Shown here piece after piece: positions 1 to 64,000 of a stretch of 64,000 nt of DNA. Origin of the DNA: Litorivivens lipolytica. Its GTDB lineage: Bacteria; Pseudomonadota; Gammaproteobacteria; Pseudomonadales; Spongiibacteraceae. The notes under the pieces are model-generated. The model had not been told where the DNA came from. It ran no database searches and was given only the letters and a program-made list of their open reading frames with translations. Position 1 is the stretch's first letter, and each line of letters opens with the position of its first letter. A program made the translations under genes and the position numbers. The stretch is from assembly GCF_014191715.1 (NCBI RefSeq), contig NZ_JACHWY010000001.1, positions 434,001 through 498,000 on the forward strand, given 5' to 3'.

Positions 1-168
1 ACGACGGTCGCCATGATAGTGGCGGCCAGTTTCATGGCATACATATTCTGTGTGGCCGTGGTTGTGATGGCCGTGACCGTGGTGATCATGGTGTCGGGGG
101 CCAGCCAGCGCCTGACTCGCGCCAAAGCCAAAAGCCAACAGACTGCCAGCAAGTATCCATGTTTTCAT
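1..168 (-). CDS. Histidine-rich secreted protein, 3' end cut by window edge
   Basis: Reading the minus strand from an ATG at 168 gives an open frame of 56 codons that runs off the window at base 1. The first ~22 residues (MKTWILAGSLLAFGFG...ALA) form a typical Sec signal peptide. The mature part starts with an exceptionally His-rich stretch (RHHDHHGHGHHNHGH), followed by TEYVCHETGRHYHGD. A GGAGA ribosome site sits a few bases before the ATG. Periplasmic His-rich stretches often bind Ni, Zn, Co or Cu, so metal binding or storage is a reasonable inference, but I do not recognise the family and the C-terminus is missing. It is divergent from the DUF3604 operon, which ends in a HupE/UreJ-type gene. 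Confidence 0.6.
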   Translation of the reverse strand, partial: MKTWILAGSLLAFGFGASQALAGPRHHDHHGHGHHNHGHTEYVCHETGRHYHGDRR

Positions 169-378
169 GACGTTCTCCGATGGGTTCTTCCCAGTGACAG
201 TTGCATTCTCGCACAGCCAAACTGAACAAAAGCTGAAAGCCAAGATGTGAAATTTGCCACTGGCTGAATCAGCACTCATCCTGATGGAGGGTGACAGGTG
301 AGGTTGCGCTCTCTATCATTCAGGGCAGAATTAAAACATGTGTTTTTATCGGCTTTCGGGTTGGGAGGGAAGGTTGTG

Positions 379-2286
379 ATGTGTCGCTATCGTGGGGTGG
401 TAAGTCTGCTGCTGGTTTGTTTGATCGGGCCGCTGCAGGCCATTGAGCGCACGGAGTCGAGAGAGCCCTGCAAACGGGTCGTTCCAACTAAAATGCCCCT
501 GTTTGGTGACACACATGTGCATACCCGCTATTCGCTGGACGCCAGCACTCAGGATACTCGCACCACACCCCGGCAGGCCTATGAATTTGCTCGCGGTGCC
601 CGCATTGGCATTCAGCCTTGGACGGACGAGGGCAAACCGCTGCGTGAGCTGAAACTGAATCGGCCGCTGGATTTTGCGGTCGTGACTGATCACGCGGAAC
701 TCCTCGGCGAAGTGGCAATGTGTCAGAACCCGGAGCTGGAGGGGTATTCGAGCTGGCAGTGCCGCCTATATCGGCGTTGGCCACGGGCGGCTTTCTTTCT
801 ATTCAATACCAAATCGTCTGCCGGCGGGCGGCTGGGACTCTGCGGGGATGATGGGCAGCATTGCAAGGCTGCCGCTGCGGGCCCGTGGCAGGAAATGCAG
901 CAAGCTGCCGAATCGTCCTACGATCGCTCGGAGCGTTGCGAGTTCACCAGTTTTATCGGTTATGAATGGACCGGCGCTTCAGAAAACCTGGCTAACCTTC
1001 ATCGCAATGTGATTTTCCGCAATGCCAGCGTTCCCGCTTTGCCTTTCAGTTTTGTGGATGACCCGACGGCGCGAGGCTTGTGGAATGCGTTGGAACGGGA
1101 CTGTCTCGACCAAGACAATGGCTGTGACGCACTCGTTATTCCCCACAACTCCAATTTGTCGGATGGCTATATGTTCAACCTGACTGATGCGGATGGTGTG
1201 GCGTTAACAGACGCTGATCTGGCGAAACGCAGCCGCCTTGAACGACTGGTGGAAGTCATGCAGCACAAAGGCAGCTCGGAATGCTTCTTTGGGCCGGGGC
1301 AGATGGAAGACGAGCTCTGTGCCTTTGAGCAACTTCCCTACGACAAATTTTCCGGCAAGTTCATGAAACTGACGAGCTCCGAGCCGGAGCCGAATGACGG
1401 TTTTCTGAGAGACGTGCTCAACGATGGTTTGTTGCTGCAACAGAGTAAAGGTATCAACCCCTATAAAATGGGCTTTATTGCCAGCACGGATACCCACCTC
1501 GGCGCGCCCGGCGCAGTCGAAGAAAGTAACTTTCCGGGGCATGGTGGGGCCGGCGAACCGGCGAGCGTGGAATCAACGAAAGGCTTGCCTGATGATCTCG
1601 AATTCAATCCGGGCGGCCTGGCGGTGGTTTGGGCCGAAGAGAATAGTCGTGACGCGATTTTCGAAGGTATGCAGCGACGGGAGACCTATGGCACCAGTGG
1701 TCCGCGAATGACGGTGCGCTTTTTTGGGGGGGCTGACCTGCAGCGCGAACTCTGCGTTAGTCCCGACTTTGTAGAACAGGCCTATCAGAAGGGCGTGCCG
1801 ATGGGTTCAGAACTGGCCGAAATGGCTGAGGGCGAGTACCCCCGTTTTCTGGTATCGGCGTTGATGGACCCCGGCACAATGGATTCACCGGGTACGCCCC
1901 TGCAACGTATCCAGATTATCAAAGGCTGGGTTGATGCCGCGGGTGAGAAGCATCAGCGCGTTTATGAAATTGCCGGTAATCCCGACAACGGCGCGACGGT
2001 TAACCCGATGAATTGCCGTCAATCTGGCGAGGGTTACAAACATCTCTGCCGCGTATGGAGTGATCCGAGTTTTGATCCGTCCCACAATGCCTACTACTAT
2101 GCGCGCGTGGTCGAGAATCCAAGCTGTCGTTGGAGTCAGCAGATTTGTGTTGCCAACGGTGTGAACTGTTCAAATCCGGGGACGGTGCCGGAAGGGTTGG
2201 AAATCTGCTGTAGCGACGAACACCGCCCCGATATACAGGAACGCGCCTGGACCTCTCCCATCTGGTATACCCCCAAGGAGTCCTGA
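379..2286 (+). CDS. Exported DUF3604 domain protein
   Basis: This 635-residue protein belongs to the DUF3604 family, which resembles the PHP metal-dependent hydrolase fold. Near the N-terminus the motif LFGDTHVHT (residues 41-49) carries the paired histidines expected for a metal site; further His/Asp clusters follow (VVTDHAEL, IPHNSN, STDTH). The open frame extends upstream to a GTG at 298, but the ATG at 379 is preferred because a strong GGGAGGGAAGG site precedes it and the first 21 residues then form a clean signal peptide (SLLLVCLIGPLQA). The mature protein has many cysteines, in keeping with a periplasmic location. It lies 6 bp before a membrane-anchored parvulin, which may help fold it. 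The substrate is unknown. Confidence 0.88.
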   Translation: MCRYRGVVSLLLVCLIGPLQAIERTESREPCKRVVPTKMPLFGDTHVHTRYSLDASTQDTRTTPRQAYEFARGARIGIQPWTDEGKPLRELKLNRPLDFAVVTDHAELLGEVAMCQNPELEGYSSWQCRLYRRWPRAAFFLFNTKSSAGGRLGLCGDDGQHCKAAAAGPWQEMQQAAESSYDRSERCEFTSFIGYEWTGASENLANLHRNVIFRNASVPALPFSFVDDPTARGLWNALERDCLDQDNGCDALVIPHNSNLSDGYMFNLTDADGVALTDADLAKRSRLERLVEVMQHKGSSECFFGPGQMEDELCAFEQLPYDKFSGKFMKLTSSEPEPNDGFLRDVLNDGLLLQQSKGINPYKMGFIASTDTHLGAPGAVEESNFPGHGGAGEPASVESTKGLPDDLEFNPGGLAVVWAEENSRDAIFEGMQRRETYGTSGPRMTVRFFGGADLQRELCVSPDFVEQAYQKGVPMGSELAEMAEGEYPRFLVSALMDPGTMDSPGTPLQRIQIIKGWVDAAGEKHQRVYEIAGNPDNGATVNPMNCRQSGEGYKHLCRVWSDPSFDPSHNAYYYARVVENPSCRWSQQICVANGVNCSNPGTVPEGLEICCSDEHRPDIQERAWTSPIWYTPKES

Positions 2287-2292
2287 GTTTTT

Positions 2293-3219
2293 ATGAAAGC
2301 CCTGATCCGTCAGCCGGCACTGCATTTTATTCTGATTGGCCTTTTTCTGTTTTTCTATCAGGGCTACCGGGAAGAAAACGCCCTGCGCGAAATGGAGGCG
2401 CTCGACAGCGACACCGTACAGCGGCTACAGGACGATTTTATTCGACAAACCGGGCGGCTACCCACGCCGGAGCACATGGAGCTACTCATTCGGCAAGAGC
2501 TGGACAGCCGCATGCTGTACGCAGAAGCTCTGCGACGGAATTTCCATCGCGATGATCAGGTAGTTCTGCAACGCTTGCTGCGCGACGCTGATTTTCTCGG
2601 TCTGGAGGGGAATGACGAGGAAAAAATTCGCGCGGCTATTGAGCTGGGTGTACATGAATCAGATGAGGTAATTCGTCGGCGTATGATTCAGCGCATGGAA
2701 AAGCATGCTCAGACATCCACCGACGCTCCCACTGACAATGAATTAAAAAAACTTTATGAGGAAGAGCAGGCTCGTTGGTTAGTACCGGCGCGATATACCT
2801 TTCAGCAGGTTTTTTTCAGTGCCGATCGCGATGGCTTTCCCGAGCAACGAGCGGAACGTCACCTCACGGAATTGCGCGGTGAAGCGGATGTAACAGAAGC
2901 CGGCGATCCCTTTCTGCATGGCCGGCAGTTTGCCGCGCGCTCATTGCAGGATATGACCTACATGTTTGGTGCCGCCTTCAGCGATGCTATGGATGCAGCT
3001 GGGCCGCCGCTAGGCGAGTGGTTTGGACCAGTGCCCTCGGCCTATGGCGCGCATTTGGTTCGGGTCGAGGACGTGCAGCCGGCGCGGCAGCGTTCTTTTG
3101 ATGAGGTGAAGCCCAAACTCGTGGCGATCTGGCGTGAGCAGGAGCAAAGAATACAGTTACAGAACTATCTGGCGGAACTGCGAAAGCGCTACGTTGTCGT
3201 GGAGGGGCGTGACTCATGA
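2293..3219 (+). CDS. Membrane-anchored parvulin-type peptidyl-prolyl isomerase
   Basis: The protein has 308 residues. An N-terminal hydrophobic segment (residues 11-23, HFILIGLFLFFYQ) anchors it in the inner membrane with the rest in the periplasm. A SurA/PpiD-like helical N-domain follows (repeated acidic/arginine-rich helices to ~150), then a parvulin-type domain at ~165-265 with the conserved ending WFGPVPSAYGAHLVRVED. The family catalyses cis-trans isomerisation of proline bonds and chaperones exported proteins. It is the middle gene of a three-gene operon: 6 bp after the DUF3604 gene and overlapping the HupE/UreJ gene by 4 bp (ATGA). I infer a dedicated chaperone for one or both neighbours. 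Confidence 0.85.
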   Translation: MKALIRQPALHFILIGLFLFFYQGYREENALREMEALDSDTVQRLQDDFIRQTGRLPTPEHMELLIRQELDSRMLYAEALRRNFHRDDQVVLQRLLRDADFLGLEGNDEEKIRAAIELGVHESDEVIRRRMIQRMEKHAQTSTDAPTDNELKKLYEEEQARWLVPARYTFQQVFFSADRDGFPEQRAERHLTELRGEADVTEAGDPFLHGRQFAARSLQDMTYMFGAAFSDAMDAAGPPLGEWFGPVPSAYGAHLVRVEDVQPARQRSFDEVKPKLVAIWREQEQRIQLQNYLAELRKRYVVVEGRDS

Positions 3220-4205
3220 AGAAAGTATTTGTTTTACTGATCGCCTTGCTGGCCAGTCCGGCATTTGCTCATAAACTCGCGCCCTCACTGCTTGAAATCG
3301 AGGGCTCGACTGCTCAGACGTTTGACGTCCTGTGGCGAACGCCAGCCGTTAGTGGGGCGGTCAGCCCTGAGCCGGTATTTCCCGCAGACTGTCAATTGGG
3401 GGAGCCGCGTCAGCAGGCCGTCGGCACCTCAATGGAGTGGCACTGGGCGATGACCTGCCCGGAGGGGCTGGAAGGCAAAACCTTCAAAGTGATGGGACTA
3501 ACCGCCAGCCGCACCGCTGCCTTGTTAAAAATCGAGCTTGCCGATGGGCGCAGTTACAGCCAGCTACTGCGACGCGATGGTCAAAGCTATACGCTCCCCA
3601 AAGAGTCCGGCACGCTGGCGGTTGTTTGGCAGTATTTTGTGCTGGGCATCGAGCATATTCTGATTGGTCTCGATCATCTGCTGTTTGTCACTGGCCTGCT
3701 TTTGCTGGCGGCCTCCTGGAAGCAGCTTCTGGTGACCGTGACAGCCTTTACGGTAGGGCACAGTGTCACGCTGGCCTGTGTCAGTCTCGGGGTGATTCCA
3801 GAGGTTGCGTCGTGGGTTGAGTTAGCCATCGCGGCGACCATTCTCTATCTGGCCATTGAATTGAGTTATCAACGCTTGGCGCGCCATAGCGGCCGTGTTC
3901 GATGGCCGGTGATCGCGATATTTGGATTGATCCACGGTCTCGGGTTTGCCAGTGTGCTCGACGAACTGGGTTTGCCCCAGAACGATATCCTCGCCGGCTT
4001 GGTGGCCTTTAATGTCGGGATTGAGGTAGGGCAGCTGCTATTCGTCGCGACGCTGGCCTTGCTGTTCGCGCTGTTGGTGAAAGTGTCCCAACAGGCTGCG
4101 CCAGTAGCTCGCGGCGCAGCCGTTTACGTTATGGGTGGAATGGCGGTGTTCTGGTGTCTGGAACGCGCCGAAGGCTTGTTACTCAGTAGCTTCTATTTCT
4201 TCTGA
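3216..4205 (+). CDS. HupE/UreJ-family membrane protein
   Basis: The 329-residue protein starts with a signal peptide (MKKVFVLLIALLASPAFA) followed by a periplasmic domain of about 110 residues. Six or so membrane helices follow from ~135, with the family's charged motif GIEHILIGLDHLLF and the later TAFTVGHSVTL and FGLIHGLGFASVL. HupE/UreJ proteins are linked to nickel/cobalt uptake in hydrogenase and urease systems, but this long form with a periplasmic head is common in organisms lacking both enzymes, and its substrate is not established. The start overlaps the preceding isomerase gene by 4 bp. Its 3' end overlaps the convergent lipoprotein gene by 27 bp. Confidence 0.85.
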   Translation: MKKVFVLLIALLASPAFAHKLAPSLLEIEGSTAQTFDVLWRTPAVSGAVSPEPVFPADCQLGEPRQQAVGTSMEWHWAMTCPEGLEGKTFKVMGLTASRTAALLKIELADGRSYSQLLRRDGQSYTLPKESGTLAVVWQYFVLGIEHILIGLDHLLFVTGLLLLAASWKQLLVTVTAFTVGHSVTLACVSLGVIPEVASWVELAIAATILYLAIELSYQRLARHSGRVRWPVIAIFGLIHGLGFASVLDELGLPQNDILAGLVAFNVGIEVGQLLFVATLALLFALLVKVSQQAAPVARGAAVYVMGGMAVFWCLERAEGLLLSSFYFF

Positions 4206-4973
4206 GTCTTCTTCAACCTGGCCCGGATAGCGGGGCATAACCACAAAGGGGTGCAGGGCCAGTTGCACCCCTTCTTCGTTAAAGCTGTTGTTCTTCAGAA
4301 TCTTGTCGCGGCGTACAAAACCGAGATGTGGCTTGCGCATATCAATTGCCGAGAGGGTATCTAGCCCGCCGCGGCTGGCAAACAGCGGACGACCATCCAG
4401 ATCATAAATAGTCACGATCAGGCTGGCTGCCTTGATGGTCTGGCTCCAGTTGAAGTCCACCGGTACACCTGAGCCGGCACCCTGTGTGGCAGGCTTGCGG
4501 GTAACGCCATACCAGCGGGCATAGTGGTTCATGCCGCCGCTGTGTTGGGCATCATGGGCGATCAGGTCGGTAAACACGACCGCATCAACGCCTGAGTCTT
4601 TCAGGCTGCTGAGGGTGCTGGCCATAACTGCCTGCCAGTTGCGCCGGTCAACCTTGCCAGAGGTCGGGTCATAGAAATCGCCATAGGTGTAAATGGCCTG
4701 ATTCCAGGCGTTGTCGAACAGGTGGCCGGGAGCAAACTCATAACCGGCGTCTTCCAGACGCTCTACCACAAGCTCGTCGATTTTGGGCGCCGCTTTCCGT
4801 AACATAGACAGGGTAGGTTCACCACTGACATTAACACTGGCCAACAGCAGTTTTTTCGGCTGTTTTTCGGCCACGGCAGCCTCGTCAAGGTGGTAGTTGA
4901 ACACGGTCGGGTTGTAGGACACCGTGGAGCACGCCACCACAAATACAGAACACATCAGCCAGAAAAAACGCAC
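4179..4973 (-). CDS. Lipoprotein of unknown function
   Basis: A GTG start at 4973 is chosen because a GGGGG ribosome site lies just upstream and it gives a short lipoprotein signal ending in the lipobox VVAC (Cys15). The open frame itself goes on to 5036, but that extension would bury the signal. The mature protein (~250 residues) has alternating alpha/beta character with stretches such as LLLASVNVSG, VDAVVFTDLIAHDAQ and LIVTIYDLDGRPLF, reminiscent of the fold of periplasmic stress-type lipoproteins that sense or scaffold. The C-terminus is acidic (EEDSEEIEATE). I do not recognise the family. It is convergent with and overlaps the HupE/UreJ gene, and divergent from the esterase gene. Confidence 0.7.
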   Translation of the reverse strand: MRFFWLMCSVFVVACSTVSYNPTVFNYHLDEAAVAEKQPKKLLLASVNVSGEPTLSMLRKAAPKIDELVVERLEDAGYEFAPGHLFDNAWNQAIYTYGDFYDPTSGKVDRRNWQAVMASTLSSLKDSGVDAVVFTDLIAHDAQHSGGMNHYARWYGVTRKPATQGAGSGVPVDFNWSQTIKAASLIVTIYDLDGRPLFASRGGLDTLSAIDMRKPHLGFVRRDKILKNNSFNEEGVQLALHPFVVMPRYPGQVEEDSEEIEATE

Positions 4974-5068
4974 GGGAACCCCCAGAATTATTTGCTGACG
5001 GGATTCTATCAACCGCGCCGGGCTGTGAGAAGGCAAGGCAGGGATTGGAGACTCGAAGGAGACACGCA

Positions 5069-5845
5069 GTGCAATTGAATTATCTGGAATCAGGCAGCGG
5101 TGAGAAGGCTATCTTTCTGTTGCATGGCCTGTTTGGCTCAGCCAGCAACTTGACGTCCGTGGCCAGGTCGCTAGAAGCAGACTATCGGGTGTTTCGGGTG
5201 GACCTTCGCAACCACGGCGATTCGTTTCATATCGAGACTATGAGTCTGTCTGAAATGGCCGCTGATATCCGGCGGCTGGCAGATCATCTACAGGTTGATA
5301 AATTCAGTCTTCTCGGACATTCGCTGGGGGGCAAAGTCGCGATGCAGTTTGCACTGGAGCACCCAGAGCGCGTAGAAAAACTGGTTGTCGCCGATATTTC
5401 ACCGGTGGCCTACAAGCCACATCACAACGAAACTCTGGCTGCGCTTTGCGAAATAGACCTGAGGGCGCTGAAGAGCCGCAGTGAGGCCGATCAGATTTTA
5501 CAGAAGGCGGAAAGCGAACTGGGTGTGCGTCAGTTTTTGCTGAAAAATCTCGCTCGGGACAGTAACGGCGGCTGGCGCTGGAAGCTCAACCTGCAGGGCA
5601 TAGATGCCTGCTACGACGAGCTGCGTTTGGCCCCTGAAGGTGAGGCATTTGAGGGGCCGACCCTGTTTATCAAGGGGGAGTTATCCGCCTACATTCAGGA
5701 CAAGCACCGCGGCGATATCTTCCGGCTGTTTCCCAAGGCTGAGCTCGAGGTGATTCCAGATACGGGCCATTGGCTGCACGCGGAAAAACCAGCGGCATTT
5801 AATGAAATAGCCGCTACTTTTCTGGCAAAGACCGTTCCAGGCTAA
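5069..5845 (+). CDS. Alpha/beta hydrolase, YbfF-type esterase
   Basis: This 258-residue serine hydrolase opens with the oxyanion-region motif FLLHGLFGSASN and carries the nucleophile elbow GHSLGG (Ser85). The catalytic histidine is in PDTGHWLHAEKP near the C-terminus. The RNHGDS segment and the overall length match the YbfF group of cytosolic acyl-CoA/short-chain esterases. The GTG at 5069 is preferred to the upstream TTG at 5045 because AGGAG lies 7 bp before it and residue 2 then starts the family's usual QLNY strand. Its TAA stop interlocks with the TAG of the convergent TetR gene in the four bases CTAA. The physiological ester is unknown. Confidence 0.87.
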   Translation: MQLNYLESGSGEKAIFLLHGLFGSASNLTSVARSLEADYRVFRVDLRNHGDSFHIETMSLSEMAADIRRLADHLQVDKFSLLGHSLGGKVAMQFALEHPERVEKLVVADISPVAYKPHHNETLAALCEIDLRALKSRSEADQILQKAESELGVRQFLLKNLARDSNGGWRWKLNLQGIDACYDELRLAPEGEAFEGPTLFIKGELSAYIQDKHRGDIFRLFPKAELEVIPDTGHWLHAEKPAAFNEIAATFLAKTVPG

Positions 5846-6471
5846 GGCTTGAGCATATTCAAGAGAATATCCACGGTAGCATCCAGTGACTCGTCACTCG
5901 CCATATTGATGCCAGTGGCGCGTTTGGTCAGCGGAGCTACCAGCAAAGGGTAGGTGAGTGCACCGGAAATAATGTTCAGGATCTGCAGTGGTGGTCCTTC
6001 CGGTAGCAAACCGTGGCTCTGTGCTGTGGCGATAAATGCGGTGCCATCTTCGATGTCTCGCTTCAGATGATTTTCCACTAGCCAGTCGAGCCTTGGACCG
6101 GGTGACGATGCTTCCCGAAACATAATGCCTACCCAATCCGGGTGTGACTTGGCGAAGCGAATGATGGCCCGTAACACCTGACGCAGAATCTCCCGTTCAT
6201 CGTCGTGCGAGCTGAAATCGCTAAGGCGGGGCAGGCCGTCTTCCAGCGTATGCAGCTCGCTCCAGAGAAAGTTGACGGCTTCCTGCCAGAGATTCAGCTT
6301 GGTCTCAAAGTGGTATTGAACCAGCGCTTTTTTGAGATCGGCACGAGCCGCGATGCTGCCCATGGACGCTGCTTCAAATCCGAGCTCAGCGAATATGCGC
6401 ACGGCAGCACGGAGAATTTTTTCCCGGGTTTCTTCACGCCGCAGCGCTCTGCGGTTCAGACTGTTGGTCAC
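5842..6471 (-). CDS. TetR/AcrR-family transcriptional regulator
   Basis: The protein has 209 residues. The N-terminal helix-turn-helix is clear: REKILRAAVRIFAELGFEAASMGSIAARADLKK with recognition helix around residues 40-55 and the usual VQYHF after it. The C-terminal ~140 residues form an all-helical ligand and dimer domain. Genes of this family usually repress a neighbouring operon and release it on binding a small hydrophobic ligand. It is transcribed away from the LLM oxidoreductase gene, with a 108-bp intergenic region holding two TGACAAT copies 16 bp apart, so control of that enzyme is a natural inference. Confidence 0.88.
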   Translation of the reverse strand: MTNSLNRRALRREETREKILRAAVRIFAELGFEAASMGSIAARADLKKALVQYHFETKLNLWQEAVNFLWSELHTLEDGLPRLSDFSSHDDEREILRQVLRAIIRFAKSHPDWVGIMFREASSPGPRLDWLVENHLKRDIEDGTAFIATAQSHGLLPEGPPLQILNIISGALTYPLLVAPLTKRATGINMASDESLDATVDILLNMLKP

Positions 6472-6503
6472 AACGTTTCCTCTTGCGTCAGCCTGAACTG
6501 TAC

Positions 6504-6526
6504 TGACAATTTCTTAATTTGACAAT
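6504..6526. repeat. Two TGACAAT copies in the divergent tetR/LLM promoter region
   Basis: TGACAAT occurs at 6504-6510 and again at 6520-6526, a 16-bp period. The second copy overlaps TTGACA (6519-6524), a perfect consensus -35 box pointing towards the LLM gene. The arrangement is compatible with a promoter overlapped by a regulator site, but the repeats are short and no clear -10 is visible 16-18 bp downstream. Confidence 0.35.
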
Positions 6527-6579
6527 ACGATCGCATAGTGAAACGATCCGCCTATCGAATTTCTTACAGTGGAATAATA

Positions 6580-7599
6580 ATGAAGATCGACGGGCCATTT
6601 TACGCTGATATGGAAACCGCTGCCGCTGAGGCAGCGCGGCTTGCCGAAGCCGGTTACGATGGCGTCTATACGCTGGAGGGCAGTCGCGACCCGTTCTTCC
6701 CACTGGTGCTGGCTTCCCAGGCCCGGCCCGAATTGGACATTGCCACCGGTATTGCGGTGGCGTTTCCGCGGAACCCTTCGCATATCGCTTACCAAGCGTT
6801 CGATCTGCAGCGTTTTTCCAAAGGTAAGTTTCTGCTCGGTATTGGGCCCCAGATCAAAACCCATATAGAGAAACGCTTTGGTTTAGACTTCGATCCACCG
6901 GCACCGCGTATGCGCGAATATATTCAGGCGGTGAAGGCGTTTTTTGATTGCTGGCAAAATGGCACGCGATTGAATTTTGAGGGTCGATTCTACCGCCACA
7001 CCCTGATGACACCGATGTTTAATCCCGGTCCGCTAGAACATGGAGTGCCACCGATTCTGTTAGGTGCGCTGGGCCCGAAGATGACTGAGGTTGCCGGCGA
7101 AGTTGCGGACGGTTTGATCGTTCACCCCTTTAATACACTCCCTTTCCTTAAAGAGCGTCAGTATCCCGCTGTAGCCAAAGGCCTGGAAAAGTCCGGGCGC
7201 ACGCGCGAGGATTTTCTCATGCAGATTGCAGCGATCTGCGTCACGGGAGCAAATGAGGCCGAATTTGAGGCCGCCAAACAGACGGTAAAGGGACTGCTGG
7301 CGTTTTACGGTTCTACCCCGGCCTATGTGCCGCCCATGAAAGCCGTGGGCGTTGATGATTTACACGAGGAATTGAATCGTCTGTCAAAAGAAGGGCGATG
7401 GGATGTCATGACAGACCTGATTGACGATGAATTTCTCAATCATTTTGCGGTGGTTGGAGAGCCCGATACCATCGCGGCACAGCTCTATGAAAAATACGGT
7501 CAGGACGCAGATCGCTTGAGCATCTATGCGCCTTACCAAGCCTCACCCGAAGTGTGGCCGTCCATTATTTCAGAACTGAAGCGTTTGAGTGGGCGTTAA
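6580..7599 (+). CDS. LLM-class flavin/F420-dependent oxidoreductase (TIGR03617-like)
   Basis: This 339-residue protein has the TIM-barrel pattern of the bacterial luciferase superfamily: an N-terminal strand, AEAGYDGVYTLEG, the barrel motif IATGIAVAFPRNP, then FLLGIGPQIKTHIEKRFG and the C-terminal DRLSIYAPYQ. It most resembles the TIGR03617 subgroup, often found beside lipid or steroid genes. The ATG at 6580 is preferred over the upstream GTG at 6538 because it is preceded by GTGGAA and gives the usual start KIDGPFY. The family uses FMN or F420 to oxidise or reduce small organic molecules; cofactor and substrate are not shown here. It is divergent from a TetR regulator. Confidence 0.85.
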   Translation: MKIDGPFYADMETAAAEAARLAEAGYDGVYTLEGSRDPFFPLVLASQARPELDIATGIAVAFPRNPSHIAYQAFDLQRFSKGKFLLGIGPQIKTHIEKRFGLDFDPPAPRMREYIQAVKAFFDCWQNGTRLNFEGRFYRHTLMTPMFNPGPLEHGVPPILLGALGPKMTEVAGEVADGLIVHPFNTLPFLKERQYPAVAKGLEKSGRTREDFLMQIAAICVTGANEAEFEAAKQTVKGLLAFYGSTPAYVPPMKAVGVDDLHEELNRLSKEGRWDVMTDLIDDEFLNHFAVVGEPDTIAAQLYEKYGQDADRLSIYAPYQASPEVWPSIISELKRLSGR

Positions 7600-7621
7600 G
7601 CCCACTCCCGACCTGACACGG

Positions 7622-8191
7622 TTACAGCGTCATTTCGAAAACCACTGACGCCACATCGTAATCACCGATATCGGCGTCATCTTCTTCATCAGACAGCTTC
7701 AGCTTGTCGTACTGAAGGCGTATGGCGAAGGATTCGGTTAGCTCCCCTCGAACACCGGCCCCGTACATAACATCGGTGCCATCAGCCTCGTCGCGCTCGC
7801 GCGGGCCAAAGGCATTGCTCGCGGTATCCACGGTCCAGTGGTGAAAACCGGCACGACCGAAAATACTGAAATGCCGGGTGAGAGGCAGTCCCAGCAGTGC
7901 TGATAGTGATACAGACTCGGTTTCACCACTGAGCGTGCTCAGGCCGTTGCTGATTTCGAATTCGCCCAGATCGTGATAGCCGAGCTCAAAGGACAGGGCA
8001 TCGCCGACACGATAGCCAATTAGTGCGTTTCGAGTGTTGTCCTCGTCGTCTTTGTCGGCGTTGGAAAAGTTACTGCCCTCATCAAGCTTTAACTCGCCTT
8101 TACCGGCGCCGAGACCAATAACCAGACCTTCTTTGGCAAAAGCCGATGTGCAGAAAGCCAAGGTAAACATAACGAGCAGTGTCTTTTTCAT
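7622..8191 (-). CDS. Outer-membrane beta-barrel protein (porin/OmpA-barrel type)
   Basis: The 189-residue protein starts MKKTLLVMFTLAFCTSAFA, a standard signal peptide with cleavage near residue 19-20. The mature part alternates hydrophobic and polar residues in strand-like blocks (SFELGYHDLGEFE, HFSIFGRAGFHHWTVD, AIRLQYDKLKLSD) and ends with VASVVFEMTL, a terminal beta-strand closing on a hydrophobic residue as in outer-membrane barrels. An AGGAG site 8 bp before the ATG supports the start at 8191 rather than the open frame's earlier GTG. It probably forms an 8-stranded barrel. The loops are acidic (DKDDEDN, DEEDDADIGD). Its role is unknown. It is convergent with the LLM gene, 22 bp apart. 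Confidence 0.8.
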   Translation of the reverse strand: MKKTLLVMFTLAFCTSAFAKEGLVIGLGAGKGELKLDEGSNFSNADKDDEDNTRNALIGYRVGDALSFELGYHDLGEFEISNGLSTLSGETESVSLSALLGLPLTRHFSIFGRAGFHHWTVDTASNAFGPRERDEADGTDVMYGAGVRGELTESFAIRLQYDKLKLSDEEDDADIGDYDVASVVFEMTL

Positions 8192-8364
8192 GCGTAGCAC
8201 TCCTGTTGATAACCGTCGGCGAATGCTAGCTATCGGAAAACAACATGAACTTTGCGCTGCGTCGCAAAAAGTCGGCAGGGTTATAGCGTCAGAGAGACGA
8301 AAAAGAGCGTTTGAGAGGCAGGTCTCGGGAAATATTCACACCTGTCGGGATATACAAACAAAGT

Positions 8365-8388
8365 GCGCCGCGCGTTTGCGCGCGGCGC
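8365..8388 (-). terminator. GC hairpin after the aldehyde dehydrogenase gene
   Basis: GCGCCGCGCG at 8365-8374 pairs perfectly with CGCGCGGCGC at 8379-8388 around a TTTG loop. Reading the minus strand, the stem is followed by ACTTTGTTTG, a weak T-tract. It lies just past the stop of the aldehyde dehydrogenase gene (8397) and is the likely end of the GMC-ALDH operon. Confidence 0.65.
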
Positions 8389-8396
8389 TAGGCGAG

Positions 8397-9845
8397 TTAT
8401 TTCTTGATTTGCTGGGCCATCATATTGTCGACCTTCTCGCTATAGGGCGGCAGGGTGCCGGCCAGCTTGGCAAGATTCACAAAACCCTGTGTATACACTG
8501 ATTTCGCGTGACTGAAGGTGCGGAAACCCTCAAAGCCACGGTAGTTGCCCATACCGCTGTGACCGACGCCGCCAAAGGGCAGATCATCACAGGAAACATG
8601 CATGGCAATATCGTTAACGGTAACGCCGCCGGCGATGGAGTTGGCCAGAACGTGTTCGCGCTCGATTTTATCGGTGCCGAAGTAATACATGGCCAGCGGA
8701 CGCTCGCGCTGATTGATAAAGCTCAAGCACTCTTCAATGGTGCGATAGGGTTTGATATTGAGGATGGGGCCGAAGATTTCATCCTGCATGCATTTCAGTT
8801 CGTCGCTTGGATCAACAATCAAATGCAGCGGAATTTTGTGCTTGCTGCGATCGCTCCAGTCTTCGCCGGCCGGGTTAAGCGCCTCAACACGAACGCCTTT
8901 TTCTTTGGCCTCATCGATATACCCTTTGACCCGGTCATAGTGACGCTCGTTGATCACGGCAACGTAGTCCGGGTTATCCATAATCGTGGGGTAGAGGGTG
9001 TTGATGGTGGCCTTGCAAGCACTGATAAAGGCTTCCAGGCGGCTGGCGGGCACAAAGCAGTAATCCGGCGAAATACAGAGTTGACCGGAGTTCATGCCTT
9101 TACCGGCAATAATTTTCTCGGCGTGCTCTTCGATGTTGCCGGAGTCGGAGACAATCACCGGAGACTTTCCGCCCAGTTCCAGCGTCACGGGCGTCAGGTT
9201 TTCGGCCGCGGCTTTCATCACTAATTTACCGATGGAAGTGGCACCGGTAAAAATCAGATGGTCGAATTTAAGACTGCTAAACGCAGCACCAACTTCGGCA
9301 CCGCCGGTCACAATGGAAATTTCACTGTCTTCGAAGTATTCGCGGAACAGCTTCTGCATCAGCTCCGAGGTTTTCGGGGTAAATTCCGAGGGTTTGATCA
9401 TCACCCGGTTACCGGCGCCAATGGCGTCAGCCAGCGGGCTGAAGATCATGTTCACCGGTACATTCCACGGCGTCATGATGCCAATCACCCCTTTGGGTTG
9501 ATACTGGATGCGGGCGCGAGCACCGAACAAATTCATAGGGACAGGCGCGCTGCGCTTTTCGCCCTTCATCCATTTTTTCAGGTTTTTACGCACAAACTTG
9601 AGGGAGCCGACTGAGGTGAAAATATCGGTCATCAGCGTCACGTGGCGCGAACGACAACCAAAATCCTCATTAACGGCGGCGCAAATATCTTTCTGGTGGT
9701 CTACCAGCATGGCGATGCAGCGATTCAGGCGGTCAATGCGCGTTTCCAGTGCCACTTCGCCTTCGCGGATAAAAGCTTCACGCTGCAGATCCAGCGTATT
9801 CTGTAGGGGGGCAAGTACCGAATCGATAGACGGTTGCGAGCTCAT
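8397..9845 (-). CDS. Aldehyde dehydrogenase, coniferyl-aldehyde-dehydrogenase type
   Basis: The 482-residue protein is an NAD(P)-dependent aldehyde dehydrogenase. Visible signatures are TPWNVP (residues 125-130), the Rossmann-region FTGATSIGK, the general-base motif LELGGKSP (Glu223) and the nucleophile in NSGQLCISPDY (Cys257). The N-terminal helical region, length and PFGGVGHSGMGNYRG C-terminus fit the CalB-like clade that oxidises coniferyl and related aldehydes or long-chain aldehydes to acids. It lies 3 bp downstream of a GMC oxidoreductase gene in the same operon, so the pair could take an alcohol to an aldehyde and then an acid. The specific substrate is inferred only from family. Confidence 0.88.
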   Translation of the reverse strand: MSSQPSIDSVLAPLQNTLDLQREAFIREGEVALETRIDRLNRCIAMLVDHQKDICAAVNEDFGCRSRHVTLMTDIFTSVGSLKFVRKNLKKWMKGEKRSAPVPMNLFGARARIQYQPKGVIGIMTPWNVPVNMIFSPLADAIGAGNRVMIKPSEFTPKTSELMQKLFREYFEDSEISIVTGGAEVGAAFSSLKFDHLIFTGATSIGKLVMKAAAENLTPVTLELGGKSPVIVSDSGNIEEHAEKIIAGKGMNSGQLCISPDYCFVPASRLEAFISACKATINTLYPTIMDNPDYVAVINERHYDRVKGYIDEAKEKGVRVEALNPAGEDWSDRSKHKIPLHLIVDPSDELKCMQDEIFGPILNIKPYRTIEECLSFINQRERPLAMYYFGTDKIEREHVLANSIAGGVTVNDIAMHVSCDDLPFGGVGHSGMGNYRGFEGFRTFSHAKSVYTQGFVNLAKLAGTLPPYSEKVDNMMAQQIKK

Positions 9846-9848
9846 GGT

Positions 9849-11444
9849 TTACTCCTTGTTCAGAATAAAGTCGGCGCAGCGTTCGCCGATCAGTACACAG
9901 GTGGCATTGGTATTGCCGGATAGAATGGTGGGCATGATAGAGCCATCGGCAACGCGTACGTTTTCGAGGCCGCGCACTTTGAGGCGGTCGTCGACAACGG
10001 CCATGTCGTCATTCCCCATTTTGCAAGTGCCAACAGGGTGGTACACCGACTCCGCAACGCGTTTTATGTGCTCGAGCACTTTCTCGTCAGTGTCGGCGTC
10101 GGGACCCGGCTGCAGTTCGCCGCGGTAGTATTTTTTCAGGCTCGGCGCCTTGAAGATTTCGCGGGTTTTTTGCACAACCTCAATGGTCTTTTGAATGTCG
10201 TGGTCGGTGCTCAGATAATTGGCGCGGATAATCGGATGGGTTTCCGGATTACGCGCGCGCAGGTGAACAGAGCCGCGGCTGGTCGGGCGCAGGTAGCAAA
10301 CCGTTGCGGTGGTGCCCGGTAGCGGATTGATACGGCCTTTTTCGTCGGGCTCGCCGGCTGCCGGGGTAAAGTGAATCTGCGCATCGGGCCGTTCAACGTC
10401 ATCCGAGCTTCGGAAGAAGGCGCCTACCTGAGAGGCCGGGTGAATCAGCAAGCCCTTGCGCTTGAACGCAAGCTTGGCAAGGTTTTTCACCATGCTCAGA
10501 GGTTTAAGCTCGTCGTGGAAGGTCGGTACTTCAGCCAACGAGCACTGTGTATTCACCGTCAAATGGTCCTGCAGGTTTTCACCGACGCCCGGTAAGTGAT
10601 GGACGGTTTCAATGCTCATCTTTTGCAGGAATTCGCCGTCGCCCACACCGGAGAGCTCCAGCAGCTGAGGCGAGTTGATGGTGCCGCCACAGAGAATAAT
10701 TTCACCCCGGCAGAGCGCACGTTTTTCCTGACCTTTTTGGCGATAACGCAGGGCGACGGCCTTTTTGCCTTCAAATTCAATGCGCGTGCTCAACGCGCCA
10801 GTCTGAACATTCAGGTTGGGGCGGTCGGCGACGGGTTTCAAAAAGGTTTTAGCGGTGCTCTGGCGCATGCCATCTTTGATATTCAGCTGGTAGTAGCCGA
10901 TACCTTCCTGACGTTCGCCGTTAAAGTCTTCGTTGTAGGGAATCCCGCTTTCAATGCCCGCCTGTATGTAGAGCTGGGCGAGTTCCATTTTGTCGGCGGG
11001 CTCGTCCACCCACAAACCGCCGCCGACGCCGTGGTATTCGTTCTGGCCACGCACATTGTGTTCGGAGCGACGGAAGTAGGGCAGCAGATCGTCGTAACCC
11101 CAGCCGCGGTTACCCGCCGCAGCCCAAGCGTCGTAATCCTCGCGTTGGCCGCGGATATAGACCATGCCATTAATAGCGCTTGAGCCGCCCAGCACTTTGC
11201 CTCGCGGCCAATCGAGCTCGCGGTGATTCAGCATGGGCTCCGGTTCGGTTTTGTAGCACCAGCTGGCTTTGGGGTCTTTCATGGTGAAGGCAAAACCGAG
11301 CGGAATGTGCAGCATGGGGTTGCTGTCCTTGCCGCCAGCCTCCAGCAGCAACACCCGGCGCGAGGCTTCCCGGCTGAGGCGATTGGCCAGCGCACAGCCG
11401 GCTGAGCCAGCGCCAACAATGATGTAGTCGTAGGTCTCTGTCAT
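9849..11444 (-). CDS. GMC-family FAD-dependent alcohol oxidoreductase
   Basis: Starting at the ATG at 11444, the 531-residue protein opens with the FAD-binding motif YIIVGAGSAGCALA (residues 7-20), followed by LLLEAGG and the GMC signature GKVLGGSSAINGMVYIRG. The C-terminal catalytic region holds VYHPVGTCKMG and DGSIMP with the usual SGNTNATCVLIGE near the end. The open frame reaches 11507, but that extension adds no recognised sequence. Family members oxidise primary alcohols such as choline, long-chain or polyethylene-type alcohols. It is the first gene of an operon with the aldehyde dehydrogenase, which suggests stepwise alcohol-to-acid oxidation. Confidence 0.9.
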   Translation of the reverse strand: MTETYDYIIVGAGSAGCALANRLSREASRRVLLLEAGGKDSNPMLHIPLGFAFTMKDPKASWCYKTEPEPMLNHRELDWPRGKVLGGSSAINGMVYIRGQREDYDAWAAAGNRGWGYDDLLPYFRRSEHNVRGQNEYHGVGGGLWVDEPADKMELAQLYIQAGIESGIPYNEDFNGERQEGIGYYQLNIKDGMRQSTAKTFLKPVADRPNLNVQTGALSTRIEFEGKKAVALRYRQKGQEKRALCRGEIILCGGTINSPQLLELSGVGDGEFLQKMSIETVHHLPGVGENLQDHLTVNTQCSLAEVPTFHDELKPLSMVKNLAKLAFKRKGLLIHPASQVGAFFRSSDDVERPDAQIHFTPAAGEPDEKGRINPLPGTTATVCYLRPTSRGSVHLRARNPETHPIIRANYLSTDHDIQKTIEVVQKTREIFKAPSLKKYYRGELQPGPDADTDEKVLEHIKRVAESVYHPVGTCKMGNDDMAVVDDRLKVRGLENVRVADGSIMPTILSGNTNATCVLIGERCADFILNKE

Positions 11445-11581
11445 CACGGATTCCGTACAGGCAAGTGAAAAAGTCAGCCGCGCGGGCCGGTGCATTATGG
11501 TCGTCAAATACTATACGGTTGTAAAGTGAAAACGGGTCAAGGTAGTGGCCGGGCGTGTTAATTTTTTGCAAGGTAAACGAA

Positions 11582-11604
11582 AAAGGCCCGCAGAGCGGGC
11601 CTTT
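11582..11604 (-). terminator. Rho-independent terminator after the YtfJ gene
   Basis: A perfect 10-bp stem, AAAGGCCCGC (11582-11591) with GCGGGCCTTT (11595-11604) and loop AGA. On the minus strand the stem runs into TTTTTCGTTT, a proper T-tract, 20 bp after the YtfJ stop codon. The A-rich left arm could also let it work in the other direction. Confidence 0.85.
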
Positions 11605-11624
11605 GGCATAGCGAACAAGGTGGC

Positions 11625-12188
11625 TTAGCGGCGTTTGGCGACTTCCTCGCCAATCAGCGCAATTGCAGCGTCGATTTCCTTTTTGTTCAGCTTGCCGTCT
11701 TTGACGTACAGCACCTTGCCGGCTTCATCGAGAATAATCAGCGCGGAACCCTTGGGCTCAAAACCCCAGGTCTTGAGGCCTTTGCCTTCCATATCCGCCA
11801 CCATGGTCGACATGGCGTATTCGCGCTTGTTTTTCTCCAGCTCCGACAGGGCCCAGCCAGAGGCGCCAAAGGTTACGTCGTCCAGATTGACCACGGTTGT
11901 CACGTGGTGGAGTTCAACCGGATAGGCGGTTTCTTCCAGCTTGTCGGTGAAGGGGCGGATGGCTTTTTCCGCCGAGGGGCGGGCGGCCATATACTGGATA
12001 ATCTGAACCTGGCCTTGGGTATCCAGATTCTCAGTGCTCCAGGGTACGTAGACGATTTCCTGTTTGGCATCCAGTGTCAGTTCGCCTTTATCGGCGAGGT
12101 AAAGCTCAGGCAGGGCGTCGCCTTTCTGCAGGGCGGCCGCCGACAGGGGCAGCAGAGTGGCTAACAGCAGGGCAAAAATACGTGGCAT
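11625..12188 (-). CDS. YtfJ-family periplasmic protein
   Basis: The 187-residue protein begins with a signal peptide (MPRIFALLLATLLPLSAAA) and matches the YtfJ family, which has a thioredoxin-like fold but no CxxC pair; none is present here. Recognisable segments are LYLADKGELTLD, IVYVPWSTENLDTQGQVQIIQYMAARPSAEKAIRPFTDKL and the C-terminal GSALIILDEAGKVLYVKDGKL. The start at 12188 is chosen over the open frame's 12278 because AGGAAG precedes the ATG and the signal peptide begins directly. Function of the family is not known. It stands alone with a strong terminator behind it. Confidence 0.88.
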   Translation of the reverse strand: MPRIFALLLATLLPLSAAALQKGDALPELYLADKGELTLDAKQEIVYVPWSTENLDTQGQVQIIQYMAARPSAEKAIRPFTDKLEETAYPVELHHVTTVVNLDDVTFGASGWALSELEKNKREYAMSTMVADMEGKGLKTWGFEPKGSALIILDEAGKVLYVKDGKLNKKEIDAAIALIGEEVAKRR

Positions 12189-12303
12189 GGTGTCTTCCTT
12201 TGTTATCGGTCGCCATTCAGTGTGGGGCGAGCAAGAGATTAGCACAGCTTCGACAGCAGATTGCCATTCTAGTGCCATGGTGTGAACGAAAGCTTAACGT
12301 TCC

Positions 12304-12711
12304 TTAATTCCCGATATGGACGATCACCCGTCGTTGACCGCTAAAACGGCGGTGCTCCCAGAGGTAGATGCCTTGCCATTGGCCCAAAGCAAGACGCCCG
12401 TTGAGTATGGGAATCGACAGGCTGGTGGCGGTTAGGGCCGCCTTGATATGGGCCGGCATGTCATCCGGGCCTTCGAGGGTGTGAGTGTAGAGCGGGTCGT
12501 TTTCCGGCACCAGCTGGTTTAGCCAGTTTTCCAGATCGGCCTGAGCAGATGGGTCGTAGTTTTCCTGAATCAGCAGGCTGGCTGAGGTGTGTTGGATAAA
12601 GAGCGTGCAGAGGCCTTCGGGGAGTGAGGCATCAGCGACGACCTGTTCAACCTCGCGGGTGAAGGCGTGTAGGCCCTGTTTCTGGACGGGGATGAGTAGT
12701 GTTTTGATCAT
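12304..12711 (-). CDS. YjbQ-type UPF0047 protein
   Basis: The 135-residue protein is full length for the YjbQ/UPF0047 family, whose members form small trimeric barrels and have been reported to have weak thiamine-phosphate-synthase-like activity. The conserved segments are all visible: FIQHTSASLLIQENYDP, PAHIKAALTATSLSIPI and GRLALGQWQGIYLWEHR. The histidines in QHTSA and PAHIKA fit the family's metal/ligand site. It is the last gene of a run of minus-strand genes but is separated from the upstream dioxygenase gene by about 150 bp in which I see no gene, so it probably has its own promoter. Confidence 0.9.
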   Translation of the reverse strand: MIKTLLIPVQKQGLHAFTREVEQVVADASLPEGLCTLFIQHTSASLLIQENYDPSAQADLENWLNQLVPENDPLYTHTLEGPDDMPAHIKAALTATSLSIPILNGRLALGQWQGIYLWEHRRFSGQRRVIVHIGN

Positions 12712-12860
12712 AAGTAGTAATAATGGTTGCTTTGGTCACTATTGTCGTACACGCCAGCAGCTTTAGTATCCGTGTTCCGAGCTTGGCATCGCTCTCTCGT
12801 TTTTCTGGAATATTATTTTGTGCGCTAAAGGCCAACATTATCAAAAATCGGCGAAGTGCT

Positions 12861-13685
12861 TTATCGCTTTTGAACAAGAAATAGCGTGCCAGTTTGGTCG
12901 CATGTAGTACTTTCTGTGCAAAAACCGAGTGATCTCATGCTGCAGTGTTCAATTGAAAGCGGCGGGTAGTCGGTCGTGTTTAGCTGATCTCCCTCCCGCG
13001 CTGCGCCGAGTACAAATAGCAGTGGAAGATAGTGCTCGGCACTGGGTACCGCCATGTCGGCCTCAGGGAGGGATTGGTAGTTTATGAGCGATTCAATATC
13101 GCCCTGCATTAGCGCTGTACTGACGGCGCGATCAAACGATTCTGCCCAGTCGAAGGCGCCATTCGGATTCTGTAGCCACTGCCGGATATTGTGAACAATA
13201 TTGCCGCTACCCATGAGCAAGACACCCTCATCGCGTAAACAGGCTAAGGACCGCCCAAGTTCGAAAATCTGCTGTGGGCTGCGCTGACGATCAAGGCTCA
13301 TTTGCAAGACCGGAATGTCGGCGTCCGGATAAAGATGTAGCAGTAGCGACCAGCTACCGTGGTCCAGCCCCCAATCCAGCGTTGGTTGAATCTCCGGGCT
13401 GCGCTCGCAGATGTTAGCTGCCAGCTCAGGTGCGCCGGGGCAGGGGTATTGAATGTTATAAAGCGCCGGAGGAAAGCCCGAAAAATCATGGATCGTTTTT
13501 GGCGCTACATTGGCGGTGACAAAAGTGCCCAGCGTTTCCCAGTGGGCAGAGACGCAGAGAATTGCAAGCGGTTTTTCCTTGGGTAGAAATGAGCGCCAGT
13601 CATTAACGAAGGGCGTATTGTTCAGCGCATTGAGCGGGTTGCCGTGCGCGAGAAAGAGGGCGGGCTGAATCATTCCATCGTTCAT
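12861..13685 (-). CDS. 4,5-DOPA dioxygenase-type class III extradiol enzyme (YgiD-like)
   Basis: This 274-residue protein belongs to the LigB/DodA superfamily of non-haem extradiol ring-cleaving dioxygenases. Candidate metal and catalytic residues are His14 (FLAHGNP), His48 (SAHWE), His109 (GLDHGSW), His165 (GSGNIVHN) and His218 (SAEHYLPLLF), each in the family's usual context. E. coli YgiD is the best-known relative and can open the ring of DOPA, but the natural substrate in most bacteria is uncertain. It starts 7 bp after the potassium-channel gene on the same strand and is likely co-transcribed with bioA and that channel. Confidence 0.87.
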   Translation of the reverse strand: MNDGMIQPALFLAHGNPLNALNNTPFVNDWRSFLPKEKPLAILCVSAHWETLGTFVTANVAPKTIHDFSGFPPALYNIQYPCPGAPELAANICERSPEIQPTLDWGLDHGSWSLLLHLYPDADIPVLQMSLDRQRSPQQIFELGRSLACLRDEGVLLMGSGNIVHNIRQWLQNPNGAFDWAESFDRAVSTALMQGDIESLINYQSLPEADMAVPSAEHYLPLLFVLGAAREGDQLNTTDYPPLSIEHCSMRSLGFCTESTTCDQTGTLFLVQKR

Positions 13686-13692
13686 CTAAACG

Positions 13693-14505
13693 TCATTCCA
13701 AGGGCTTTGGTAATTCCGCGCCACAAAAGCGACAGTAGGATGAATCCTGCTCGTGACTGCCGCGTTCACAATTGCTGCATTGAATGGGGCGACGCTGGCG
13801 TTGGCTTTCCTGAATCAATTCAGCGCTGAAGATGCCGGTAGGGATGGCGATAATGGCGTAGCTGGTGAACATCGCCAGCGCGGCCACAAACTGTCCGAGC
13901 GAGGTTTGGGGCGTAATATCGCCGTAGCCCACGGTAGTGATGGTGACAATCGCCCAGTAGATGCTTTTGGGCAGGCTGGTAAAGCCCGATTGTGGCCCTT
14001 CGATTACGTACATCAGTGAGCCGAAAATAACGATCACGGTAATAACGCTGAAACCGAAGATCACAATTTTGCGCCGCGCCGCTGCCAGGGTGCGAAAGAG
14101 CAGATTGGCATCAGCGAGATAGCGCAGTAGCTTCAGGATTCTGAAGATGCGCAAGACCCGCAGCAGGCGTATAACCAGTAATTGCTGGGCGCCCGGAAAC
14201 ATTAGTGCGAGATAGGTTGGTAATATCGATAGCAGATCGACAATACCGTAAAAGCTAAAAAGGTAAGCGCGTCGATTGGGTGAGCAATACAGTCTGGTCA
14301 GAAACTCCAGCGTAAAGACCACGGTAAAAAACCATTCGATGCCGAAGAAAAGGCTGCCGTATTGGCGATGCAAGGGCTCAACGGTATTGAGTAGCAACAC
14401 CGCGACACTGCACAGGATTGCCGCGATCAGCAACAGATCAAAGGTCTGGCCGGCGCGACTGTCGGTGCCGAAAATCGTGTCGTACAGGCGCTCTTTCAAG
14501 GTCAT
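13693..14505 (-). CDS. Voltage-gated-type potassium channel with C-terminal zinc ribbon
   Basis: The 270-residue protein has six membrane segments. Helix S4 (residues 111-128) carries arginines/lysine every third position ([16 protein letters not shown]), and the pore has the K+ filter TTVGYGD (190-196) followed by the last helix. After the pore, the cytosolic tail ends in a compact zinc-ribbon pattern with Cys243, Cys246, Cys258 and Cys261 (CSNC ... CRFC). The family is a bacterial Kv-like channel; the ribbon is a less common addition and may sense metal or redox state, which is inference. Its start overlaps the bioA stop by 4 bp (ATGA), and dodA-like follows 7 bp later. Confidence 0.9.
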
Positions 14506-15791
14506 TGATGTTGGACGCTCTTGATCATGGCCGCCGTCAGTGTCGCCAAATCCTCATCCGACATAATGTAGGGCGGCATGGTATAGACCAGTTTGCCGAA
14601 GGGGCGTACCCACACGCCGTTGTCGACGAAGCGCTGCTGATGTGTGCGCAGATCAAGCGCTTCCTTCAACTCGATAACACCGATCGCGCCGAGCACTCTC
14701 ACGTCGGCCACATTATCGAGTTCGCGGGCTGGCGCCAGCCCTTTGTTCAAACCTCGCTCAATGCGTTGAATCTCACTCTGCCAATCCTGAGCTAGCAATA
14801 CATCAATACTCGCATTGGCGATAGCGCAGGCCAAAGGATTGCCCATAAAGGTAGGGCCGTGCATAAAGGCACCGGCTTCGCCGCGGCTGATCACGTCGCT
14901 GACCTCGTCGATGCAGAGTGTGGCCGCGAGTGACAGGTAGCCGCCGGTCAGCGCCTTGCCAACGGCCAGAATGTCCGGGCAAAGATTGGCATGTTCCGCC
15001 GCGAACAGCTTGCCACTGCGACCGAAGCCGGTGGCTATCTCATCGAAAACCAGCAGCACTTGATAGCGATCGCACAGCTCGCGAAAGACCTTCAGGTAAC
15101 CGGGCGAATAAAAGCGCATTCCGCCAGCGCCCTGAACGACGGGTTCGACGAGCAGCGCCGCCAGTTCCTGATGATGCTCTGCAAAGAGTTGCTCCAGAGC
15201 GGCAACATCCTCCGCTGAGGGCTCCTCGTCGAACGCGGCCTGCGGTGCCGGCGCGAATAAGTGCTTGGGCAGAATCTCGCTAAACAGGTGGTGCATGCCG
15301 GTAACGGGGTCGCAGACCGCCATCGCGCCGAAGGTGTCACCGTGATAGCCATTGCGCAGTGCCATTAGTCGATGTTTTTGCGGCTGACCTTTTGACGCCC
15401 AGTATTGCAGGGACATTTTGATGGCCACTTCCATCGCCACTGAGCCGGAATCTGCGATAAACACACGATTAAGGCCGTCGGGCGTCATATCGACCAGCTT
15501 TTGGCATAGGCTTACAGCGGGTGCGTGCGTCAGACCGCCAAACATGACGTGCGACATGGACTGAAGCTGTTCGGTCGCCGCCTGATTCAATACCGGGTGG
15601 TTATAACCGTGAATGGCTGACCACCATGAGGCCATGCCGTCGATAATTTCTCGGCCGTCGGCGAGTTTCAGACGTACCCCGTTTGCGCTGACGACGGGAA
15701 ATACGGGCGGCGGATTTTCAAAAGAGGAGTAGGGGTGCCAGACATGGTTACGGTCCCAGTCAGCAAGGTTTGGAGTCCATTGGGCAAGCAT
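14502..15791 (-). CDS. bioA: Adenosylmethionine-8-amino-7-oxononanoate aminotransferase
   Basis: BioA (429 residues, normal length) converts KAPA to DAPA in biotin synthesis using S-adenosylmethionine as amino donor and PLP as cofactor. The N-terminal HVWHPYSSF and [15 protein letters not shown] segments are typical of BioA and separate it from other class III aminotransferases. The PLP lysine lies in [13 protein letters not shown] (Lys279), with [13 protein letters not shown] before it and [13 protein letters not shown] after it. No other biotin gene is in this window, so bioA is detached from bioBFCD here. It heads an operon with a potassium channel and an extradiol dioxygenase, an odd set of partners. 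Confidence 0.93.
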
Positions 15792-15958
15792 GACAGATCG
15801 AGGCTACCTGAGGTTCGGTTGATGAGGGCGCAGGCCGCGCCAGCAGTGGAAATTACGTATTCAGACAGACGCCGGGTGCTGCTACTTTTAATGCACTGGC
15901 CGATTTTGCCAGATCGGCCGCAAGGCCTTGATTCCCGGATGATACAGGTGGGGTTTCC

Positions 15959-16210
15959 ATGCAGGCAAGTCAGAGAGAGCGACGCATAGGGGTGGATTGT
16001 GTACCCGACAGTCTTGAGGCTTATCTCAACGCTTCACAGATCGCAACGCTGCATCAGGTGGAGCATTTCGGCTGGGCGCTGAAGTACGTTCGCCGTCCGC
16101 TGTTTATGGAGCCCGTCCCGATTTTGATGCATCAGGATATGGGCACCTACGCGGTGCTGGAAATGGACGGCAGCCTGAACCGCAATGTGGAAGTGGCGCT
16201 GCGGTTCTGA
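15959..16210 (+). CDS. Small conserved hypothetical protein
   Basis: An 83-residue open frame with a GGTGGGG site before its ATG. It is charged at the N-terminus (ASQRERRIGVD), then reads LNASQIATLHQVEHFGWALKYVRRPLFMEPVPILMHQ and ends EVALRF. I recognise the pattern 'FGW.LKFVRRPLF..PVPV' from short uncharacterised proteins found widely in Pseudomonas-like gammaproteobacteria, but no function is known. No signal peptide or membrane segment is seen. It stands alone between the divergent bioA and the convergent SDR gene. Confidence 0.65.
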   Translation: MQASQRERRIGVDCVPDSLEAYLNASQIATLHQVEHFGWALKYVRRPLFMEPVPILMHQDMGTYAVLEMDGSLNRNVEVALRF

Positions 16211-16235
16211 CCGCAGCACCAGAGAAGACTTTTAG

Positions 16236-16994
16236 TTAGTAGCCCGCCAGTGCGCTAATCAACCACGCCGCCAGCGCATTCGGCAATATTTTGCGCAAAA
16301 AGCGCATCGTTCCGTACTTGAATCCCACCACATGATGAATGCGCGAGCTGTTGAGTGATTTCAACACGACCTGCGCAATATCTTCAGCTTTCAGATCGAC
16401 TCCCATACTGTCGATAATCTTGCTCTCGTTGCCATGCAACAGCGGCGTTCGCACAAACGACGGCTCTACTGCAGTGACATGAATGCCGTGCTGTTTCCAC
16501 TCAATATTCAGTGCTTCTGTCATTCCCTTGACCCAGAACTTGGTTGCAGAATAGTTGGCCAGACTGGGTATGCCGTAAACGGATGACGCAGAAGACATGG
16601 TTACCGCCCAGGACTTCTCACGTTTTTTCAGGTGTTCAAAGGCGAAATAAAAACCATCCAGCACGCCGCGAATATTAATGTCGATTGCTAGATGATGGCG
16701 CTCCAGCGGAATTTGCTCAAAAGGTGAAATATCCATGATGCCGGCGCAGTTGAATATCGCATCCAGATGACCCACCGACGCCACATAGGCGTCGATCGCT
16801 CCTTTCAGTTCGTCGGACTGGGTGACATTGCAGACATGTACGCTGCACTTGTCGGTGCCCAGATCTTTCTGCAGGTTGTCCAAGGCTTCACGATTGATGT
16901 CGAGCAAACCGATGTGCCAGCCTTCGCGGGCGAGCAGTTCCGAGGTGGCTCGGCCAATGCCGGAGGCGGCGCCGGTGATAATGATGGTTTTCAT
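16236..16994 (-). CDS. Short-chain dehydrogenase/reductase
   Basis: A 252-residue classical SDR. The cofactor motif TGAASGIGRA (residues 7-16), NAG-equivalent NCAGIMD, and the catalytic set Ser (MSSASSVYG), Tyr and Lys (YSATKFWVKG) are present. The start is set at 16994, with GGAG seven bases upstream, since the open frame's extension to 17033 runs back into the preceding gene's stop region. It lies 28 bp after the sterol-desaturase-type gene in one operon, so it may oxidise or reduce the product of that hydroxylase. The C-terminus has a hydrophobic tail (FLRKILPNALAAWLISALAGY), which may touch the membrane. Confidence 0.88.
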   Translation of the reverse strand: MKTIIITGAASGIGRATSELLAREGWHIGLLDINREALDNLQKDLGTDKCSVHVCNVTQSDELKGAIDAYVASVGHLDAIFNCAGIMDISPFEQIPLERHHLAIDINIRGVLDGFYFAFEHLKKREKSWAVTMSSASSVYGIPSLANYSATKFWVKGMTEALNIEWKQHGIHVTAVEPSFVRTPLLHGNESKIIDSMGVDLKAEDIAQVVLKSLNSSRIHHVVGFKYGTMRFLRKILPNALAAWLISALAGY

Positions 16995-17022
16995 GGTAGT
17001 GCTCCGTGTCTGCAATACGTGA

Positions 17023-17943
17023 TTAAGCCACATCTAGTGAAGAAGTCGGTTGGTTCTGTGAGGGGCGCTGCCACTCCGGTGGCTTCCAGAGATGCGCCAG
17101 CCGTTGCAATAGCGGGCCGGGCGCGCGCATGTCGTTAAACATATCTCGCCATTCGTGAAAGTTCAGGGCAATCAGGTTACGGCTTTTGATCTGGCGGGGA
17201 ATGCCGTAGTCCACGGGCTCGTCGTCCTGTTCCGCCTGAAAGGTGCCGAATATACGATCCCAGAAAATCACAATGCCACCATAGTTCTTGTCGATGTACA
17301 GATCGTTGCGACCGTGGTGGGCGCGATGGTGGCTGGGCGTATTAAAAATAAACTCCACCAGTGGCGACATGCGGCCGACCGCCTCGGTGTGCACAAAATA
17401 CTGGTAGGCTAGATTGATGGAGTAGGCCACCATGACCGCCGCAGGCGGGAAACCTGCCAGAATCAGCGGTACCCAGAAAATCTGGCTGAAGTTGAGGGAG
17501 TAGGTCATGCTCTGGCGCATGGCAGTACTCAGGTTCATGTGCTCGCCAGAGTGGTGAACAACATGAGCGCACCAGAACCAGCGTATGCGGTGGGAGGCGC
17601 GGTGAAACCAGTAGTAGAAAAATTCCTGGGCAAACAGCAGCACGCCCCACATGGGCAGTGTCATCTCAATGGTTGTCAGGCGGAATTCCCACAGTAGGGC
17701 CATGGCCAATCCGAGAAACAGTGCGTGGTAGAGCAGCTCAACCAGTTGGTAGCTGGCGCCGAGGCCGAAATTGGTGGCAATGTCACCCAGCTGAAAGTTC
17801 TGGGTGCGTGAGCGGCGTCGCATAACGCCGTATTCCACCGCCAGCGCAAGGATAAAAATCGGGGTCAGCGACATCAGCAGCATCTGCTTCGGCTCAGGCG
17901 AATGCCCGGTTAGAGCAATGTAGTAGTCAATCCACGCAGTCAT
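17023..17943 (-). CDS. Sterol-desaturase/fatty-acid-hydroxylase family membrane enzyme
   Basis: The 306-residue protein has several membrane helices and the eight-histidine pattern of membrane di-iron oxygenases: HRASH, HVVHHSGEH and HHRAHH. Such enzymes hydroxylate or desaturate sterols, carotenoids or lipids using O2. The ATG at 17943 has GGGGGATCT before it; the longer frame to 18264 would overlap the divergent AraC gene and adds unrelated sequence. It is followed by an SDR gene and preceded, on the other strand, by an AraC regulator that may control both. Substrate is not determined by sequence. Confidence 0.87.
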   Translation of the reverse strand: MTAWIDYYIALTGHSPEPKQMLLMSLTPIFILALAVEYGVMRRRSRTQNFQLGDIATNFGLGASYQLVELLYHALFLGLAMALLWEFRLTTIEMTLPMWGVLLFAQEFFYYWFHRASHRIRWFWCAHVVHHSGEHMNLSTAMRQSMTYSLNFSQIFWVPLILAGFPPAAVMVAYSINLAYQYFVHTEAVGRMSPLVEFIFNTPSHHRAHHGRNDLYIDKNYGGIVIFWDRIFGTFQAEQDDEPVDYGIPRQIKSRNLIALNFHEWRDMFNDMRAPGPLLQRLAHLWKPPEWQRPSQNQPTSSLDVA

Positions 17944-18030
17944 AGATCCCCCCCTAGTGTGGACTTCATCATGACGAAAACGTGAACGGACTAATTGACC
18001 GCCACGGACAGTTTTTTGATAATTGGCGAC

Positions 18031-19035
18031 ATGCAGCGTGAAGCCTATATCTCTACCGCTTATGTCGGCCTGCTTTTCGAGTACCTGAAAGGGCGCGATC
18101 TCGACCCTGAAGCCTTGCTCGGTGAGCCATGGCCCGATACCTCCAGTGACCCGCTTGGACGCTTTCCTATGTCCGAGTGGAAGCGCTTGCTGGAGCGAGC
18201 CGACAGCGTATTGCAGGTGCCGGCCATGGGAATCGAGATCGGGCGGCTGATCACGCCGGCTCATATCGGCATTCTCGGCTACGCTTTGCTGGCCTGCGCC
18301 AATCTCGCTCAGGCCCTGTCGCGGTTGGAACGCTATGTGCGCCTAGTCTACGATCACGGCCCGATGGATACCCATTTCAGTGGTAGCAGTATGGAGCTGG
18401 AGTGGGGCGAAACCTGTGTGCAACCCGGCCAACTGGTTGACGAAGTCGCCATTACGGCACTGGTTCAGTTTGCGCGCAATATCACCCAGCGTCCGCTGAC
18501 CCCTGAATACGTGTGTTTTTTGCATGATGCGCCGGCCGACGTGAGCGTCTATGAGGACTACTTCGGTTGTCCGGTGGCCTTCAATCAGCGCAGCACCATT
18601 GTGCGCTTTCCCATTGATCAGCTCGATCTGCCACTGCGTCAGGCCGACCCGGCTCTGCTCAGTATTCTTGAGGCACAGGCCGACAAGCTGCTCGCCGAGT
18701 TGCCTCAAGGCGATGGCTTTGATCAGAAGGTTCGCCTGGCGATTTCCCGGCACTGTCGCAATGGCGCGCCGTCGCTCGAGCGGGTGGCATCGGATATGAA
18801 AATGTCGGGCAGGAGTCTGCAGCGCAAACTGCAGGCGCGGGGTTTGAGTTTTCAGATTTTGTTGGATGAGACTCGCTTGACGCTGGCCAAGGATTATCTG
18901 CAGGAAGGCCACCTGCAGTTAACTGAGGTGGCACAAATGCTGGGCTACTCAGAGCAGAGCGCCTTCAACCACGCGTTTCGCCGCTGGACCGGAATTTCGC
19001 CACGGAGATTCCGGCAGATGCGGCTCGCCAGCTGA
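18031..19035 (+). CDS. AraC-family transcriptional regulator
   Basis: From the ATG at 18031 the protein has 334 residues. The first ~200 residues match the effector-binding domain typical of OruR/ArgR-like AraC regulators (STAYVGLLFEYLKGRDLDPE..., GILGYALLACANLAQALSRLERYVRLV). Two C-terminal helix-turn-helix motifs follow: LERVASDMKMSGRSLQRKLQARG and LTEVAQMLGYSEQSAFNHAFRRWTG-SPRRFR. A TTG at 17995 could add 12 residues, but the ribosome site is weak for both. It is divergent from the sterol-desaturase/SDR operon and convergent with the TonB receptor, so it probably activates one of them in response to a lipid-like ligand. Confidence 0.85.
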   Translation: MQREAYISTAYVGLLFEYLKGRDLDPEALLGEPWPDTSSDPLGRFPMSEWKRLLERADSVLQVPAMGIEIGRLITPAHIGILGYALLACANLAQALSRLERYVRLVYDHGPMDTHFSGSSMELEWGETCVQPGQLVDEVAITALVQFARNITQRPLTPEYVCFLHDAPADVSVYEDYFGCPVAFNQRSTIVRFPIDQLDLPLRQADPALLSILEAQADKLLAELPQGDGFDQKVRLAISRHCRNGAPSLERVASDMKMSGRSLQRKLQARGLSFQILLDETRLTLAKDYLQEGHLQLTEVAQMLGYSEQSAFNHAFRRWTGISPRRFRQMRLAS

Positions 19036-19046
19036 GGCGCGAGGCC

Positions 19047-21692
19047 TCAGTACTCGTAGCGAAGCTCTAAACCGTAAGTGCGCGGCTCACCGTAGAAGCT
19101 GAAGAATGTGCCGAGTGATGAGCCGACAGAGGCTGCGCCAGGCTGATAGCGCTCGTCAGTGGCGTTCTTCACGAAGGCAGCAACGGATGTGCGGTAGTCG
19201 AGACTGGACCAGCTGAAGCGCAAATCCACCAGTGTTTTGGCCGGGTCGCCCGCAAGCTCTTTGTCGCGTTCATAGGCTTCAAAAGATCCCCGGTCGAGAC
19301 CCAGATAAATCTCGCTCTTGTAAGACGCATCAATTCGCGGGGTAAACGCACCCACCGAGGTTTCCCATGTGTACTGCACGCCGACCGAGTAGGTCTCTTC
19401 TGGCGATACGGGGAAGGGCTCGTCAGTACGGTCAACGACAACGGTATTGCCCAGTGAGGCTTGCAGCAGATCGCGATCGCTGAATTCGGTGAACGAATAG
19501 TCGTTGTAGCTGGCTGAGAAATTCACCAGCATATTGGCCGAAGGCATCCACTGGATTTCCAGCTCGGTACCTTTGATGTCGGAGTTACCTGCGTTGTCGA
19601 ACACGACCGCCAGATTACCGGCAGAATCCGTCTGCACCTGAATCAACTGCTGGTTGGTGAACTCCATGGTATAGATCGCGCCGTTGATTCGCAGCGAGCG
19701 CTCCAGAGCTTCCAGCTTGTAGCCAAGCTCAAAGTTTTTGACTTCTTCCGGTTCAACCTGTTGCAAACCATCCTGAACGCGGGGTTCGAAGAAACCGGAC
19801 TTGAAGCCATCACTATAGGTGGCATAAAGCGTCGCACTGGACAGAAAGCCGTCGCCCAAACCCGGAATGGTGTAGGACAGAGAAGCCATCGGAGTAACCT
19901 TGCTGAAGGTTTTTTCCTTGCTCTCGTCTTTGAACGGCGTGGTGTTCATTGGGAAGTCGTCAATGCCGTCGCCATTAAGATCGGGGAACAAAGCCGCGAC
20001 CAAGCCGACCGGATCGGCTGCCCAGGGCACATTGGATTGACACACGGCGGGCAGCGCCGGGCCGAGACAGGCGCCCACGAGCCCAGCCGCCCGCATACGG
20101 TTTTCAATGGCCGTGGTGTCGGCCTGAGTCAGTATCAGGTTGGATTCGCGCTTTTCCGAGGTCCAGCGAATACCCAGTGTCAGTTCGAGATCTTCGGTCA
20201 GGTCATAGGACGTCTGCACGTAGGCCGCCAGCGTCGTATTCTTCAGATCGAATTCATTCTGCTGAATCGGATTGCCTGTTACGGCGCCTACAAAGGGCGT
20301 GCCGGGAGCGACGCCGCCAATACCGGGGATGCTGACAACGCCACCCGTGGATGTCGGGCGAGTGGGTTCCTGGCCAGCACCGAGCTCGGCGATGGTCTGG
20401 GAATCCAGTCCGCCGAAGCCGGAGACCAGCGTAAAGGGCTCAAAGTTTTCTTCAAGCATATAGAACAGACCGCCGGTATAGCGCAGTCGGTCGTCGGCAA
20501 AGCCGCCGCTGAACTGCAGCTCGGCACTGAACGACTTCTGTTCAGATGTACCGTGGTTGTGTGACTCGGACCAGTTGCCGGGGCCGCCATCCTGGTCGCT
20601 GGTAACCAGTTCGCCTTTTTCGGCTTTGCGGGCACCAAGCACACCTTTAAGTTGATGGTCGTCGCTGTACAGCCACTCTACGGTGGTGCCGAACAGAGCC
20701 TGTTGCTGGTCCCAATTCAGGTTGGGGTGAGGACCGGTGTTGCTTTTCAGGTCGCCCAGACGCTCACGGGAGTTGGACTCACAGTTTTCACGGTAGGCGG
20801 TTGGCTGAGCGGGGTCCGTGTCGCCCGGCCACGCCAGATACAGGCCTTCGAGAAACAACGCCTGCTGATTATTGATGCGGCAGTTATTGTGCTCAAGGGT
20901 GTCATCCCGATCGCTCAAAAACAGCAGGGTGTTGACGGAAATACTGTCGCTGGCATCCCAGCGGGTTTGCAGCAGGGCGGCTATACGATCGACGGAGCCG
21001 CCTTTTTGGCCGGAGACAACGTCTTCAGTAAAGCCATCCCGGCGGCGGTTGTTGACTGCCACGCGCATGGAAAGGTCGTCACTGATTGGCTGTGTCCAGG
21101 CAGCGCGAACGGTTTGGGCTCCCAAGCTGCCGAGCGTTACGTCCACATAGCCTTCTTGTGTATCGCCGGGCTTGGCCAGGGTTAGTACCATGGCACCACC
21201 GGTGGTGTTCTTGCCGAACAGGGTGCCTTGTGGGCCGCGCAGGACCTGTACATTTTCAATATCAACCGTATCCAGCAATTGGCTGTCGGAGCGCGGGATA
21301 AACAGGTCATCCAGATAGACACCGACGGTCGGATCAACCCGGGCAAAACCCGAACGCTGACCGACACCGCGGATATAGATCTGGCTGGCACGCCCCTGAC
21401 TGATTTCCAGACTGGGCACACTCTTGGTCAGCTCGCTGGTATTGGCGATACCGCGTTGGCGCATCGCATCTCCGGACATCGCGGATACTGCGACAGGTGC
21501 CTCCTGCATGCTCTCCTCACGGCGACGGGCGGTCACCACAACTTCCTCGAGAGCCGCGCGTTTGGTAACGACCTTGGTCGCTTTGGATTCGCTGGGCTGG
21601 GCGAGGGTGCTGCCGGAAAGCAAGGTCAAGCCTGCGGCGGTTAGAAACAAAGAAACGGGTTTTTTGCGTGTATTCAGTTTGCTTTTGATCAT
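19047..21692 (-). CDS. TonB-dependent outer-membrane receptor
   Basis: This 881-residue protein has a signal peptide (ending SGSTLAQ), a TonB box-like segment LEEVVVTARRREESMQ at ~48-63, a plug domain with IYIRGVGQRS, VGVYLDD and VQVLRGPQGTLFGKNTTGGA, and a long 22-strand barrel finishing with LRYEY. It takes up a large or scarce ligand with energy from TonB-ExbBD. The plug sequence and length match the large group of receptors in marine proteobacteria often placed beside lipid, steroid or aromatic genes rather than siderophore genes. No siderophore gene is present nearby. It is convergent with the AraC gene and divergent from a TM2 gene. Confidence 0.9.
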   Translation of the reverse strand: MIKSKLNTRKKPVSLFLTAAGLTLLSGSTLAQPSESKATKVVTKRAALEEVVVTARRREESMQEAPVAVSAMSGDAMRQRGIANTSELTKSVPSLEISQGRASQIYIRGVGQRSGFARVDPTVGVYLDDLFIPRSDSQLLDTVDIENVQVLRGPQGTLFGKNTTGGAMVLTLAKPGDTQEGYVDVTLGSLGAQTVRAAWTQPISDDLSMRVAVNNRRRDGFTEDVVSGQKGGSVDRIAALLQTRWDASDSISVNTLLFLSDRDDTLEHNNCRINNQQALFLEGLYLAWPGDTDPAQPTAYRENCESNSRERLGDLKSNTGPHPNLNWDQQQALFGTTVEWLYSDDHQLKGVLGARKAEKGELVTSDQDGGPGNWSESHNHGTSEQKSFSAELQFSGGFADDRLRYTGGLFYMLEENFEPFTLVSGFGGLDSQTIAELGAGQEPTRPTSTGGVVSIPGIGGVAPGTPFVGAVTGNPIQQNEFDLKNTTLAAYVQTSYDLTEDLELTLGIRWTSEKRESNLILTQADTTAIENRMRAAGLVGACLGPALPAVCQSNVPWAADPVGLVAALFPDLNGDGIDDFPMNTTPFKDESKEKTFSKVTPMASLSYTIPGLGDGFLSSATLYATYSDGFKSGFFEPRVQDGLQQVEPEEVKNFELGYKLEALERSLRINGAIYTMEFTNQQLIQVQTDSAGNLAVVFDNAGNSDIKGTELEIQWMPSANMLVNFSASYNDYSFTEFSDRDLLQASLGNTVVVDRTDEPFPVSPEETYSVGVQYTWETSVGAFTPRIDASYKSEIYLGLDRGSFEAYERDKELAGDPAKTLVDLRFSWSSLDYRTSVAAFVKNATDERYQPGAASVGSSLGTFFSFYGEPRTYGLELRYEY

Positions 21693-21790
21693 GAAGGTTA
21701 TGGTCTTATGAGTATCGTAGCGTTGAATTTCGGCACTGAGTGTACGTAGGTTGCCTACCTTCGCTGGGTTACATTCCCTTCATCTTCAGG

Positions 21791-21823
21791 AAAATTCAGG
21801 AGGAGTGGGGAGCGCTGAATTTT
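21791..21823. promoter_or_regulatory. 9-bp inverted repeat between TonB receptor and TM2 genes
   Basis: AAAATTCAG (21791-21799) is matched by CTGAATTTT (21815-21823), a perfect 9-bp inverted repeat with a 15-bp spacer, in the shared upstream region of two divergent genes. A regulator site or an mRNA hairpin are both possible. The spacer is G-rich (GAGGAGTGGGGAGCG). Confidence 0.4.
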
Positions 21824-21880
21824 GGACTATGCTTAACAGAGCAACATGCACCCGAATGGGGCGAGCTGGAAGGATAGTGT

Positions 21881-22327
21881 ATGAAGGGCGTTGTTTTGGA
21901 TTTTAACGAGGATACCAGTCGCGGTGTCATTGCCGCCGATGACGGACGTCGTTATGAGTTTGCCGGGATCAACTGGCTGTCAGAGCGCTATCCCGGTAGT
22001 GGTATGCATGTTGATTTTGAGGCGGCAGAGACCTCAGCCGAAAATATCTATCTCGACCCTTGCTACGTAAAGCACCCGGAAAAAGAACGGATCACAGCGG
22101 CCCTGCTGGCCTTCTTTTTTGGTTGGCTGGGCGTACACAAGTTTTATCTGGGCCACCGGCAGCCAGCGGCCATCATGCTGTGTGTGTCACTCGGGGGGCT
22201 GTTGTTGTTCGCGATACCGACACTGATCATGATGATGGTGGGGTTTATCGAGTTTATTATTTACGTCACCAGTTCGGATGAAAATTTCGATCGGGTCTAC
22301 ATCCACGGTAATCGCGACTGGTTCTAG
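21881..22327 (+). CDS. TM2-domain membrane protein with a cold-shock-like N-terminal domain
   Basis: A 148-residue protein in two parts. Residues 1-60 (MKGVVLDFNEDTSRGVIAAD, then DGRRYEFAG and VDFEAAE) have the strand pattern of a small OB/cold-shock-like domain, as seen in some DUF1294 proteins. Residues 68-135 form a TM2 domain: two membrane helices with the signature FFFGWLGVHKFYLGHR between charged flanks. The C-terminus is polar. TM2 domain function is poorly known. The combination suggests a membrane protein able to touch nucleic acid or another ligand in the cytosol, but that is inference. Confidence 0.8.
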   Translation: MKGVVLDFNEDTSRGVIAADDGRRYEFAGINWLSERYPGSGMHVDFEAAETSAENIYLDPCYVKHPEKERITAALLAFFFGWLGVHKFYLGHRQPAAIMLCVSLGGLLLFAIPTLIMMMVGFIEFIIYVTSSDENFDRVYIHGNRDWF

Positions 22328-22353
22328 CTTTTCTGGCATACCCTGAAAAATTC

Positions 22354-22986
22354 TTAATGCAGACTTTGCTGCACCAGCGGCAGAACATTCTGTAGTATTT
22401 TCACTTGGGCTTTTTCGTTGGGATGAATGCGATCAGCCTGCATGAGCGCCGGGTTCAGAGCGATACCCTCTAGCAAAAAAGGCAGCAAGGGAACATTCTG
22501 CTCCTGCGCAACTTTGTGGTAGGTGTCATGGAAGGCGTCGGTGTAGGCCTTGCCGTAATTTGGCGGGATGCGCATACCCAACAGAATGGCCTTTGCACCG
22601 CTGTCGCGTGTCATGGCGATCATGTCGGTCAGGTTTTGCTTCAGTATCTTCACCGGCTGACCACGGAGCCCGTCATTGCCGCCAATTTCAATGATCACCA
22701 ACTTAGGCGAAAAGTGGTTCAGCAGGGCAGGTAAACGGGATTTTGCCCCGCTACTGGTGTCACCGCTGATACTGGCATTGATAACTCGGGTATCCTTGAG
22801 CTCAGCATCAAGCAGCGACACCCAGTTGCGCTGCTCGGGAACGCCGTAGCCAGCGCCAATACTGTCGCCGACCACAAGCACCTGCGCCTGAGTGGCGCTG
22901 GCGAGAAAAAATGCCCAGCACAGGGCACCAATCAGGCGTCTGGTACGTAATAGAGTGTTTTTAGAGGGAGCAGATCCAGAATTCAT
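22354..22986 (-). CDS. tesA: Periplasmic SGNH esterase / acyl-CoA thioesterase I
   Basis: The 210-residue protein has an N-terminal signal peptide (RRLIGALCWAFFLASATQAQ) and the four SGNH blocks: GDSIGAGYG (Ser42), the Gly in ASISGDTSSG, IGGNDG and the Asp185/His188 pair in DRIHPN. TesA hydrolyses acyl thioesters, lysophospholipids and arylesters in the periplasm. The start ATG at 22986 is the only one that keeps a complete signal peptide. It shares two bases with the divergent ABC-transporter ATG at 22985. The divergent tesA/ybbA order is known from E. coli and Pseudomonas, so the neighbourhood supports the call. Confidence 0.92.
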   Translation of the reverse strand: MNSGSAPSKNTLLRTRRLIGALCWAFFLASATQAQVLVVGDSIGAGYGVPEQRNWVSLLDAELKDTRVINASISGDTSSGAKSRLPALLNHFSPKLVIIEIGGNDGLRGQPVKILKQNLTDMIAMTRDSGAKAILLGMRIPPNYGKAYTDAFHDTYHKVAQEQNVPLLPFLLEGIALNPALMQADRIHPNEKAQVKILQNVLPLVQQSLH

Positions 22987-23668
22987 GATTCACGCAAAGA
23001 ATGTGAGTAAAAGGGTGCAGGTCGCCGATAGCGAGTTGTGCATATTGAAAGGGACCTCCCTCGAAATCAAGCGCGGTGAATCGGTGGCGATCATCGGCCC
23101 TTCGGGTTCCGGCAAATCGACACTGCTCGGTTTGCTGGCCGGTTTGGATGAGCCGACCGACGGCGATATCTGGCTCGCGGGCGAACATCTTAATGCGCTG
23201 GACGAAGATGGCCGAGCCGCGCTGCGGGCCCGGCTGGTGGGTTTTGTCTTTCAGTCTTTTCAATTACTGCCCGGCCTGACTGCTCAGGAAAATGTGATGT
23301 TGCCGCTGGAATTGCGCGGTGACCGAAGCGCTGCAGAAGTCGCCAAGGACTATCTGAATCGGGTTGGCTTGGGACATCGGCTCGATCATTACCCACGCCA
23401 GCTGTCAGGCGGTGAGCAACAACGGGTGGCACTGGCGCGGGCCTTTGCGCCGCAGCCCGATATCCTGTTTGCGGATGAACCTACAGGTAATCTCGATGCC
23501 GACACGGGAGCCAGCGTCAATGACCTGCTGTTTAGCCTAAACGCTCAGAGCAGCACAACTCTGGTTTTGGTTACCCATGAGCCGATATTGGCAAAACGCT
23601 GTGCGCGCCGGATTACACTGGCGGCGGGCGAAATTATGGAAGACACCGGTGAGGCCTTGCCCGCATGA
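22985..23668 (+). CDS. ybbA: ABC transporter ATP-binding protein, LolD/YbbA type
   Basis: From the ATG at 22985 the protein has 227 residues. Walker A is GPSGSGKST (residues ~38-46), the Q-loop [17 protein letters not shown], the signature [15 protein letters not shown] and Walker [13 protein letters not shown] with the H-loop VTHEP. This is the MacB/LolD-like subfamily that powers FtsX-fold permeases. The next gene, overlapping by 4 bp, encodes the permease. The start codon overlaps that of tesA on the other strand, and no close ribosome site is seen (GGGAG is ~14 bp away). The pair is thought to work with TesA-linked lipid or peptide export; the cargo is unknown. Confidence 0.92.
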
Positions 23669-26136
23669 GTCATCTGCGCTGGTTAATGCGGGAATGGCGC
23701 GGCGGTGAACTGGCGCTCTTGTTGGTGTCGTTGTTATTGGCAGTCACCATCGTCAGCGGTGTGGCGGGTTTTGCCGAGCGCTTGCAGCGGGGCATTGTAG
23801 GGGAGAGCCATCAGTTTCTGGCCGCCGATCTGGTGTTGAAAACGCCCAGAGCTCTGCCAGCTGAGGCGTTTGCTGAATTGCCAGACGGGGTCGAAACCGC
23901 CCGCGTGATTGAATTTCGCTCGATGGTTGTGGCTGGTGAGGCGATGGAACTGGCCTCGATTAAGGCAGTATCGGAGCGCTATCCCCTCAAGGGTGAGCTG
24001 ACAATCAGCGACGAGCCTTTTGGCCTTCCCCTTGCAAGTCGTGAGATTCCGCCGGCCGGGACAGCTTGGCTCGATTCACGATTGTTCCCTCTGTTGGGGA
24101 TTGAGATTGGCGATGCACTGCAACTGGGTGATGTGAGTCTGCGCGCGGAGCAGGCGCTAATTACCGAGCCGGACCGCGGCACCAGCTTTTACGGCATGGG
24201 GCCACGGGTTCTGATTAACGAGCAGGATGTGGCGCGTAGCGGCGTCGTGCAGGCCGGCAGTCTGGTGGATTACCGATATCTGTTTGCCGGGGCGTCGGAG
24301 CCCTTGGCGCAGGTGCAAACCGCATTGCAGCCGCAGCTGACGGTCAGTGATCGGTGGCAGAGTCTCGACGATAGCCAACCGCAGATTGCCAGAACCCTGG
24401 AGCGGGCAGAGCGGTTTCTGCTGCTGGCGGGAAGCTTCGGTGTGGCGCTGGCAGGTGTTGCGGTCGCCCTGGCCGCGCGGCGCTACAGCCAGCGACATCT
24501 TGATACTGTTGCGGTTATGAAGGCGCTCGGTGCCGGCAGTTCTCAGATAACGCGCCTTTATGTGGGGAATATTTTGCTGTTGGCGCTGGTCTCGGCACTG
24601 CTCGGCTGGGCTCTGGGCCTAGGAGTGCAGACCGCGCTGTTTGCCATGATTCGTGATCTGGTCGGTTTTACCCCGCCCGCCGGAACCTTGCGCCCGCTGT
24701 TGGCGGGGGCCATTACGGCGCTGCTGTGTGTTGCCAGTTTTGCCCTGCCGCCGGTCTTGCGTCTGCGCAGTGTGCCGCCACTGCGTGTTCTGCGGCGGGA
24801 TCTGGGCAACGAATCCTTAAGTTCCGGCGTCAGCGCTGGCGCCGGGATTGCCGGGCTGTTTTTGCTAATGCTCTGGTACACCGGCTCAGTTGAGCTGGTG
24901 TTGGCAGTATTGGTCGGCGTCGCTGTGATATTGGGCCTAGCCGGTATTTTGGTGCTGCGTCTGTTTACCAGCCTGCGACGGTGGGCGCAGGGCGCCGGCG
25001 GTGTGATGAAACTTGCCCTGTCGGCCATGGTTCGGCGGCGACAGGCGAATGCCTTTCAGGTGGTCAGTCTGGCGCTGGCCTTGATGGTCCTGCTCTGCAT
25101 TATTGCGGCGCGCTCCAGTCTGATGAAGGAATGGCAGCTCCAGTTGCCGACCGATACGCCGAATCATTTTCTGGTCAATATCGCACCGGACCAGGTCGCA
25201 CCGGTGGATGCCTGGCTCGACCAACACGACATTCGCAGTGCTGGCCTGTACCCGATGGTGCGCGGGCGGCTGGTGACGATCGACGGGCAGGATGTGTATG
25301 AAATCCCTGAAATCGAAGCCAATCGGGGCAGCGTTAACCGGGAAATCAATCTGAGCTGGAGTGAGCAGCTGCCGGAAGACAATAAACTGACCTCCGGCCA
25401 TTGGTGGACGGATAGTAATGACGCTATGGCGCAGGTGTCAGTTGAGGAGGAGTTTGCCGAGCGACTGGGTATCAGCGTGGGCACGCGACTCGGTTTTCGC
25501 ATTGGCGGCCTGCCCTTGGAGGCAGAAGTCAGCAGCCTGCGCAGCCTGAGCTGGGACAGTATGCGCCCGAACTTTTTCCTGCTGTTCGAGCCGGGGGTGT
25601 TAGAGGCTTATCCGTCCTCGTCCATAACCAGTTTTTATCTCGACGCGAACGACAAGGTACTGCTGAATGATCTGCTGAGTCGTTTTCCCACGATTACCCT
25701 GATCGAAATGGATGCGGTTATTCGGCAGGCTCGCACTGTGGTTGATCAGGTGTCGGCGGCACTGGAACTGGTGCTGGTGCTGATAATTGCCTGCGCCTTG
25801 TTGGTGGGCATTGCCAACTTGCAGGCCAGTCTCGACAGCCGCCTGCATGAAAACGCGATTCTGCGGACACTGGGAGCCTCGCGGCAACTTATTCGAACTT
25901 GCCTGTTGGCGGAATTTGCATTGATTGGCTTGCTGGCCGGTTTGTTGGCAGGGGTTGGTGCAGAAATTTGCCTCTACCTGATTCAAACCCGATTGCTGGA
26001 TATGGAGCCTTCATGGCACCCGATGTTCTGGTTGGCGGCACCGATCGGTGCAGCGAGTTTGGTGGCGGTGTCAGGCTGGTGGTTTTGTCGAGAGGTGATT
26101 GTTGCGCCACCGCTACAAGTGCTAAGGCGCCTGTAG
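23665..26136 (+). CDS. ybbP: FtsX-like ABC transporter permease, YbbP type
   Basis: This 823-residue permease has a first membrane helix (residues ~17-35), a large periplasmic domain to ~250, three helices (FGVALAGVAVALAARRYS..., ILLLALVSALLGWALG, LLAGAITALLCVASFALPPVL), a second helix group near 390-430, another periplasmic domain, and a final FtsX block (ALELVLVLIIACALLVGIANL ... ENAILRTLGASRQLIR ...). The tenfold-helix layout with two FtsX domains matches YbbP rather than the four-helix MacB. It overlaps the ATPase gene by 4 bp. It is thought to be an exporter or lipid/peptide-processing machine; the substrate is not established. Confidence 0.9.
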   Translation: MSHLRWLMREWRGGELALLLVSLLLAVTIVSGVAGFAERLQRGIVGESHQFLAADLVLKTPRALPAEAFAELPDGVETARVIEFRSMVVAGEAMELASIKAVSERYPLKGELTISDEPFGLPLASREIPPAGTAWLDSRLFPLLGIEIGDALQLGDVSLRAEQALITEPDRGTSFYGMGPRVLINEQDVARSGVVQAGSLVDYRYLFAGASEPLAQVQTALQPQLTVSDRWQSLDDSQPQIARTLERAERFLLLAGSFGVALAGVAVALAARRYSQRHLDTVAVMKALGAGSSQITRLYVGNILLLALVSALLGWALGLGVQTALFAMIRDLVGFTPPAGTLRPLLAGAITALLCVASFALPPVLRLRSVPPLRVLRRDLGNESLSSGVSAGAGIAGLFLLMLWYTGSVELVLAVLVGVAVILGLAGILVLRLFTSLRRWAQGAGGVMKLALSAMVRRRQANAFQVVSLALALMVLLCIIAARSSLMKEWQLQLPTDTPNHFLVNIAPDQVAPVDAWLDQHDIRSAGLYPMVRGRLVTIDGQDVYEIPEIEANRGSVNREINLSWSEQLPEDNKLTSGHWWTDSNDAMAQVSVEEEFAERLGISVGTRLGFRIGGLPLEAEVSSLRSLSWDSMRPNFFLLFEPGVLEAYPSSSITSFYLDANDKVLLNDLLSRFPTITLIEMDAVIRQARTVVDQVSAALELVLVLIIACALLVGIANLQASLDSRLHENAILRTLGASRQLIRTCLLAEFALIGLLAGLLAGVGAEICLYLIQTRLLDMEPSWHPMFWLAAPIGAASLVAVSGWWFCREVIVAPPLQVLRRL

Positions 26137-26157
26137 CGGAGGTGTTGCTGCACGCGG

Positions 26158-26775
26158 TCAGGCTGCGGCGTGGGTCTTGAGGCCTTCGACCATGATTTTC
26201 AGGGATTTCTGCGCCTGACTGTCGAGGTCGTGGTAATAGCCGAAACTGTCGCCATGGTCGAGAATCAGCGTCGCCACACCGTGTACGCCGGCCCAGGCTG
26301 TATGGGCCATGCTGGGAATATCGTCCTTGCCGAAAATACCCTGTTCAGCACCGCGCTCAATAATGCGCTGAACGTGGTAAAACGCTTCGCGACCGGCAGC
26401 GAACAGCTCGGTGTACTGTTTGCGTGGCAGTAGAACCGGGCCAAACATCAGGCGGAAGATTTCGGTATTTTCCTGAGCGAAGTGAACATAGTCCATACCC
26501 AGGGCGATCAGGTCCTGAATGGGATCTTCGCCACTGGAATGCTCGTTGAGCTGCGTTAACAGGCGACTAAAGCCTTCGGTCGCCAGCGCTGCGAGCAGGG
26601 CGTTTTTGTCTTTAAAGTGACGGTAGGGCGCCGTCTGGGAAACGCCAATCTCACGCGCCAGTGCGCGCAAGCTGAGTTCGTTTATGCCGCCTTCCAGCAG
26701 GTGTTTCTCGGCATGGGTAATCAATTCTTCTCGCAGGTTACCGTGGTGGTAGCTGGATGTACTCTGGTTGCTCAT
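26158..26775 (-). CDS. TetR-family regulator
   Basis: A 205-residue TetR protein with N-terminus SYHHGNLREELITHAEKHLLEGG and recognition region LSLRALAREIGVSQTAPYRHFKDK. The N-terminal YHHGNLR and the C-terminal helices (YVHFAQENTEIFRLMFGPVL, AWAGVHGVATLI) match the WHG-type TetR subgroup. It is divergent from an SDR gene. A 30-bp inverted repeat lies 33 bp before its start codon and tandem 14-bp repeats lie just before the SDR gene, so it probably controls itself and perhaps the SDR. Confidence 0.9.
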   Translation of the reverse strand: MSNQSTSSYHHGNLREELITHAEKHLLEGGINELSLRALAREIGVSQTAPYRHFKDKNALLAALATEGFSRLLTQLNEHSSGEDPIQDLIALGMDYVHFAQENTEIFRLMFGPVLLPRKQYTELFAAGREAFYHVQRIIERGAEQGIFGKDDIPSMAHTAWAGVHGVATLILDHGDSFGYYHDLDSQAQKSLKIMVEGLKTHAAA

Positions 26776-26808
26776 AGTCGGCTGTCTGTTATGGACTGAT
26801 AGTTTATG

Positions 26809-26838
26809 TTTTCAATGAGTATATGCACTCAATGGAAA
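26809..26838. promoter_or_regulatory. 30-bp inverted repeat before tetR (probable operator)
   Basis: TTTTCAATGAGT (26809-26820) and ACTCAATGGAAA (26827-26838) are inverted copies matching at 10 of 12 positions around ATATGC. The core TGAGT-ATATGC-ACTCA is itself a near-palindrome of the length bound by TetR dimers. Its place between the divergent tetR and SDR genes, 33 bp from the tetR start, suits an autoregulatory operator. Confidence 0.6.
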
Positions 26839-26964
26839 TGTGTCTGCTGCGAGGGGTGAAAAAACAACGCAGACTGCTGCTGGAGGCACGTTTGGAGCCA
26901 TATTGCGGCAGGATCGGACAACAAGGCGACATTTTTATGGAAAAGCCGGAACAAGGCAAGCCAT

Positions 26965-26999
26965 GTGTCAACATTAACGGGCAAAGTGTCAACATTAAC
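26965..26999 (+). repeat. Tandem 14-bp repeats, 21 bp apart, before the SDR gene
   Basis: GTGTCAACATTAAC is present exactly at 26965-26978 and 26986-26999. The 21-bp period puts both copies on the same face of the helix. Each contains an imperfect palindrome of the form TGTYAA-NN-TTRACA. The second copy ends directly at the SDR ribosome site (AGGGGAG), so a bound protein would block translation start or the promoter's downstream region. Confidence 0.65.
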
Positions 27000-27012
27000 A
27001 GGGGAGAGTCCT

Positions 27013-27786
27013 ATGAATTTGGGTTTAGCGGGTAAAACCGTGATGGTGGCGGGGGCCAGCCGCGGTTTGGGCTTTGCGATTGCGCAATGTCTGCAGGATG
27101 AGGGCGCCAACCTCAGCATCAGTAGCAGTGACGAGAAAGCCATCGCCAGTGCCGCAGAGGCACTGCCGGGTTGTCACGCCCAGCGCTGTGACGTGCGTAA
27201 TCCAGCCGAGATAGAAGACTGGGTGGCCCAGACCGAGGCGCGCTTTGGTGGTATTGACGCCTTGGTGGTCAATGCCGGTGGGCCGCCGCCCGGTGGCTTT
27301 CGGGATTTTGATGATGCCGCCTGGCAGGGCGCCTTTGAATTAACTTTGCTTAGTGCGGTAAGGCTGGTCAGGGCGGCGTTACCCTCACTGGTCAAACGGC
27401 AGGGCAATATCCTGTTTATGACCTCGTCCTCGGTAAAAGAGCCCATCGATTTTCTGCTGTTGTCGAATGTCATGCGCTCGGGCGTCGCCAGTCTGGCGAA
27501 AAGTCTATCCCGCTCGCTGGCGGTAGAGGGCTTGCGCGTTAACTGCATTGTGCCGGGGATCGTAGAAACTGATCGGATCAAGGCGTTGGTTTCGAATCAG
27601 GCAAAAGCCAAGGCGATCACACCAGAAGATCAGCGTGCGGCGATGGAAGCTCAGGTGCCGATGGGGCGTTTCGGTCGACCGGAAGAATTTGCCCGCACCG
27701 CGGCCTTCCTGCTGTCGCCGGCGGCGAGTTATATCAACGGCGAAACAGTCACGGTTGACGGTGGCACGATGAAAACCCTGTTCTGA
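27013..27786 (+). CDS. Short-chain dehydrogenase/reductase
   Basis: From the ATG at 27013, preceded by AGGGGAG, the protein has 257 residues. It carries the Rossmann motif VAGASRGLGFAIA, the structural NAG (LVVNAGGPPPGG), the catalytic serine region FMTSSSVKEP and, unusually, no standard YxxxK: the expected stretch reads LLLSNVMRSGVASLAKSL, with the Tyr position taken by another residue. The C-terminus SYINGETVTVDGGTMKTLF is typical of NAD(P)-dependent SDRs. The GGPPPGGF and SNVMRSG motifs are those of the 3-oxoacyl-ACP-reductase-like SDR subgroup often named by analogy only. It is divergent from a TetR gene with operator-like repeats between. Confidence 0.87.
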   Translation: MNLGLAGKTVMVAGASRGLGFAIAQCLQDEGANLSISSSDEKAIASAAEALPGCHAQRCDVRNPAEIEDWVAQTEARFGGIDALVVNAGGPPPGGFRDFDDAAWQGAFELTLLSAVRLVRAALPSLVKRQGNILFMTSSSVKEPIDFLLLSNVMRSGVASLAKSLSRSLAVEGLRVNCIVPGIVETDRIKALVSNQAKAKAITPEDQRAAMEAQVPMGRFGRPEEFARTAAFLLSPAASYINGETVTVDGGTMKTLF

Positions 27787-27826
27787 GCGGGCAGTCAGAC
27801 TGGAGCCAAAATCAATCAGCCATAAA

Positions 27827-27849
27827 AAAGCCACCCTAGGGGTGGCTTT
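27827..27849 (-). terminator. Rho-independent terminator after mdh
   Basis: AAAGCCACCC (27827-27836) pairs with GGGTGGCTTT (27840-27849) around a three-base loop. On the minus strand the stem is followed by TTTATG after a run of six T, ideal for ending mdh. In the plus direction the tail (CGATAGG) is poor, though the A-rich arm might still slow transcription from the SDR gene. Confidence 0.85.
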
Positions 27850-27872
27850 CGATAGGCAGTGCGAGGCGCTGA

Positions 27873-28853
27873 TTAGGGCAGCAGATGCTTAACGGCGTCG
27901 CGCTCTTCGGCCAGCTCTTGCTCAGTCGCTTCCATTTTGGCGCGGCTGAAATCGCCGACTTCAACACCCTGAACGATTTCCCAGTCGCCGTCTTTGCAGC
28001 GGCAGGGGAATGAGTAGATCAGGCCTTCGGCAATGCCGTAGCTGCCGTCGCTGTATACGCCCATGCTGACCCAATCGTCACCGTCAGTGCCCAGCGCCCA
28101 GCTGCGCATGTGGTCGATAGCCGCATTGGCTGCAGAGGCTGCAGAAGACGCACCGCGAGCCTTGATGATAGCTGCGCCGCGCTGTTGAACAGTCGGGATG
28201 AAGTCGTTCTCATACCATTCCTGATCAACCAGATCAGTCGCTTTTTTACCGTCAACTTTGGTGTTGAACAGATCGGGGTACTGGGTAGCAGAGTGGTTGC
28301 CCCAGATGGTCATGTTCTTCACGTCATTAACAGTTTTGCCGGTTTTCTGGGCAATCTGAGTCATGGCGCGGTTGTGATCCAGACGCGTCATGGCAGTGAA
28401 GTTGCGCGGGTCGATGTCCGGCGCGTTGCGCTGAGTGATCAGGGCGTTGGTGTTGGCGGGGTTGCCGACAACCAGAACCTTGATATTTTTGCTGGCGTTG
28501 TCGTTGATCGCCTTGCCTTGTACCGAGAAGATGGCGGCGTTGGCTTCCAGCAGGTCTTTGCGCTCCATGCCGGGGCCACGCGGACGGGCACCAACCAGCA
28601 GGGCGTAGTCAGTGTCTTTGAAAGCAACGTTCGGGTCGTCAGTGGTTACGATGTCGGCCAGCAGCGGGAAGGCGCAATCGTCCAGCTCCATTTTTACGCC
28701 TTGCAGGGCGTCCATGGCGGGGGTGATGTCGAGCAGCTGCAGGATAACGGGCTGATCGTCGCCCAGCATGGCACCGGAAGCGATGCGGAACAGCAGAGCG
28801 TAGCCGATTTGACCGGCAGCACCTGTAACGGTGACACGAACGGGTTGTTTCAT
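27873..28853 (-). CDS. mdh: Malate dehydrogenase
   Basis: The 326-residue protein matches the cytosolic-type malate dehydrogenase common in beta- and some gammaproteobacteria rather than the E. coli type. It starts [23 protein letters not shown] (NAD-binding Gly motif), with the substrate arginines in [26 protein letters not shown] and RLDHNRA, and the catalytic His in [13 protein letters not shown]. It interconverts malate and oxaloacetate in the TCA cycle. The open frame goes back to 28970, but the ATG at 28853 has AGGAA nine bases upstream and fits the family's N-terminus. It is monocistronic with a strong terminator. Confidence 0.95.
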
Positions 28854-29073
28854 GAGTAAAGATTCCTGTTTGTGGTGTTTACTTTGGTGAAAACGGGTTT
28901 GAAGCGGGCCACCTGCAGGCTGCGGATCACACAGGCCTGAGCCACCCTGGCCGGGATTTGGCCGCAGCACAAACCAAGTCCGTGCTGCCTGAAGCGGGGC
29001 ATATGATAGTCATCTGAGCCGTAAATTGCCATATCGTTGAGGCAGTGGCCTTATTCCCCAGCCGCGCCCCTGC

Positions 29074-29079
29074 TACAAT
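29074..29079 (+). promoter_or_regulatory. -10 box TACAAT before the phosphoglycerol-transferase gene
   Basis: TACAAT is followed at once by TGCGCGCTTTG, a GC-rich discriminator, 34 bp before the start at 29113. A good -35 is not visible at 17 bp (TTATTC), so confidence is moderate. Confidence 0.45.
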
Positions 29080-29112
29080 TGCGCGCTTTGTTTCCGGGGG
29101 AGAGAACGGTTC

Positions 29113-31161
29113 ATGCGTCTATTACAATCGCGGCGGCTCAGCCTGTTGCTAGCCGTGGCGCTTCTGCTGTTTGCTGTGCAGCTCGTATTTCGGCTGATTT
29201 TCTTTTTCGGTTTTGCTGATTTTAGTGACAATGAAGCGGCGACCTTTGGCGCTTTGGCCAAGGCCTGGGGGATTGGCCTTCGCTTTGACGCTCGCCTTTC
29301 GATTCTCCTCACCATGCCGCTGCTGCTATTGATGGTGCCGCGCTTCCACCTGCTGGAAAAGGCCTGGCCCCAGCGCATTGCCGTGGGCTATGTCCTGCTG
29401 GTGGCCTTGCTGCTGACGTTATTCAACGTGTTTGATCTCGGTCACTACGCCTACCTTGGCATCCGCATGGATTCCACCGTTGTCCGCTTCTTCGACGATA
29501 TCGCTATCTCAACCAGCATGATCTGGGAAAGTTATCCGGTGGTATGGATTACGCTGGGAGTGATCGTGCTGTGTATGCTGGTCTACCGCTTCGGCAAAGG
29601 GGCAATAAGCCAAATCTTTTCCGCGCCCGGCGAAAAACTGGGCAAATGGGCCGTAACCTGGCGCTGCTTTCTGGTGTTTATGGTGGCCTTTTGGACTTCG
29701 ATCGGGCGCCTGTCTGACGTGCCATTGCGCTGGAACAACGCCTTTTTTACCGGCGACCCGGAAATAGGTGCGCTGGGGCTAAATTCGGTTTTGTACTTTT
29801 ACGAAACCATGGACTTCAGTGAGGCTCGCTACGACATCGCGCAGGTGCAGGCGCACTACGATACCGTCGCCGAGTACCTTGGTCTCAGCGATAGCGAACG
29901 CAATAGTGAAAGACTCAATTTCCTGCGTCGGGTTGAAGCCGATAAGCAAGCGCCTTTTGCCGGCATGGAACGCCCGCCGAATATCGTCTTTATCATGCTG
30001 GAGTCGCTGGGCGCGAGCCGCGTCAGTGCTTACGGTAACCCCCTGAAAACCACCCCGGTGCTCGACGATATTGCGGACAATGGCTGGTTCTTTGAGCACT
30101 TTTACGTGCCGGTGTCAGGTACCGCCAAAACCGTTTGGGCCAGCATTACCGGTCTGCCGGACACTTCGACGGTAAAGACCGCGACCCGCAATCCGCTCAT
30201 TGCTCACCAGCGCACGATCGTTAATGCCTTTACCGATCACGAGAAATACTATTTTCTTGGTGGCAGCGCCGGCTGGGCCAATATGCGTGCCCTGATCAAG
30301 GCCAGCATCGATGATCTGCATCTCTACGAAGAGGGTTCTTACACCGAGCCACGAGTCGATGTATGGGGGATTTCCGATCTGAGTCTGTTCCGTGAGGCGG
30401 ATAAAGTCCTGCGTGACATCCCCAAGGAAAAGCCTTTCTTTGCCATTGTTCAGACGGCAGCCAACCACCGGCCCTTTACCTTGCCGGACGATATGGGCGA
30501 TTTTGAACCAGACCGTCCAGACGATGAAACGCTGTATCAGGCGGGTTTCAAAAGCGCCGAGCAGTACAACGCGGTCCGCTTTCTTGACTATAACGTCGGC
30601 GAGTTTTTCAAAATGGCCAAGGAAGGTGGCTACTTTGATAACACGGTATTTGTGTTCTATGGCGACCACAATAACCGCATCACCATTACGCCGCATATGG
30701 CCGATTTTTATGAGAAGCTCGATCTGGACGGCCTGCATGTTCCACACATGATTTATGCGCCCAAACTGCTTCCGCCGAAAAAGGTTGAAGACGCGGTTAG
30801 TCTGGTTGATGTATTGCCAACGGTTGCCGGTCTGTTTGGTGTGCCCTATGAGTACGCTGGGTTGGGACGCGATTACACCAAACACCCGGAGGGCGAGGAG
30901 CGCTATGTGTTTACCCAGACGGCCGACAAGCGCCATCCGGTGATCGGTGTGATCAGCAAGGATTGGATGCTGCGCATGCAGTCAAGCGGCGACAAGGCCA
31001 AACTTCACAAGCTTTACAGTGAGGACTCCACTGCAGATCACAGCGCGGCTAATCCCGGTAAGGCGCAGCACCTGCAAAAGCTGGCCAAAGGGCTTTATGA
31101 AAGCAGCCACTATTTGCACTATCACAATGTTGAGGAATCCGCGGCGGGGACGGGCCAGTGA
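29113..31161 (+). CDS. LTA-synthase/sulfatase-family membrane protein (phosphoglycerol-transferase-like)
   Basis: The 682-residue protein has about five N-terminal membrane helices (to ~215) followed by a large periplasmic alkaline-phosphatase-fold domain. That domain opens with PPNIVFIMLESLGASRVSAYGNP and has the nucleophile region SGTAKTVWASITGLPD, and later the metal motif FVFYGDHNNRIT and HVPHMIYAP. The family includes lipoteichoic-acid synthases and Gram-negative OpgB-like enzymes that move phosphoglycerol or phosphoethanolamine to envelope glycans. Its stop overlaps the start of a Na+/solute symporter gene (GTGA). Which envelope molecule it modifies is unknown. Confidence 0.87.
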   Translation: MRLLQSRRLSLLLAVALLLFAVQLVFRLIFFFGFADFSDNEAATFGALAKAWGIGLRFDARLSILLTMPLLLLMVPRFHLLEKAWPQRIAVGYVLLVALLLTLFNVFDLGHYAYLGIRMDSTVVRFFDDIAISTSMIWESYPVVWITLGVIVLCMLVYRFGKGAISQIFSAPGEKLGKWAVTWRCFLVFMVAFWTSIGRLSDVPLRWNNAFFTGDPEIGALGLNSVLYFYETMDFSEARYDIAQVQAHYDTVAEYLGLSDSERNSERLNFLRRVEADKQAPFAGMERPPNIVFIMLESLGASRVSAYGNPLKTTPVLDDIADNGWFFEHFYVPVSGTAKTVWASITGLPDTSTVKTATRNPLIAHQRTIVNAFTDHEKYYFLGGSAGWANMRALIKASIDDLHLYEEGSYTEPRVDVWGISDLSLFREADKVLRDIPKEKPFFAIVQTAANHRPFTLPDDMGDFEPDRPDDETLYQAGFKSAEQYNAVRFLDYNVGEFFKMAKEGGYFDNTVFVFYGDHNNRITITPHMADFYEKLDLDGLHVPHMIYAPKLLPPKKVEDAVSLVDVLPTVAGLFGVPYEYAGLGRDYTKHPEGEERYVFTQTADKRHPVIGVISKDWMLRMQSSGDKAKLHKLYSEDSTADHSAANPGKAQHLQKLAKGLYESSHYLHYHNVEESAAGTGQ

Positions 31162-32675
31162 GTCTGACGGATGTTGTTGTTCTGGCGGGTTATCTGCTCG
31201 CTATTTTATTGCTCGGGGTCTTTTTCTCGCGCAAAACGCACTCCACCGATGATTACTTTGTCGGGGGGCGCAATTACCGCGGCTGGGTGATTGGCCTCAG
31301 TCTGGTCGGAACCTCAATCAGTTCCGTGACCTTTCTGGCCTACCCGGCAGACGCCTACAAAACCGCCTGGCTGCGTTATCTACCGAACCTGATGTTGCCA
31401 GTAGCCATTTTTTTTGCCGCGCGCTATTTCCTGCCGTTTTTCCGGCGGGGCAATACCATTACCGCCTATGAGTTTCTTGAGGATCGCTTCGGGCCCTCGG
31501 TGCGGGTGTACGGTGCGGCGTCATTCATGATTGCCCAGCTGGTTCGCGTGAGCACCATTCTTTACCTGATCAGCCTCCTATTGTTCGAGATCAGTGGTCT
31601 CGATCCTGTGTGGTGTATTGTTCTGGCCGGGGTTTTTGTCGCCTTCTATACCGTTGCCGGTGGCATAGAAGCGGTTATCTGGACGGACGTTATACAAACA
31701 CTGGTGCTGCTGTTTGGCGGGATTGCCTGTTTGTGGGTCATCGTCGATTTGCTGCCGGGTGGTCTCGGGCAGGTGCTCAGTACCGCCAGCGAGCACGGTA
31801 AGCTGGGTTTTTCCGAATGGCGTAACGGTGAGCTGGAACCCGTTAGCTGGGATCTTAGCCTGCTGAGCAAAACCGGCACCATGATGCTGGTGCTGGGGTT
31901 GGTGAACTGGCTGACCGAGTACAGCAGTAACCAGAATACAGTCCAGCGCTACTGTGCGGCTAAAACCGAACAGGAAGCGCGGCGGGGCATGTGGGTCTGT
32001 GCTCTGAGCAGCTTGCCGATCTGGGCCTTCTACATGTTTCTGGGAACGGCCTTGTATGTGTTTTACCTGCAATTCCCCGTACCTGAAGCCGCTGAAATGC
32101 TTAGTGGTGAGCGCAAGGCCGAGCAGATTTTACCGTTTTTTATTCTGAGTGAGTTGCCCGCCGGCTTGGTGGGGCTGGTACTGGCGGCGGCATTGGCAGC
32201 AGCCATGTCGTCGCTGGATTCCAGTATTAACGCGATCTCGGCGGTGTCCGTGGTGGATATCTATCGCCGTCATCTGAATAAAGAAGCCGATGAACGGCAT
32301 TATCTTAGAGTGGCGCGCGGTGTGGCGCTGGCGGTCAGCGGGCTGATGATAGGGGGTGCCATCGTCTTCTATTACGCTGACACCAAGACCCTGCAAGACG
32401 CACTGACGATCATTGTGGCCTTGCTGGGTGGAGGTCTGTTGAGTCTTTACCTATTTGGCTTTTTTTGCCGTCGCGGTGGCGCCAAGCACGCCTGGCTCGG
32501 TATAGCCGTAACCATGCTTTTCACCGGCTGGGTTATTCTCGCCCGCAACAACGTGTTGTTCTCGGCTGAGAATATGCCCTTTGATCTGTACTACACGGCC
32601 ATCATCGGCAATGGGCTGATGTTTGTGGTGCTGTGGCTGGCCAGCCGCCGCTCGCCACTGCGCGCGCAGGGTTGA
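31158..32675 (+). CDS. Sodium:solute symporter (SSS family)
   Basis: A 505-residue protein with about 13 membrane helices and SSS signatures: DYFVGGRNYRGWVIGLSLVGTSISSVTF, the Na+-site-like AAAMSSLDSSINAISAVSVVDIYRR and YTVAGGIEAVIWTDVIQ. It starts with GTG, overlapping the preceding gene by 4 bp. SSS members move sugars, sialic acid, amino acids or vitamins with Na+. The nearby minus-strand sialidase suggests sialic acid or a sugar, but no nan catabolic genes are in the window, so the substrate is only a guess. The last 75 codons overlap, in antisense, the C-terminus of the next gene. Confidence 0.88.
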   Translation: MSLTDVVVLAGYLLAILLLGVFFSRKTHSTDDYFVGGRNYRGWVIGLSLVGTSISSVTFLAYPADAYKTAWLRYLPNLMLPVAIFFAARYFLPFFRRGNTITAYEFLEDRFGPSVRVYGAASFMIAQLVRVSTILYLISLLLFEISGLDPVWCIVLAGVFVAFYTVAGGIEAVIWTDVIQTLVLLFGGIACLWVIVDLLPGGLGQVLSTASEHGKLGFSEWRNGELEPVSWDLSLLSKTGTMMLVLGLVNWLTEYSSNQNTVQRYCAAKTEQEARRGMWVCALSSLPIWAFYMFLGTALYVFYLQFPVPEAAEMLSGERKAEQILPFFILSELPAGLVGLVLAAALAAAMSSLDSSINAISAVSVVDIYRRHLNKEADERHYLRVARGVALAVSGLMIGGAIVFYYADTKTLQDALTIIVALLGGGLLSLYLFGFFCRRGGAKHAWLGIAVTMLFTGWVILARNNVLFSAENMPFDLYYTAIIGNGLMFVVLWLASRRSPLRAQG

Positions 32676-33233
32676 TGTGGCATAAACCAGTGCGGTGATG
32701 GCAGCGAAGGGGTCGATCAGGTAATCCCAGAGATTGTTCGACTCCAGCAGGCCAAACTGGAAGGCGATCAGATCCAGACTGAGCACGGCTACAATCAGAT
32801 TGTGGCCTTTTGCCCAGGCCAGCACGCCAACAGCAATCGCTGCTATGGCCAGCAGATTGGGTTGGTAACCCCATTGATAGGGGTCGACAATGCCGGCGCC
32901 CAGACTCATGGGGTAGAACCAGAGAGCGACGAGTGCCATCAGTCCCGCCAGCCACTTCAGTTCACTCTGCGGCAGGTGTATTGATTCGCTGCGGGTAACC
33001 CGGCAGAAAGCCAGCCCAATTAATACCAGCGTAGATGTCAGACTAAACTCGCCAAACACGCCGCGCAGGTAAAACACCGGTGCCAGTCCGGCAATCGGAA
33101 TGCACAAAAATAATAGCGACAAGCCGTAGACCATCATCAGGCGCGAAGACAGAGCGGGACGGCGGCACAGCAGCAGGCTGAGCAGGGCGGCCCAGTGTAG
33201 GGCAGAGATTATCAGGCCGGGTGTCATATCCAT
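32451..33233 (-). CDS. Integral membrane protein of unknown function, C-terminus antisense to the symporter
   Basis: The frame encodes a 260-residue protein from the ATG at 33233 (AGGAG 11 bp upstream; an alternative ATG at 33227 overlaps the sialidase stop as ATGA). Residues to about 185 have seven hydrophobic segments (LIISALHWAALLSLLL, MMVYGLSLLFLCIPIAGL, LMALVALWFYPMSLG, LAIAAIAVGVLAWAKG, LIVAVLSLDLIAFQFGL and others). The remaining ~70 residues are hydrophilic and Gln/His/Gly-rich and lie wholly inside the last 75 codons of the symporter gene, opposite strand. I do not recognise the family. It follows the sialidase gene on the same strand. Confidence 0.65.
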   Translation of the reverse strand: MDMTPGLIISALHWAALLSLLLCRRPALSSRLMMVYGLSLLFLCIPIAGLAPVFYLRGVFGEFSLTSTLVLIGLAFCRVTRSESIHLPQSELKWLAGLMALVALWFYPMSLGAGIVDPYQWGYQPNLLAIAAIAVGVLAWAKGHNLIVAVLSLDLIAFQFGLLESNNLWDYLIDPFAAITALVYATSTLRAQWRAAAGQPQHHKHQPIADDGRVVQIKGHILSREQHVVAGENNPAGEKHGYGYTEPGVLGATATAKKAK

Positions 33234-34546
33234 TGGCTCAGCCACTCCTGAGAAAATGCGCGGTGCTTGATATAGGCTTTGTTCCAGGTGTACACGAGAT
33301 GAATAGTTCCGTCTGAAGCTTTGATTAGGTAGGGGTAGTCGTAGCGATAGCGACAGCCGCTATCGCTGCACAAGGCATCGCTGGCTGAGGCCAGATACTG
33401 TTCGCGCAAGCTATCCGTCAAACCTTCCTTGAGCATGGAGTCGTTGAGATCTTTTGCGAATTGTTCGTGGGGTACACGGCGCGGGGCGTTGCCATTGTCG
33501 CTATTGTCTTCTACCCGCATGATGGCATTCCAGGTCTGGCCGCGGTCTTCAGAAACCAGCAGGGTAAGGCGATTGCGCTCTTCTTCCGTGTCATTGGCTA
33601 CGGTCAGTATCCGGCCGCAGTCGAGCACCACAGCGGCCAGTGCTGAATTCGGGTTAAAGAAGCTCGCGTTTTCCGGCTCACTCCAGACTTGGCCGCTGGA
33701 GTCGCTGGAGGTCATGACCGCAGTAAACGGTGCATCGTCTCCGGTGTCACGGAGCAGCGCCAGTGCTTCGTTGTCGTCCACCGGCAGAATGACCGGCTGA
33801 ATGGCTTCACGACCAGTGGTTAAGCGGGTTTTATCGAGTACCCGGCCGTCCGGAGAAAGACGCAGCAGCTCACCAAATTTGCCGGCCATTTCATGGTAGA
33901 CGGGCAGGGCGATGGTGCCGTCTTCGTAGAGGTGGGGCGTTCCCTTTACCAGCGTGCTGAGGTTGAAGAAGGGCGAGGTAACCAGACGTTCTACCGAATG
34001 CCAGCTCTCGCCGTGATCATCTGAGAAAGCCACATTCAGCTGGCTGGTGGCCCAGCCGCCCAGCGAAACGGAAACGTAGTACAGGGCCAGGCGATCATTC
34101 TTGAGGCGGGTGATGACCGGATTGCCGAGCTTCTTGATATAGCGGCCGAGTTCCCGCTGGGTGAATTCCCGGGTAATCAGCGGGCGAACTTCACTCCACT
34201 CGTTGGTCGCGGGATCAAACCAGGCCCCATAGATGGCAACGTCTTTTGCGCCTTCGCGGCTGCCACCGAACCAGCTAGCCAGCAGTCGGCCATCGGCCAA
34301 TTCGGCCACCGAAGCGGAATGCACCATGTCAGTGGCATTTCGGCGTGAAACAATATTGGGGGCACCGATATAGACCTGCGCCGGGGTATCCTCTAGCACG
34401 GGCAAGTCGGCGGGTGTTTCATTGCGGTGCTGGGGCAGGGCGGTATCGTCGAAAACAGGCTGCTCTAGGCTGCCAGTGCCGCGAATCGTGATGCTGGCTG
34501 CGACAACGAGTAAAAGCAGCCCGATTAAGCTGTAACGGCTTGGCAT
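33224..34546 (-). CDS. Exo-alpha-sialidase-like BNR/Asp-box protein
   Basis: From the ATG at 34546 the protein has 440 residues: an N-terminal membrane-insertion/signal segment (YSLIGLLLLVVAASITI) and then a six-bladed beta-propeller. Three Asp-box motifs are visible, SDDHGESWHS, SSDSSGQVWSE and SEDRGQTWNA, and a sialidase-type start (NIVSRRN...MVHSASVAEL). An earlier ATG at 34600 in the same frame would lengthen the cytosolic end; neither start has a strong ribosome site. Family members release terminal sialic acids or related sugars, although some Asp-box proteins have lost activity. It faces a Na+/solute symporter on the other strand and precedes a membrane protein, so a glycan-uptake role is possible. 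Confidence 0.8.
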   Translation of the reverse strand: MPSRYSLIGLLLLVVAASITIRGTGSLEQPVFDDTALPQHRNETPADLPVLEDTPAQVYIGAPNIVSRRNATDMVHSASVAELADGRLLASWFGGSREGAKDVAIYGAWFDPATNEWSEVRPLITREFTQRELGRYIKKLGNPVITRLKNDRLALYYVSVSLGGWATSQLNVAFSDDHGESWHSVERLVTSPFFNLSTLVKGTPHLYEDGTIALPVYHEMAGKFGELLRLSPDGRVLDKTRLTTGREAIQPVILPVDDNEALALLRDTGDDAPFTAVMTSSDSSGQVWSEPENASFFNPNSALAAVVLDCGRILTVANDTEEERNRLTLLVSEDRGQTWNAIMRVEDNSDNGNAPRRVPHEQFAKDLNDSMLKEGLTDSLREQYLASASDALCSDSGCRYRYDYPYLIKASDGTIHLVYTWNKAYIKHRAFSQEWLSQWI

Positions 34547-34711
34547 GATTGAATACGATCCAGAAAGAATAGACTTACAGGCGCGCTTGTAATCGCGCAT
34601 TTATTGTACAGAGCGATTGTAGCGGAGTGTGACAGCTCTGTTAAGTCTTGTGAGCACATGGATTCGCACATATCCCCCGAAAACACTGGGCATTTTTTAG
34701 TCTGAACCGGT

Positions 34712-34717
34712 ACAATA
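34712..34717 (+). promoter_or_regulatory. -10 box TACAAT before ttcA
   Basis: TACAAT followed by ACGCGGCC, a GC-rich discriminator, 53 bp before the ttcA start. No convincing -35 is seen 16-18 bp upstream. Confidence 0.4.
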
Positions 34718-34769
34718 CGCGGCCTGAATCAGGTCCAGAATCCGTAATTGCCACAGGTTAGAGAGCACC

Positions 34770-35612
34770 GTGACTGTCGCTGAATTGTCGAAAAAGCAGA
34801 AAACCGAGTTCAACAAGCTGCAAAAGCGGTTGCGACGGCATGTGGGCAAGGCGATCGAAGACTACAACATGATCGAGGAGGGCGACCGGGTTATGGTTTG
34901 CCTGTCCGGGGGCAAGGATTCCTACGGAATGCTCGATATCCTGATGAATCTGCGCCAGAGCGCGCCGATCAATTTTGAGCTTGTCGCGGTCAATCTGGAT
35001 CAAAAGCAGCCAGGATTTCCTGAAGAAGTTCTTCCTAAGTACTTGTCTTCACTCGATGTTGAGTATCATATCCTCGAAAAAGACACCTACAGTATCGTTA
35101 AATCCGTTGTGCCCGAGGGTAAGACCACCTGTGGCCTGTGCTCGCGCCTGCGTCGGGGCTCCCTTTACGGTTTTGCTGAACAGATTGGCGCCACCAAGAT
35201 CGCGCTCGGGCATCACCGGGACGATATTATCGAAACCCTGTTCCTGAATATGTTCTTTGCGGGCAAGCTCAAGGCCATGCCGCCGAAGCTGCTGAGTGAC
35301 GACAAGCAGAATATCGTGATTCGACCGATGGCCTACTGTAAAGAAGCAGATCTGGCGGCCTATGCGGAGATTAAGGGCTTCCCAATTATTCCCTGCAATC
35401 TTTGCGGTTCCCAGGAAAACCTCCAGCGCCAGAACATCAAACAGATGCTGCAGGACTGGGAGAAGCAATTTCCCGGCCGGCTGGACTCGATTTTTACCGC
35501 GATCGGCAACGTCGCGCCCTCCCAGTTGACTGACGGCGAGCTGTTCGATTTCAGAACCCTTAAGCTGGAACGTCCAAGCCTGGAGAAAATCCGCGCCATC
35601 AACCTTGGCTGA
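34770..35612 (+). CDS. ttcA: tRNA 2-thiocytidine(32) synthetase
   Basis: TtcA (280 residues) thiolates cytidine 32 in some tRNAs using ATP and a [4Fe-4S] cluster. The PP-loop SGGKDS is at 46-51. Cluster cysteines are Cys121 and Cys124 ([15 protein letters not shown]) and the third/fourth at Cys209 and Cys212 ([10 protein letters not shown]), all as in the family. ATP/tRNA motif [15 protein letters not shown] is intact. It begins with GTG and ends 98 bp before the FliF-FliG fusion gene. In that gap lies a possible promoter. Confidence 0.95.
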
Positions 35613-35650
35613 CGGGCTTCTCAGTTTTTCCTCGATTGTCGAATGCTTGC

Positions 35651-35680
35651 TTGATAAATACGCCAAACTATCGGTAAATA
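35651..35680 (+). promoter_or_regulatory. Possible sigma70-type promoter for the switch operon
   Basis: TTGATA (35651-35656), 18 bp, then TAAATA (35675-35680), about 30 bp before the fusion gene's start. The match is modest. I see no sigma28 (TAAA-N15-GCCGATAA) or sigma54 (GG-N10-GC) flagellar promoter in the ttcA to fliG gap. Confidence 0.35.
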
Positions 35681-35710
35681 AGGTATTTTTCGCAAACAGC
35701 AGCCGCGTTC

Positions 35711-37348
35711 ATGGCCAATTTCCGACGCCACTTCCAGATAGTCGCCTTGTGCGCCAGCGCTTCGCTGGGCTTTTGGCTTGGGCCGGCTTCCCAAAGCCTG
35801 GCGCAACCGGGTGTACCCACCGGCAGCGCTGAACAGCGTGAACTCACCTTTATTCGCGAAAAAGTCAGCGGCTTGCTCGATATGGTGTTCGGCCGTTCTG
35901 CCTATCATCTGGAGCTGGCCACTATTGGTAGTGGCAAAAACAAAGGCCATCAGCTGGTGTTGGTGGTCGACAGTCGTTTTCGCGGGGAATATGCAGAAGC
36001 CGAGCTGCGCTCCCTGATTGCCAGCGTCGCAGGTCTCAATTTCAATGGCCCGGATCAACTGACCTTGTCGTCACTGCCCATGGCCTCGGCGCAGTCCCCG
36101 GTAGTGGAAACCGACACAGTGTCGTTTTCGCTGATGGCTCTGGTCGGATTAACCATGGCGGGTTTGGGCGCGGCGGGTGGTTGGTTATTGGCCCGGCGTC
36201 AGCGCAGCCCCTACCGCGATCAGCTGGATGCCCAGCTTGAAGCCCTGCACAAACTGGCAGAGGAAGACCCTTCGCGGGTCGCGCAAGTATTGCGACTCTG
36301 GCTGCGGCCGGCGGCGGCAACCAGCGCTGAAAGTGGAGGAATGACGGCGCGCGAGCTGGCGGCCATTATTGTGCTAAGCCTGCCAAAAGCCACGGCAGCC
36401 TCCGTATTGCGCCCGTTATTGCCCCGGGAATTACAGGCGATCGGCGACATCATGGTCAGAATCGCCAGAGTGAGGCGAACGGTCCTGCGCTATGCAGTCA
36501 AGCAGTTCTTTGAAGACGTACAGGAAGCGACGGGCTTTGGGGTGAAATCCGAGGCGGATTACCGAAGTCTGCTGGAGAATGCGCTGGGCGAACAGCGAGC
36601 GCAATTGATTGCCGGCGCGCCGGAACTGCAAAGTCATATACCCTTGCTGGAAAATCTGCGCTGGCTCGAAGCGGACACCATCGCTGAAATGATCGCCGGC
36701 GAACACCCCCAGATCCAGGCCATCGTCGTGGCCAGTCTCGACACGGAAAAAGCGACCCGCACTCTGGAATCCCTGCCCGAATCCACCCGGGCGGATGTTC
36801 TGTTGCGCGTCGCGGAGATCGACAAGTTGCAGCCGGCTGCAGCGGAGGCGGTATCGAAACTGATTGAATCCCGACTCGAAAGCATGACCAGTCAGCCCAA
36901 TCGCACGCCGCCGGGACAGCGCCAGGCAGCGGCAATACTGAAGTCCGTGACGGCGGACTGGTCGGAGGTATTACTACAGGAAGTTTATCGGCGTGATCAC
37001 CGGCTAGCCGCCCAGCTGCAGGAACACATGTTTACCATGGATGACCTGCTGGGTCTGACGAGCGCTGACTGGCAGAAAGTGGAGCAACAATTACCGGATG
37101 ATCTGCTGGCGCGTGCGCTATTGAGCTGCCGACCGGATACGCGAGAAGGGTTTTTGCAGCGTCTCCCGCGTGGCCGTGCACGGTCATTACGCCCGCTTCT
37201 GAAGCAATATGCGGGTCTCGGCGCCGAACTTATTCAGCAGTCGGCCAATGACGTTTTGCTGATGGTGCGTCGCATGGCGGCTTCAGGCGATATTGTGTTG
37301 AGTGGAGAATTGCGGCTGGCGAGCCCGGCAACGGCAGGTGAATCATGA
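35711..37348 (+). CDS. fliG: Natural FliF(C-terminal part)-FliG fusion protein
   Basis: The 545-residue protein joins two flagellar basal-body components. Residues 1-32 are a Sec signal peptide (ending SQSLAQ). Residues ~45-125 resemble the last ring-building region of FliF: KVSGLLDMVFG, LVLVVDSRF and ASVAGLNFNGPDQLTLSSLP. A membrane helix follows (138-161), then a segment like FliF's cytosolic tail, AEEDPSRVAQVLRLWLR (183-199), which in flagella binds FliG. From 211 a complete FliG starts: N domain, middle domain with the FliM-binding EHPQ (331-334) in IAGEHPQIQAIVVASL, and C domain with HMFTMDDL (439-446) to VRRMAASGDIVLS. FliF's N-terminal ring domains and beta-collar are absent. The torque-helix charges are not conserved. 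fliM overlaps by 4 bp. Confidence 0.9.
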   Translation: MANFRRHFQIVALCASASLGFWLGPASQSLAQPGVPTGSAEQRELTFIREKVSGLLDMVFGRSAYHLELATIGSGKNKGHQLVLVVDSRFRGEYAEAELRSLIASVAGLNFNGPDQLTLSSLPMASAQSPVVETDTVSFSLMALVGLTMAGLGAAGGWLLARRQRSPYRDQLDAQLEALHKLAEEDPSRVAQVLRLWLRPAAATSAESGGMTARELAAIIVLSLPKATAASVLRPLLPRELQAIGDIMVRIARVRRTVLRYAVKQFFEDVQEATGFGVKSEADYRSLLENALGEQRAQLIAGAPELQSHIPLLENLRWLEADTIAEMIAGEHPQIQAIVVASLDTEKATRTLESLPESTRADVLLRVAEIDKLQPAAAEAVSKLIESRLESMTSQPNRTPPGQRQAAAILKSVTADWSEVLLQEVYRRDHRLAAQLQEHMFTMDDLLGLTSADWQKVEQQLPDDLLARALLSCRPDTREGFLQRLPRGRARSLRPLLKQYAGLGAELIQQSANDVLLMVRRMAASGDIVLSGELRLASPATAGES

Positions 37349-38325
37349 GCGATATGATGTCGCAGGCGGAAATTGATGCGCTGTTGGAGCAGGTCGCTAC
37401 CGGCGAAGGTGAGCCCCGGCCTGTCACTGTCGCTCCCGGCGTTCGCAGTTACGACCTGAGCGCGCAGCAGCACATCGTCCGGGGGCGGCTCAGTGGGCTC
37501 GAAGTGTTGAACCAGCGGCTGGCTGCGCGCTTGCGCGCCGCTGCTGCGCCCACCGTACGGCAGGAAGTCGATGTCGAGCCCATGCCCGTCTCGATCAGAA
37601 AATACAGCGATTACGTGCATGGGCTCTATTTGCCCAGCAGCCTCAACTTATTAGAGATGAAACCACTCAGTGGCACTGCGCTGGTGATGGTCGATTCCCG
37701 GCTGGTGTTTCGTATTGTGGACTTTTTCTTTGGTGGTTCCGGGCGCCATACCAAAGTTGAGGGGCGTGAATTTACCGAGACGGAACGTCATGTGATTGAC
37801 GGTATTCTGCAGCGCTTTTACCGGGATATTGCTGACGTTTGGCACAGCGTTATCGATTTGCGGTGTGAGCCTCAAGGGGTCGAATACAACCCGGCCTCTG
37901 CCGCTATTGCCGGTTTAAATGACAACGTTGTGGTGTGTGGGTTTCGCGTTCAGATCGCAGGCGGTGGCGGCGAGGTTCATCTGGTGCTTCCGGAAGCCAT
38001 GCTGGAACCTGTGCGCGACAGTCTCGAAGCTGGTTCACGCCACTTGTCAACGGAATCGGAACGCCAATGGCGCCATTCCATCGAGCAGCAGCTAAGTCAG
38101 GTTGTGGTCAGTGCCCGCTGTCGGGTGGCAGAGATGGAGTTGAGCCTTAGGGAGCTTGACGCGCTGGAGATAGGTGATTTTCTACCTTTGAATCTGCGCC
38201 GGGGATCTGAGCTCACTGTGGCGGGCGTGCCGATACATCGCGTTCAAGCCGGGACTTTCGGCGGCCACTGGGCAGTAAAAATTGTGAATACAGATGTAGG
38301 CAAATCAGGAGCCGACAATGAGTGA
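37345..38325 (+). CDS. fliM: Flagellar motor switch protein FliM
   Basis: FliM (326 residues, near usual length) forms the middle ring of the rotor and receives phosphorylated CheY. The CheY-binding peptide is intact at the N-terminus: MSQAEIDALL at 5-14. The middle CheC-like domain has the GGXG loop that contacts FliG (FFFGGSGRH, 128-135), with FTETERHVIDGIL after it. The C-terminal SPOA domain (~245-315) that pairs with FliN ends LNLRRGSELTVAGVPIHRVQAG. Nothing appears broken. The start overlaps the fusion gene by 4 bp and the end overlaps fliN by 8 bp, so the three are translated as one unit. Confidence 0.95.
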   Translation: MSDMMSQAEIDALLEQVATGEGEPRPVTVAPGVRSYDLSAQQHIVRGRLSGLEVLNQRLAARLRAAAAPTVRQEVDVEPMPVSIRKYSDYVHGLYLPSSLNLLEMKPLSGTALVMVDSRLVFRIVDFFFGGSGRHTKVEGREFTETERHVIDGILQRFYRDIADVWHSVIDLRCEPQGVEYNPASAAIAGLNDNVVVCGFRVQIAGGGGEVHLVLPEAMLEPVRDSLEAGSRHLSTESERQWRHSIEQQLSQVVVSARCRVAEMELSLRELDALEIGDFLPLNLRRGSELTVAGVPIHRVQAGTFGGHWAVKIVNTDVGKSGADNE

Positions 38326-38692
38326 TTTCAAAACTCTGGGTGAGCAGTCGCAGCAGGGCGTGACGCTGTCGTCGACGCAACGCGATGCCGAGCGCTCCGG
38401 GGATACGCCGGTAGCGAGCAGTCGTGCGAGTCTGGAGCGGGTAATGGATATCCCGGTGCGAATCAGCATGGAAGTCGGCAGCGCGGAGATTTCGGTCCGC
38501 GATTTGCTCGATTTGAGGCAGGGCGCGGTTGTTGAGCTTGAGCGCCAGGCGGGTGAACCACTGGATGTGCTGGTCAATGGTTCCCTGGTTGCGCGTGGCG
38601 AGGTAGTTGTAGTTAACGATCAGTTGGGTATTCGGTTGACGGAACTTGTGTCGCCGGCCGATCGCGCCCGAGCTCTTAGCAAGGAAGAGTGA
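38318..38692 (+). CDS. fliN: Flagellar motor switch protein FliN
   Basis: FliN (124 residues) builds the base of the C-ring. After a polar, low-complexity first ~40 residues, the SPOA domain follows: ERVMDIPVRISMEVGSAEIS, VRDLLDLRQGAVVELERQAG, EPLDVLVNGSLVARGEVVVV and GIRLTELVS, all canonical. It overlaps fliM by 8 bp. In ordinary gammaproteobacterial clusters fliN is followed by fliO-fliP-fliQ-fliR-flhB-flhA; none of these is present here, and instead a 224-bp gap leads to a small membrane protein gene. Confidence 0.95.
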   Translation: MSDFKTLGEQSQQGVTLSSTQRDAERSGDTPVASSRASLERVMDIPVRISMEVGSAEISVRDLLDLRQGAVVELERQAGEPLDVLVNGSLVARGEVVVVNDQLGIRLTELVSPADRARALSKEE

Positions 38693-38772
38693 TTACATAA
38701 GGCCGCGTATTGCTTATTCATAAACGATCTAACGCATGGTAATCCTGCCAATGAAGTGCCACCTTCCTCATC

Positions 38773-38793
38773 TATACTGCCTGTAAGTTACAG
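38773..38793 (+). promoter_or_regulatory. TATACT box followed by a perfect CTGTAA-G-TTACAG palindrome
   Basis: TATACT (38773-38778) is followed two bases later by CTGTAA-G-TTACAG (38781-38793), a perfect inverted repeat placed where the transcription start would be. The -35 position is unconvincing. It may be a repressible promoter for the small membrane protein gene that starts at 38917. Confidence 0.35.
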
Positions 38794-38916
38794 CGATTTC
38801 CTACGCACGTACTGTCAGTAGTCTAGTCATTAACGCGTTTTTCAGTACCTGAGGCGTCGGTGCTGCCTTCCAGATAATAACGAGCCCCGTTTTCGATGGG
38901 GTACGGAGAGGCAAAC

Positions 38917-39417
38917 ATGAAGCGTCTGTTTTACCTGACGGAATCCGCAGATTTTGCGGGCCAGGTGGCCAAACAATTAGTGAGAGTGCCCGGGTTCTCA
39001 CCCCGGCGCTTGCATGTCATTGGTAAAGACCTGAATGCGCTTTACGAGCGGTGTCTGCCGGTGCCCGCGTCATGCTTGCAGAAAGATTTCCTGCGCGGCG
39101 CGGAATATGGCGCGTTATTGGGTGGGGCATTTTCGGTCCTGCTACTGGTGTGGTTCTGGTTCTTCGCCGAGTTGCCCGCCAGCGCGCTAAATTGGCTGTT
39201 ATTAGGTGTCTCCGGGGGCTTGGCCGTGGGGTGCGCTTTTGGCTGGTCGCGGGACAACGCTTTGATTCGACACTTTCACGAGGACCTTGTGGAGGGGAAG
39301 TTTCTGCTTATTGTCGACGTCACCGCGCTCGACGAGTCTGCGGTTCGCAGACTTCTGGCGCATCTGCCCATCGAGCCAGCTGGAGAGAGTCGCGCTCTGG
39401 TTCCGGCCTTGATCTGA
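38917..39417 (+). CDS. Small two-helix membrane protein of unknown function
   Basis: A 166-residue protein starting MKRLFYLTESADFAGQVAKQL, with CGGAGAGG before the ATG. Residues 1-60 and 115-150 look like two halves of a small alpha/beta cytosolic domain (LHVIGKDLNAL, GKFLLIVDVTALDESAVRRLL). Between them are two adjacent membrane helices with a Gly-rich turn (GAEYGALLGGAFSVLLLVWFW and WLLLGVSGGLAVGCAFGW). The layout resembles stress-type DUF1269/GsiB-like membrane proteins with a Gly-zipper hairpin, but I cannot name the family. It lies between fliN and cheY, exactly where a normal cluster would have the export and regulatory flagellar genes, and is closed by a strong terminator. Confidence 0.7.
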   Translation: MKRLFYLTESADFAGQVAKQLVRVPGFSPRRLHVIGKDLNALYERCLPVPASCLQKDFLRGAEYGALLGGAFSVLLLVWFWFFAELPASALNWLLLGVSGGLAVGCAFGWSRDNALIRHFHEDLVEGKFLLIVDVTALDESAVRRLLAHLPIEPAGESRALVPALI

Positions 39418-39501
39418 TTGACTGAAGAAGTGGTACGCAGCACTGCCCATCGGCAGGCGCTCCGTCCAGGTTGACGCCAGTTGGCGTTCATGTGTGAAGT
39501 G

Positions 39502-39528
39502 GGCCGCCCTTTGGGCGGCCTTTTTTTT
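39502..39528 (+). terminator. Strong rho-independent terminator
   Basis: GGCCGCCC (39502-39509), loop TTT, GGGCGGCC (39513-39520), then eight T. It ends the plus-strand unit that includes the small membrane protein and isolates cheY, which must have its own promoter. Confidence 0.92.
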
Positions 39529-39544
39529 ATCGGGTAACGAAAGA

Positions 39545-39572
39545 TTGGTGTTGCCGCAAAGCGCGGTAAAAT
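39545..39572 (+). promoter_or_regulatory. Probable promoter of cheY-hpt
   Basis: TTGGTG (39545-39550), a 16-bp spacer and TAAAAT (39567-39572), followed by GTCGCGGG. It lies just after the strong terminator and 73 bp before the cheY start. Confidence 0.45.
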
Positions 39573-39645
39573 GTCGCGGGTAGTAGCGCCGCCGCACAAT
39601 TTATGGAACAGTGGGCGATTAAACCCTGAAGTCTCTGGGCGAGCG

Positions 39646-40047
39646 ATGAAAATACTGGTTGTAGACGATTTTTCGACCATGCGCAGAATCATAAAAAACC
39701 TGCTGCGCAAGTTGGGTTATGAACAGGTGGATGAAGCTGAAGATGGTGCCAAAGCCCTGCCGATGCTGCACGGCGGCGGTTATGATTTTCTGATCACGGA
39801 CCTGAATATGCCGGGAATGTCCGGGCTCGAATTGCTGAAGGCGGTGCGCAATGATGCGAGTCTAAGCAGTCTGCCCGTGCTCGTTGTGACCGCTGATGCC
39901 AACCGTGAGCAGATTGTGGAGGCAGCACAGGCCGGCGTTAACGGGTATGTGGTCAAGCCTTTCACTGCAGCTGTTTTGCAGGAAAAGATAGAACAGATTT
40001 TCAGCGGCAAGAGCAGCACTGCTACTAGGGAGAGTAACCGCCCGTGA
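39646..40047 (+). CDS. cheY: Chemotaxis response regulator CheY
   Basis: The 133-residue single-domain receiver has every catalytic residue: acidic pair Asp7/Asp8 ([11 protein letters not shown]), phospho-acceptor Asp52 (ITDLNMP), Thr82 (VTADA), Lys104 and the switch tyrosine Tyr101 (YVVKPF). The sequence [19 protein letters not shown] is specific for flagellar CheY rather than generic receivers. It would bind the intact N-terminal peptide of FliM when phosphorylated. The start at 39646 (MKILVVDD) fits the family; the frame's earlier start adds unrelated residues. The next gene, a histidine phosphotransfer protein, overlaps it by 4 bp (GTGA). No cheZ or other phosphatase follows. Confidence 0.92.
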
Positions 40048-40532
40048 GCCAGTCATTTCTGTCTGAGGAAGACGCTGAACTCCGCGAATTTTTTGCTGAG
40101 GATGCGACGGAACTTTTGGTTGAGGTTCGGGAAATTCTTGCGTCCATGTTGCGCGGTGAGGCAACGGAAGGAGGGCTTGAGAGCGTCCGTCGGGGCTTTC
40201 ATAATCTGAAAGGCGCTGCTATGAGCCTGCCGGGCTGCGACAGCTTGGAATCGTTTACCCGGCTGTCGGAAACACTCGCGACCGCGCTGGAGCAGGGCGT
40301 TATTGCCGCCAATCCCGAAGTCCTGACCCTGCTAGATGAAGCGGCCGCAGCGATTCAGGATTTGCTGGCGGAACATGCGATGGAGCCACGCTTGCCCCTC
40401 TTGCCCAATCAGCTGGTGATGGCTCTGATGTATTGTCAGGATAAGCTGGTCGGCATAGACGCTAGCCTGGATGGCGCTCAGGCACCGGTTTCACTGGAAG
40501 AGCCGCTGCGCCAATTTCGGGCAGCAAACTGA
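40044..40532 (+). CDS. Stand-alone Hpt protein resembling an isolated CheA P1 domain
   Basis: A 162-residue protein with GTG start inside the cheY stop and AGGGAGAG upstream. Residues ~10-110 form a helical phosphotransfer domain: [20 protein letters not shown], then the phospho-His motif FHNLKGAA (His53), and [12 protein letters not shown] and [15 protein letters not shown]. The [10 protein letters not shown] start and the helix pattern are those of the P1 domain of CheA. Nothing like the P2-P5 domains (dimerisation, ATP-binding kinase, CheW-like) follows; the last ~50 residues are unassigned. It could take phosphate from a distant kinase and pass it to the adjacent CheY. It sits where cheZ/cheA lie in Pseudomonas-like clusters. 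Confidence 0.82.
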
Positions 40533-40573
40533 GCTCAGCCCTGATCTCTGCCGCACAAATCGCCCAAGTCGTT

Positions 40574-40579
40574 TATAAT
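40574..40579 (+). promoter_or_regulatory. -10 box TATAAT of the ccm operon
   Basis: A perfect TATAAT followed by CCCGCGCTTT (GC-rich discriminator), 63 bp before ccmA. The -35 region is weak. Confidence 0.6.
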
Positions 40580-40641
40580 CCCGCGCTTTACCGCCGCTAC
40601 TTACCGTCACAACGCTGTCGTTTTACAAGGAGCACGGCCGC

Positions 40642-41271
40642 TTGCCGCCATTGCTGGACATTCAAGGTCTGAGCTACGCCCGCGATCACCGCGATCTGGC
40701 GCGCGATCTGTCGTTCCAGCTTGAGGCCGGCGACATTCTGCGGGTAGAGGGCCCGAATGGCTCGGGCAAAACCACCTTGTTGCGGATTCTCGCGGGGCTC
40801 TATACCAACTACGAAGGTGAGCTGCGCTATCGCGGCGAGTCCCTGCGCGGTCGAGGCCGTTTGGCGATGCGTAGCGAGAGTCATTTTCTCGGCCATCAAT
40901 CTGCACTCAAACTCAGTCTGACCCCGCTGGAAAACTTGAACTGGCTGGCCGCGCTGAATGGTCAGTCGGTTGGACTCGATGCGGTTGAAAACGCGCTCGC
41001 CAAGGTCGGCCTAAAAGGGTATGAAGACGTTCCCTGCCGGCAGCTGTCTGCCGGCCAGCAAAGGCGGGTTACCTTGGCTCGCCTGTTTCTTGTGTCCGCC
41101 GGTTTATGGTTGCTGGATGAGCCCTTTACTGCGCTCGATCGCCAGGCGGTGGCAGAATTGGAAGGCTGGATAGGTGAATTCGCTGCTAGCGGCGGGGCGG
41201 TGGTGTTAACCACCCACCATGCACTTGGCCAACTGCAGGGGCTGCGCTCCCTGACGCTGGGTGGATCATGA
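40642..41271 (+). CDS. ccmA: Haem exporter ATP-binding subunit CcmA
   Basis: CcmA (209 residues) is the ATPase that works with CcmB and CcmC to release holo-CcmE in System I cytochrome c maturation. Walker A is GPNGSGKTT, signature LSAGQQRRVTLARL, Walker B LWLLDEPFTALD, H-loop TTHHAL. It begins with TTG, supported by AAGGAG nine bases upstream. It opens the nine-gene ccm operon and overlaps ccmB by 4 bp. In Pseudomonas the same operon lies shortly after the flagellar-chemotaxis cluster, which matters for reading the preceding switch genes. Confidence 0.95.
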   Translation: MPPLLDIQGLSYARDHRDLARDLSFQLEAGDILRVEGPNGSGKTTLLRILAGLYTNYEGELRYRGESLRGRGRLAMRSESHFLGHQSALKLSLTPLENLNWLAALNGQSVGLDAVENALAKVGLKGYEDVPCRQLSAGQQRRVTLARLFLVSAGLWLLDEPFTALDRQAVAELEGWIGEFAASGGAVVLTTHHALGQLQGLRSLTLGGS

Positions 41272-41948
41272 GTGATCCGCGCATTATCTGGAATGTGTTG
41301 CTGCGCCGGGAATTGCTGGTCAGCCTGCGACGGCGCAGTGAAATTGCCAATCCGCTGTTCTTTTTCCTGATTGTCTGCGCTCTGTTCCCGCTGGGCCTGG
41401 GGCCTTCACCCGCGTTGCTGGCGGGTATGGCGCCGGGCATCCTGTGGATAGTGGCGCTGCTGGCGGTGCTGATGGCCAGCGACGGCTTATTTCGCTCGGA
41501 CTATGACGACGGCACGCTGGAGCAGGTGCTGCTAAGCCCTGTCCCCCTCTACGTGACCAGTCTGGTCAAAGTTCTGGCGCACTGGCTGTTAAGCGGCTTG
41601 CCCTTGACCCTGCTGTCACCCTTGCTGGCAATGATGCTGCAGATGCCGCCGCAGGGTATCCCGGCGCTGCTCGCCAGTCTGGCGCTCGGCACTCTGGTAC
41701 TGAGTTTTATTGCTGCCATTGGTGCTGCGCTCACGGTGGGCTTGAAGCGGGGCGGGGTGTTGCTGTCGCTACTGGTGCTGCCCTTGTTTGTGCCAGCGCT
41801 GATTTTCGGCAGCGCGGCGGTGCAGCGTGCGGTGCTGGGGATGGACAGTTCGGCGCCACTGGCATTGCTCGGTGCCATGGCCATTATGTTTGTTCTGGTG
41901 GCGCCACTTGCCATCGCCGGGGCTCTGCGGGTAAGCCACGACCAGTAA
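41268..41948 (+). CDS. ccmB: Haem exporter permease CcmB
   Basis: CcmB (226 residues) has six membrane helices and the family's N-terminus (VLLRRELLVSLRRRSEIANPLFFFLIVC), DYDDGTLEQVLLSPVP and HWLLSGLPLTLLSPLLAMML. It is the membrane partner of CcmA. The start overlaps ccmA by 4 bp. It is separated from ccmC by 105 bp containing a candidate internal promoter. Confidence 0.95.
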   Translation: MSDPRIIWNVLLRRELLVSLRRRSEIANPLFFFLIVCALFPLGLGPSPALLAGMAPGILWIVALLAVLMASDGLFRSDYDDGTLEQVLLSPVPLYVTSLVKVLAHWLLSGLPLTLLSPLLAMMLQMPPQGIPALLASLALGTLVLSFIAAIGAALTVGLKRGGVLLSLLVLPLFVPALIFGSAAVQRAVLGMDSSAPLALLGAMAIMFVLVAPLAIAGALRVSHDQ

Positions 41949-42010
41949 AGTTCGCTAGGGTGGCACGAGTGAAAACAGCTCCGGCGGAGGGAATCTGGCG
42001 GGGCATACGG

Positions 42011-42016
42011 TATACT
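42011..42016 (+). promoter_or_regulatory. Possible internal promoter -10 (TATACT) before ccmC
   Basis: TATACT followed by GGCGCGCC, 38 bp before ccmC, in the only sizeable gap of the operon. No firm -35. Confidence 0.4.
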
Positions 42017-42053
42017 GGCGCGCCATTTCGGGGCGTGAATGTGAAGAGATGTT

Positions 42054-42791
42054 ATGTGGGCCTGGTTTCATAAATGGAGTTCGCCGCGCTGGTTCTACCA
42101 GCTGAGCGGTACCTTGCTGCCCTGGCTGGCGGTGATCAGCTTGGCGGCCTTGATTGTCGGTGTGGCCTGGGGCCTGATGTTTGTGCCACCTGATTACAAG
42201 CAGGGCAACAGTTTCCGGATTATCTATATTCATGTGCCGGCCGCGGCTGTGGCCATGGCGGGCTATCTGTTGATGGCGACGGCCGGTGCGATCAGTTTGA
42301 TCTGGCGCATCAAGCTTGCTGATATGGTGCTCAAATGCGCCGCGCCCATCGGTGCGGCCTTAACGTTTTTGGCACTGGTGACTGGCGCTATCTGGGGTAA
42401 GCCCACCTGGGGAACCTGGTGGGTCTGGGATGCGCGTATTACCTCGGTGTTGGTGTTGTTTTTCCTCTACATAGGCATCATCGCGTTGTACGAGGCCTTC
42501 GACAACAAGGAGGCGGCTGGCCGTGCCAGTGCGATTCTGGCCTTGGTCGGCGCAGTGAACATTCCCATTATTTATTGGTCGGTAGAGTGGTGGTATAGCC
42601 TGCACCAACCGGCCAGCATCAGTTTTACCGGCGAATCATCGATTCATCCACAGATGCTGCGGCCGCTATTGCTGACCATCACCGGTTTTTACTGTTTTTT
42701 CGGTTGGGTGCTTTTGCTAAAGGTACGCAACGAAATTCTGCATCGCGAGCGCAGCACGCGCTGGGTGCGGGATCTGATTTTGTCGAGGTAA
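42054..42791 (+). CDS. ccmC: Haem transporter/ligase CcmC
   Basis: CcmC (245 residues) delivers haem to CcmE. It has six membrane helices and the Trp-rich periplasmic motif KPTWGTWWVWDARITS, with haem-ligand histidines in IYIHVPAAAVAM and in the later WSVEWWYSLHQPAS. The family length and pattern are standard. The gene is followed 3 bp later by ccmD. Confidence 0.95.
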   Translation: MWAWFHKWSSPRWFYQLSGTLLPWLAVISLAALIVGVAWGLMFVPPDYKQGNSFRIIYIHVPAAAVAMAGYLLMATAGAISLIWRIKLADMVLKCAAPIGAALTFLALVTGAIWGKPTWGTWWVWDARITSVLVLFFLYIGIIALYEAFDNKEAAGRASAILALVGAVNIPIIYWSVEWWYSLHQPASISFTGESSIHPQMLRPLLLTITGFYCFFGWVLLLKVRNEILHRERSTRWVRDLILSR

Positions 42792-42794
42792 GGC

Positions 42795-42971
42795 ATGTAT
42801 TTCGAGACGGTCGCTGAATTGCTGGCCATGGACGGGCACGGGCCCTATGTCTGGGCAGCCTACGGGATCACCTTTGCGACGCTGGTTTGGCTGGTGGCGC
42901 AGCCCTTGGTGGCAAAACGCCGGCAACTGCGTGAACTGCGCGGCTTTCTGCGCCGTACGGAGGGCGCGTAA
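42795..42971 (+). CDS. ccmD: Haem exporter protein CcmD
   Basis: A 58-residue open frame (MYFETVAELLAMDGHGPYVW...) between ccmC and ccmE. It has the family's FxxxxELLxMxGHGPYVW start, one membrane helix (AYGITFATLVWLVAQPLVA) and a basic tail (KRRQLRELRGFLRR). CcmD stabilises the CcmABC complex and helps release holo-CcmE. Its TAA overlaps the ccmE ATG by one base (TAATG). Confidence 0.93.
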   Translation: MYFETVAELLAMDGHGPYVWAAYGITFATLVWLVAQPLVAKRRQLRELRGFLRRTEGA

Positions 42972-43432
42972 TGCACCCTCTGCGACGCCAGCGTCTGGCC
43001 ATTGTCTTGCTGATTATCGCCGGTACGGCGGCGGCTGCCGCGCTGCTGGGGTATGCCCTGCGGGAAAATATAAATCTGTTCTATCCACCGTCCGATATCG
43101 TGGCCGGCAAAGCACCCGTGGGACGGGATATCCGTGCCGGCGGGATGGTACTGGAAGGCAGTGTGAAGCGCGCCAGCGACAGTTTGCAGGTCAGTTTTAT
43201 CGTGACGGATTATCAGGCTAATGTGCCGGTGACCTATACCGGCATTCTGCCGGATCTGTTCAGTGAGGGAGAAGGTGTGGTGGTTTTGGGGCAGCTCGAC
43301 GCCGAAGGCCTTTTCCATGCTGACCAGGTACTGGCCAAGCACGACGAAAACTACATGCCGCCGGAAGTGACCGATGCGCTGGAAAAGGCCAAGTCCCAGT
43401 CTGGCGCTCCGGAACCGTCCAAGCCCTATTGA
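42971..43432 (+). CDS. ccmE: Haem chaperone CcmE
   Basis: CcmE (153 residues) has one N-terminal membrane anchor (LAIVLLIIAGTAAAAALLGYAL) and a periplasmic beta-barrel. The covalent haem ligand is His124 in VLAKHDENYMPPEV, with Tyr128 as the usual axial ligand. The N-terminal part MHPLRRQRL and FYPPSDIVAGKAPVGRDIRAGGMV are typical. It carries haem from CcmC to the CcmF/H ligase. Overlaps ccmD by one base. Confidence 0.95.
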   Translation: MHPLRRQRLAIVLLIIAGTAAAAALLGYALRENINLFYPPSDIVAGKAPVGRDIRAGGMVLEGSVKRASDSLQVSFIVTDYQANVPVTYTGILPDLFSEGEGVVVLGQLDAEGLFHADQVLAKHDENYMPPEVTDALEKAKSQSGAPEPSKPY

Positions 43433-43450
43433 TGATGTGAGAGGCAATCC

Positions 43451-45394
43451 TTGATTCCCGAGATCGGCCATTTCGCCCTGGTACTCGCGTTTTGTAGCTC
43501 CCTGTTGCTGGCGGGCGTGCCAGCGCTGGGTTATGCCCTCGGGCATCACACCCTGCTGGCGAGTGCCAACCGGTTTGCCCTGCTGCAGATGGCGCTGGTT
43601 ACCGTTTCCTTTGTTTGTCTGGCGGCCGCCTTTCTGCGTGACGATTTCAGCGTCTCCATCGTCGCGCTGCAGTCCAATACACAACTGCCGGCGCACTATA
43701 AATTCACCGCCTTGTGGGGCGGCCATGAAGGCTCGCTGCTGCTGTGGGTGCTGATTCTGGCCGGGTGGACTGCCGCGGTTGCACTGACGGGCAAGCATAT
43801 TCCCATCGCCGTCAAAGCGGTGGTGCTGTCGACCATGGGCGCCGTGTCCGTGGGCTTTCTGAGCTTTATGCTGTTTACCTCCAATCCCTTTGAGCGCGAG
43901 CTGATTGCTACGCCAGCGGATGGTCAGGATCTCAATCCACTGTTGCAGGATCCGGGCATGGTGATTCACCCGCCGATGCTGTACTTCGGCTATGTCGGCT
44001 TTTCTGTAGCGTTTGCGTTTGCCATTGCGGCGCTGGTGCGAGGGCGACTGGATGCCAGCTGGGCGCGCTGGGCGAGGCCTTGGACCAATATTGCATGGGC
44101 CTTCCTGACCGTTGGTATCACTCTGGGTAGTTGGTGGGCCTACTATGAACTTGGCTGGGGTGGCTGGTGGTTTTGGGATCCGGTGGAAAACGCCTCGTTT
44201 ATGCCGTGGCTGGTGGGTGCCGCGCTGGTGCATTCACTGGCGGTCACCGAGAAGCGGGGCGCCTTTAAAAACTGGACCTTGTTGCTGGCGATTTTTGCCT
44301 TTTCCCTAAGTCTGCTGGGGACCTTTCTGGTGCGCTCCGGGGTGCTGACTTCGGTGCATTCATTTGCGGCAGACCCAACGCGCGGCCTGTATATCCTCGG
44401 TTTTCTGTTTATCGTGATTGGCGGTTCCTTGACCCTCTACGCGCTGCGGGCGCCGGAATCTGCGTTCCGACCAACCTTTGCCAAAATATCGCGGGAATCC
44501 CTGCTGCTGGCCAACAATATTCTACTGGTCTGTGCGGCGCTTGTGGTGCTGTTGGGCACGCTGTTTCCGCTGATCATGGACTATCTCGATCTGGGCAAAT
44601 ATTCCGTTGGCCCTCCGTACTTCAACGCCATGTTTGTGCCGCTCGCCTGTGGTCTGGCGCTGCTGACCGGGCTGGGTATGTTCAGTCAGTGGAAGCGCAC
44701 TAGAGATCTGAAAACTCTGGTGCGTGAGCCACTGGTGCTGGCCTTGATCACAGCTCTGGTGTTGCCCTTTGCCTGGGGTGAGTGGCAGTGGCTCGCCTCA
44801 TTGGGACTGTTTTTTGGCTTGTGGCTGATCTTTGCCAGCGTGCGCAGTGTGGTGCATCAAACCCGCAACGCGGCGACGCGACTCAGCGGCCTCAAGCGTT
44901 TGAAACTTTCCTATCTGGGGATGATCTGCGCCCATATTGGTTTTGGTGTCGCGGTAATGGGGGTAACAGTGGTCAGCCTCTATTCGTCGGAGCGAGATCT
45001 GCGCATGGCTGCCGGTGATGCCCTGGATGTGGGTAGTTATCGTGTGGAGTTTCGCGGCACTGCGCCGGTGACTGGCCCCAACTATGCTGGAACCCAGGGC
45101 GATATTCGCTTGCTGCGAGGTGGACGGGAAGTCGCGCAGTTGCTGCCGGAAAAACGCCGCTATCACGCCCGGGGCGATCAGATTATGACGGAAGCGGGCA
45201 TCGATGCCGGCTTTCTGAGAGATATGTATGTCGCATTGGGCGAGCCCCTCGGCGATTCGGCTTGGGCCGTGCGAGTGCACTACAAGCCGCTGGTGCGCTG
45301 GATCTGGCTGGGCGGGGCCCTGGTCGCTTTGGGAGCCTTGCTGGCGGTAATGGACAAGCGCTACCGTCTGCAGCGCTTGCAAGAGGAGGTATGA
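43451..45394 (+). CDS. ccmF: Cytochrome c haem lyase subunit CcmF
   Basis: CcmF (647 residues) is the large membrane subunit of the haem ligase. It carries the WWD-type tryptophan-rich motif (residues ~228-253, SWWAYYELGWGGWWFWDPVENASFMPW split in two blocks), WGGHEGSLLLW (89-99), and periplasmic haem-ligand histidines (PGMVIHPPMLY, LVHSLAVTEKRG, VLTSVHSFAAD). It starts with TTG 18 bp after ccmE. Length is as expected. It works with CcmH/I and holo-CcmE. Confidence 0.94.
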   Translation: MIPEIGHFALVLAFCSSLLLAGVPALGYALGHHTLLASANRFALLQMALVTVSFVCLAAAFLRDDFSVSIVALQSNTQLPAHYKFTALWGGHEGSLLLWVLILAGWTAAVALTGKHIPIAVKAVVLSTMGAVSVGFLSFMLFTSNPFERELIATPADGQDLNPLLQDPGMVIHPPMLYFGYVGFSVAFAFAIAALVRGRLDASWARWARPWTNIAWAFLTVGITLGSWWAYYELGWGGWWFWDPVENASFMPWLVGAALVHSLAVTEKRGAFKNWTLLLAIFAFSLSLLGTFLVRSGVLTSVHSFAADPTRGLYILGFLFIVIGGSLTLYALRAPESAFRPTFAKISRESLLLANNILLVCAALVVLLGTLFPLIMDYLDLGKYSVGPPYFNAMFVPLACGLALLTGLGMFSQWKRTRDLKTLVREPLVLALITALVLPFAWGEWQWLASLGLFFGLWLIFASVRSVVHQTRNAATRLSGLKRLKLSYLGMICAHIGFGVAVMGVTVVSLYSSERDLRMAAGDALDVGSYRVEFRGTAPVTGPNYAGTQGDIRLLRGGREVAQLLPEKRRYHARGDQIMTEAGIDAGFLRDMYVALGEPLGDSAWAVRVHYKPLVRWIWLGGALVALGALLAVMDKRYRLQRLQEEV

Positions 45395-45395
45395 A

Positions 45396-45953
45396 GTGGG
45401 GCGGTTGAAGCTATTTATTCCCCTGTTTGTTTTTCTGGTGCTGGCGGGGCTGTTTTTTGCCGTGGAAACCGAGGTGAGCGAAGGCGAGTACGATCCGAAA
45501 GCGCTTCCCTCAGCTCTTATCGGGCAACCGTTTCCGGCTTTTACGCTGCCAGCCCTGCTGCGCGAAGATCCGGTTGATGAAAGCCTGCTCAAAGGCAAGG
45601 TCAGCATCGTTAATGTGTGGGCAACATGGTGCCCGACCTGCCTGTTTGAACACCCGTTTCTGGTCGATCTTTCCGAGCGCGGCGAGGTGGTCGTATTTGG
45701 AATTAATTATAAGGACAACCCGGACAAGGCTCGCGAATGGCTGGCAGCGAAAGGTAATCCCTTCGCGGTGAATATTGTCGATGAGAGCGGCAAGCTGGGG
45801 CTCGATCTGGGCGTGACCGGGGCGCCGGAAACCTTTGTTGTGGATAAAGCCGGCATTGTTCGCATGCGTTATCAGGGTGGTCTCGATGAAACAATCTGGC
45901 AGCGCCGCTTTGTGCCCTTGCTGGAGCAGATCGCCGCTGAGGAAACGCTCTGA
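45396..45953 (+). CDS. ccmG: Thiol:disulfide interchange protein CcmG/DsbE
   Basis: CcmG (185 residues) is a membrane-anchored thioredoxin-like protein that reduces apocytochrome or CcmH disulfides in the periplasm. The anchor is at ~7-22, the active site WCPTC at 78-82 (Cys79/Cys82), and the cis-Pro loop GAPETFVVD follows. The GTG start at 45396 is supported by a perfect AGGAGG seven to eight bases upstream; an ATG at 45391 in another frame stops after five codons. One base separates it from ccmF. Confidence 0.95.
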   Translation: MGRLKLFIPLFVFLVLAGLFFAVETEVSEGEYDPKALPSALIGQPFPAFTLPALLREDPVDESLLKGKVSIVNVWATWCPTCLFEHPFLVDLSERGEVVVFGINYKDNPDKAREWLAAKGNPFAVNIVDESGKLGLDLGVTGAPETFVVDKAGIVRMRYQGGLDETIWQRRFVPLLEQIAAEETL

Positions 45954-46420
45954 TGCGCCTCGGGTTTTTCTTGCTTTGGATGACCTTGCTGCCACCGGCG
46001 GCGCAGGCGGTGGTTGACGCTTACCAGTTTGATTCGGAGGCGGATCGCCGGCGCTACAATGCGCTGATCGACGAGTTGCGCTGCCCGAAATGCCAGAACC
46101 AGAACCTGGCGGGTTCCGATGCGCCAATCGCGCAGGATTTGCGCAGCGAGGTCTACCGCATGATTCAGGCGGGTGACAGCGATCAGGAAATTCTGAATTT
46201 CATGCACCGACGGTACGGCGATTTTGTGTTGTACCGACCGCGTTTGACGCTGGAGACACTGGCACTCTGGCTCGGCCCCTTGCTGCTGGTCGCCATTGGC
46301 GGCCTGATCTGGTGGCGTTTGTCGCGTGGCGTTGAGAAGTCCGAAGCGGTAGAAAGCGAGAATCTAAGCGAAACAGAACAGGCGCGGCTGAAGGCCTTGT
46401 TGGAGCAGCGAGATGACTGA
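45953..46420 (+). CDS. ccmH: Cytochrome c maturation protein CcmH (LRCxxC subunit)
   Basis: CcmH (155 residues) has a signal peptide, the thiol motif ELRCPKCQNQNLAGSDAPIA (Cys44/Cys47) and a C-terminal membrane helix (LGPLLLVAIGGLIWWRL) followed by a short cytosolic tail. It presents apocytochrome thiols to the haem ligase. Its first base overlaps the end of ccmG and its last eight overlap ccmI. Confidence 0.94.
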   Translation: MRLGFFLLWMTLLPPAAQAVVDAYQFDSEADRRRYNALIDELRCPKCQNQNLAGSDAPIAQDLRSEVYRMIQAGDSDQEILNFMHRRYGDFVLYRPRLTLETLALWLGPLLLVAIGGLIWWRLSRGVEKSEAVESENLSETEQARLKALLEQRDD

Positions 46421-47600
46421 GCTGTTCGCCCCCTTGGGCCTCCTTGCAGTTCTTTTTGCGCTAGCCCTGTGGTGGGCACTGTCAGTTCGCAGTGAGCGCA
46501 CCCCGAAGCCGACGGCGGGCAGTGAGGTTTTCCGTCAACGCCTGCAGGAACTGGAAACCGAGTGTGAGCGCGGTGCGTTGGATGAAGCCCTGTTTGAGCA
46601 ATTGAAAACCGATCTTGAGCGCCAGTTACTGGAAGAGAGCAGCGCACAAGACCGGGCGCCGCAGCGCGACGGCCTGAGTTGGCCGGTCATCGTCGGCTTG
46701 GCTGTGGTGACGCTAGGGGTTGGTTTGGGTGTCTACCGCCAGATCGGTGCCTGGCCGGAATTGGAAGTGCGTGAACTGCAGCAATCCCTTGGGGGCAAGC
46801 GCCGGTTTACTCCGGAAGACATTGCCGAGCTCTCAAGCGCCATCGAAACCAGTCTCAGTTTTCGTCCCGACAATGTTGAACTGCGCTATTGGTATGCCCA
46901 ACTCGCGGTAGAGCAAGGCGATTTTAATGCCGCCGTCGAGAATTATCGCAGGCTGCTGGAGCAGGCCCCGGACAACCCGGCTTTGATGGCGCAGTTGGCT
47001 CAGGCTATGTTCCTGCAATCGCAGCGGCGTTTGACGCCAGAAGCTCGCGCGCTGATCCAGCGGGCAGTAGAGCTGGAACCCAATCAAACCACGGCTCTGG
47101 GTATGCTCGGGATGGATGCCTTCGAGCGCGCTGATTACCCGGCTGCGGTGGGTTTCTGGTCGACTTTGCTGAACAATCTTCACCCTCAATCACCGCAGGC
47201 GGAGATTATCCGGCAGGCTCAGGCGCGGGCCAAACAGTTGGCGCTGGAGAGCGGTGAACTTCCGGGTATCGAAGTGATTGTGGATGCGCCTGAAGATCTC
47301 CCGCAGCAGGGGGTTTTATATGTGTTTGCCAGGGCGGTGGGCGGTAGCAGCGTCCCTCTGGCTGTGGTTCGTCAGAGCCCCTCGGGCGAGTGGCCAAAAC
47401 GTGTCATCTTGACCGTGGCTGACGCCATGCGGCCCGATTTGTCGCTGGTTCAGCACGAGGAAGTTCAGCTTACCGCGCGCCTGTCACTGTCCGGTGCCGT
47501 TGTTGCCAGTAGCGGTGATATTCAGGGTGAGTCTGGCCCGCTGCGCTGGCGTGAACAAAGCGAGCCGGTGCGTCTGGTGCTCGATACCCGTATTCCCTGA
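46413..47600 (+). CDS. ccmI: Cytochrome c maturation TPR protein CcmI
   Basis: CcmI (395 residues) begins with a membrane helix (LLAVLFALALWWALSV), then a cytosolic leucine-zipper-like region (EVFRQRLQELETECERGALDEALFEQLKTDL), a second helix (VIVGLAVVTLGVGLGVYRQ), and a periplasmic domain with TPR-like repeats (LRYWYAQLAVEQGDFNAAVENYRRLLEQAPDNP and similar), plus a C-terminal beta domain. It holds apocytochrome c C-termini and hands them to CcmF/H. It is the last gene of the operon. Confidence 0.92.
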   Translation: MTELFAPLGLLAVLFALALWWALSVRSERTPKPTAGSEVFRQRLQELETECERGALDEALFEQLKTDLERQLLEESSAQDRAPQRDGLSWPVIVGLAVVTLGVGLGVYRQIGAWPELEVRELQQSLGGKRRFTPEDIAELSSAIETSLSFRPDNVELRYWYAQLAVEQGDFNAAVENYRRLLEQAPDNPALMAQLAQAMFLQSQRRLTPEARALIQRAVELEPNQTTALGMLGMDAFERADYPAAVGFWSTLLNNLHPQSPQAEIIRQAQARAKQLALESGELPGIEVIVDAPEDLPQQGVLYVFARAVGGSSVPLAVVRQSPSGEWPKRVILTVADAMRPDLSLVQHEEVQLTARLSLSGAVVASSGDIQGESGPLRWREQSEPVRLVLDTRIP

Positions 47601-47655
47601 GCTCGCCGGTTAGCGCGGGTTTCTGGAAATAATCCTCCATTGCCAAAAAAAACGG

Positions 47656-47679
47656 TGCCCGGCGTAGAGCGTCCGGGCA
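47656..47679. repeat. Inverted repeat after the ccm operon
   Basis: TGCCCGG (47656-47662) and CCGGGCA (47673-47679) form a 7-bp stem with a 10-base loop. The run of eight A lies on its left, so as a T-tract terminator it would work on the minus strand, although no minus-strand gene approaches it. In the plus direction it may simply be a 3'-end-protecting hairpin of the ccm transcript. Confidence 0.45.
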
Positions 47680-47766
47680 ATACTCGTTAAACTAGCGCAA
47701 ACTTTGCACAGGGTCGCTGTCGCTTCCTGCCCTGTTTCGAAATCAAGCAGTTTGAACAATAAAATC

Positions 47767-47783
47767 AATTAGATACTCTAATT
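47767..47783. promoter_or_regulatory. Perfect AATTAGA-TAC-TCTAATT palindrome before smc
   Basis: AATTAGA (47767-47773) is mirrored by TCTAATT (47777-47783), 16 bp before the smc ATG, inside an AT-rich leader that has no Shine-Dalgarno sequence. It may be a protein-binding site or a small mRNA hairpin controlling smc translation. Confidence 0.4.
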
Positions 47784-47799
47784 ACTGGTAGTTAATTCT

Positions 47800-50700
47800 A
47801 TGCGCTTGAAATGCATAAAGCTGGCGGGCTTCAAATCCTTTGTCGATCCGACCACCGTTTCCTTTCCCAGTAATCTGGCGGCTGTGGTTGGGCCGAACGG
47901 ATGCGGCAAGTCTAATATTATCGACGCCGTGCGCTGGGTGATGGGGGAAAGCTCCGCCAAGAACCTGCGCGGTGAGTCGATGACGGACGTTATTTTTAAT
48001 GGCTCGGTCAATCGCAAGGAAGTCGGTCAGGCCTCCATTGAACTGGTGTTCGACAACAGCGAAGGCAAACTTGGCGGCGAGTACGCCAGCTTCAGTGAGA
48101 TTGCGATCAAGCGCAAGGTTACCCGCGAAGGCACCTCCGAATATTTTCTGAACGGCACCAAATGTCGCCGCCGCGACATCACCGATATCTTTCTCGGCAC
48201 CGGCCTCGGCCCGCGCAGTTACGCGATTATCGAGCAGGGCATGATTTCCCGCCTGATCGAAGCCAAGCCGGAAGACCTGCGGGTGTTTATCGAAGAGGCC
48301 GCCGGTATCTCCAAATACAAGGAACGGCGCCGGGAAACCGAAAACCGGATGCGGCGTACCCGCGAAAACCTTGAGCGCCTGACCGACCTGCGCGATGAGA
48401 TGGAGCGCCAGCTGCAGCATCTGGAACGCCAGGCGAAATCTGCGGAAAAGTACAAGGAATTCAAGGCTGAAGAGCGCCAGCTTAAAGCACAGCTGCAGGC
48501 CCTGCAGTGGCGCGGCATCAACGATAAGGTCGAGCGGCGCGGTGCGCATATTCGCGATCTGGAAGTTGAAGTCGAATCGGTGGTCACCGAGCGCCAGTCC
48601 ATTGAAACCAACAGCGAGAAGCAGCGCGACAGCCTGACCCAACTTAACGACGCGTTGAATCAGGTTCAGGGCCGCTACTACAGTCTCGGCGCCGAAGTTA
48701 GCCGTATCGAGCAGAGCATCAAGCATCAGCAGGATCGCGGTCGCCAACTGGCAGACGATCTGGATCGGGTAAATCGCGATTTCGAGGAAGCCAAATCCCA
48801 CCTGAGCAGCGACAGCGAGAAAGTTGAGCGCTGGCAGGAAGAACTCGAAGGTATTACCCCGGAACTGGAACTGGCGCAGGCGCAGGAAGAAGAATCACTG
48901 ACCGCGCTTACCGAAGCGGAAGAAGCTCACGGCGACTGGCAGCAGCGCTGGGACGAATTCAACCAGACCGCAGCGGCACCACGCCAGCAGGCCGAAGTCC
49001 AGCAGTCGCGGATTCAGCATCTGGAGCTGACCCTGCAGCGCTTGCAGGACAAGATTCAGAAAACCGAAGCCGAGGGTGAAACCCTTGTCGCCGGTGACGA
49101 TGACGGCGAGCTGGATGTTCTGCGCGAGCAGCTGGCTGAAATGGAAATGCAGGGCGAAGAACGCCAGCAGCAACTGGACGATTTGCTGCCGGGTATTGCC
49201 GAAGCCAAGGACACCCTGCAAAGCCTGAATGACGAACAGAATACCGTGCGCAGCGACCTGCAAACCATGAAGGGTCGTCGCGCGTCACTGGAAGCACTGC
49301 AACAGGCAGCGATGGGGCAGGGCGAGAGTGTCGAAACCTGGTTGGCTGGACACGACCTGAAAAACGCACCGCTGGCCGCGGAGCAGCTCGACGTCGAAAG
49401 CGGCTGGGAGCAAGCGGTTGAAACGGTATTGGGCGATCGCCTGCAGGCGGTCTCTGTTGCGGCCATTGATCAGTTGGCAGAATCCCTGTCTAGTCTGAGC
49501 AAGGGTCAGTTGACGCTGGTGGATTCCGCCAATACCGCAAGCCGCGAGGGCAGTCTTGCCAGCAAATTACAGGGCGAGCAGACCTTGGCCCCCATGCTGA
49601 GCAGCGTACTCACCGCCGACAGTCTGGCCGATGCGCTTTCCCGTCGTTCGCAACTTCAGGCCGGTGAATCCCTGATTACCCGGGAAGGGGTGTGGGTTGG
49701 CCCAAACTGGGTTCGCGTGGCTCGCCCGGACGATAACGAACAGGGTGTAATCAAGCGCCAGCAGGAACTGCAGGAACTGACCGATCGCATCGCCGAGGCA
49801 GAAGAGCGGCTGCAGCGTATCGATGGAGAGCTGCAGACGCGACGCGATGCCATCCGCGATATGGAAGCCCAGCGCGACCAGTTGCAGCGAGAGATTCAAC
49901 AGCACAGCCGCCAGCATGGGGAACTGAACTCCCGTTTGAGCGCGCAGCAGGCTCGCATTGAGCAGATTAATACTCGCCGTGAGCGGCTGCGCAGTGAACT
50001 TGAGGAACAGCGTAGCCAGTATCGTCAGGAGCAGGAAACCCTGAGTGAGGCCCGCGCTGTACTGGCCGAGGCGATCGAGGCGATGGAAACAGACTCCGGT
50101 CGCCGTGAAGAACTGATGCGCGAGCGCGACGAGTTGCGCGCGACGCTGGATTCGGCGCGGCAGAAGGCCCGCCACGATAAGGATCACGCCCACCAACTGG
50201 CGATGCGCTCACAGAGCCTTAGCGCCCAGCTTGAGTCCGTGGCCCAGGCCATTGCCCGAGCCAATGATCAGGTTGCGCTGCTGGAAAAACGCCGGGAAGA
50301 GATCAAAGAGGCCCTGTCCCAGAGCGGTGATCCCATCGAAGAGATGCGCCTGGAATTGGAAGAGCGCCTTGAACAACGACTGGTAGTTGAAGAAGAGTTG
50401 CAGGAAGCGCGCCGCAAGGTGGATGGTGTCGACCACATCATGCGCGAGTTGGATCGCAAGCGAAACGAAGTGGAAACCCGCCTGCAGGCCGCGCGCAGCA
50501 AGCTGGAACAAGCGCGCCTGGAAAATCAGGAGTTACAGGTTCGCCGTCGCACTTTGCAGGAGCAGCTGGCAGAAGCCCAGCATGATCTTGATGAGGTGCT
50601 GCAGAGCTTGCCGGAGGAAGCAACTGAAGCTGAGTGGCAGACCCAGCTGGAACAGATCGCCCGCCGAATCGAACGCCTGGGCGCTATTAACCTCGCGGCG

Positions 50701-51291
50701 ATTGATGAATATCAGTCCCAGTCAGAGCGCAAGCGCTATCTGGATGCTCAGAATGACGACTTGATCGAGGCGCTTGAAACTCTGGAAGCGGCGATTCGTC
50801 GTATCGATCGGGAAACGCGCAACCGCTTCAAGGAGACCTTCGATCAGGTTAACGGCGGCTTGCAGGAGCTGTTCCCCCGGGTATTCGGCGGCGGCAGTGC
50901 TTATCTCGAAATGACCGGCGATGACCTGCTCGATACCGGTATCGCGATCATGGCGCGCCCGCCGGGCAAGAAAAACAGCACCATCCACTTGCTGTCAGGG
51001 GGCGAAAAGGCGCTGACGGCCATCGCACTGGTGTTCTCTATCTTCCGTCTGAATCCGGCCCCGTTCTGTATGCTGGATGAGGTGGACGCGCCGCTGGACG
51101 ATGCTAACGTTGGTCGTTATGCGCGTATGGTGCAGGAGATGTCAGATCAGGTTCAGTTTATTTTCATCACCCACAACAAGATCGCGATGGAGATGGCTGA
51201 ACAGCTGATGGGTGTCACCATGCACGAGCCGGGGGTGTCGCGCTTGGTATCGGTGGATCTGGAAGAAGCGGCCGAAATGGCGGCTATGTAA
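47800..51291 (+). CDS. smc: Chromosome segregation ATPase SMC
   Basis: The 1163-residue SMC has Walker A GPNGCGKSN (31-39), a first coiled coil (~170-500), the hinge (~515-640, with WEQAVETVLGDRLQAV), a second coiled coil (~660-980) and a C-terminal head with signature LLSGGEKALTAIAL (~1064) and Walker B PFCMLDEVDAPLDDAN. The start MRLKCIKLAGFKSFVD is canonical. Condensin-like SMC organises and separates the chromosome, normally with ScpAB. It is followed by zipA and ligA, an order conserved in gammaproteobacteria such as Pseudomonas that use SMC instead of only MukB. The AT-rich leader lacks a good ribosome site. Confidence 0.96.
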   Translation: MRLKCIKLAGFKSFVDPTTVSFPSNLAAVVGPNGCGKSNIIDAVRWVMGESSAKNLRGESMTDVIFNGSVNRKEVGQASIELVFDNSEGKLGGEYASFSEIAIKRKVTREGTSEYFLNGTKCRRRDITDIFLGTGLGPRSYAIIEQGMISRLIEAKPEDLRVFIEEAAGISKYKERRRETENRMRRTRENLERLTDLRDEMERQLQHLERQAKSAEKYKEFKAEERQLKAQLQALQWRGINDKVERRGAHIRDLEVEVESVVTERQSIETNSEKQRDSLTQLNDALNQVQGRYYSLGAEVSRIEQSIKHQQDRGRQLADDLDRVNRDFEEAKSHLSSDSEKVERWQEELEGITPELELAQAQEEESLTALTEAEEAHGDWQQRWDEFNQTAAAPRQQAEVQQSRIQHLELTLQRLQDKIQKTEAEGETLVAGDDDGELDVLREQLAEMEMQGEERQQQLDDLLPGIAEAKDTLQSLNDEQNTVRSDLQTMKGRRASLEALQQAAMGQGESVETWLAGHDLKNAPLAAEQLDVESGWEQAVETVLGDRLQAVSVAAIDQLAESLSSLSKGQLTLVDSANTASREGSLASKLQGEQTLAPMLSSVLTADSLADALSRRSQLQAGESLITREGVWVGPNWVRVARPDDNEQGVIKRQQELQELTDRIAEAEERLQRIDGELQTRRDAIRDMEAQRDQLQREIQQHSRQHGELNSRLSAQQARIEQINTRRERLRSELEEQRSQYRQEQETLSEARAVLAEAIEAMETDSGRREELMRERDELRATLDSARQKARHDKDHAHQLAMRSQSLSAQLESVAQAIARANDQVALLEKRREEIKEALSQSGDPIEEMRLELEERLEQRLVVEEELQEARRKVDGVDHIMRELDRKRNEVETRLQAARSKLEQARLENQELQVRRRTLQEQLAEAQHDLDEVLQSLPEEATEAEWQTQLEQIARRIERLGAINLAAIDEYQSQSERKRYLDAQNDDLIEALETLEAAIRRIDRETRNRFKETFDQVNGGLQELFPRVFGGGSAYLEMTGDDLLDTGIAIMARPPGKKNSTIHLLSGGEKALTAIALVFSIFRLNPAPFCMLDEVDAPLDDANVGRYARMVQEMSDQVQFIFITHNKIAMEMAEQLMGVTMHEPGVSRLVSVDLEEAAEMAAM

Positions 51292-51438
51292 AAGCTATTA
51301 ATTGCGTTAGAGGGTGTTCTGCGCTTGGTAAATTGTCCTCTGGTATGTCGCGGCAAGCAGTGACAGAATATCCAACCAACTGTAAACGTCGGACAGTCAC
51401 AACACTTTCAGTCACTTAGGGGAGAGCACAGGAAGTCG

Positions 51439-52515
51439 ATGGAACTGAATGTCAGAGACTGGTTGATCATTCTGGGTGGCCTGGTTGCTGCGGGCTTCGT
51501 GCTCGACGCCTACCGCCGGGTGCGTTCAGGTTACAGTGACAAGCTGCGTATGGCGGCCAAGCAGCGCGACGATGACGACCTTGAGCTAAATAACCCTGAG
51601 CTTCCCAGTGGCGGTGCTCGTGTTGTGTCCCGCACGAAAGCGGTCCCCAGCTATGAAGTGCAGGACGACGACAGCCGTCTGGATACGGATGGCCCGGTTC
51701 CTGTTCTGCTGGATTCAGTTGACCCGGAGCCGGCGGATGAACTGCCCACCGATGAACTGCCCGTCGATAGCCCCGCACAAGAACCTGAGCCCGCCGCCGA
51801 GGTAAGCAGTGCTAAGTCCGAGCCCGCGAAGAGCGCTCGGGAATCGCTTGGCGAGCTGGCAGACACTCCCACCCGGGAAAACCTGAAATCGTCACCATCC
51901 AAGGTTACCCACAACGAACCGCTGCAGACCACGCCTGAACCCAAACCCCGCCAGCCTGATGAGGGTAAGGGAAAAGACAGTGCTGTCAGCAAGCGCGATG
52001 TGGCCGGCGATGCCAAGCCGGCTCGTGAAAAGCCAGCCAGCGATAAGCCTGTCGGTGATAAAAAAGGTGCCGACAAAAAATCACCTCCGGAAGAAATTAT
52101 TGTATTGCATGTGGTTGCGCCCCAAGGGGGCTCGCTGCCCGGTGCGCCGCTGCTGCAGATTCTGCTGGCCTGCGATGTGCGCTATGGCCGTATGAATATT
52201 TTTCACCGCTATGAAGAGGCCGGTGGCGAAGGCGCAGAGCAATTCAGTGTGGTGAATATGGTTTCACCCGGCACTTTTGATCTGGATGAAATGGAAAATT
52301 TTACCACGCCCGGCATCAGCTTTTTCATGAGCCTGCCGGGGCCTAAGGATGCCATCAAAGCTTTTGATTGCATGGTCGAAACCGCCCAAGTGGTGGTGAA
52401 AAATCTCAAGGGCGAATTGCACGACGAGGTCCACAGTGTGTGCACCACCCAGACCCTCGAACACCTGCGTCAGCGCATTCGTGATTTCGAGCGTCGCCAG
52501 CTAACGCTGGTGTGA
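51439..52515 (+). CDS. zipA: Cell division protein ZipA
   Basis: ZipA (358 residues) has an N-terminal membrane anchor (DWLIILGGLVAAGFVLDAYRR), a long charged and Pro-rich linker (~30-215) with SxKPxxDKP-like low complexity, and the C-terminal FtsZ-binding domain (~220-355: IIVLHVVAPQGGSLPGAPLLQILLACDVRYGRMNIFHRYEE..., VNMVSPGTFDLDEMENFTTPGISFFMSLPGP). It tethers FtsZ to the membrane at the septum. It sits between smc and ligA as in Pseudomonas. Confidence 0.94.
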   Translation: MELNVRDWLIILGGLVAAGFVLDAYRRVRSGYSDKLRMAAKQRDDDDLELNNPELPSGGARVVSRTKAVPSYEVQDDDSRLDTDGPVPVLLDSVDPEPADELPTDELPVDSPAQEPEPAAEVSSAKSEPAKSARESLGELADTPTRENLKSSPSKVTHNEPLQTTPEPKPRQPDEGKGKDSAVSKRDVAGDAKPAREKPASDKPVGDKKGADKKSPPEEIIVLHVVAPQGGSLPGAPLLQILLACDVRYGRMNIFHRYEEAGGEGAEQFSVVNMVSPGTFDLDEMENFTTPGISFFMSLPGPKDAIKAFDCMVETAQVVVKNLKGELHDEVHSVCTTQTLEHLRQRIRDFERRQLTLV

Positions 52516-52536
52516 AGTTCAACTGACACCTAATAA

Positions 52537-55172
<2,636 letters not shown>

Positions 55173-55423
55173 CGCCCCGTCTCAGGCGACTCCTTCCTAC
55201 GAAAATTAATTCCATAATATCGGCTCGTTCTGTTGTTTTATTACAGAATGGCTGGCTACTTATACCAATGATTTATTTCGGGATTTTGCTGACGATCGAC
55301 TCATTTATTTGCTGAATTTTGACTATCAGTGTGATGTAATCTTTCTGTTTTACCGTGTGCAGCGCCTCTGACGCCCCGCATACGGTGGTGTAAATACTCT
55401 GAAAATACATAACGGAAAGAGCA

Positions 55424-57199
55424 TTGAAACCCACAGACGTAAAAGACCCGGAATACTTCCACAAGGTGGTTGACTGCCAATATGCTTGCCCGGCCCACAC
55501 CCCTGTCCCCGAATATATTCGCCTGATTGCCGCCCAGCGCTACACCGACGCCTACATGATCAACTGGGAATCCAACGTGTTTCCCGGTGTGCTGGGGCGA
55601 ACCTGCGACCGGCCCTGTGAGCCTGCCTGTCGCCGCAGTCGCATCGAAGAAGAGCCCGTTGCGATCTGCCGATTGAAACGGGTGGCCGCCGATAACAAAT
55701 CCAATGTGGCGGATCGATTGCCGGCCATTCCCAAGGAAAAGAACGGCAAGAAAATTGCCCTTCTTGGCGGTGGCCCCGCGTCACTGACCGTTGCCCGGGA
55801 CCTCATGCCACTGGGTTATTCGATTGATCTTTACGATGATCAGCCCGCCGGTGGCGGCTTTATGCGCAGCCAGATTCCCGCCTTTCGTCTGCCGGAAGAA
55901 GTGCTGAACGAAGAGGTCAACATGATCCTCGATATGGGGGTTCTGACCCAGTTCAACACCTATGTCGATAGCCTCAAGAGCATTCTTGATAAAGGCTACG
56001 ATGCGGTCTTTGTCGGAACCGGTGCGCCGCGCGGGCGTGACCTCGATCTGCCGGGGCGCAAGGAGGCCGACGATAACATCCATATTGGTATCGATTGGCT
56101 GTCCAGTGTCGCCTTTGGTCACACCTCGACGGTTGGCAAGCGGGTCGTCGTGATGGGTGGTGGGAATACGGCGATGGACTGTTGCCGCACAGCTCGTCGC
56201 CTCGGCGGTGAGGACGTGAAAGTCGTCGTGCGCAGCCCCTTTGACGATATGAAAGCGTCTCCCTGGGAAAAAGAAGATGCTATGCACGAGGGTATCCCCA
56301 TTCTCGACAATCACGTGCCCCAGGAATTTGTGGTCGAGAACGGCAAGCTCAAAGGTGTGGTTTTCGAGAAAGTTGAAGCCCAGTACGACGACAAGGGCAA
56401 GCGCACGCTAGTGCCAACCGGTGAAGATTCGGTACTGATCGAGTGCGATGATGTGCTGATGGCGATCGGTCAGGAAAATGCCTTCCCCTGGATTGAACGC
56501 GATATCGGCGTTGAGTTCGGCAAATGGGACATGCCGGTCGTCAACGAAGTGACCTTCCAGTCCTCAAATCCAAAGGTGTTTTTCGGTGGCGATGCAGCCT
56601 TTGGTCCGGAGAACGTTATTACCGCCGTGGCGCACGGCCATCAGGCGGCTATTTCCATTGACCTGTTTTGCCGCGGTGAGAGTGTCGACACCCGGCCGGC
56701 ACCGGGCGTGAATCTGGTCAGCCAGAAAATGGGTATCCATGAGTGGAGTTACGACAACGCGGTTGAAGACGACAAGCGCTACATCGTGCCACAGGCCGAG
56801 CTGAAACAGACCTTGTCCGATAGAAAGCTGGAAGTGGAGTTGGGCTTTGATGCGCAGACCGCTTTCCGCGAAGCCCAGCGCTGTCTGAACTGCGACGTGC
56901 AGACGGTCTTTGCGGAAGATCGCTGTATTGAATGCGATGCCTGTATCGATATTTGCCCCACTGACTGCCTGACCTTTGAGGTGAATGACGGTGAAGAAGA
57001 ACAGATTCGTCAGAAACTGAAAATGCCAGCGAACAATCTGGCACAAGACCTGTACGTGTCTGAAGATCTGCCCACGGGGCGCGCGATGATCAAGGATGAG
57101 AACGTCTGCCTGCACTGCGGCCTGTGTGCCGAGCGCTGCCCGACAGCCGCCTGGGATATGCAGAAGTTTTACTACTCCGTTACCAAGGCGGGGAAATAG
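55424..57199 (+). CDS. NAD(P)H-dependent iron-sulfur flavoprotein (GltD/dihydropyrimidine-DH-like) partner of 2-oxoacid oxidoreductase
   Basis: The 591-residue protein combines a GltD-like N-terminal iron-sulfur region (CQYACPAHTPVPEYI, RTCDRPCEPACRR), two dinucleotide folds for FAD and NAD(P) (IALLGGGPASLTVARDL and VVVMGGGNTAMDC), and two C-terminal [4Fe-4S] motifs (CIECDACIDICPTDC and CLHCGLCAERCP). It would pass electrons between NAD(P)H and the following 2-oxoacid oxidoreductase. It starts with TTG after GGAAAGAG, 251 bp past the previous gene. Genes 9 and 5 bp downstream encode the alpha/gamma and beta subunits, so the three form one complex. Confidence 0.85.
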   Translation: MKPTDVKDPEYFHKVVDCQYACPAHTPVPEYIRLIAAQRYTDAYMINWESNVFPGVLGRTCDRPCEPACRRSRIEEEPVAICRLKRVAADNKSNVADRLPAIPKEKNGKKIALLGGGPASLTVARDLMPLGYSIDLYDDQPAGGGFMRSQIPAFRLPEEVLNEEVNMILDMGVLTQFNTYVDSLKSILDKGYDAVFVGTGAPRGRDLDLPGRKEADDNIHIGIDWLSSVAFGHTSTVGKRVVVMGGGNTAMDCCRTARRLGGEDVKVVVRSPFDDMKASPWEKEDAMHEGIPILDNHVPQEFVVENGKLKGVVFEKVEAQYDDKGKRTLVPTGEDSVLIECDDVLMAIGQENAFPWIERDIGVEFGKWDMPVVNEVTFQSSNPKVFFGGDAAFGPENVITAVAHGHQAAISIDLFCRGESVDTRPAPGVNLVSQKMGIHEWSYDNAVEDDKRYIVPQAELKQTLSDRKLEVELGFDAQTAFREAQRCLNCDVQTVFAEDRCIECDACIDICPTDCLTFEVNDGEEEQIRQKLKMPANNLAQDLYVSEDLPTGRAMIKDENVCLHCGLCAERCPTAAWDMQKFYYSVTKAGK

Positions 57200-57208
57200 G
57201 GCAGAATC

Positions 57209-59053
57209 ATGAACAGAATCCAAGCAGTTAACGACTTCGTTATTAAATTCGCTAACGTCAACGGCACCGGTTCTGCCAGTGCCAATAACATGTTTGCCAA
57301 GGCCTTGTTTCGCATGGGCCTGCCGGTCAGCCCGAAGAACATCTTCCCCTCGAATATTCAGGGCCTGCCAACCTGGTTTGAAGTGCGGGTGAATGAAAAG
57401 GGCTACCTCGGCCGTCGTGGCGGTGTAGACATCATGGTCTGCGTTAATCCGCAAAGTATGGCCAAGGATATCCGTGAGGTAGAGCCCGGTGGCTACTTCC
57501 TCTACGACTCCAGTAAACCGCTGGATATCCGCATGGTGCGCAGTGATATCAATATGATTGGCGTGCCGCTGACAGATATTTGTACCCGCGAATACGCTGA
57601 TCCGCGTCAGCGCCAGCTGTTTCGAAATATTATCTATGTCGGTGCACTGGCGGCTTTGCTGGATATCGAATTCGACGTACTGACTGGCATTGTGTCCGAT
57701 CAGTTTCGCGGCAAGGAAAAGCTGGTGGTGCCGAACGTTCACGCACTTGAACTCGGCTATCACTACGCCCGTGAAAACTACGAGTGCCCGATTGGTATTC
57801 GCGTTGAGCGCCGCAATGAAGTGGGCGACAAAATACTCATCGATGGCAATACTGCAGCGTCGCTGGGTGCGATCTATGGCGGTGCGACCGTAGCGGCCTG
57901 GTATCCAATTACCCCATCAACCTCCGTGGTCGATGGCTTCGACAAGTACTGCAAGCGCCTGCGGATCGACCCGGGCAGTGGCAACAAAAACTACGCCATC
58001 GTGCAGGCCGAAGATGAACTGGCCGCCATTGGTATGGTGATTGGTGCGAGCTGGAATGGCGCGCGTGCCTTTACCGCAACCAGTGGTCCGGGTATTTCGC
58101 TGATGAGTGAATTTCTCGGTCTGGCCTATTTTGCGGAAATCCCGACGGTACTGATCGATGTGCAGCGCGCCGGCCCGTCGACCGGTATGCCAACGCGCAC
58201 ACAGCAATCCGACGTGCTGGCCTGCGCTTATGCGTCACACGGTGATACCAAGCAGGTGTTGTTGTTCCCGTCGACGCCGAAAGAGTGCTTCGATATGACC
58301 GCAGAAGCATTTGATCTGGCGGAAACGCTGCAAACCCCGATCATCATGCTCACCGATCTGGATCTCGGCATGAACGACAATATGTCTGAGCCACTGACCT
58401 GGGAAGATGGTCGCCAGTACAAGCGTGGCAAAGTGCTCAACGAAGAGCAGTTGGAAAATATGAGCGAACGCTTCGGGCGTTATCTCGACAGTGACGGCGA
58501 CGGCATTCCCTATCGCACTTACCCCGGTACCCACCCAACCAAGGGCGCCTTTTTCACCCGTGGAACCTCACGGGACGAGTACGCGGTGTACACCGAGGAC
58601 GGTGCCGAGTATGAAAAGAACATGCAGCGCCTGCTGAAAAAATGGGAAACCGCAAAAGACACCGTGCCGGCACCGGAAATTATCGGCACGGGCAATTCGG
58701 TGGGTGTCATCCATTTCGGCACCAGTGCCGACTCCACCATGGAGGCTATCGACTATCTGGCGGAAGAGGGCATCAAGGTCGACAGCTTGCGACTCAAGGC
58801 CTTTCCGTTTAACAAAGCCGTCGACGACTTTATTGCCAGTCACGACACTGTATTTGTGATTGAACAGAATCGCGATGCCCAGATGAAATCCCTTTTGGTG
58901 AACGAATGCGAGGTCTCACCGAAAGATCTTATCTCGATTCTGAATTACGACGGCATGCCGATTACCGCGCGCAAAATCCACGAGCGTATCGTCGCCGTTG
59001 TACGGGGTGACAATGTCACACCACTACATAAAAAAGCCGGTAACAAGGAGTAA
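57209..59053 (+). CDS. 2-oxoacid:acceptor oxidoreductase, fused gamma-alpha subunit (KorA-like)
   Basis: A 614-residue protein made of a gamma-like N-terminal domain (~1-200, FANVNGTGSASANNMFAKALFRMGLPVSPKNIFPSNIQGLP split) and an alpha domain (GNTAASLGAIYGGATVAAWYPITPSTSVVDGF..., SGPGISLMSEFLGLAYFAEIPTVLIDVQRAGPSTGMPTRTQQSDVL in parts). This fusion order is that of KorA-type 2-oxoglutarate oxidoreductases in mycobacteria and some aerobic proteobacteria. It binds part of the TPP site and coenzyme A. The substrate (2-oxoglutarate, indolepyruvate or branched 2-oxoacids) is not fixed by the sequence I can read. Confidence 0.85.
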   Translation: MNRIQAVNDFVIKFANVNGTGSASANNMFAKALFRMGLPVSPKNIFPSNIQGLPTWFEVRVNEKGYLGRRGGVDIMVCVNPQSMAKDIREVEPGGYFLYDSSKPLDIRMVRSDINMIGVPLTDICTREYADPRQRQLFRNIIYVGALAALLDIEFDVLTGIVSDQFRGKEKLVVPNVHALELGYHYARENYECPIGIRVERRNEVGDKILIDGNTAASLGAIYGGATVAAWYPITPSTSVVDGFDKYCKRLRIDPGSGNKNYAIVQAEDELAAIGMVIGASWNGARAFTATSGPGISLMSEFLGLAYFAEIPTVLIDVQRAGPSTGMPTRTQQSDVLACAYASHGDTKQVLLFPSTPKECFDMTAEAFDLAETLQTPIIMLTDLDLGMNDNMSEPLTWEDGRQYKRGKVLNEEQLENMSERFGRYLDSDGDGIPYRTYPGTHPTKGAFFTRGTSRDEYAVYTEDGAEYEKNMQRLLKKWETAKDTVPAPEIIGTGNSVGVIHFGTSADSTMEAIDYLAEEGIKVDSLRLKAFPFNKAVDDFIASHDTVFVIEQNRDAQMKSLLVNECEVSPKDLISILNYDGMPITARKIHERIVAVVRGDNVTPLHKKAGNKE

Positions 59054-59058
59054 ACTCG

Positions 59059-60111
59059 ATGACTTATCAACGTCCGAATTTTCGTCATCCCAACCTGCCG
59101 GTTAATGAGCTGGGTTATACCCGAAAGGATTACGAAGGCGCGCTATCGACCCTGTGTGCCGGTTGTGGCCATGACTCCATCAGTGCCGCCATCGTGCAGG
59201 CCTGTTTTGAGATGTCGATTGAGCCGCACAAGGTCGCAAAATTATCCGGTATTGGTTGTTCTTCAAAAACGCCAACCTATTTTCTCGGGAACTCCCACGG
59301 TTTTAACTCGGTACACGGCCGTATGCCGTCGGTCGCAACCGGTGCCAATCTGGCCAATCGCGAAATGATTTATGTGGGCGTTTCAGGTGATGGCGACACG
59401 GCCTCTATCGGTATGGGGCAATTTACCCATGCGGTGCGTCGCAACCTGAACATGATGTACGTGGTGGAGAACAACGGTTGCTACGGCCTGACCAAAGGTC
59501 AGGATTCGGCGACGGCTGATGTGGGCTCTGCCAGCAAGAAAGGTGAGCCTAACCCCTTCGAACCCATCGATCTGGCCAGTGTTGCGCTCCAGCTCGGGGC
59601 GACCTTTGTCGCGAGGAGCTTTTCGGGCGACCGCGCCCAGCTGGTGCCGTTGATCAAGGCCGCAATTTCTCATCGGGGCTTTGCATTTATTGATGTGATT
59701 TCGCCCTGCGTCACCTTCAACAATAATCCGGCCTCTACCAAGGGCTATGAGCATGTGCGTGACCACCTGGCAGCGACCGGTACCGTGGACTTTGTTCCGG
59801 TAAAACAGGAAATCACAACCAGCTACCCGGAAGGGGAATCTCAGGAAGTGACGCTGCACGACGGTTCTGTGGTTCACTTGCAAAAAGCTGATCCGGAACT
59901 GGATATCAATAGCCGTCGCTCGGCTCTGAGGCTGATCAAGGACTACAAAGCCAAGGATCAGATTCTCACGGGCCTGCTGTTTATGGATGAAGATTCCCGA
60001 GATCTCCACGAGATAATCGGTACCAGCAACAAACCGCTGCGTTCACTGAATGAAAGTGATTTGTGCCCGGGGCAAAAGGTTTTGGATAACCTGAACGAGA
60101 GTTTGCGCTAG
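59059..60111 (+). CDS. 2-oxoacid:acceptor oxidoreductase beta subunit (KorB-like)
   Basis: The 350-residue beta subunit binds TPP through GVSGDGDTASIGMGQF and the later NNGCYGLTKGQDSAT. Cysteines in CAGCGHDS and SGIGCSSKTPTYF fit the [4Fe-4S] cluster. Together with the preceding gene it catalyses CoA-dependent oxidation of a 2-oxoacid. It ends the operon, with a terminator 20 bp after the stop. Confidence 0.87.
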   Translation: MTYQRPNFRHPNLPVNELGYTRKDYEGALSTLCAGCGHDSISAAIVQACFEMSIEPHKVAKLSGIGCSSKTPTYFLGNSHGFNSVHGRMPSVATGANLANREMIYVGVSGDGDTASIGMGQFTHAVRRNLNMMYVVENNGCYGLTKGQDSATADVGSASKKGEPNPFEPIDLASVALQLGATFVARSFSGDRAQLVPLIKAAISHRGFAFIDVISPCVTFNNNPASTKGYEHVRDHLAATGTVDFVPVKQEITTSYPEGESQEVTLHDGSVVHLQKADPELDINSRRSALRLIKDYKAKDQILTGLLFMDEDSRDLHEIIGTSNKPLRSLNESDLCPGQKVLDNLNESLR

Positions 60112-60129
60112 CAGCATTTTCTGTCACAG

Positions 60130-60160
60130 AAGAGCGTTTGTGCTGTGCGAATGCTCTTTT
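60130..60160 (+). terminator. Rho-independent terminator after the 2-oxoacid oxidoreductase operon
   Basis: AAGAGCGTT (60130-60138) pairs with AATGCTCTT (60150-60158) with one G-U pair and an 11-base loop, followed by TTGTTC. It lies 19 bp after the beta-subunit stop codon. Confidence 0.75.
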
Positions 60161-60189
60161 GTTCGAAACCGGCTTAAAGGGCTGACCCG

Positions 60190-61392
60190 ATGGCTGACCA
60201 TCCTGCTGAGTATAACCATACCTTGAAGGCGGGCTGGGACCGTTTCTGCGAGGAGCTGAAAAGCGCGGGTGAGCTGCTGTTTACGGACGCCGTCCCTGAC
60301 GACGAAATCACCCGTACGACGGGTATGCGATTGTTGTCCCGCAATATAGCCCTTGCCCTGCAATTCGAGTCGGAAAACAACGATCCCCGACACCCTGAGT
60401 TACTCCATTACTTCGATCCTCTGCGCAAGCAGGGCGGAGATAATCCGGATGCCTTGTATCTCGGTGCGCCAGTTAACGGCGTGGAAACTTACCGTCTGCA
60501 CGGCATTCTGGGCAGTGCCCGCTTTATTGCGATTACCGTCCTTGAAGAGGGGGAGACTCCTTGGGGTGGTAAGGTTATTGCCAGCCTTTTTCGCGATGAT
60601 ATCGCGACAGATTCCGAGGGCTTTTTTGAGTTGCACTTGAGTCCGGAGCCGAAACCCGAGGACTTCCAGGGGAACTGGATTCAAACCACCCACCGGACCT
60701 ATCGGCTTACCATCCGTCAGTTCTTCGCAGATTGGCTTAACGAAGAGCCAATGCAGGCGGTAATTGACTGCCTTAGTGTAAGCGCACCCCCAGAGCCTCC
60801 GAAGAGTGAGCTGCAGAGCGAACGTTTGCAAAAAGCGATTCAATGGCTGCGTTGGTCAGTCTCGTATTGGGTAGAACAGATCAATAAATGGCGAGCGCAG
60901 CCCAACGCGTTTTTCGCCTACAACGAACTGGATAACAATACCATCGACGCGACGCCCGGTGGCTTACCGCTTATTGCCAACTGGCGCTTGGCCAGTGATG
61001 AAGTCGCGATCGTGCGGGTGACCCCTCCGCAGGCACAATACTGGGCCGTGGAGTTTGGTAATTTCTGGTGGGAAAGCATGGATTATCGTTACCGGCTGTG
61101 CAGCACGAATTGCCATCACGCGGTATTGGAATCCTCGGGTGAGTTGATTTTGGTGATTGCAGACCAGGATCCCGGCGTGCCGAATTGGCTCGATCGAAGC
61201 GCTTATCGCGAAGGCTATATCACCTTTCGTTGGGTGGGCGCCGACAGTTACCCCCGTCCTACTTTAGAGGTAGTGAAGCAAAACGCATTGCAGCGAGCAC
61301 TGCCAAAGGGTTGTAAAACCGTAAACGCCGAGATGAGAGCGCAACAGCTTCGCGAGCGCAGACTGGGCGTCATTCGCCGCTTCGGCTACTGA
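60190..61392 (+). CDS. DUF1214 domain protein
   Basis: A 400-residue protein with a helical N-terminus (WDRFCEELKSAGELL) and a C-terminal DUF1214 domain with FAYNELDNNTIDATPGG, WAVEFGNFWWESMDYRY and LVIADQDPGVPNWLD. There is no signal peptide. DUF1214 proteins have no agreed biochemical role, but they often accompany sulfotransferase-fold proteins and lipid or steroid genes in actinobacteria and marine gammaproteobacteria. The sulfotransferase-like gene follows 25 bp later. Confidence 0.82.
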   Translation: MADHPAEYNHTLKAGWDRFCEELKSAGELLFTDAVPDDEITRTTGMRLLSRNIALALQFESENNDPRHPELLHYFDPLRKQGGDNPDALYLGAPVNGVETYRLHGILGSARFIAITVLEEGETPWGGKVIASLFRDDIATDSEGFFELHLSPEPKPEDFQGNWIQTTHRTYRLTIRQFFADWLNEEPMQAVIDCLSVSAPPEPPKSELQSERLQKAIQWLRWSVSYWVEQINKWRAQPNAFFAYNELDNNTIDATPGGLPLIANWRLASDEVAIVRVTPPQAQYWAVEFGNFWWESMDYRYRLCSTNCHHAVLESSGELILVIADQDPGVPNWLDRSAYREGYITFRWVGADSYPRPTLEVVKQNALQRALPKGCKTVNAEMRAQQLRERRLGVIRRFGY

Positions 61393-61417
61393 AACCTCCG
61401 TTCAAAAGGCTTGTGTC

Positions 61418-62665
61418 ATGGGCAATAAACCAGACTGGACTCCGCCGCCACACCCGGATTGGGTGGAACAGATAAATCGTGAAGGGGATTGCTTTGATTT
61501 ACCTTCTGTTGTGCCGTTGGATCAGGCTTCACTTCTAAGCGCAGCCTGTAGCAAAACCGGGTTAAGGGATTTTGGTGACGAAGCCTGGCGAGAGCCCTTC
61601 GGCGTCTTACTCGATTCGCTGGAGGGTGAGGCGGAGCTGACCTTGATGGGGAGGTTGATGGCACGCAGCGATATTATTTGCTGGCTGTCAGCTCGCTTAC
61701 AGGTTGTTAAGATACTGAAACGGCACCCCGACATACTGGAGCAGCCGGTTGAAGCACCCATGTTTATTGTCGGTTTGCCGCGATCGGGTACCTCCATTCT
61801 GTTCGAACTTTTGTCGCAGGACCCGGATGTCGGAGTACCGTTGATATGGGAGGCTATGCAGCCGTGCCCTCCGCCAGAAGCAGCGACTTATCGCACCGAC
61901 CCGCGTATTGATGTCGCCGATCGATTGGTGACTCAGTGGGGCAGGGTGGCGCCGGAGTTCAATACCATGCACGAAATGCGCGGTCATATACCCGCTGAGT
62001 GCGGGCTGATTATGGCGGGCACTTTTATTAGCGATCATATTGCGTCGCTACACCAGACGCCGTCTTATGCCGCCTGGTGCACCCAAGCTGATATGGAACC
62101 CGTTTACCGCTACCACAAAACCGTTTTGCAGATTTTGCAGTATCGCAACCCCCGCAAGCGTTGGCTGCTCAAGGCGCCCGAACATCAGGTCCATTTGCAG
62201 ACCTTGCTGAAGGTGTATCCCGACGCGAGAATTGTGCAAACTCACCGTGACCCCATCAAGTGCATGGCGTCCACGACCAGCCTCATGGGTACGCTGTATT
62301 ACATGCGCAGTGATCAAGTCTTCAATGCGGCTGTGTTTGAAAATATCATTATGGGTGAGGCGACGGCGAAGCGGCTCGAAAACGTGATGGATCAGCGTGA
62401 GCAAGGCATCGTGCTTGCAAAAAATATCACGGACTCTCGTTATCAAGATCTGATGGATCAGCCGATGGCGTGTATTCGAGGCATCTATAAACATTTTGGT
62501 CTGGCGCTTGAGCCAGAAACAGAGCAGCGCATGTTGAGCTATCTCGAGCGTAAGCCTAAAGGCAAGTTCGGTCAGCACAGTTATACTGTTGACGAGTCTC
62601 GAAGCAGTGAGCGCGTTTTGTTTAAGCGCTATCAAGCCTGTTATCGGGTGCCAGACGAAGTTTGA
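61418..62665 (+). CDS. Sulfotransferase-family protein
   Basis: A 415-residue protein with the PAPS-binding-like loop FIVGLPRSGTSILFELLSQDP (split around residues 117-135, GLPRSGTS at 119-126) and the later 3'-phosphate region VQTHRDPIKCMASTTSL. The fold is that of P-loop sulfotransferases; many bacterial members beside DUF1214 genes act on or near lipids or steroids with unproved activity. It follows DUF1214 closely and precedes a small membrane-anchored protein. Confidence 0.85.
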   Translation: MGNKPDWTPPPHPDWVEQINREGDCFDLPSVVPLDQASLLSAACSKTGLRDFGDEAWREPFGVLLDSLEGEAELTLMGRLMARSDIICWLSARLQVVKILKRHPDILEQPVEAPMFIVGLPRSGTSILFELLSQDPDVGVPLIWEAMQPCPPPEAATYRTDPRIDVADRLVTQWGRVAPEFNTMHEMRGHIPAECGLIMAGTFISDHIASLHQTPSYAAWCTQADMEPVYRYHKTVLQILQYRNPRKRWLLKAPEHQVHLQTLLKVYPDARIVQTHRDPIKCMASTTSLMGTLYYMRSDQVFNAAVFENIIMGEATAKRLENVMDQREQGIVLAKNITDSRYQDLMDQPMACIRGIYKHFGLALEPETEQRMLSYLERKPKGKFGQHSYTVDESRSSERVLFKRYQACYRVPDEV

Positions 62666-62684
62666 TGACGGAATAAATGAGGCG

Positions 62685-62972
62685 ATGAGCTTACGTTACT
62701 CACTGATAGGCAGCATGCTGATTCTGATTGCCTACGGCGTGTTGTGCTACATGAAAACGGGTGAAGTATTGCAATCCCAGCTTGGCACGATTGTTCGGTG
62801 TGAGCAGTTGGCTGGGGCAACGGATACTGTCTATCACACGACGGTTCGCACCGAGAATGGACAATATTTAATCGCCAAGCTGGCAGATTGCCAGGGCAGT
62901 GAGACCATAAATGTTTTGGTTAAGCGCGGCGCCCTGTTTTTTAATACTGTGTACGAGGCTGTACCGCGCTAG
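62685..62972 (+). CDS. Small membrane-anchored protein of unknown function
   Basis: The 95-residue protein starts MSLRYSLIGSMLILIAYGVLC, a single N-terminal membrane helix, followed by a ~70-residue periplasmic domain with two cysteines (TIVRCEQL and KLADCQGS) that could form a disulfide. The frame opens earlier at 62589 inside the sulfotransferase gene, but the ATG at 62685 has AGGCG before it and begins the membrane helix. I do not recognise the family. It is convergent with the ketosteroid-isomerase gene, 5 bp apart. Confidence 0.6.
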   Translation: MSLRYSLIGSMLILIAYGVLCYMKTGEVLQSQLGTIVRCEQLAGATDTVYHTTVRTENGQYLIAKLADCQGSETINVLVKRGALFFNTVYEAVPR

Positions 62973-62977
62973 CGCGC

Positions 62978-63331
62978 TCAGGACTTCATATTCTCAGGGC
63001 CCCAGAAGGCTCGCATTGAACAGACCTTGCCGTCGGCGTTGAATTTGAACACGTCAATGACATCAATGGTCATACCGGAGGCATCGACCTGAAAGGGGAA
63101 AGCTACCTCATCGCCGGCGCAACGCGGGTCGCCTGACAGGTTCAGCTTGATTTTGCCAAGGCTGGGCTCGTAGAACTTAACAATTGCCTCCATGCCCTTG
63201 TGGATGTCAGAGCCTACCGGGTCTTCGACCGTTGCATCTTCGGCATACAAATCTCGAATAATATTCATATCACCGCTGGCAAAAGCCTCGACGTAGCGGT
63301 GTACGGCAGCAATCTTATCGGTATTTTCCAT
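62978..63331 (-). CDS. Delta5-3-ketosteroid isomerase-like protein
   Basis: A 117-residue protein of the SnoaL/NTF2 fold very close in layout to Pseudomonas steroid Delta-isomerase: RYVEAFASGD (Tyr13), LYAEDATVEDPVG (base Asp37), MTIDVIDVFKF (Asp93) and SMRAFWGPEN at the end. All three catalytic residues of the classical enzyme are present, so shift of the steroid double bond is likely, although other NTF2 enzymes share the scaffold. Its presence, with DUF1214, sulfotransferase, SDR and desaturase genes, hints at steroid or sterol use. Confidence 0.85.
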   Translation of the reverse strand: MENTDKIAAVHRYVEAFASGDMNIIRDLYAEDATVEDPVGSDIHKGMEAIVKFYEPSLGKIKLNLSGDPRCAGDEVAFPFQVDASGMTIDVIDVFKFNADGKVCSMRAFWGPENMKS

Positions 63332-63473
63332 GTCTTCTTCCTCTGATGGTTCACTTCAGTATAGAGACGCCTCCAATTCACCAAAATAGCGAAATCGGCC
63401 AGCCTGACTGGCACGTATGCAAGCTCAGGTTTGGCGAAATCTGCACACAGCGACGGTAAAAGTTTTTTACTAG

Positions 63474-64000
<527 letters not shown>

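Follow-up and report, generated by a model that had tools for sequence, protein, structure and literature searches.

Between fliN and cheY of a reduced flagellar gene cluster in Litorivivens lipolytica lies a gene for a membrane protein with two predicted helices, and the question raised by this locus is what such a protein does among the proteins of a flagellar switch. The stretch of DNA analysed here (the window) comprises 64,000 nucleotides of contig NZ_JACHWY010000001.1, and all coordinates refer to it unless another contig or locus is named. Our preferred answer, held with about even confidence, is that the protein may be the membrane subunit of a reduced second ring, i.e. of a CheY-responsive C-ring scaffold devoid of stators. 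The gene and its immediate surroundings are as follows:

38917..39417, + strand: two-helix membrane protein gene (P0001), 166 aa; beta-alpha-beta, hairpin 58-83/90-111, beta-alpha-beta
38905..38911, + strand: likely ribosome-binding site GGAGAGG ahead of the ATG of the two-helix gene, read from the sequence
38781..38793, strand not given: palindrome CTGTAA-G-TTACAG (CTGTAAGTTACAG), not seen in the aligned stretch of the congener G001

The gene is separated from fliN (38318-38692) and cheY (39646-40047) by gaps of 224 and 228 nt, respectively. An earlier note on this DNA had called its product unrecognised, and the label is right, because the protein has no Pfam or NCBIfam match at E≤1. The split alpha/beta domain around a membrane hairpin that it described is borne out as a prediction: the AlphaFold2 model, for which the input was the window protein together with 23 relatives from named genomes, has a mean pLDDT of 87.4 and a pTM of 0.75, and places strands at 2-8 and 32-35 around a helix at 11-22, the two long helices at 58-83 and 90-111, and strands at 129-135 and 153-158 around a helix at 140-148. 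As for the proposal that the gene has its own promoter with a palindrome, the palindrome at 38781-38793 is indeed there, as the sole exact copy within the window, but the promoter scan near the gene returned nothing (0.4 expected). The aligned stretch of G001 does not contain the palindrome, but that upstream alignment does not rise above shuffled sequences. In Rfam, nothing exceeds its gathering score between 38600 and 39700, the best match being SorY with 28 bits against 111. A three-hairpin element with a terminator at its end (39429..39532, + strand, z -3.7) follows the gene and is a candidate small RNA or cheY leader; no Rfam family reaches its gathering score on it. It is conserved in G001, where, as judged by eye, the stems differ on both sides.

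The reduced C-ring cluster and its site

The neighbours of the two-helix gene that carry the argument are the following:

35711..37348, + strand: C-terminal third of FliF (residues ~43-204) fused to FliG2 (211-531); EHPQ kept, 0/5 torque charges
37345..38325, + strand: FliM2 with the CheY-docking peptide MSQAEIDALL (domain matches and peptide alignment)
38318..38692, + strand: FliN2 (Pfam/NCBIfam)
39646..40047, + strand: CheY2, active-site D7, D8, D52, T82, Y101 and K104 present (Pfam/NCBIfam and residues)
40044..40532, + strand: Hpt phosphotransfer protein with an HNLKG motif (Pfam and motif)

A second FliM of this kind was found in 20 of the 21 Spongiibacteraceae genomes sampled from Zhongshania, Spongiibacter and the genus of the window (three genomes); the remaining one, G002 (70% complete), yielded no FliM at all. 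The conserved gene association around this module is real. The two-helix gene directly follows fliN2 in 18 of the 20 reduced clusters, namely in 17 of the 18 from Zhongshania and Spongiibacter and in the window, and is missing from the clusters of G012 and of the congener G001. Among named loci it is linked to fliN2 in 10/10 from Spongiibacteraceae as against 0/21 from elsewhere. The cluster profile scores the 18 proteins encoded after fliN2 at 164-306 bits, with the window protein, itself a row of that profile, as the lowest, and attains at most 104 bits outside Spongiibacteraceae in 280 genomes of the order sample. The suspected tie to a reduced C-ring is thus supported.

In the sister genera the genes run in the order ttcA, FliF-tail protein, FliG2, Hpt, FliM2, FliN2, two-helix protein, FlhG-like ATPase, CheY2, long Hpt, ccmA (ttcA and the ccm genes were named by eye), with the FlhG-like gene and the first Hpt each present in 18/18 clusters. 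All 17 sister-genus copies of the two-helix gene begin 2-89 nt after fliN2, and in 14 of them the stop codon shares 4 nt with a putative flhG2 start, although these starts are not proven; the other three allow longer flhG2 overlaps or, in two cases, a short gap. The first Hpt is missing from the window cluster, as is an FlhG2 next to the two-helix gene.

The FliF-FliG fusion noted next door is real, its FliG part being recognised by Pfam and its FliF part by hhalign, which identifies the remnant as the S-ring/tail third (probability 97.2, E 3e-11). The expected co-occurrence of gene and fusion fails, since just 3 of the 20 clusters, those of G001, G008 and the window genome (G000), carry the fusion, and one of these, G001, does not have the gene. 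The idea that the gene tracks the fusion was therefore rejected; it tracks the C-ring cluster. A separate mini-FliF ORF is present in 12/20 clusters, and five have neither the ORF nor the fusion. In four of these (L063, L065, L068 and L078) the FliF stub is replaced by hydrophobic helices at the N-terminus of FliG2, which may represent a second kind of membrane anchoring, and the fifth (L071) has neither feature. The full-length profile of the FliF remnant matches 8 of 13 Spongiibacteraceae genomes at E≤1.3e-24 and none of 280 others in the order sample, eight of which match over 31-102 C-terminal positions (E 2.9e-8 to 6.1e-7). Modelling of the mini-FliF gave a poor structure (pLDDT 66.5), the best fold matches of which include FliF S-ring chains interspersed with unrelated ones.

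Judged by gene content and order, the cluster occupies the site of an ancestral flagellar and chemotaxis island near ccmA. Of seven sampled islands from other families, five have ccmA downstream of their flagellar genes, four of these five with a CheY (E≤4e-53) before it, and in the other two no ccmA was found within 60 kb. The reduced cluster lies at the same site near ccmA with its surviving genes in the same order, so that the earlier note was correct, with respect to the old island, in placing the two-helix gene where flagellar genes had been lost. This does not extend to the cell, which still has a flagellar set: a large canonical cluster of another lineage is present at C1:640-667 kb of the same genome, where FliF and FliG were found by phmmer with E. 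coli queries and FliM with the window FliM2, the remaining genes being named by eye from translations and the hook and rod (flg) genes lying outside the look-up. Loss of the flagellum was accordingly discarded; the flagellum was replaced. In the midpoint-rooted FliM tree, which includes 5 of the 20 FliM1 found and 6 FliM from the 7 islands, FliM1 forms a separate branch (100/100), while FliM2 forms one clade (99/98) placed with FliM of other families and of E. coli. FliG2 is likewise one clade (SH-aLRT 96) in a quick search with long branches, two of them within FliG2. In the stretch bounded by ttcA and ccmA, no export, rod, hook or filament genes were seen in the window.

The two-helix protein itself is, by profile searches, a member of a wide gammaproteobacterial superfamily, found in 38 of 57 genomes at E≤1e-3 (its own genome included) and, across the order, in 141 of 293 at E≤1e-12. 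Within the flanks examined, a fliG, fliM or fliN link is absent in all 21 named superfamily loci outside Spongiibacteraceae, which come from Kangiella, Alcanivorax and uncultured bacteria. The earlier note had held that its proposal would be refuted by wide occurrence in genomes lacking the fusion, without a neighbourhood link to fliN or cheY. The wide and unlinked superfamily would by itself refute it in this way, but the Spongiibacteraceae subfamily is tightly linked to the cluster. Phage records contained no two-helix relative. The genome of the window has a second superfamily copy at C3:492229, beside genes named by eye as oxidase genes. Oxidase genes also adjoin unlinked relatives in 3 of 46 short loci (L011, L030, L110) and in 4 of 23 further loci (L144, L153, L154, L155), and the unlinked relative at L129:8230-8787 adjoins cytochrome c oxidase genes, which would fit an ActD-like fold.

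Is the window gene the same gene as that of the sister genera? We consider orthology rather likely, mainly on the basis of position. The window gene has the site, strand and order of 17 of the 18 sister-genus clusters; the best tree joins its long branch to the cluster proteins (77/88), with a warning from the program that two long branches meet; and a grouping with the paralogues of its own genome is rejected (p-AU 0.0076). The alternative is that a superfamily member arrived independently in the fliN-cheY gap and has no part in the C-ring. This would account for the scores of the window protein, which are 47 bits to the cluster profile and 50 to the own-family paralogue but 85 to a profile of non-family relatives built without the cluster proteins L142 and L143. 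A grouping with the unlinked L002 and L006 is not rejected either (p-AU 0.33), and the window gene has its own spacing and a downstream terminator. In addition, the fliN-cheY gap of G001 holds no gene, and its downstream stretch is homologous to the window (score 71; shuffle maximum 49), the upstream stretch giving no significant score (32; shuffle maximum 46). The spacing of 224/228 nt, the lack of an FlhG2 beside the window copy, the tree support of no more than 77/88 and the preference of 85 over 47 bits for unlinked relatives also speak against our preferred reading. Given the shared site, the best tree and the rejected paralogue origin, an independent arrival nevertheless seems improbable to us. 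The extra copy in G001 (C16:63226) was considered as a moved orthologue and ruled out, since it groups with the general paralogues.

Motifs of the second ring and its putative phosphorelay

C-rings are known as rotors, and the motifs of this one can be compared with those of a ring that turns. We take the torque positions of E. coli FliG to be K264, R281, D288, D289 and R297. The full set occurs in 0 of 20 FliG2, in an alignment that is gappy over this region: none of the charges is kept in 16, and a single one in four (Arg at 264 in L072, L073 and L078; Arg at 297 in L067). With conservative swaps allowed, the set is kept in 18/18 FliG1 and in 22/22 FliG of other families, two loci without FliG standing outside these counts (L118 among the 19 FliG1 loci and L043 among the 23 from other families). 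The role of the torque-helix charges is described in the available text of PMC7355467. MotB is single in 19 of the 21 genomes and was not found in G002 and G020. The second C-ring probably cannot turn.

Other motifs have been retained. The EHPQ sequence, which the available part of PMC6290876 gives as part of the FliM-binding motif of FliG, is present in 20/20 FliG2. Likewise, the CheY-binding peptide LSQxE[IV]DALL, a pattern matched against E. coli FliM and beginning MSQ in the window, occurs in 20/20 FliM2; a role of the FliM N-terminus in CheY binding is described in the same portion of PMC7355467. Among the proteins of the putative relay, Hpt1 has HxxKG in 18/18 sister-genus clusters, and the long downstream Hpt has HTxYG instead in 16 of 18, the motif not being found in the other two. 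Of 20 CheY2, 18 keep the phospho-Asp, and 9 have a replacement at the second position of the acidic pair; in clusters L069 and L067 the phospho-Asp has given way to Glu in one and to Ala in the other. The replacements in CheY2 and in the long Hpt count against our preferred reading. The CheY2 and Hpt of the window have all relay residues.

The whole cluster might alternatively be a slowly decaying relic of the replaced flagellum, with the membrane gene as a passenger. The absence of the gene from G001 and G012 would be consistent with decay, as would the five clusters devoid of both mini-FliF and fusion (L063, L065, L068, L071, L078), the two long FliG2 branches and the erosion of CheY2, which has lost the phospho-Asp in 2/20 clusters and part of the acidic pair in 9/20. 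However, under neutral decay one would hardly expect EHPQ and the CheY peptide to survive in all 20 clusters over two genera, HxxKG to persist in every Hpt1, and the overlapping or closely packed arrangement of the genes to be maintained, as they have been. We therefore regard a relic as unlikely.

Alternatively, the second ring may tune the working flagellum, either by titrating CheY2~P or by forming mixed C-rings, in which case the two-helix protein would be a brake or docking factor. The chemotaxis genes could be read in this way. The genome of the window has three CheW-domain matches, all in one locus that we take to be Pil-Chp-like, and since the matches are confined to such a locus, the CheW-domain search found no flagellar-type CheA in this genome or in G001. 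Both of these genomes have a flagellar gene set, with the CheW-domain matches in one Pil-Chp-like locus per genome. Moreover, the 15 other receiver matches in the window genome (E≤1e-10) are just 27-35% identical to CheY2, and the FliM1 of the window genome and of G001 have near-intact peptides, LDQEEIDALM and LEQEEIDALM, respectively. Yet among five FliM1 sampled the peptide is degenerate in two (L113, L117) and a third has a doubtful start, whereas FliM2 is intact, and in the sister genera 12 of 18 genomes encode, besides the cluster, a CheA-CheW pair elsewhere. Tuning of the working flagellum thus appears to us distinctly unlikely.

Relatives of known fold

The comparison of the two-helix model with solved structures gave no Foldseek match at E≤0.001. 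The best matches are chains of ActD (PF11821; 6btm_D, 6lod_D, 8k9e_D), which span the whole chain with E 0.0076-0.025, probability 0.85-0.92 and TM 0.3-0.4. Structure comparison with ActD gives Z 7.6-8.0 over 144-150 residues (rmsd 8-9), and the soluble ferredoxin-like domain 6v42 scores level with it (Z 8.2 over 89 residues). As described in the accessible text of PMC5928083, ActD of Alternative Complex III has a pair of membrane helices between beta-alpha-beta units, which together make up one four-stranded sheet, with both termini cytosolic, and the predicted model shares this architecture. Sequence comparison points the other way. The Pfam model of ActD misses the window protein and reaches 2 of 24 relatives (best E 0.034), below several chance-looking matches to other membrane families, and no Alternative Complex III genes were seen near the window gene. 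The DUF1269 model does not match the window protein either and finds 2 of 24 relatives (best E 0.089), and that of YflT finds 1 of 24 (E 0.16), again without the window protein. A search of PDB sequences with the family profile returned just designed barrels and unrelated chains. In many relatives the second helix carries an AWEGG motif; the window protein is without the Trp-Glu and has Val at the Glu position. ActD has a conserved Glu in its second membrane helix, to which the Glu of this motif may correspond. ActD is thus the nearest solved architecture, and the window protein may be termed an ActD-shaped membrane piece at most, membership by sequence having failed. That it works as ActD does in a respiratory chain, its position after fliN being historical, is in our opinion very unlikely: the full-length ActD matches and the unlinked relatives beside cytochrome oxidase genes would fit, but most loci examined have no oxidase gene, nor does the cluster, where the adjacent ccm genes are part of the ancestral site, and the window copy lacks the Trp-Glu of helix 2.

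A possible role for the two-helix protein

A membrane subunit of a stator-free, CheY-responsive scaffold could operate as follows. The module keeps the S-ring/tail piece of FliF, presumably as an anchor, together with FliG2, FliM2, FliN2, CheY2 and Hpt, to which Zhongshania and Spongiibacter add the FlhG-like ATPase and a second Hpt. From the motifs and from what is known of these families, the ring proteins would assemble, Hpt would phosphorylate CheY2, and CheY2~P would dock on FliM2; the ring would then change state without rotating and so serve as a switch or scaffold anchored in the membrane. Both ends of the split ferredoxin-like domain of the two-helix protein are predicted to be cytosolic; the protein would sit at the membrane beside FliN2 and, as gene overlap and topology suggest, relay the state of the ring. 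Its target in the sister genera may be the FlhG-like ATPase, the reading frame of which overlaps its own, and in the window genome perhaps the remaining canonical FlhG. Against this reading, G001 and G012 keep the cluster but not the gene, so that the two-helix protein is dispensable to the ring itself. The output is likely to be spatial: it might mark a pole, set the number of flagella or select the site of division. This leans on Campylobacter jejuni, in which, according to the abstract of PMC3228812, FlhG acts with proteins of the motor and switch complex to inhibit division at the poles.

Comparison with known systems brings out both likeness and difference. With the flagellar switch complex (FliF tail, FliG, FliM, FliN, CheY) the cluster shares gene order, domains, EHPQ and the CheY-docking peptide; it differs in the loss of the torque set, in that no second MotB was found, and in that no export, rod, hook or filament genes were seen from ttcA to ccmA. 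The C. jejuni system resembles it in engaging a switch complex and FlhG in a spatial task other than swimming; there, however, the ring belongs to the working flagellum, and the abstract of PMC3228812 does not mention a two-helix protein. The hat-shaped inner-membrane structure described in PMC9380563 is also a membrane structure tied to flagellar proteins and lying beside the flagellum, and it persists in Helicobacter pylori mutants without FliG or FliF. That structure is tied to the export apparatus, whereas the Spongiibacteraceae cluster contains no export gene.

A small membrane protein beside a second switch ring that has shed the charge pattern for rotation but retained its docking site for the chemotaxis signal suggests that part of an old flagellum serves these marine bacteria in a task other than swimming. 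More tentatively, and with clearly less than even confidence, we propose a rotor-derived, CheY-gated signalling organelle that would exist alongside genes for a functional flagellum of another lineage: a second, stator-free switch ring built from an S-ring stub, FliG2, FliM2 and FliN2, controlled by Hpt and CheY and coupled to the membrane and to an FlhG ATPase by a protein of ActD fold. No such module was found in the titles or abstract openings of the papers listed. As these listings cover subscription literature thinly, this absence is weak evidence that the module is undescribed. With CheY docking and FliM contacts kept and the torque set lost, in 20 genomes that have other flagellar genes, the switch would here be separated from the motor. 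The module thus lets one ask, in a natural setting, whether the switch complex does anything by itself and in what way flagella become other machines, and the two-helix protein readily suggests itself as a new part. Upstream of ttcA, the window also encodes an exported sialidase-like protein, recognised by eye, at 33224-34600 on the minus strand.
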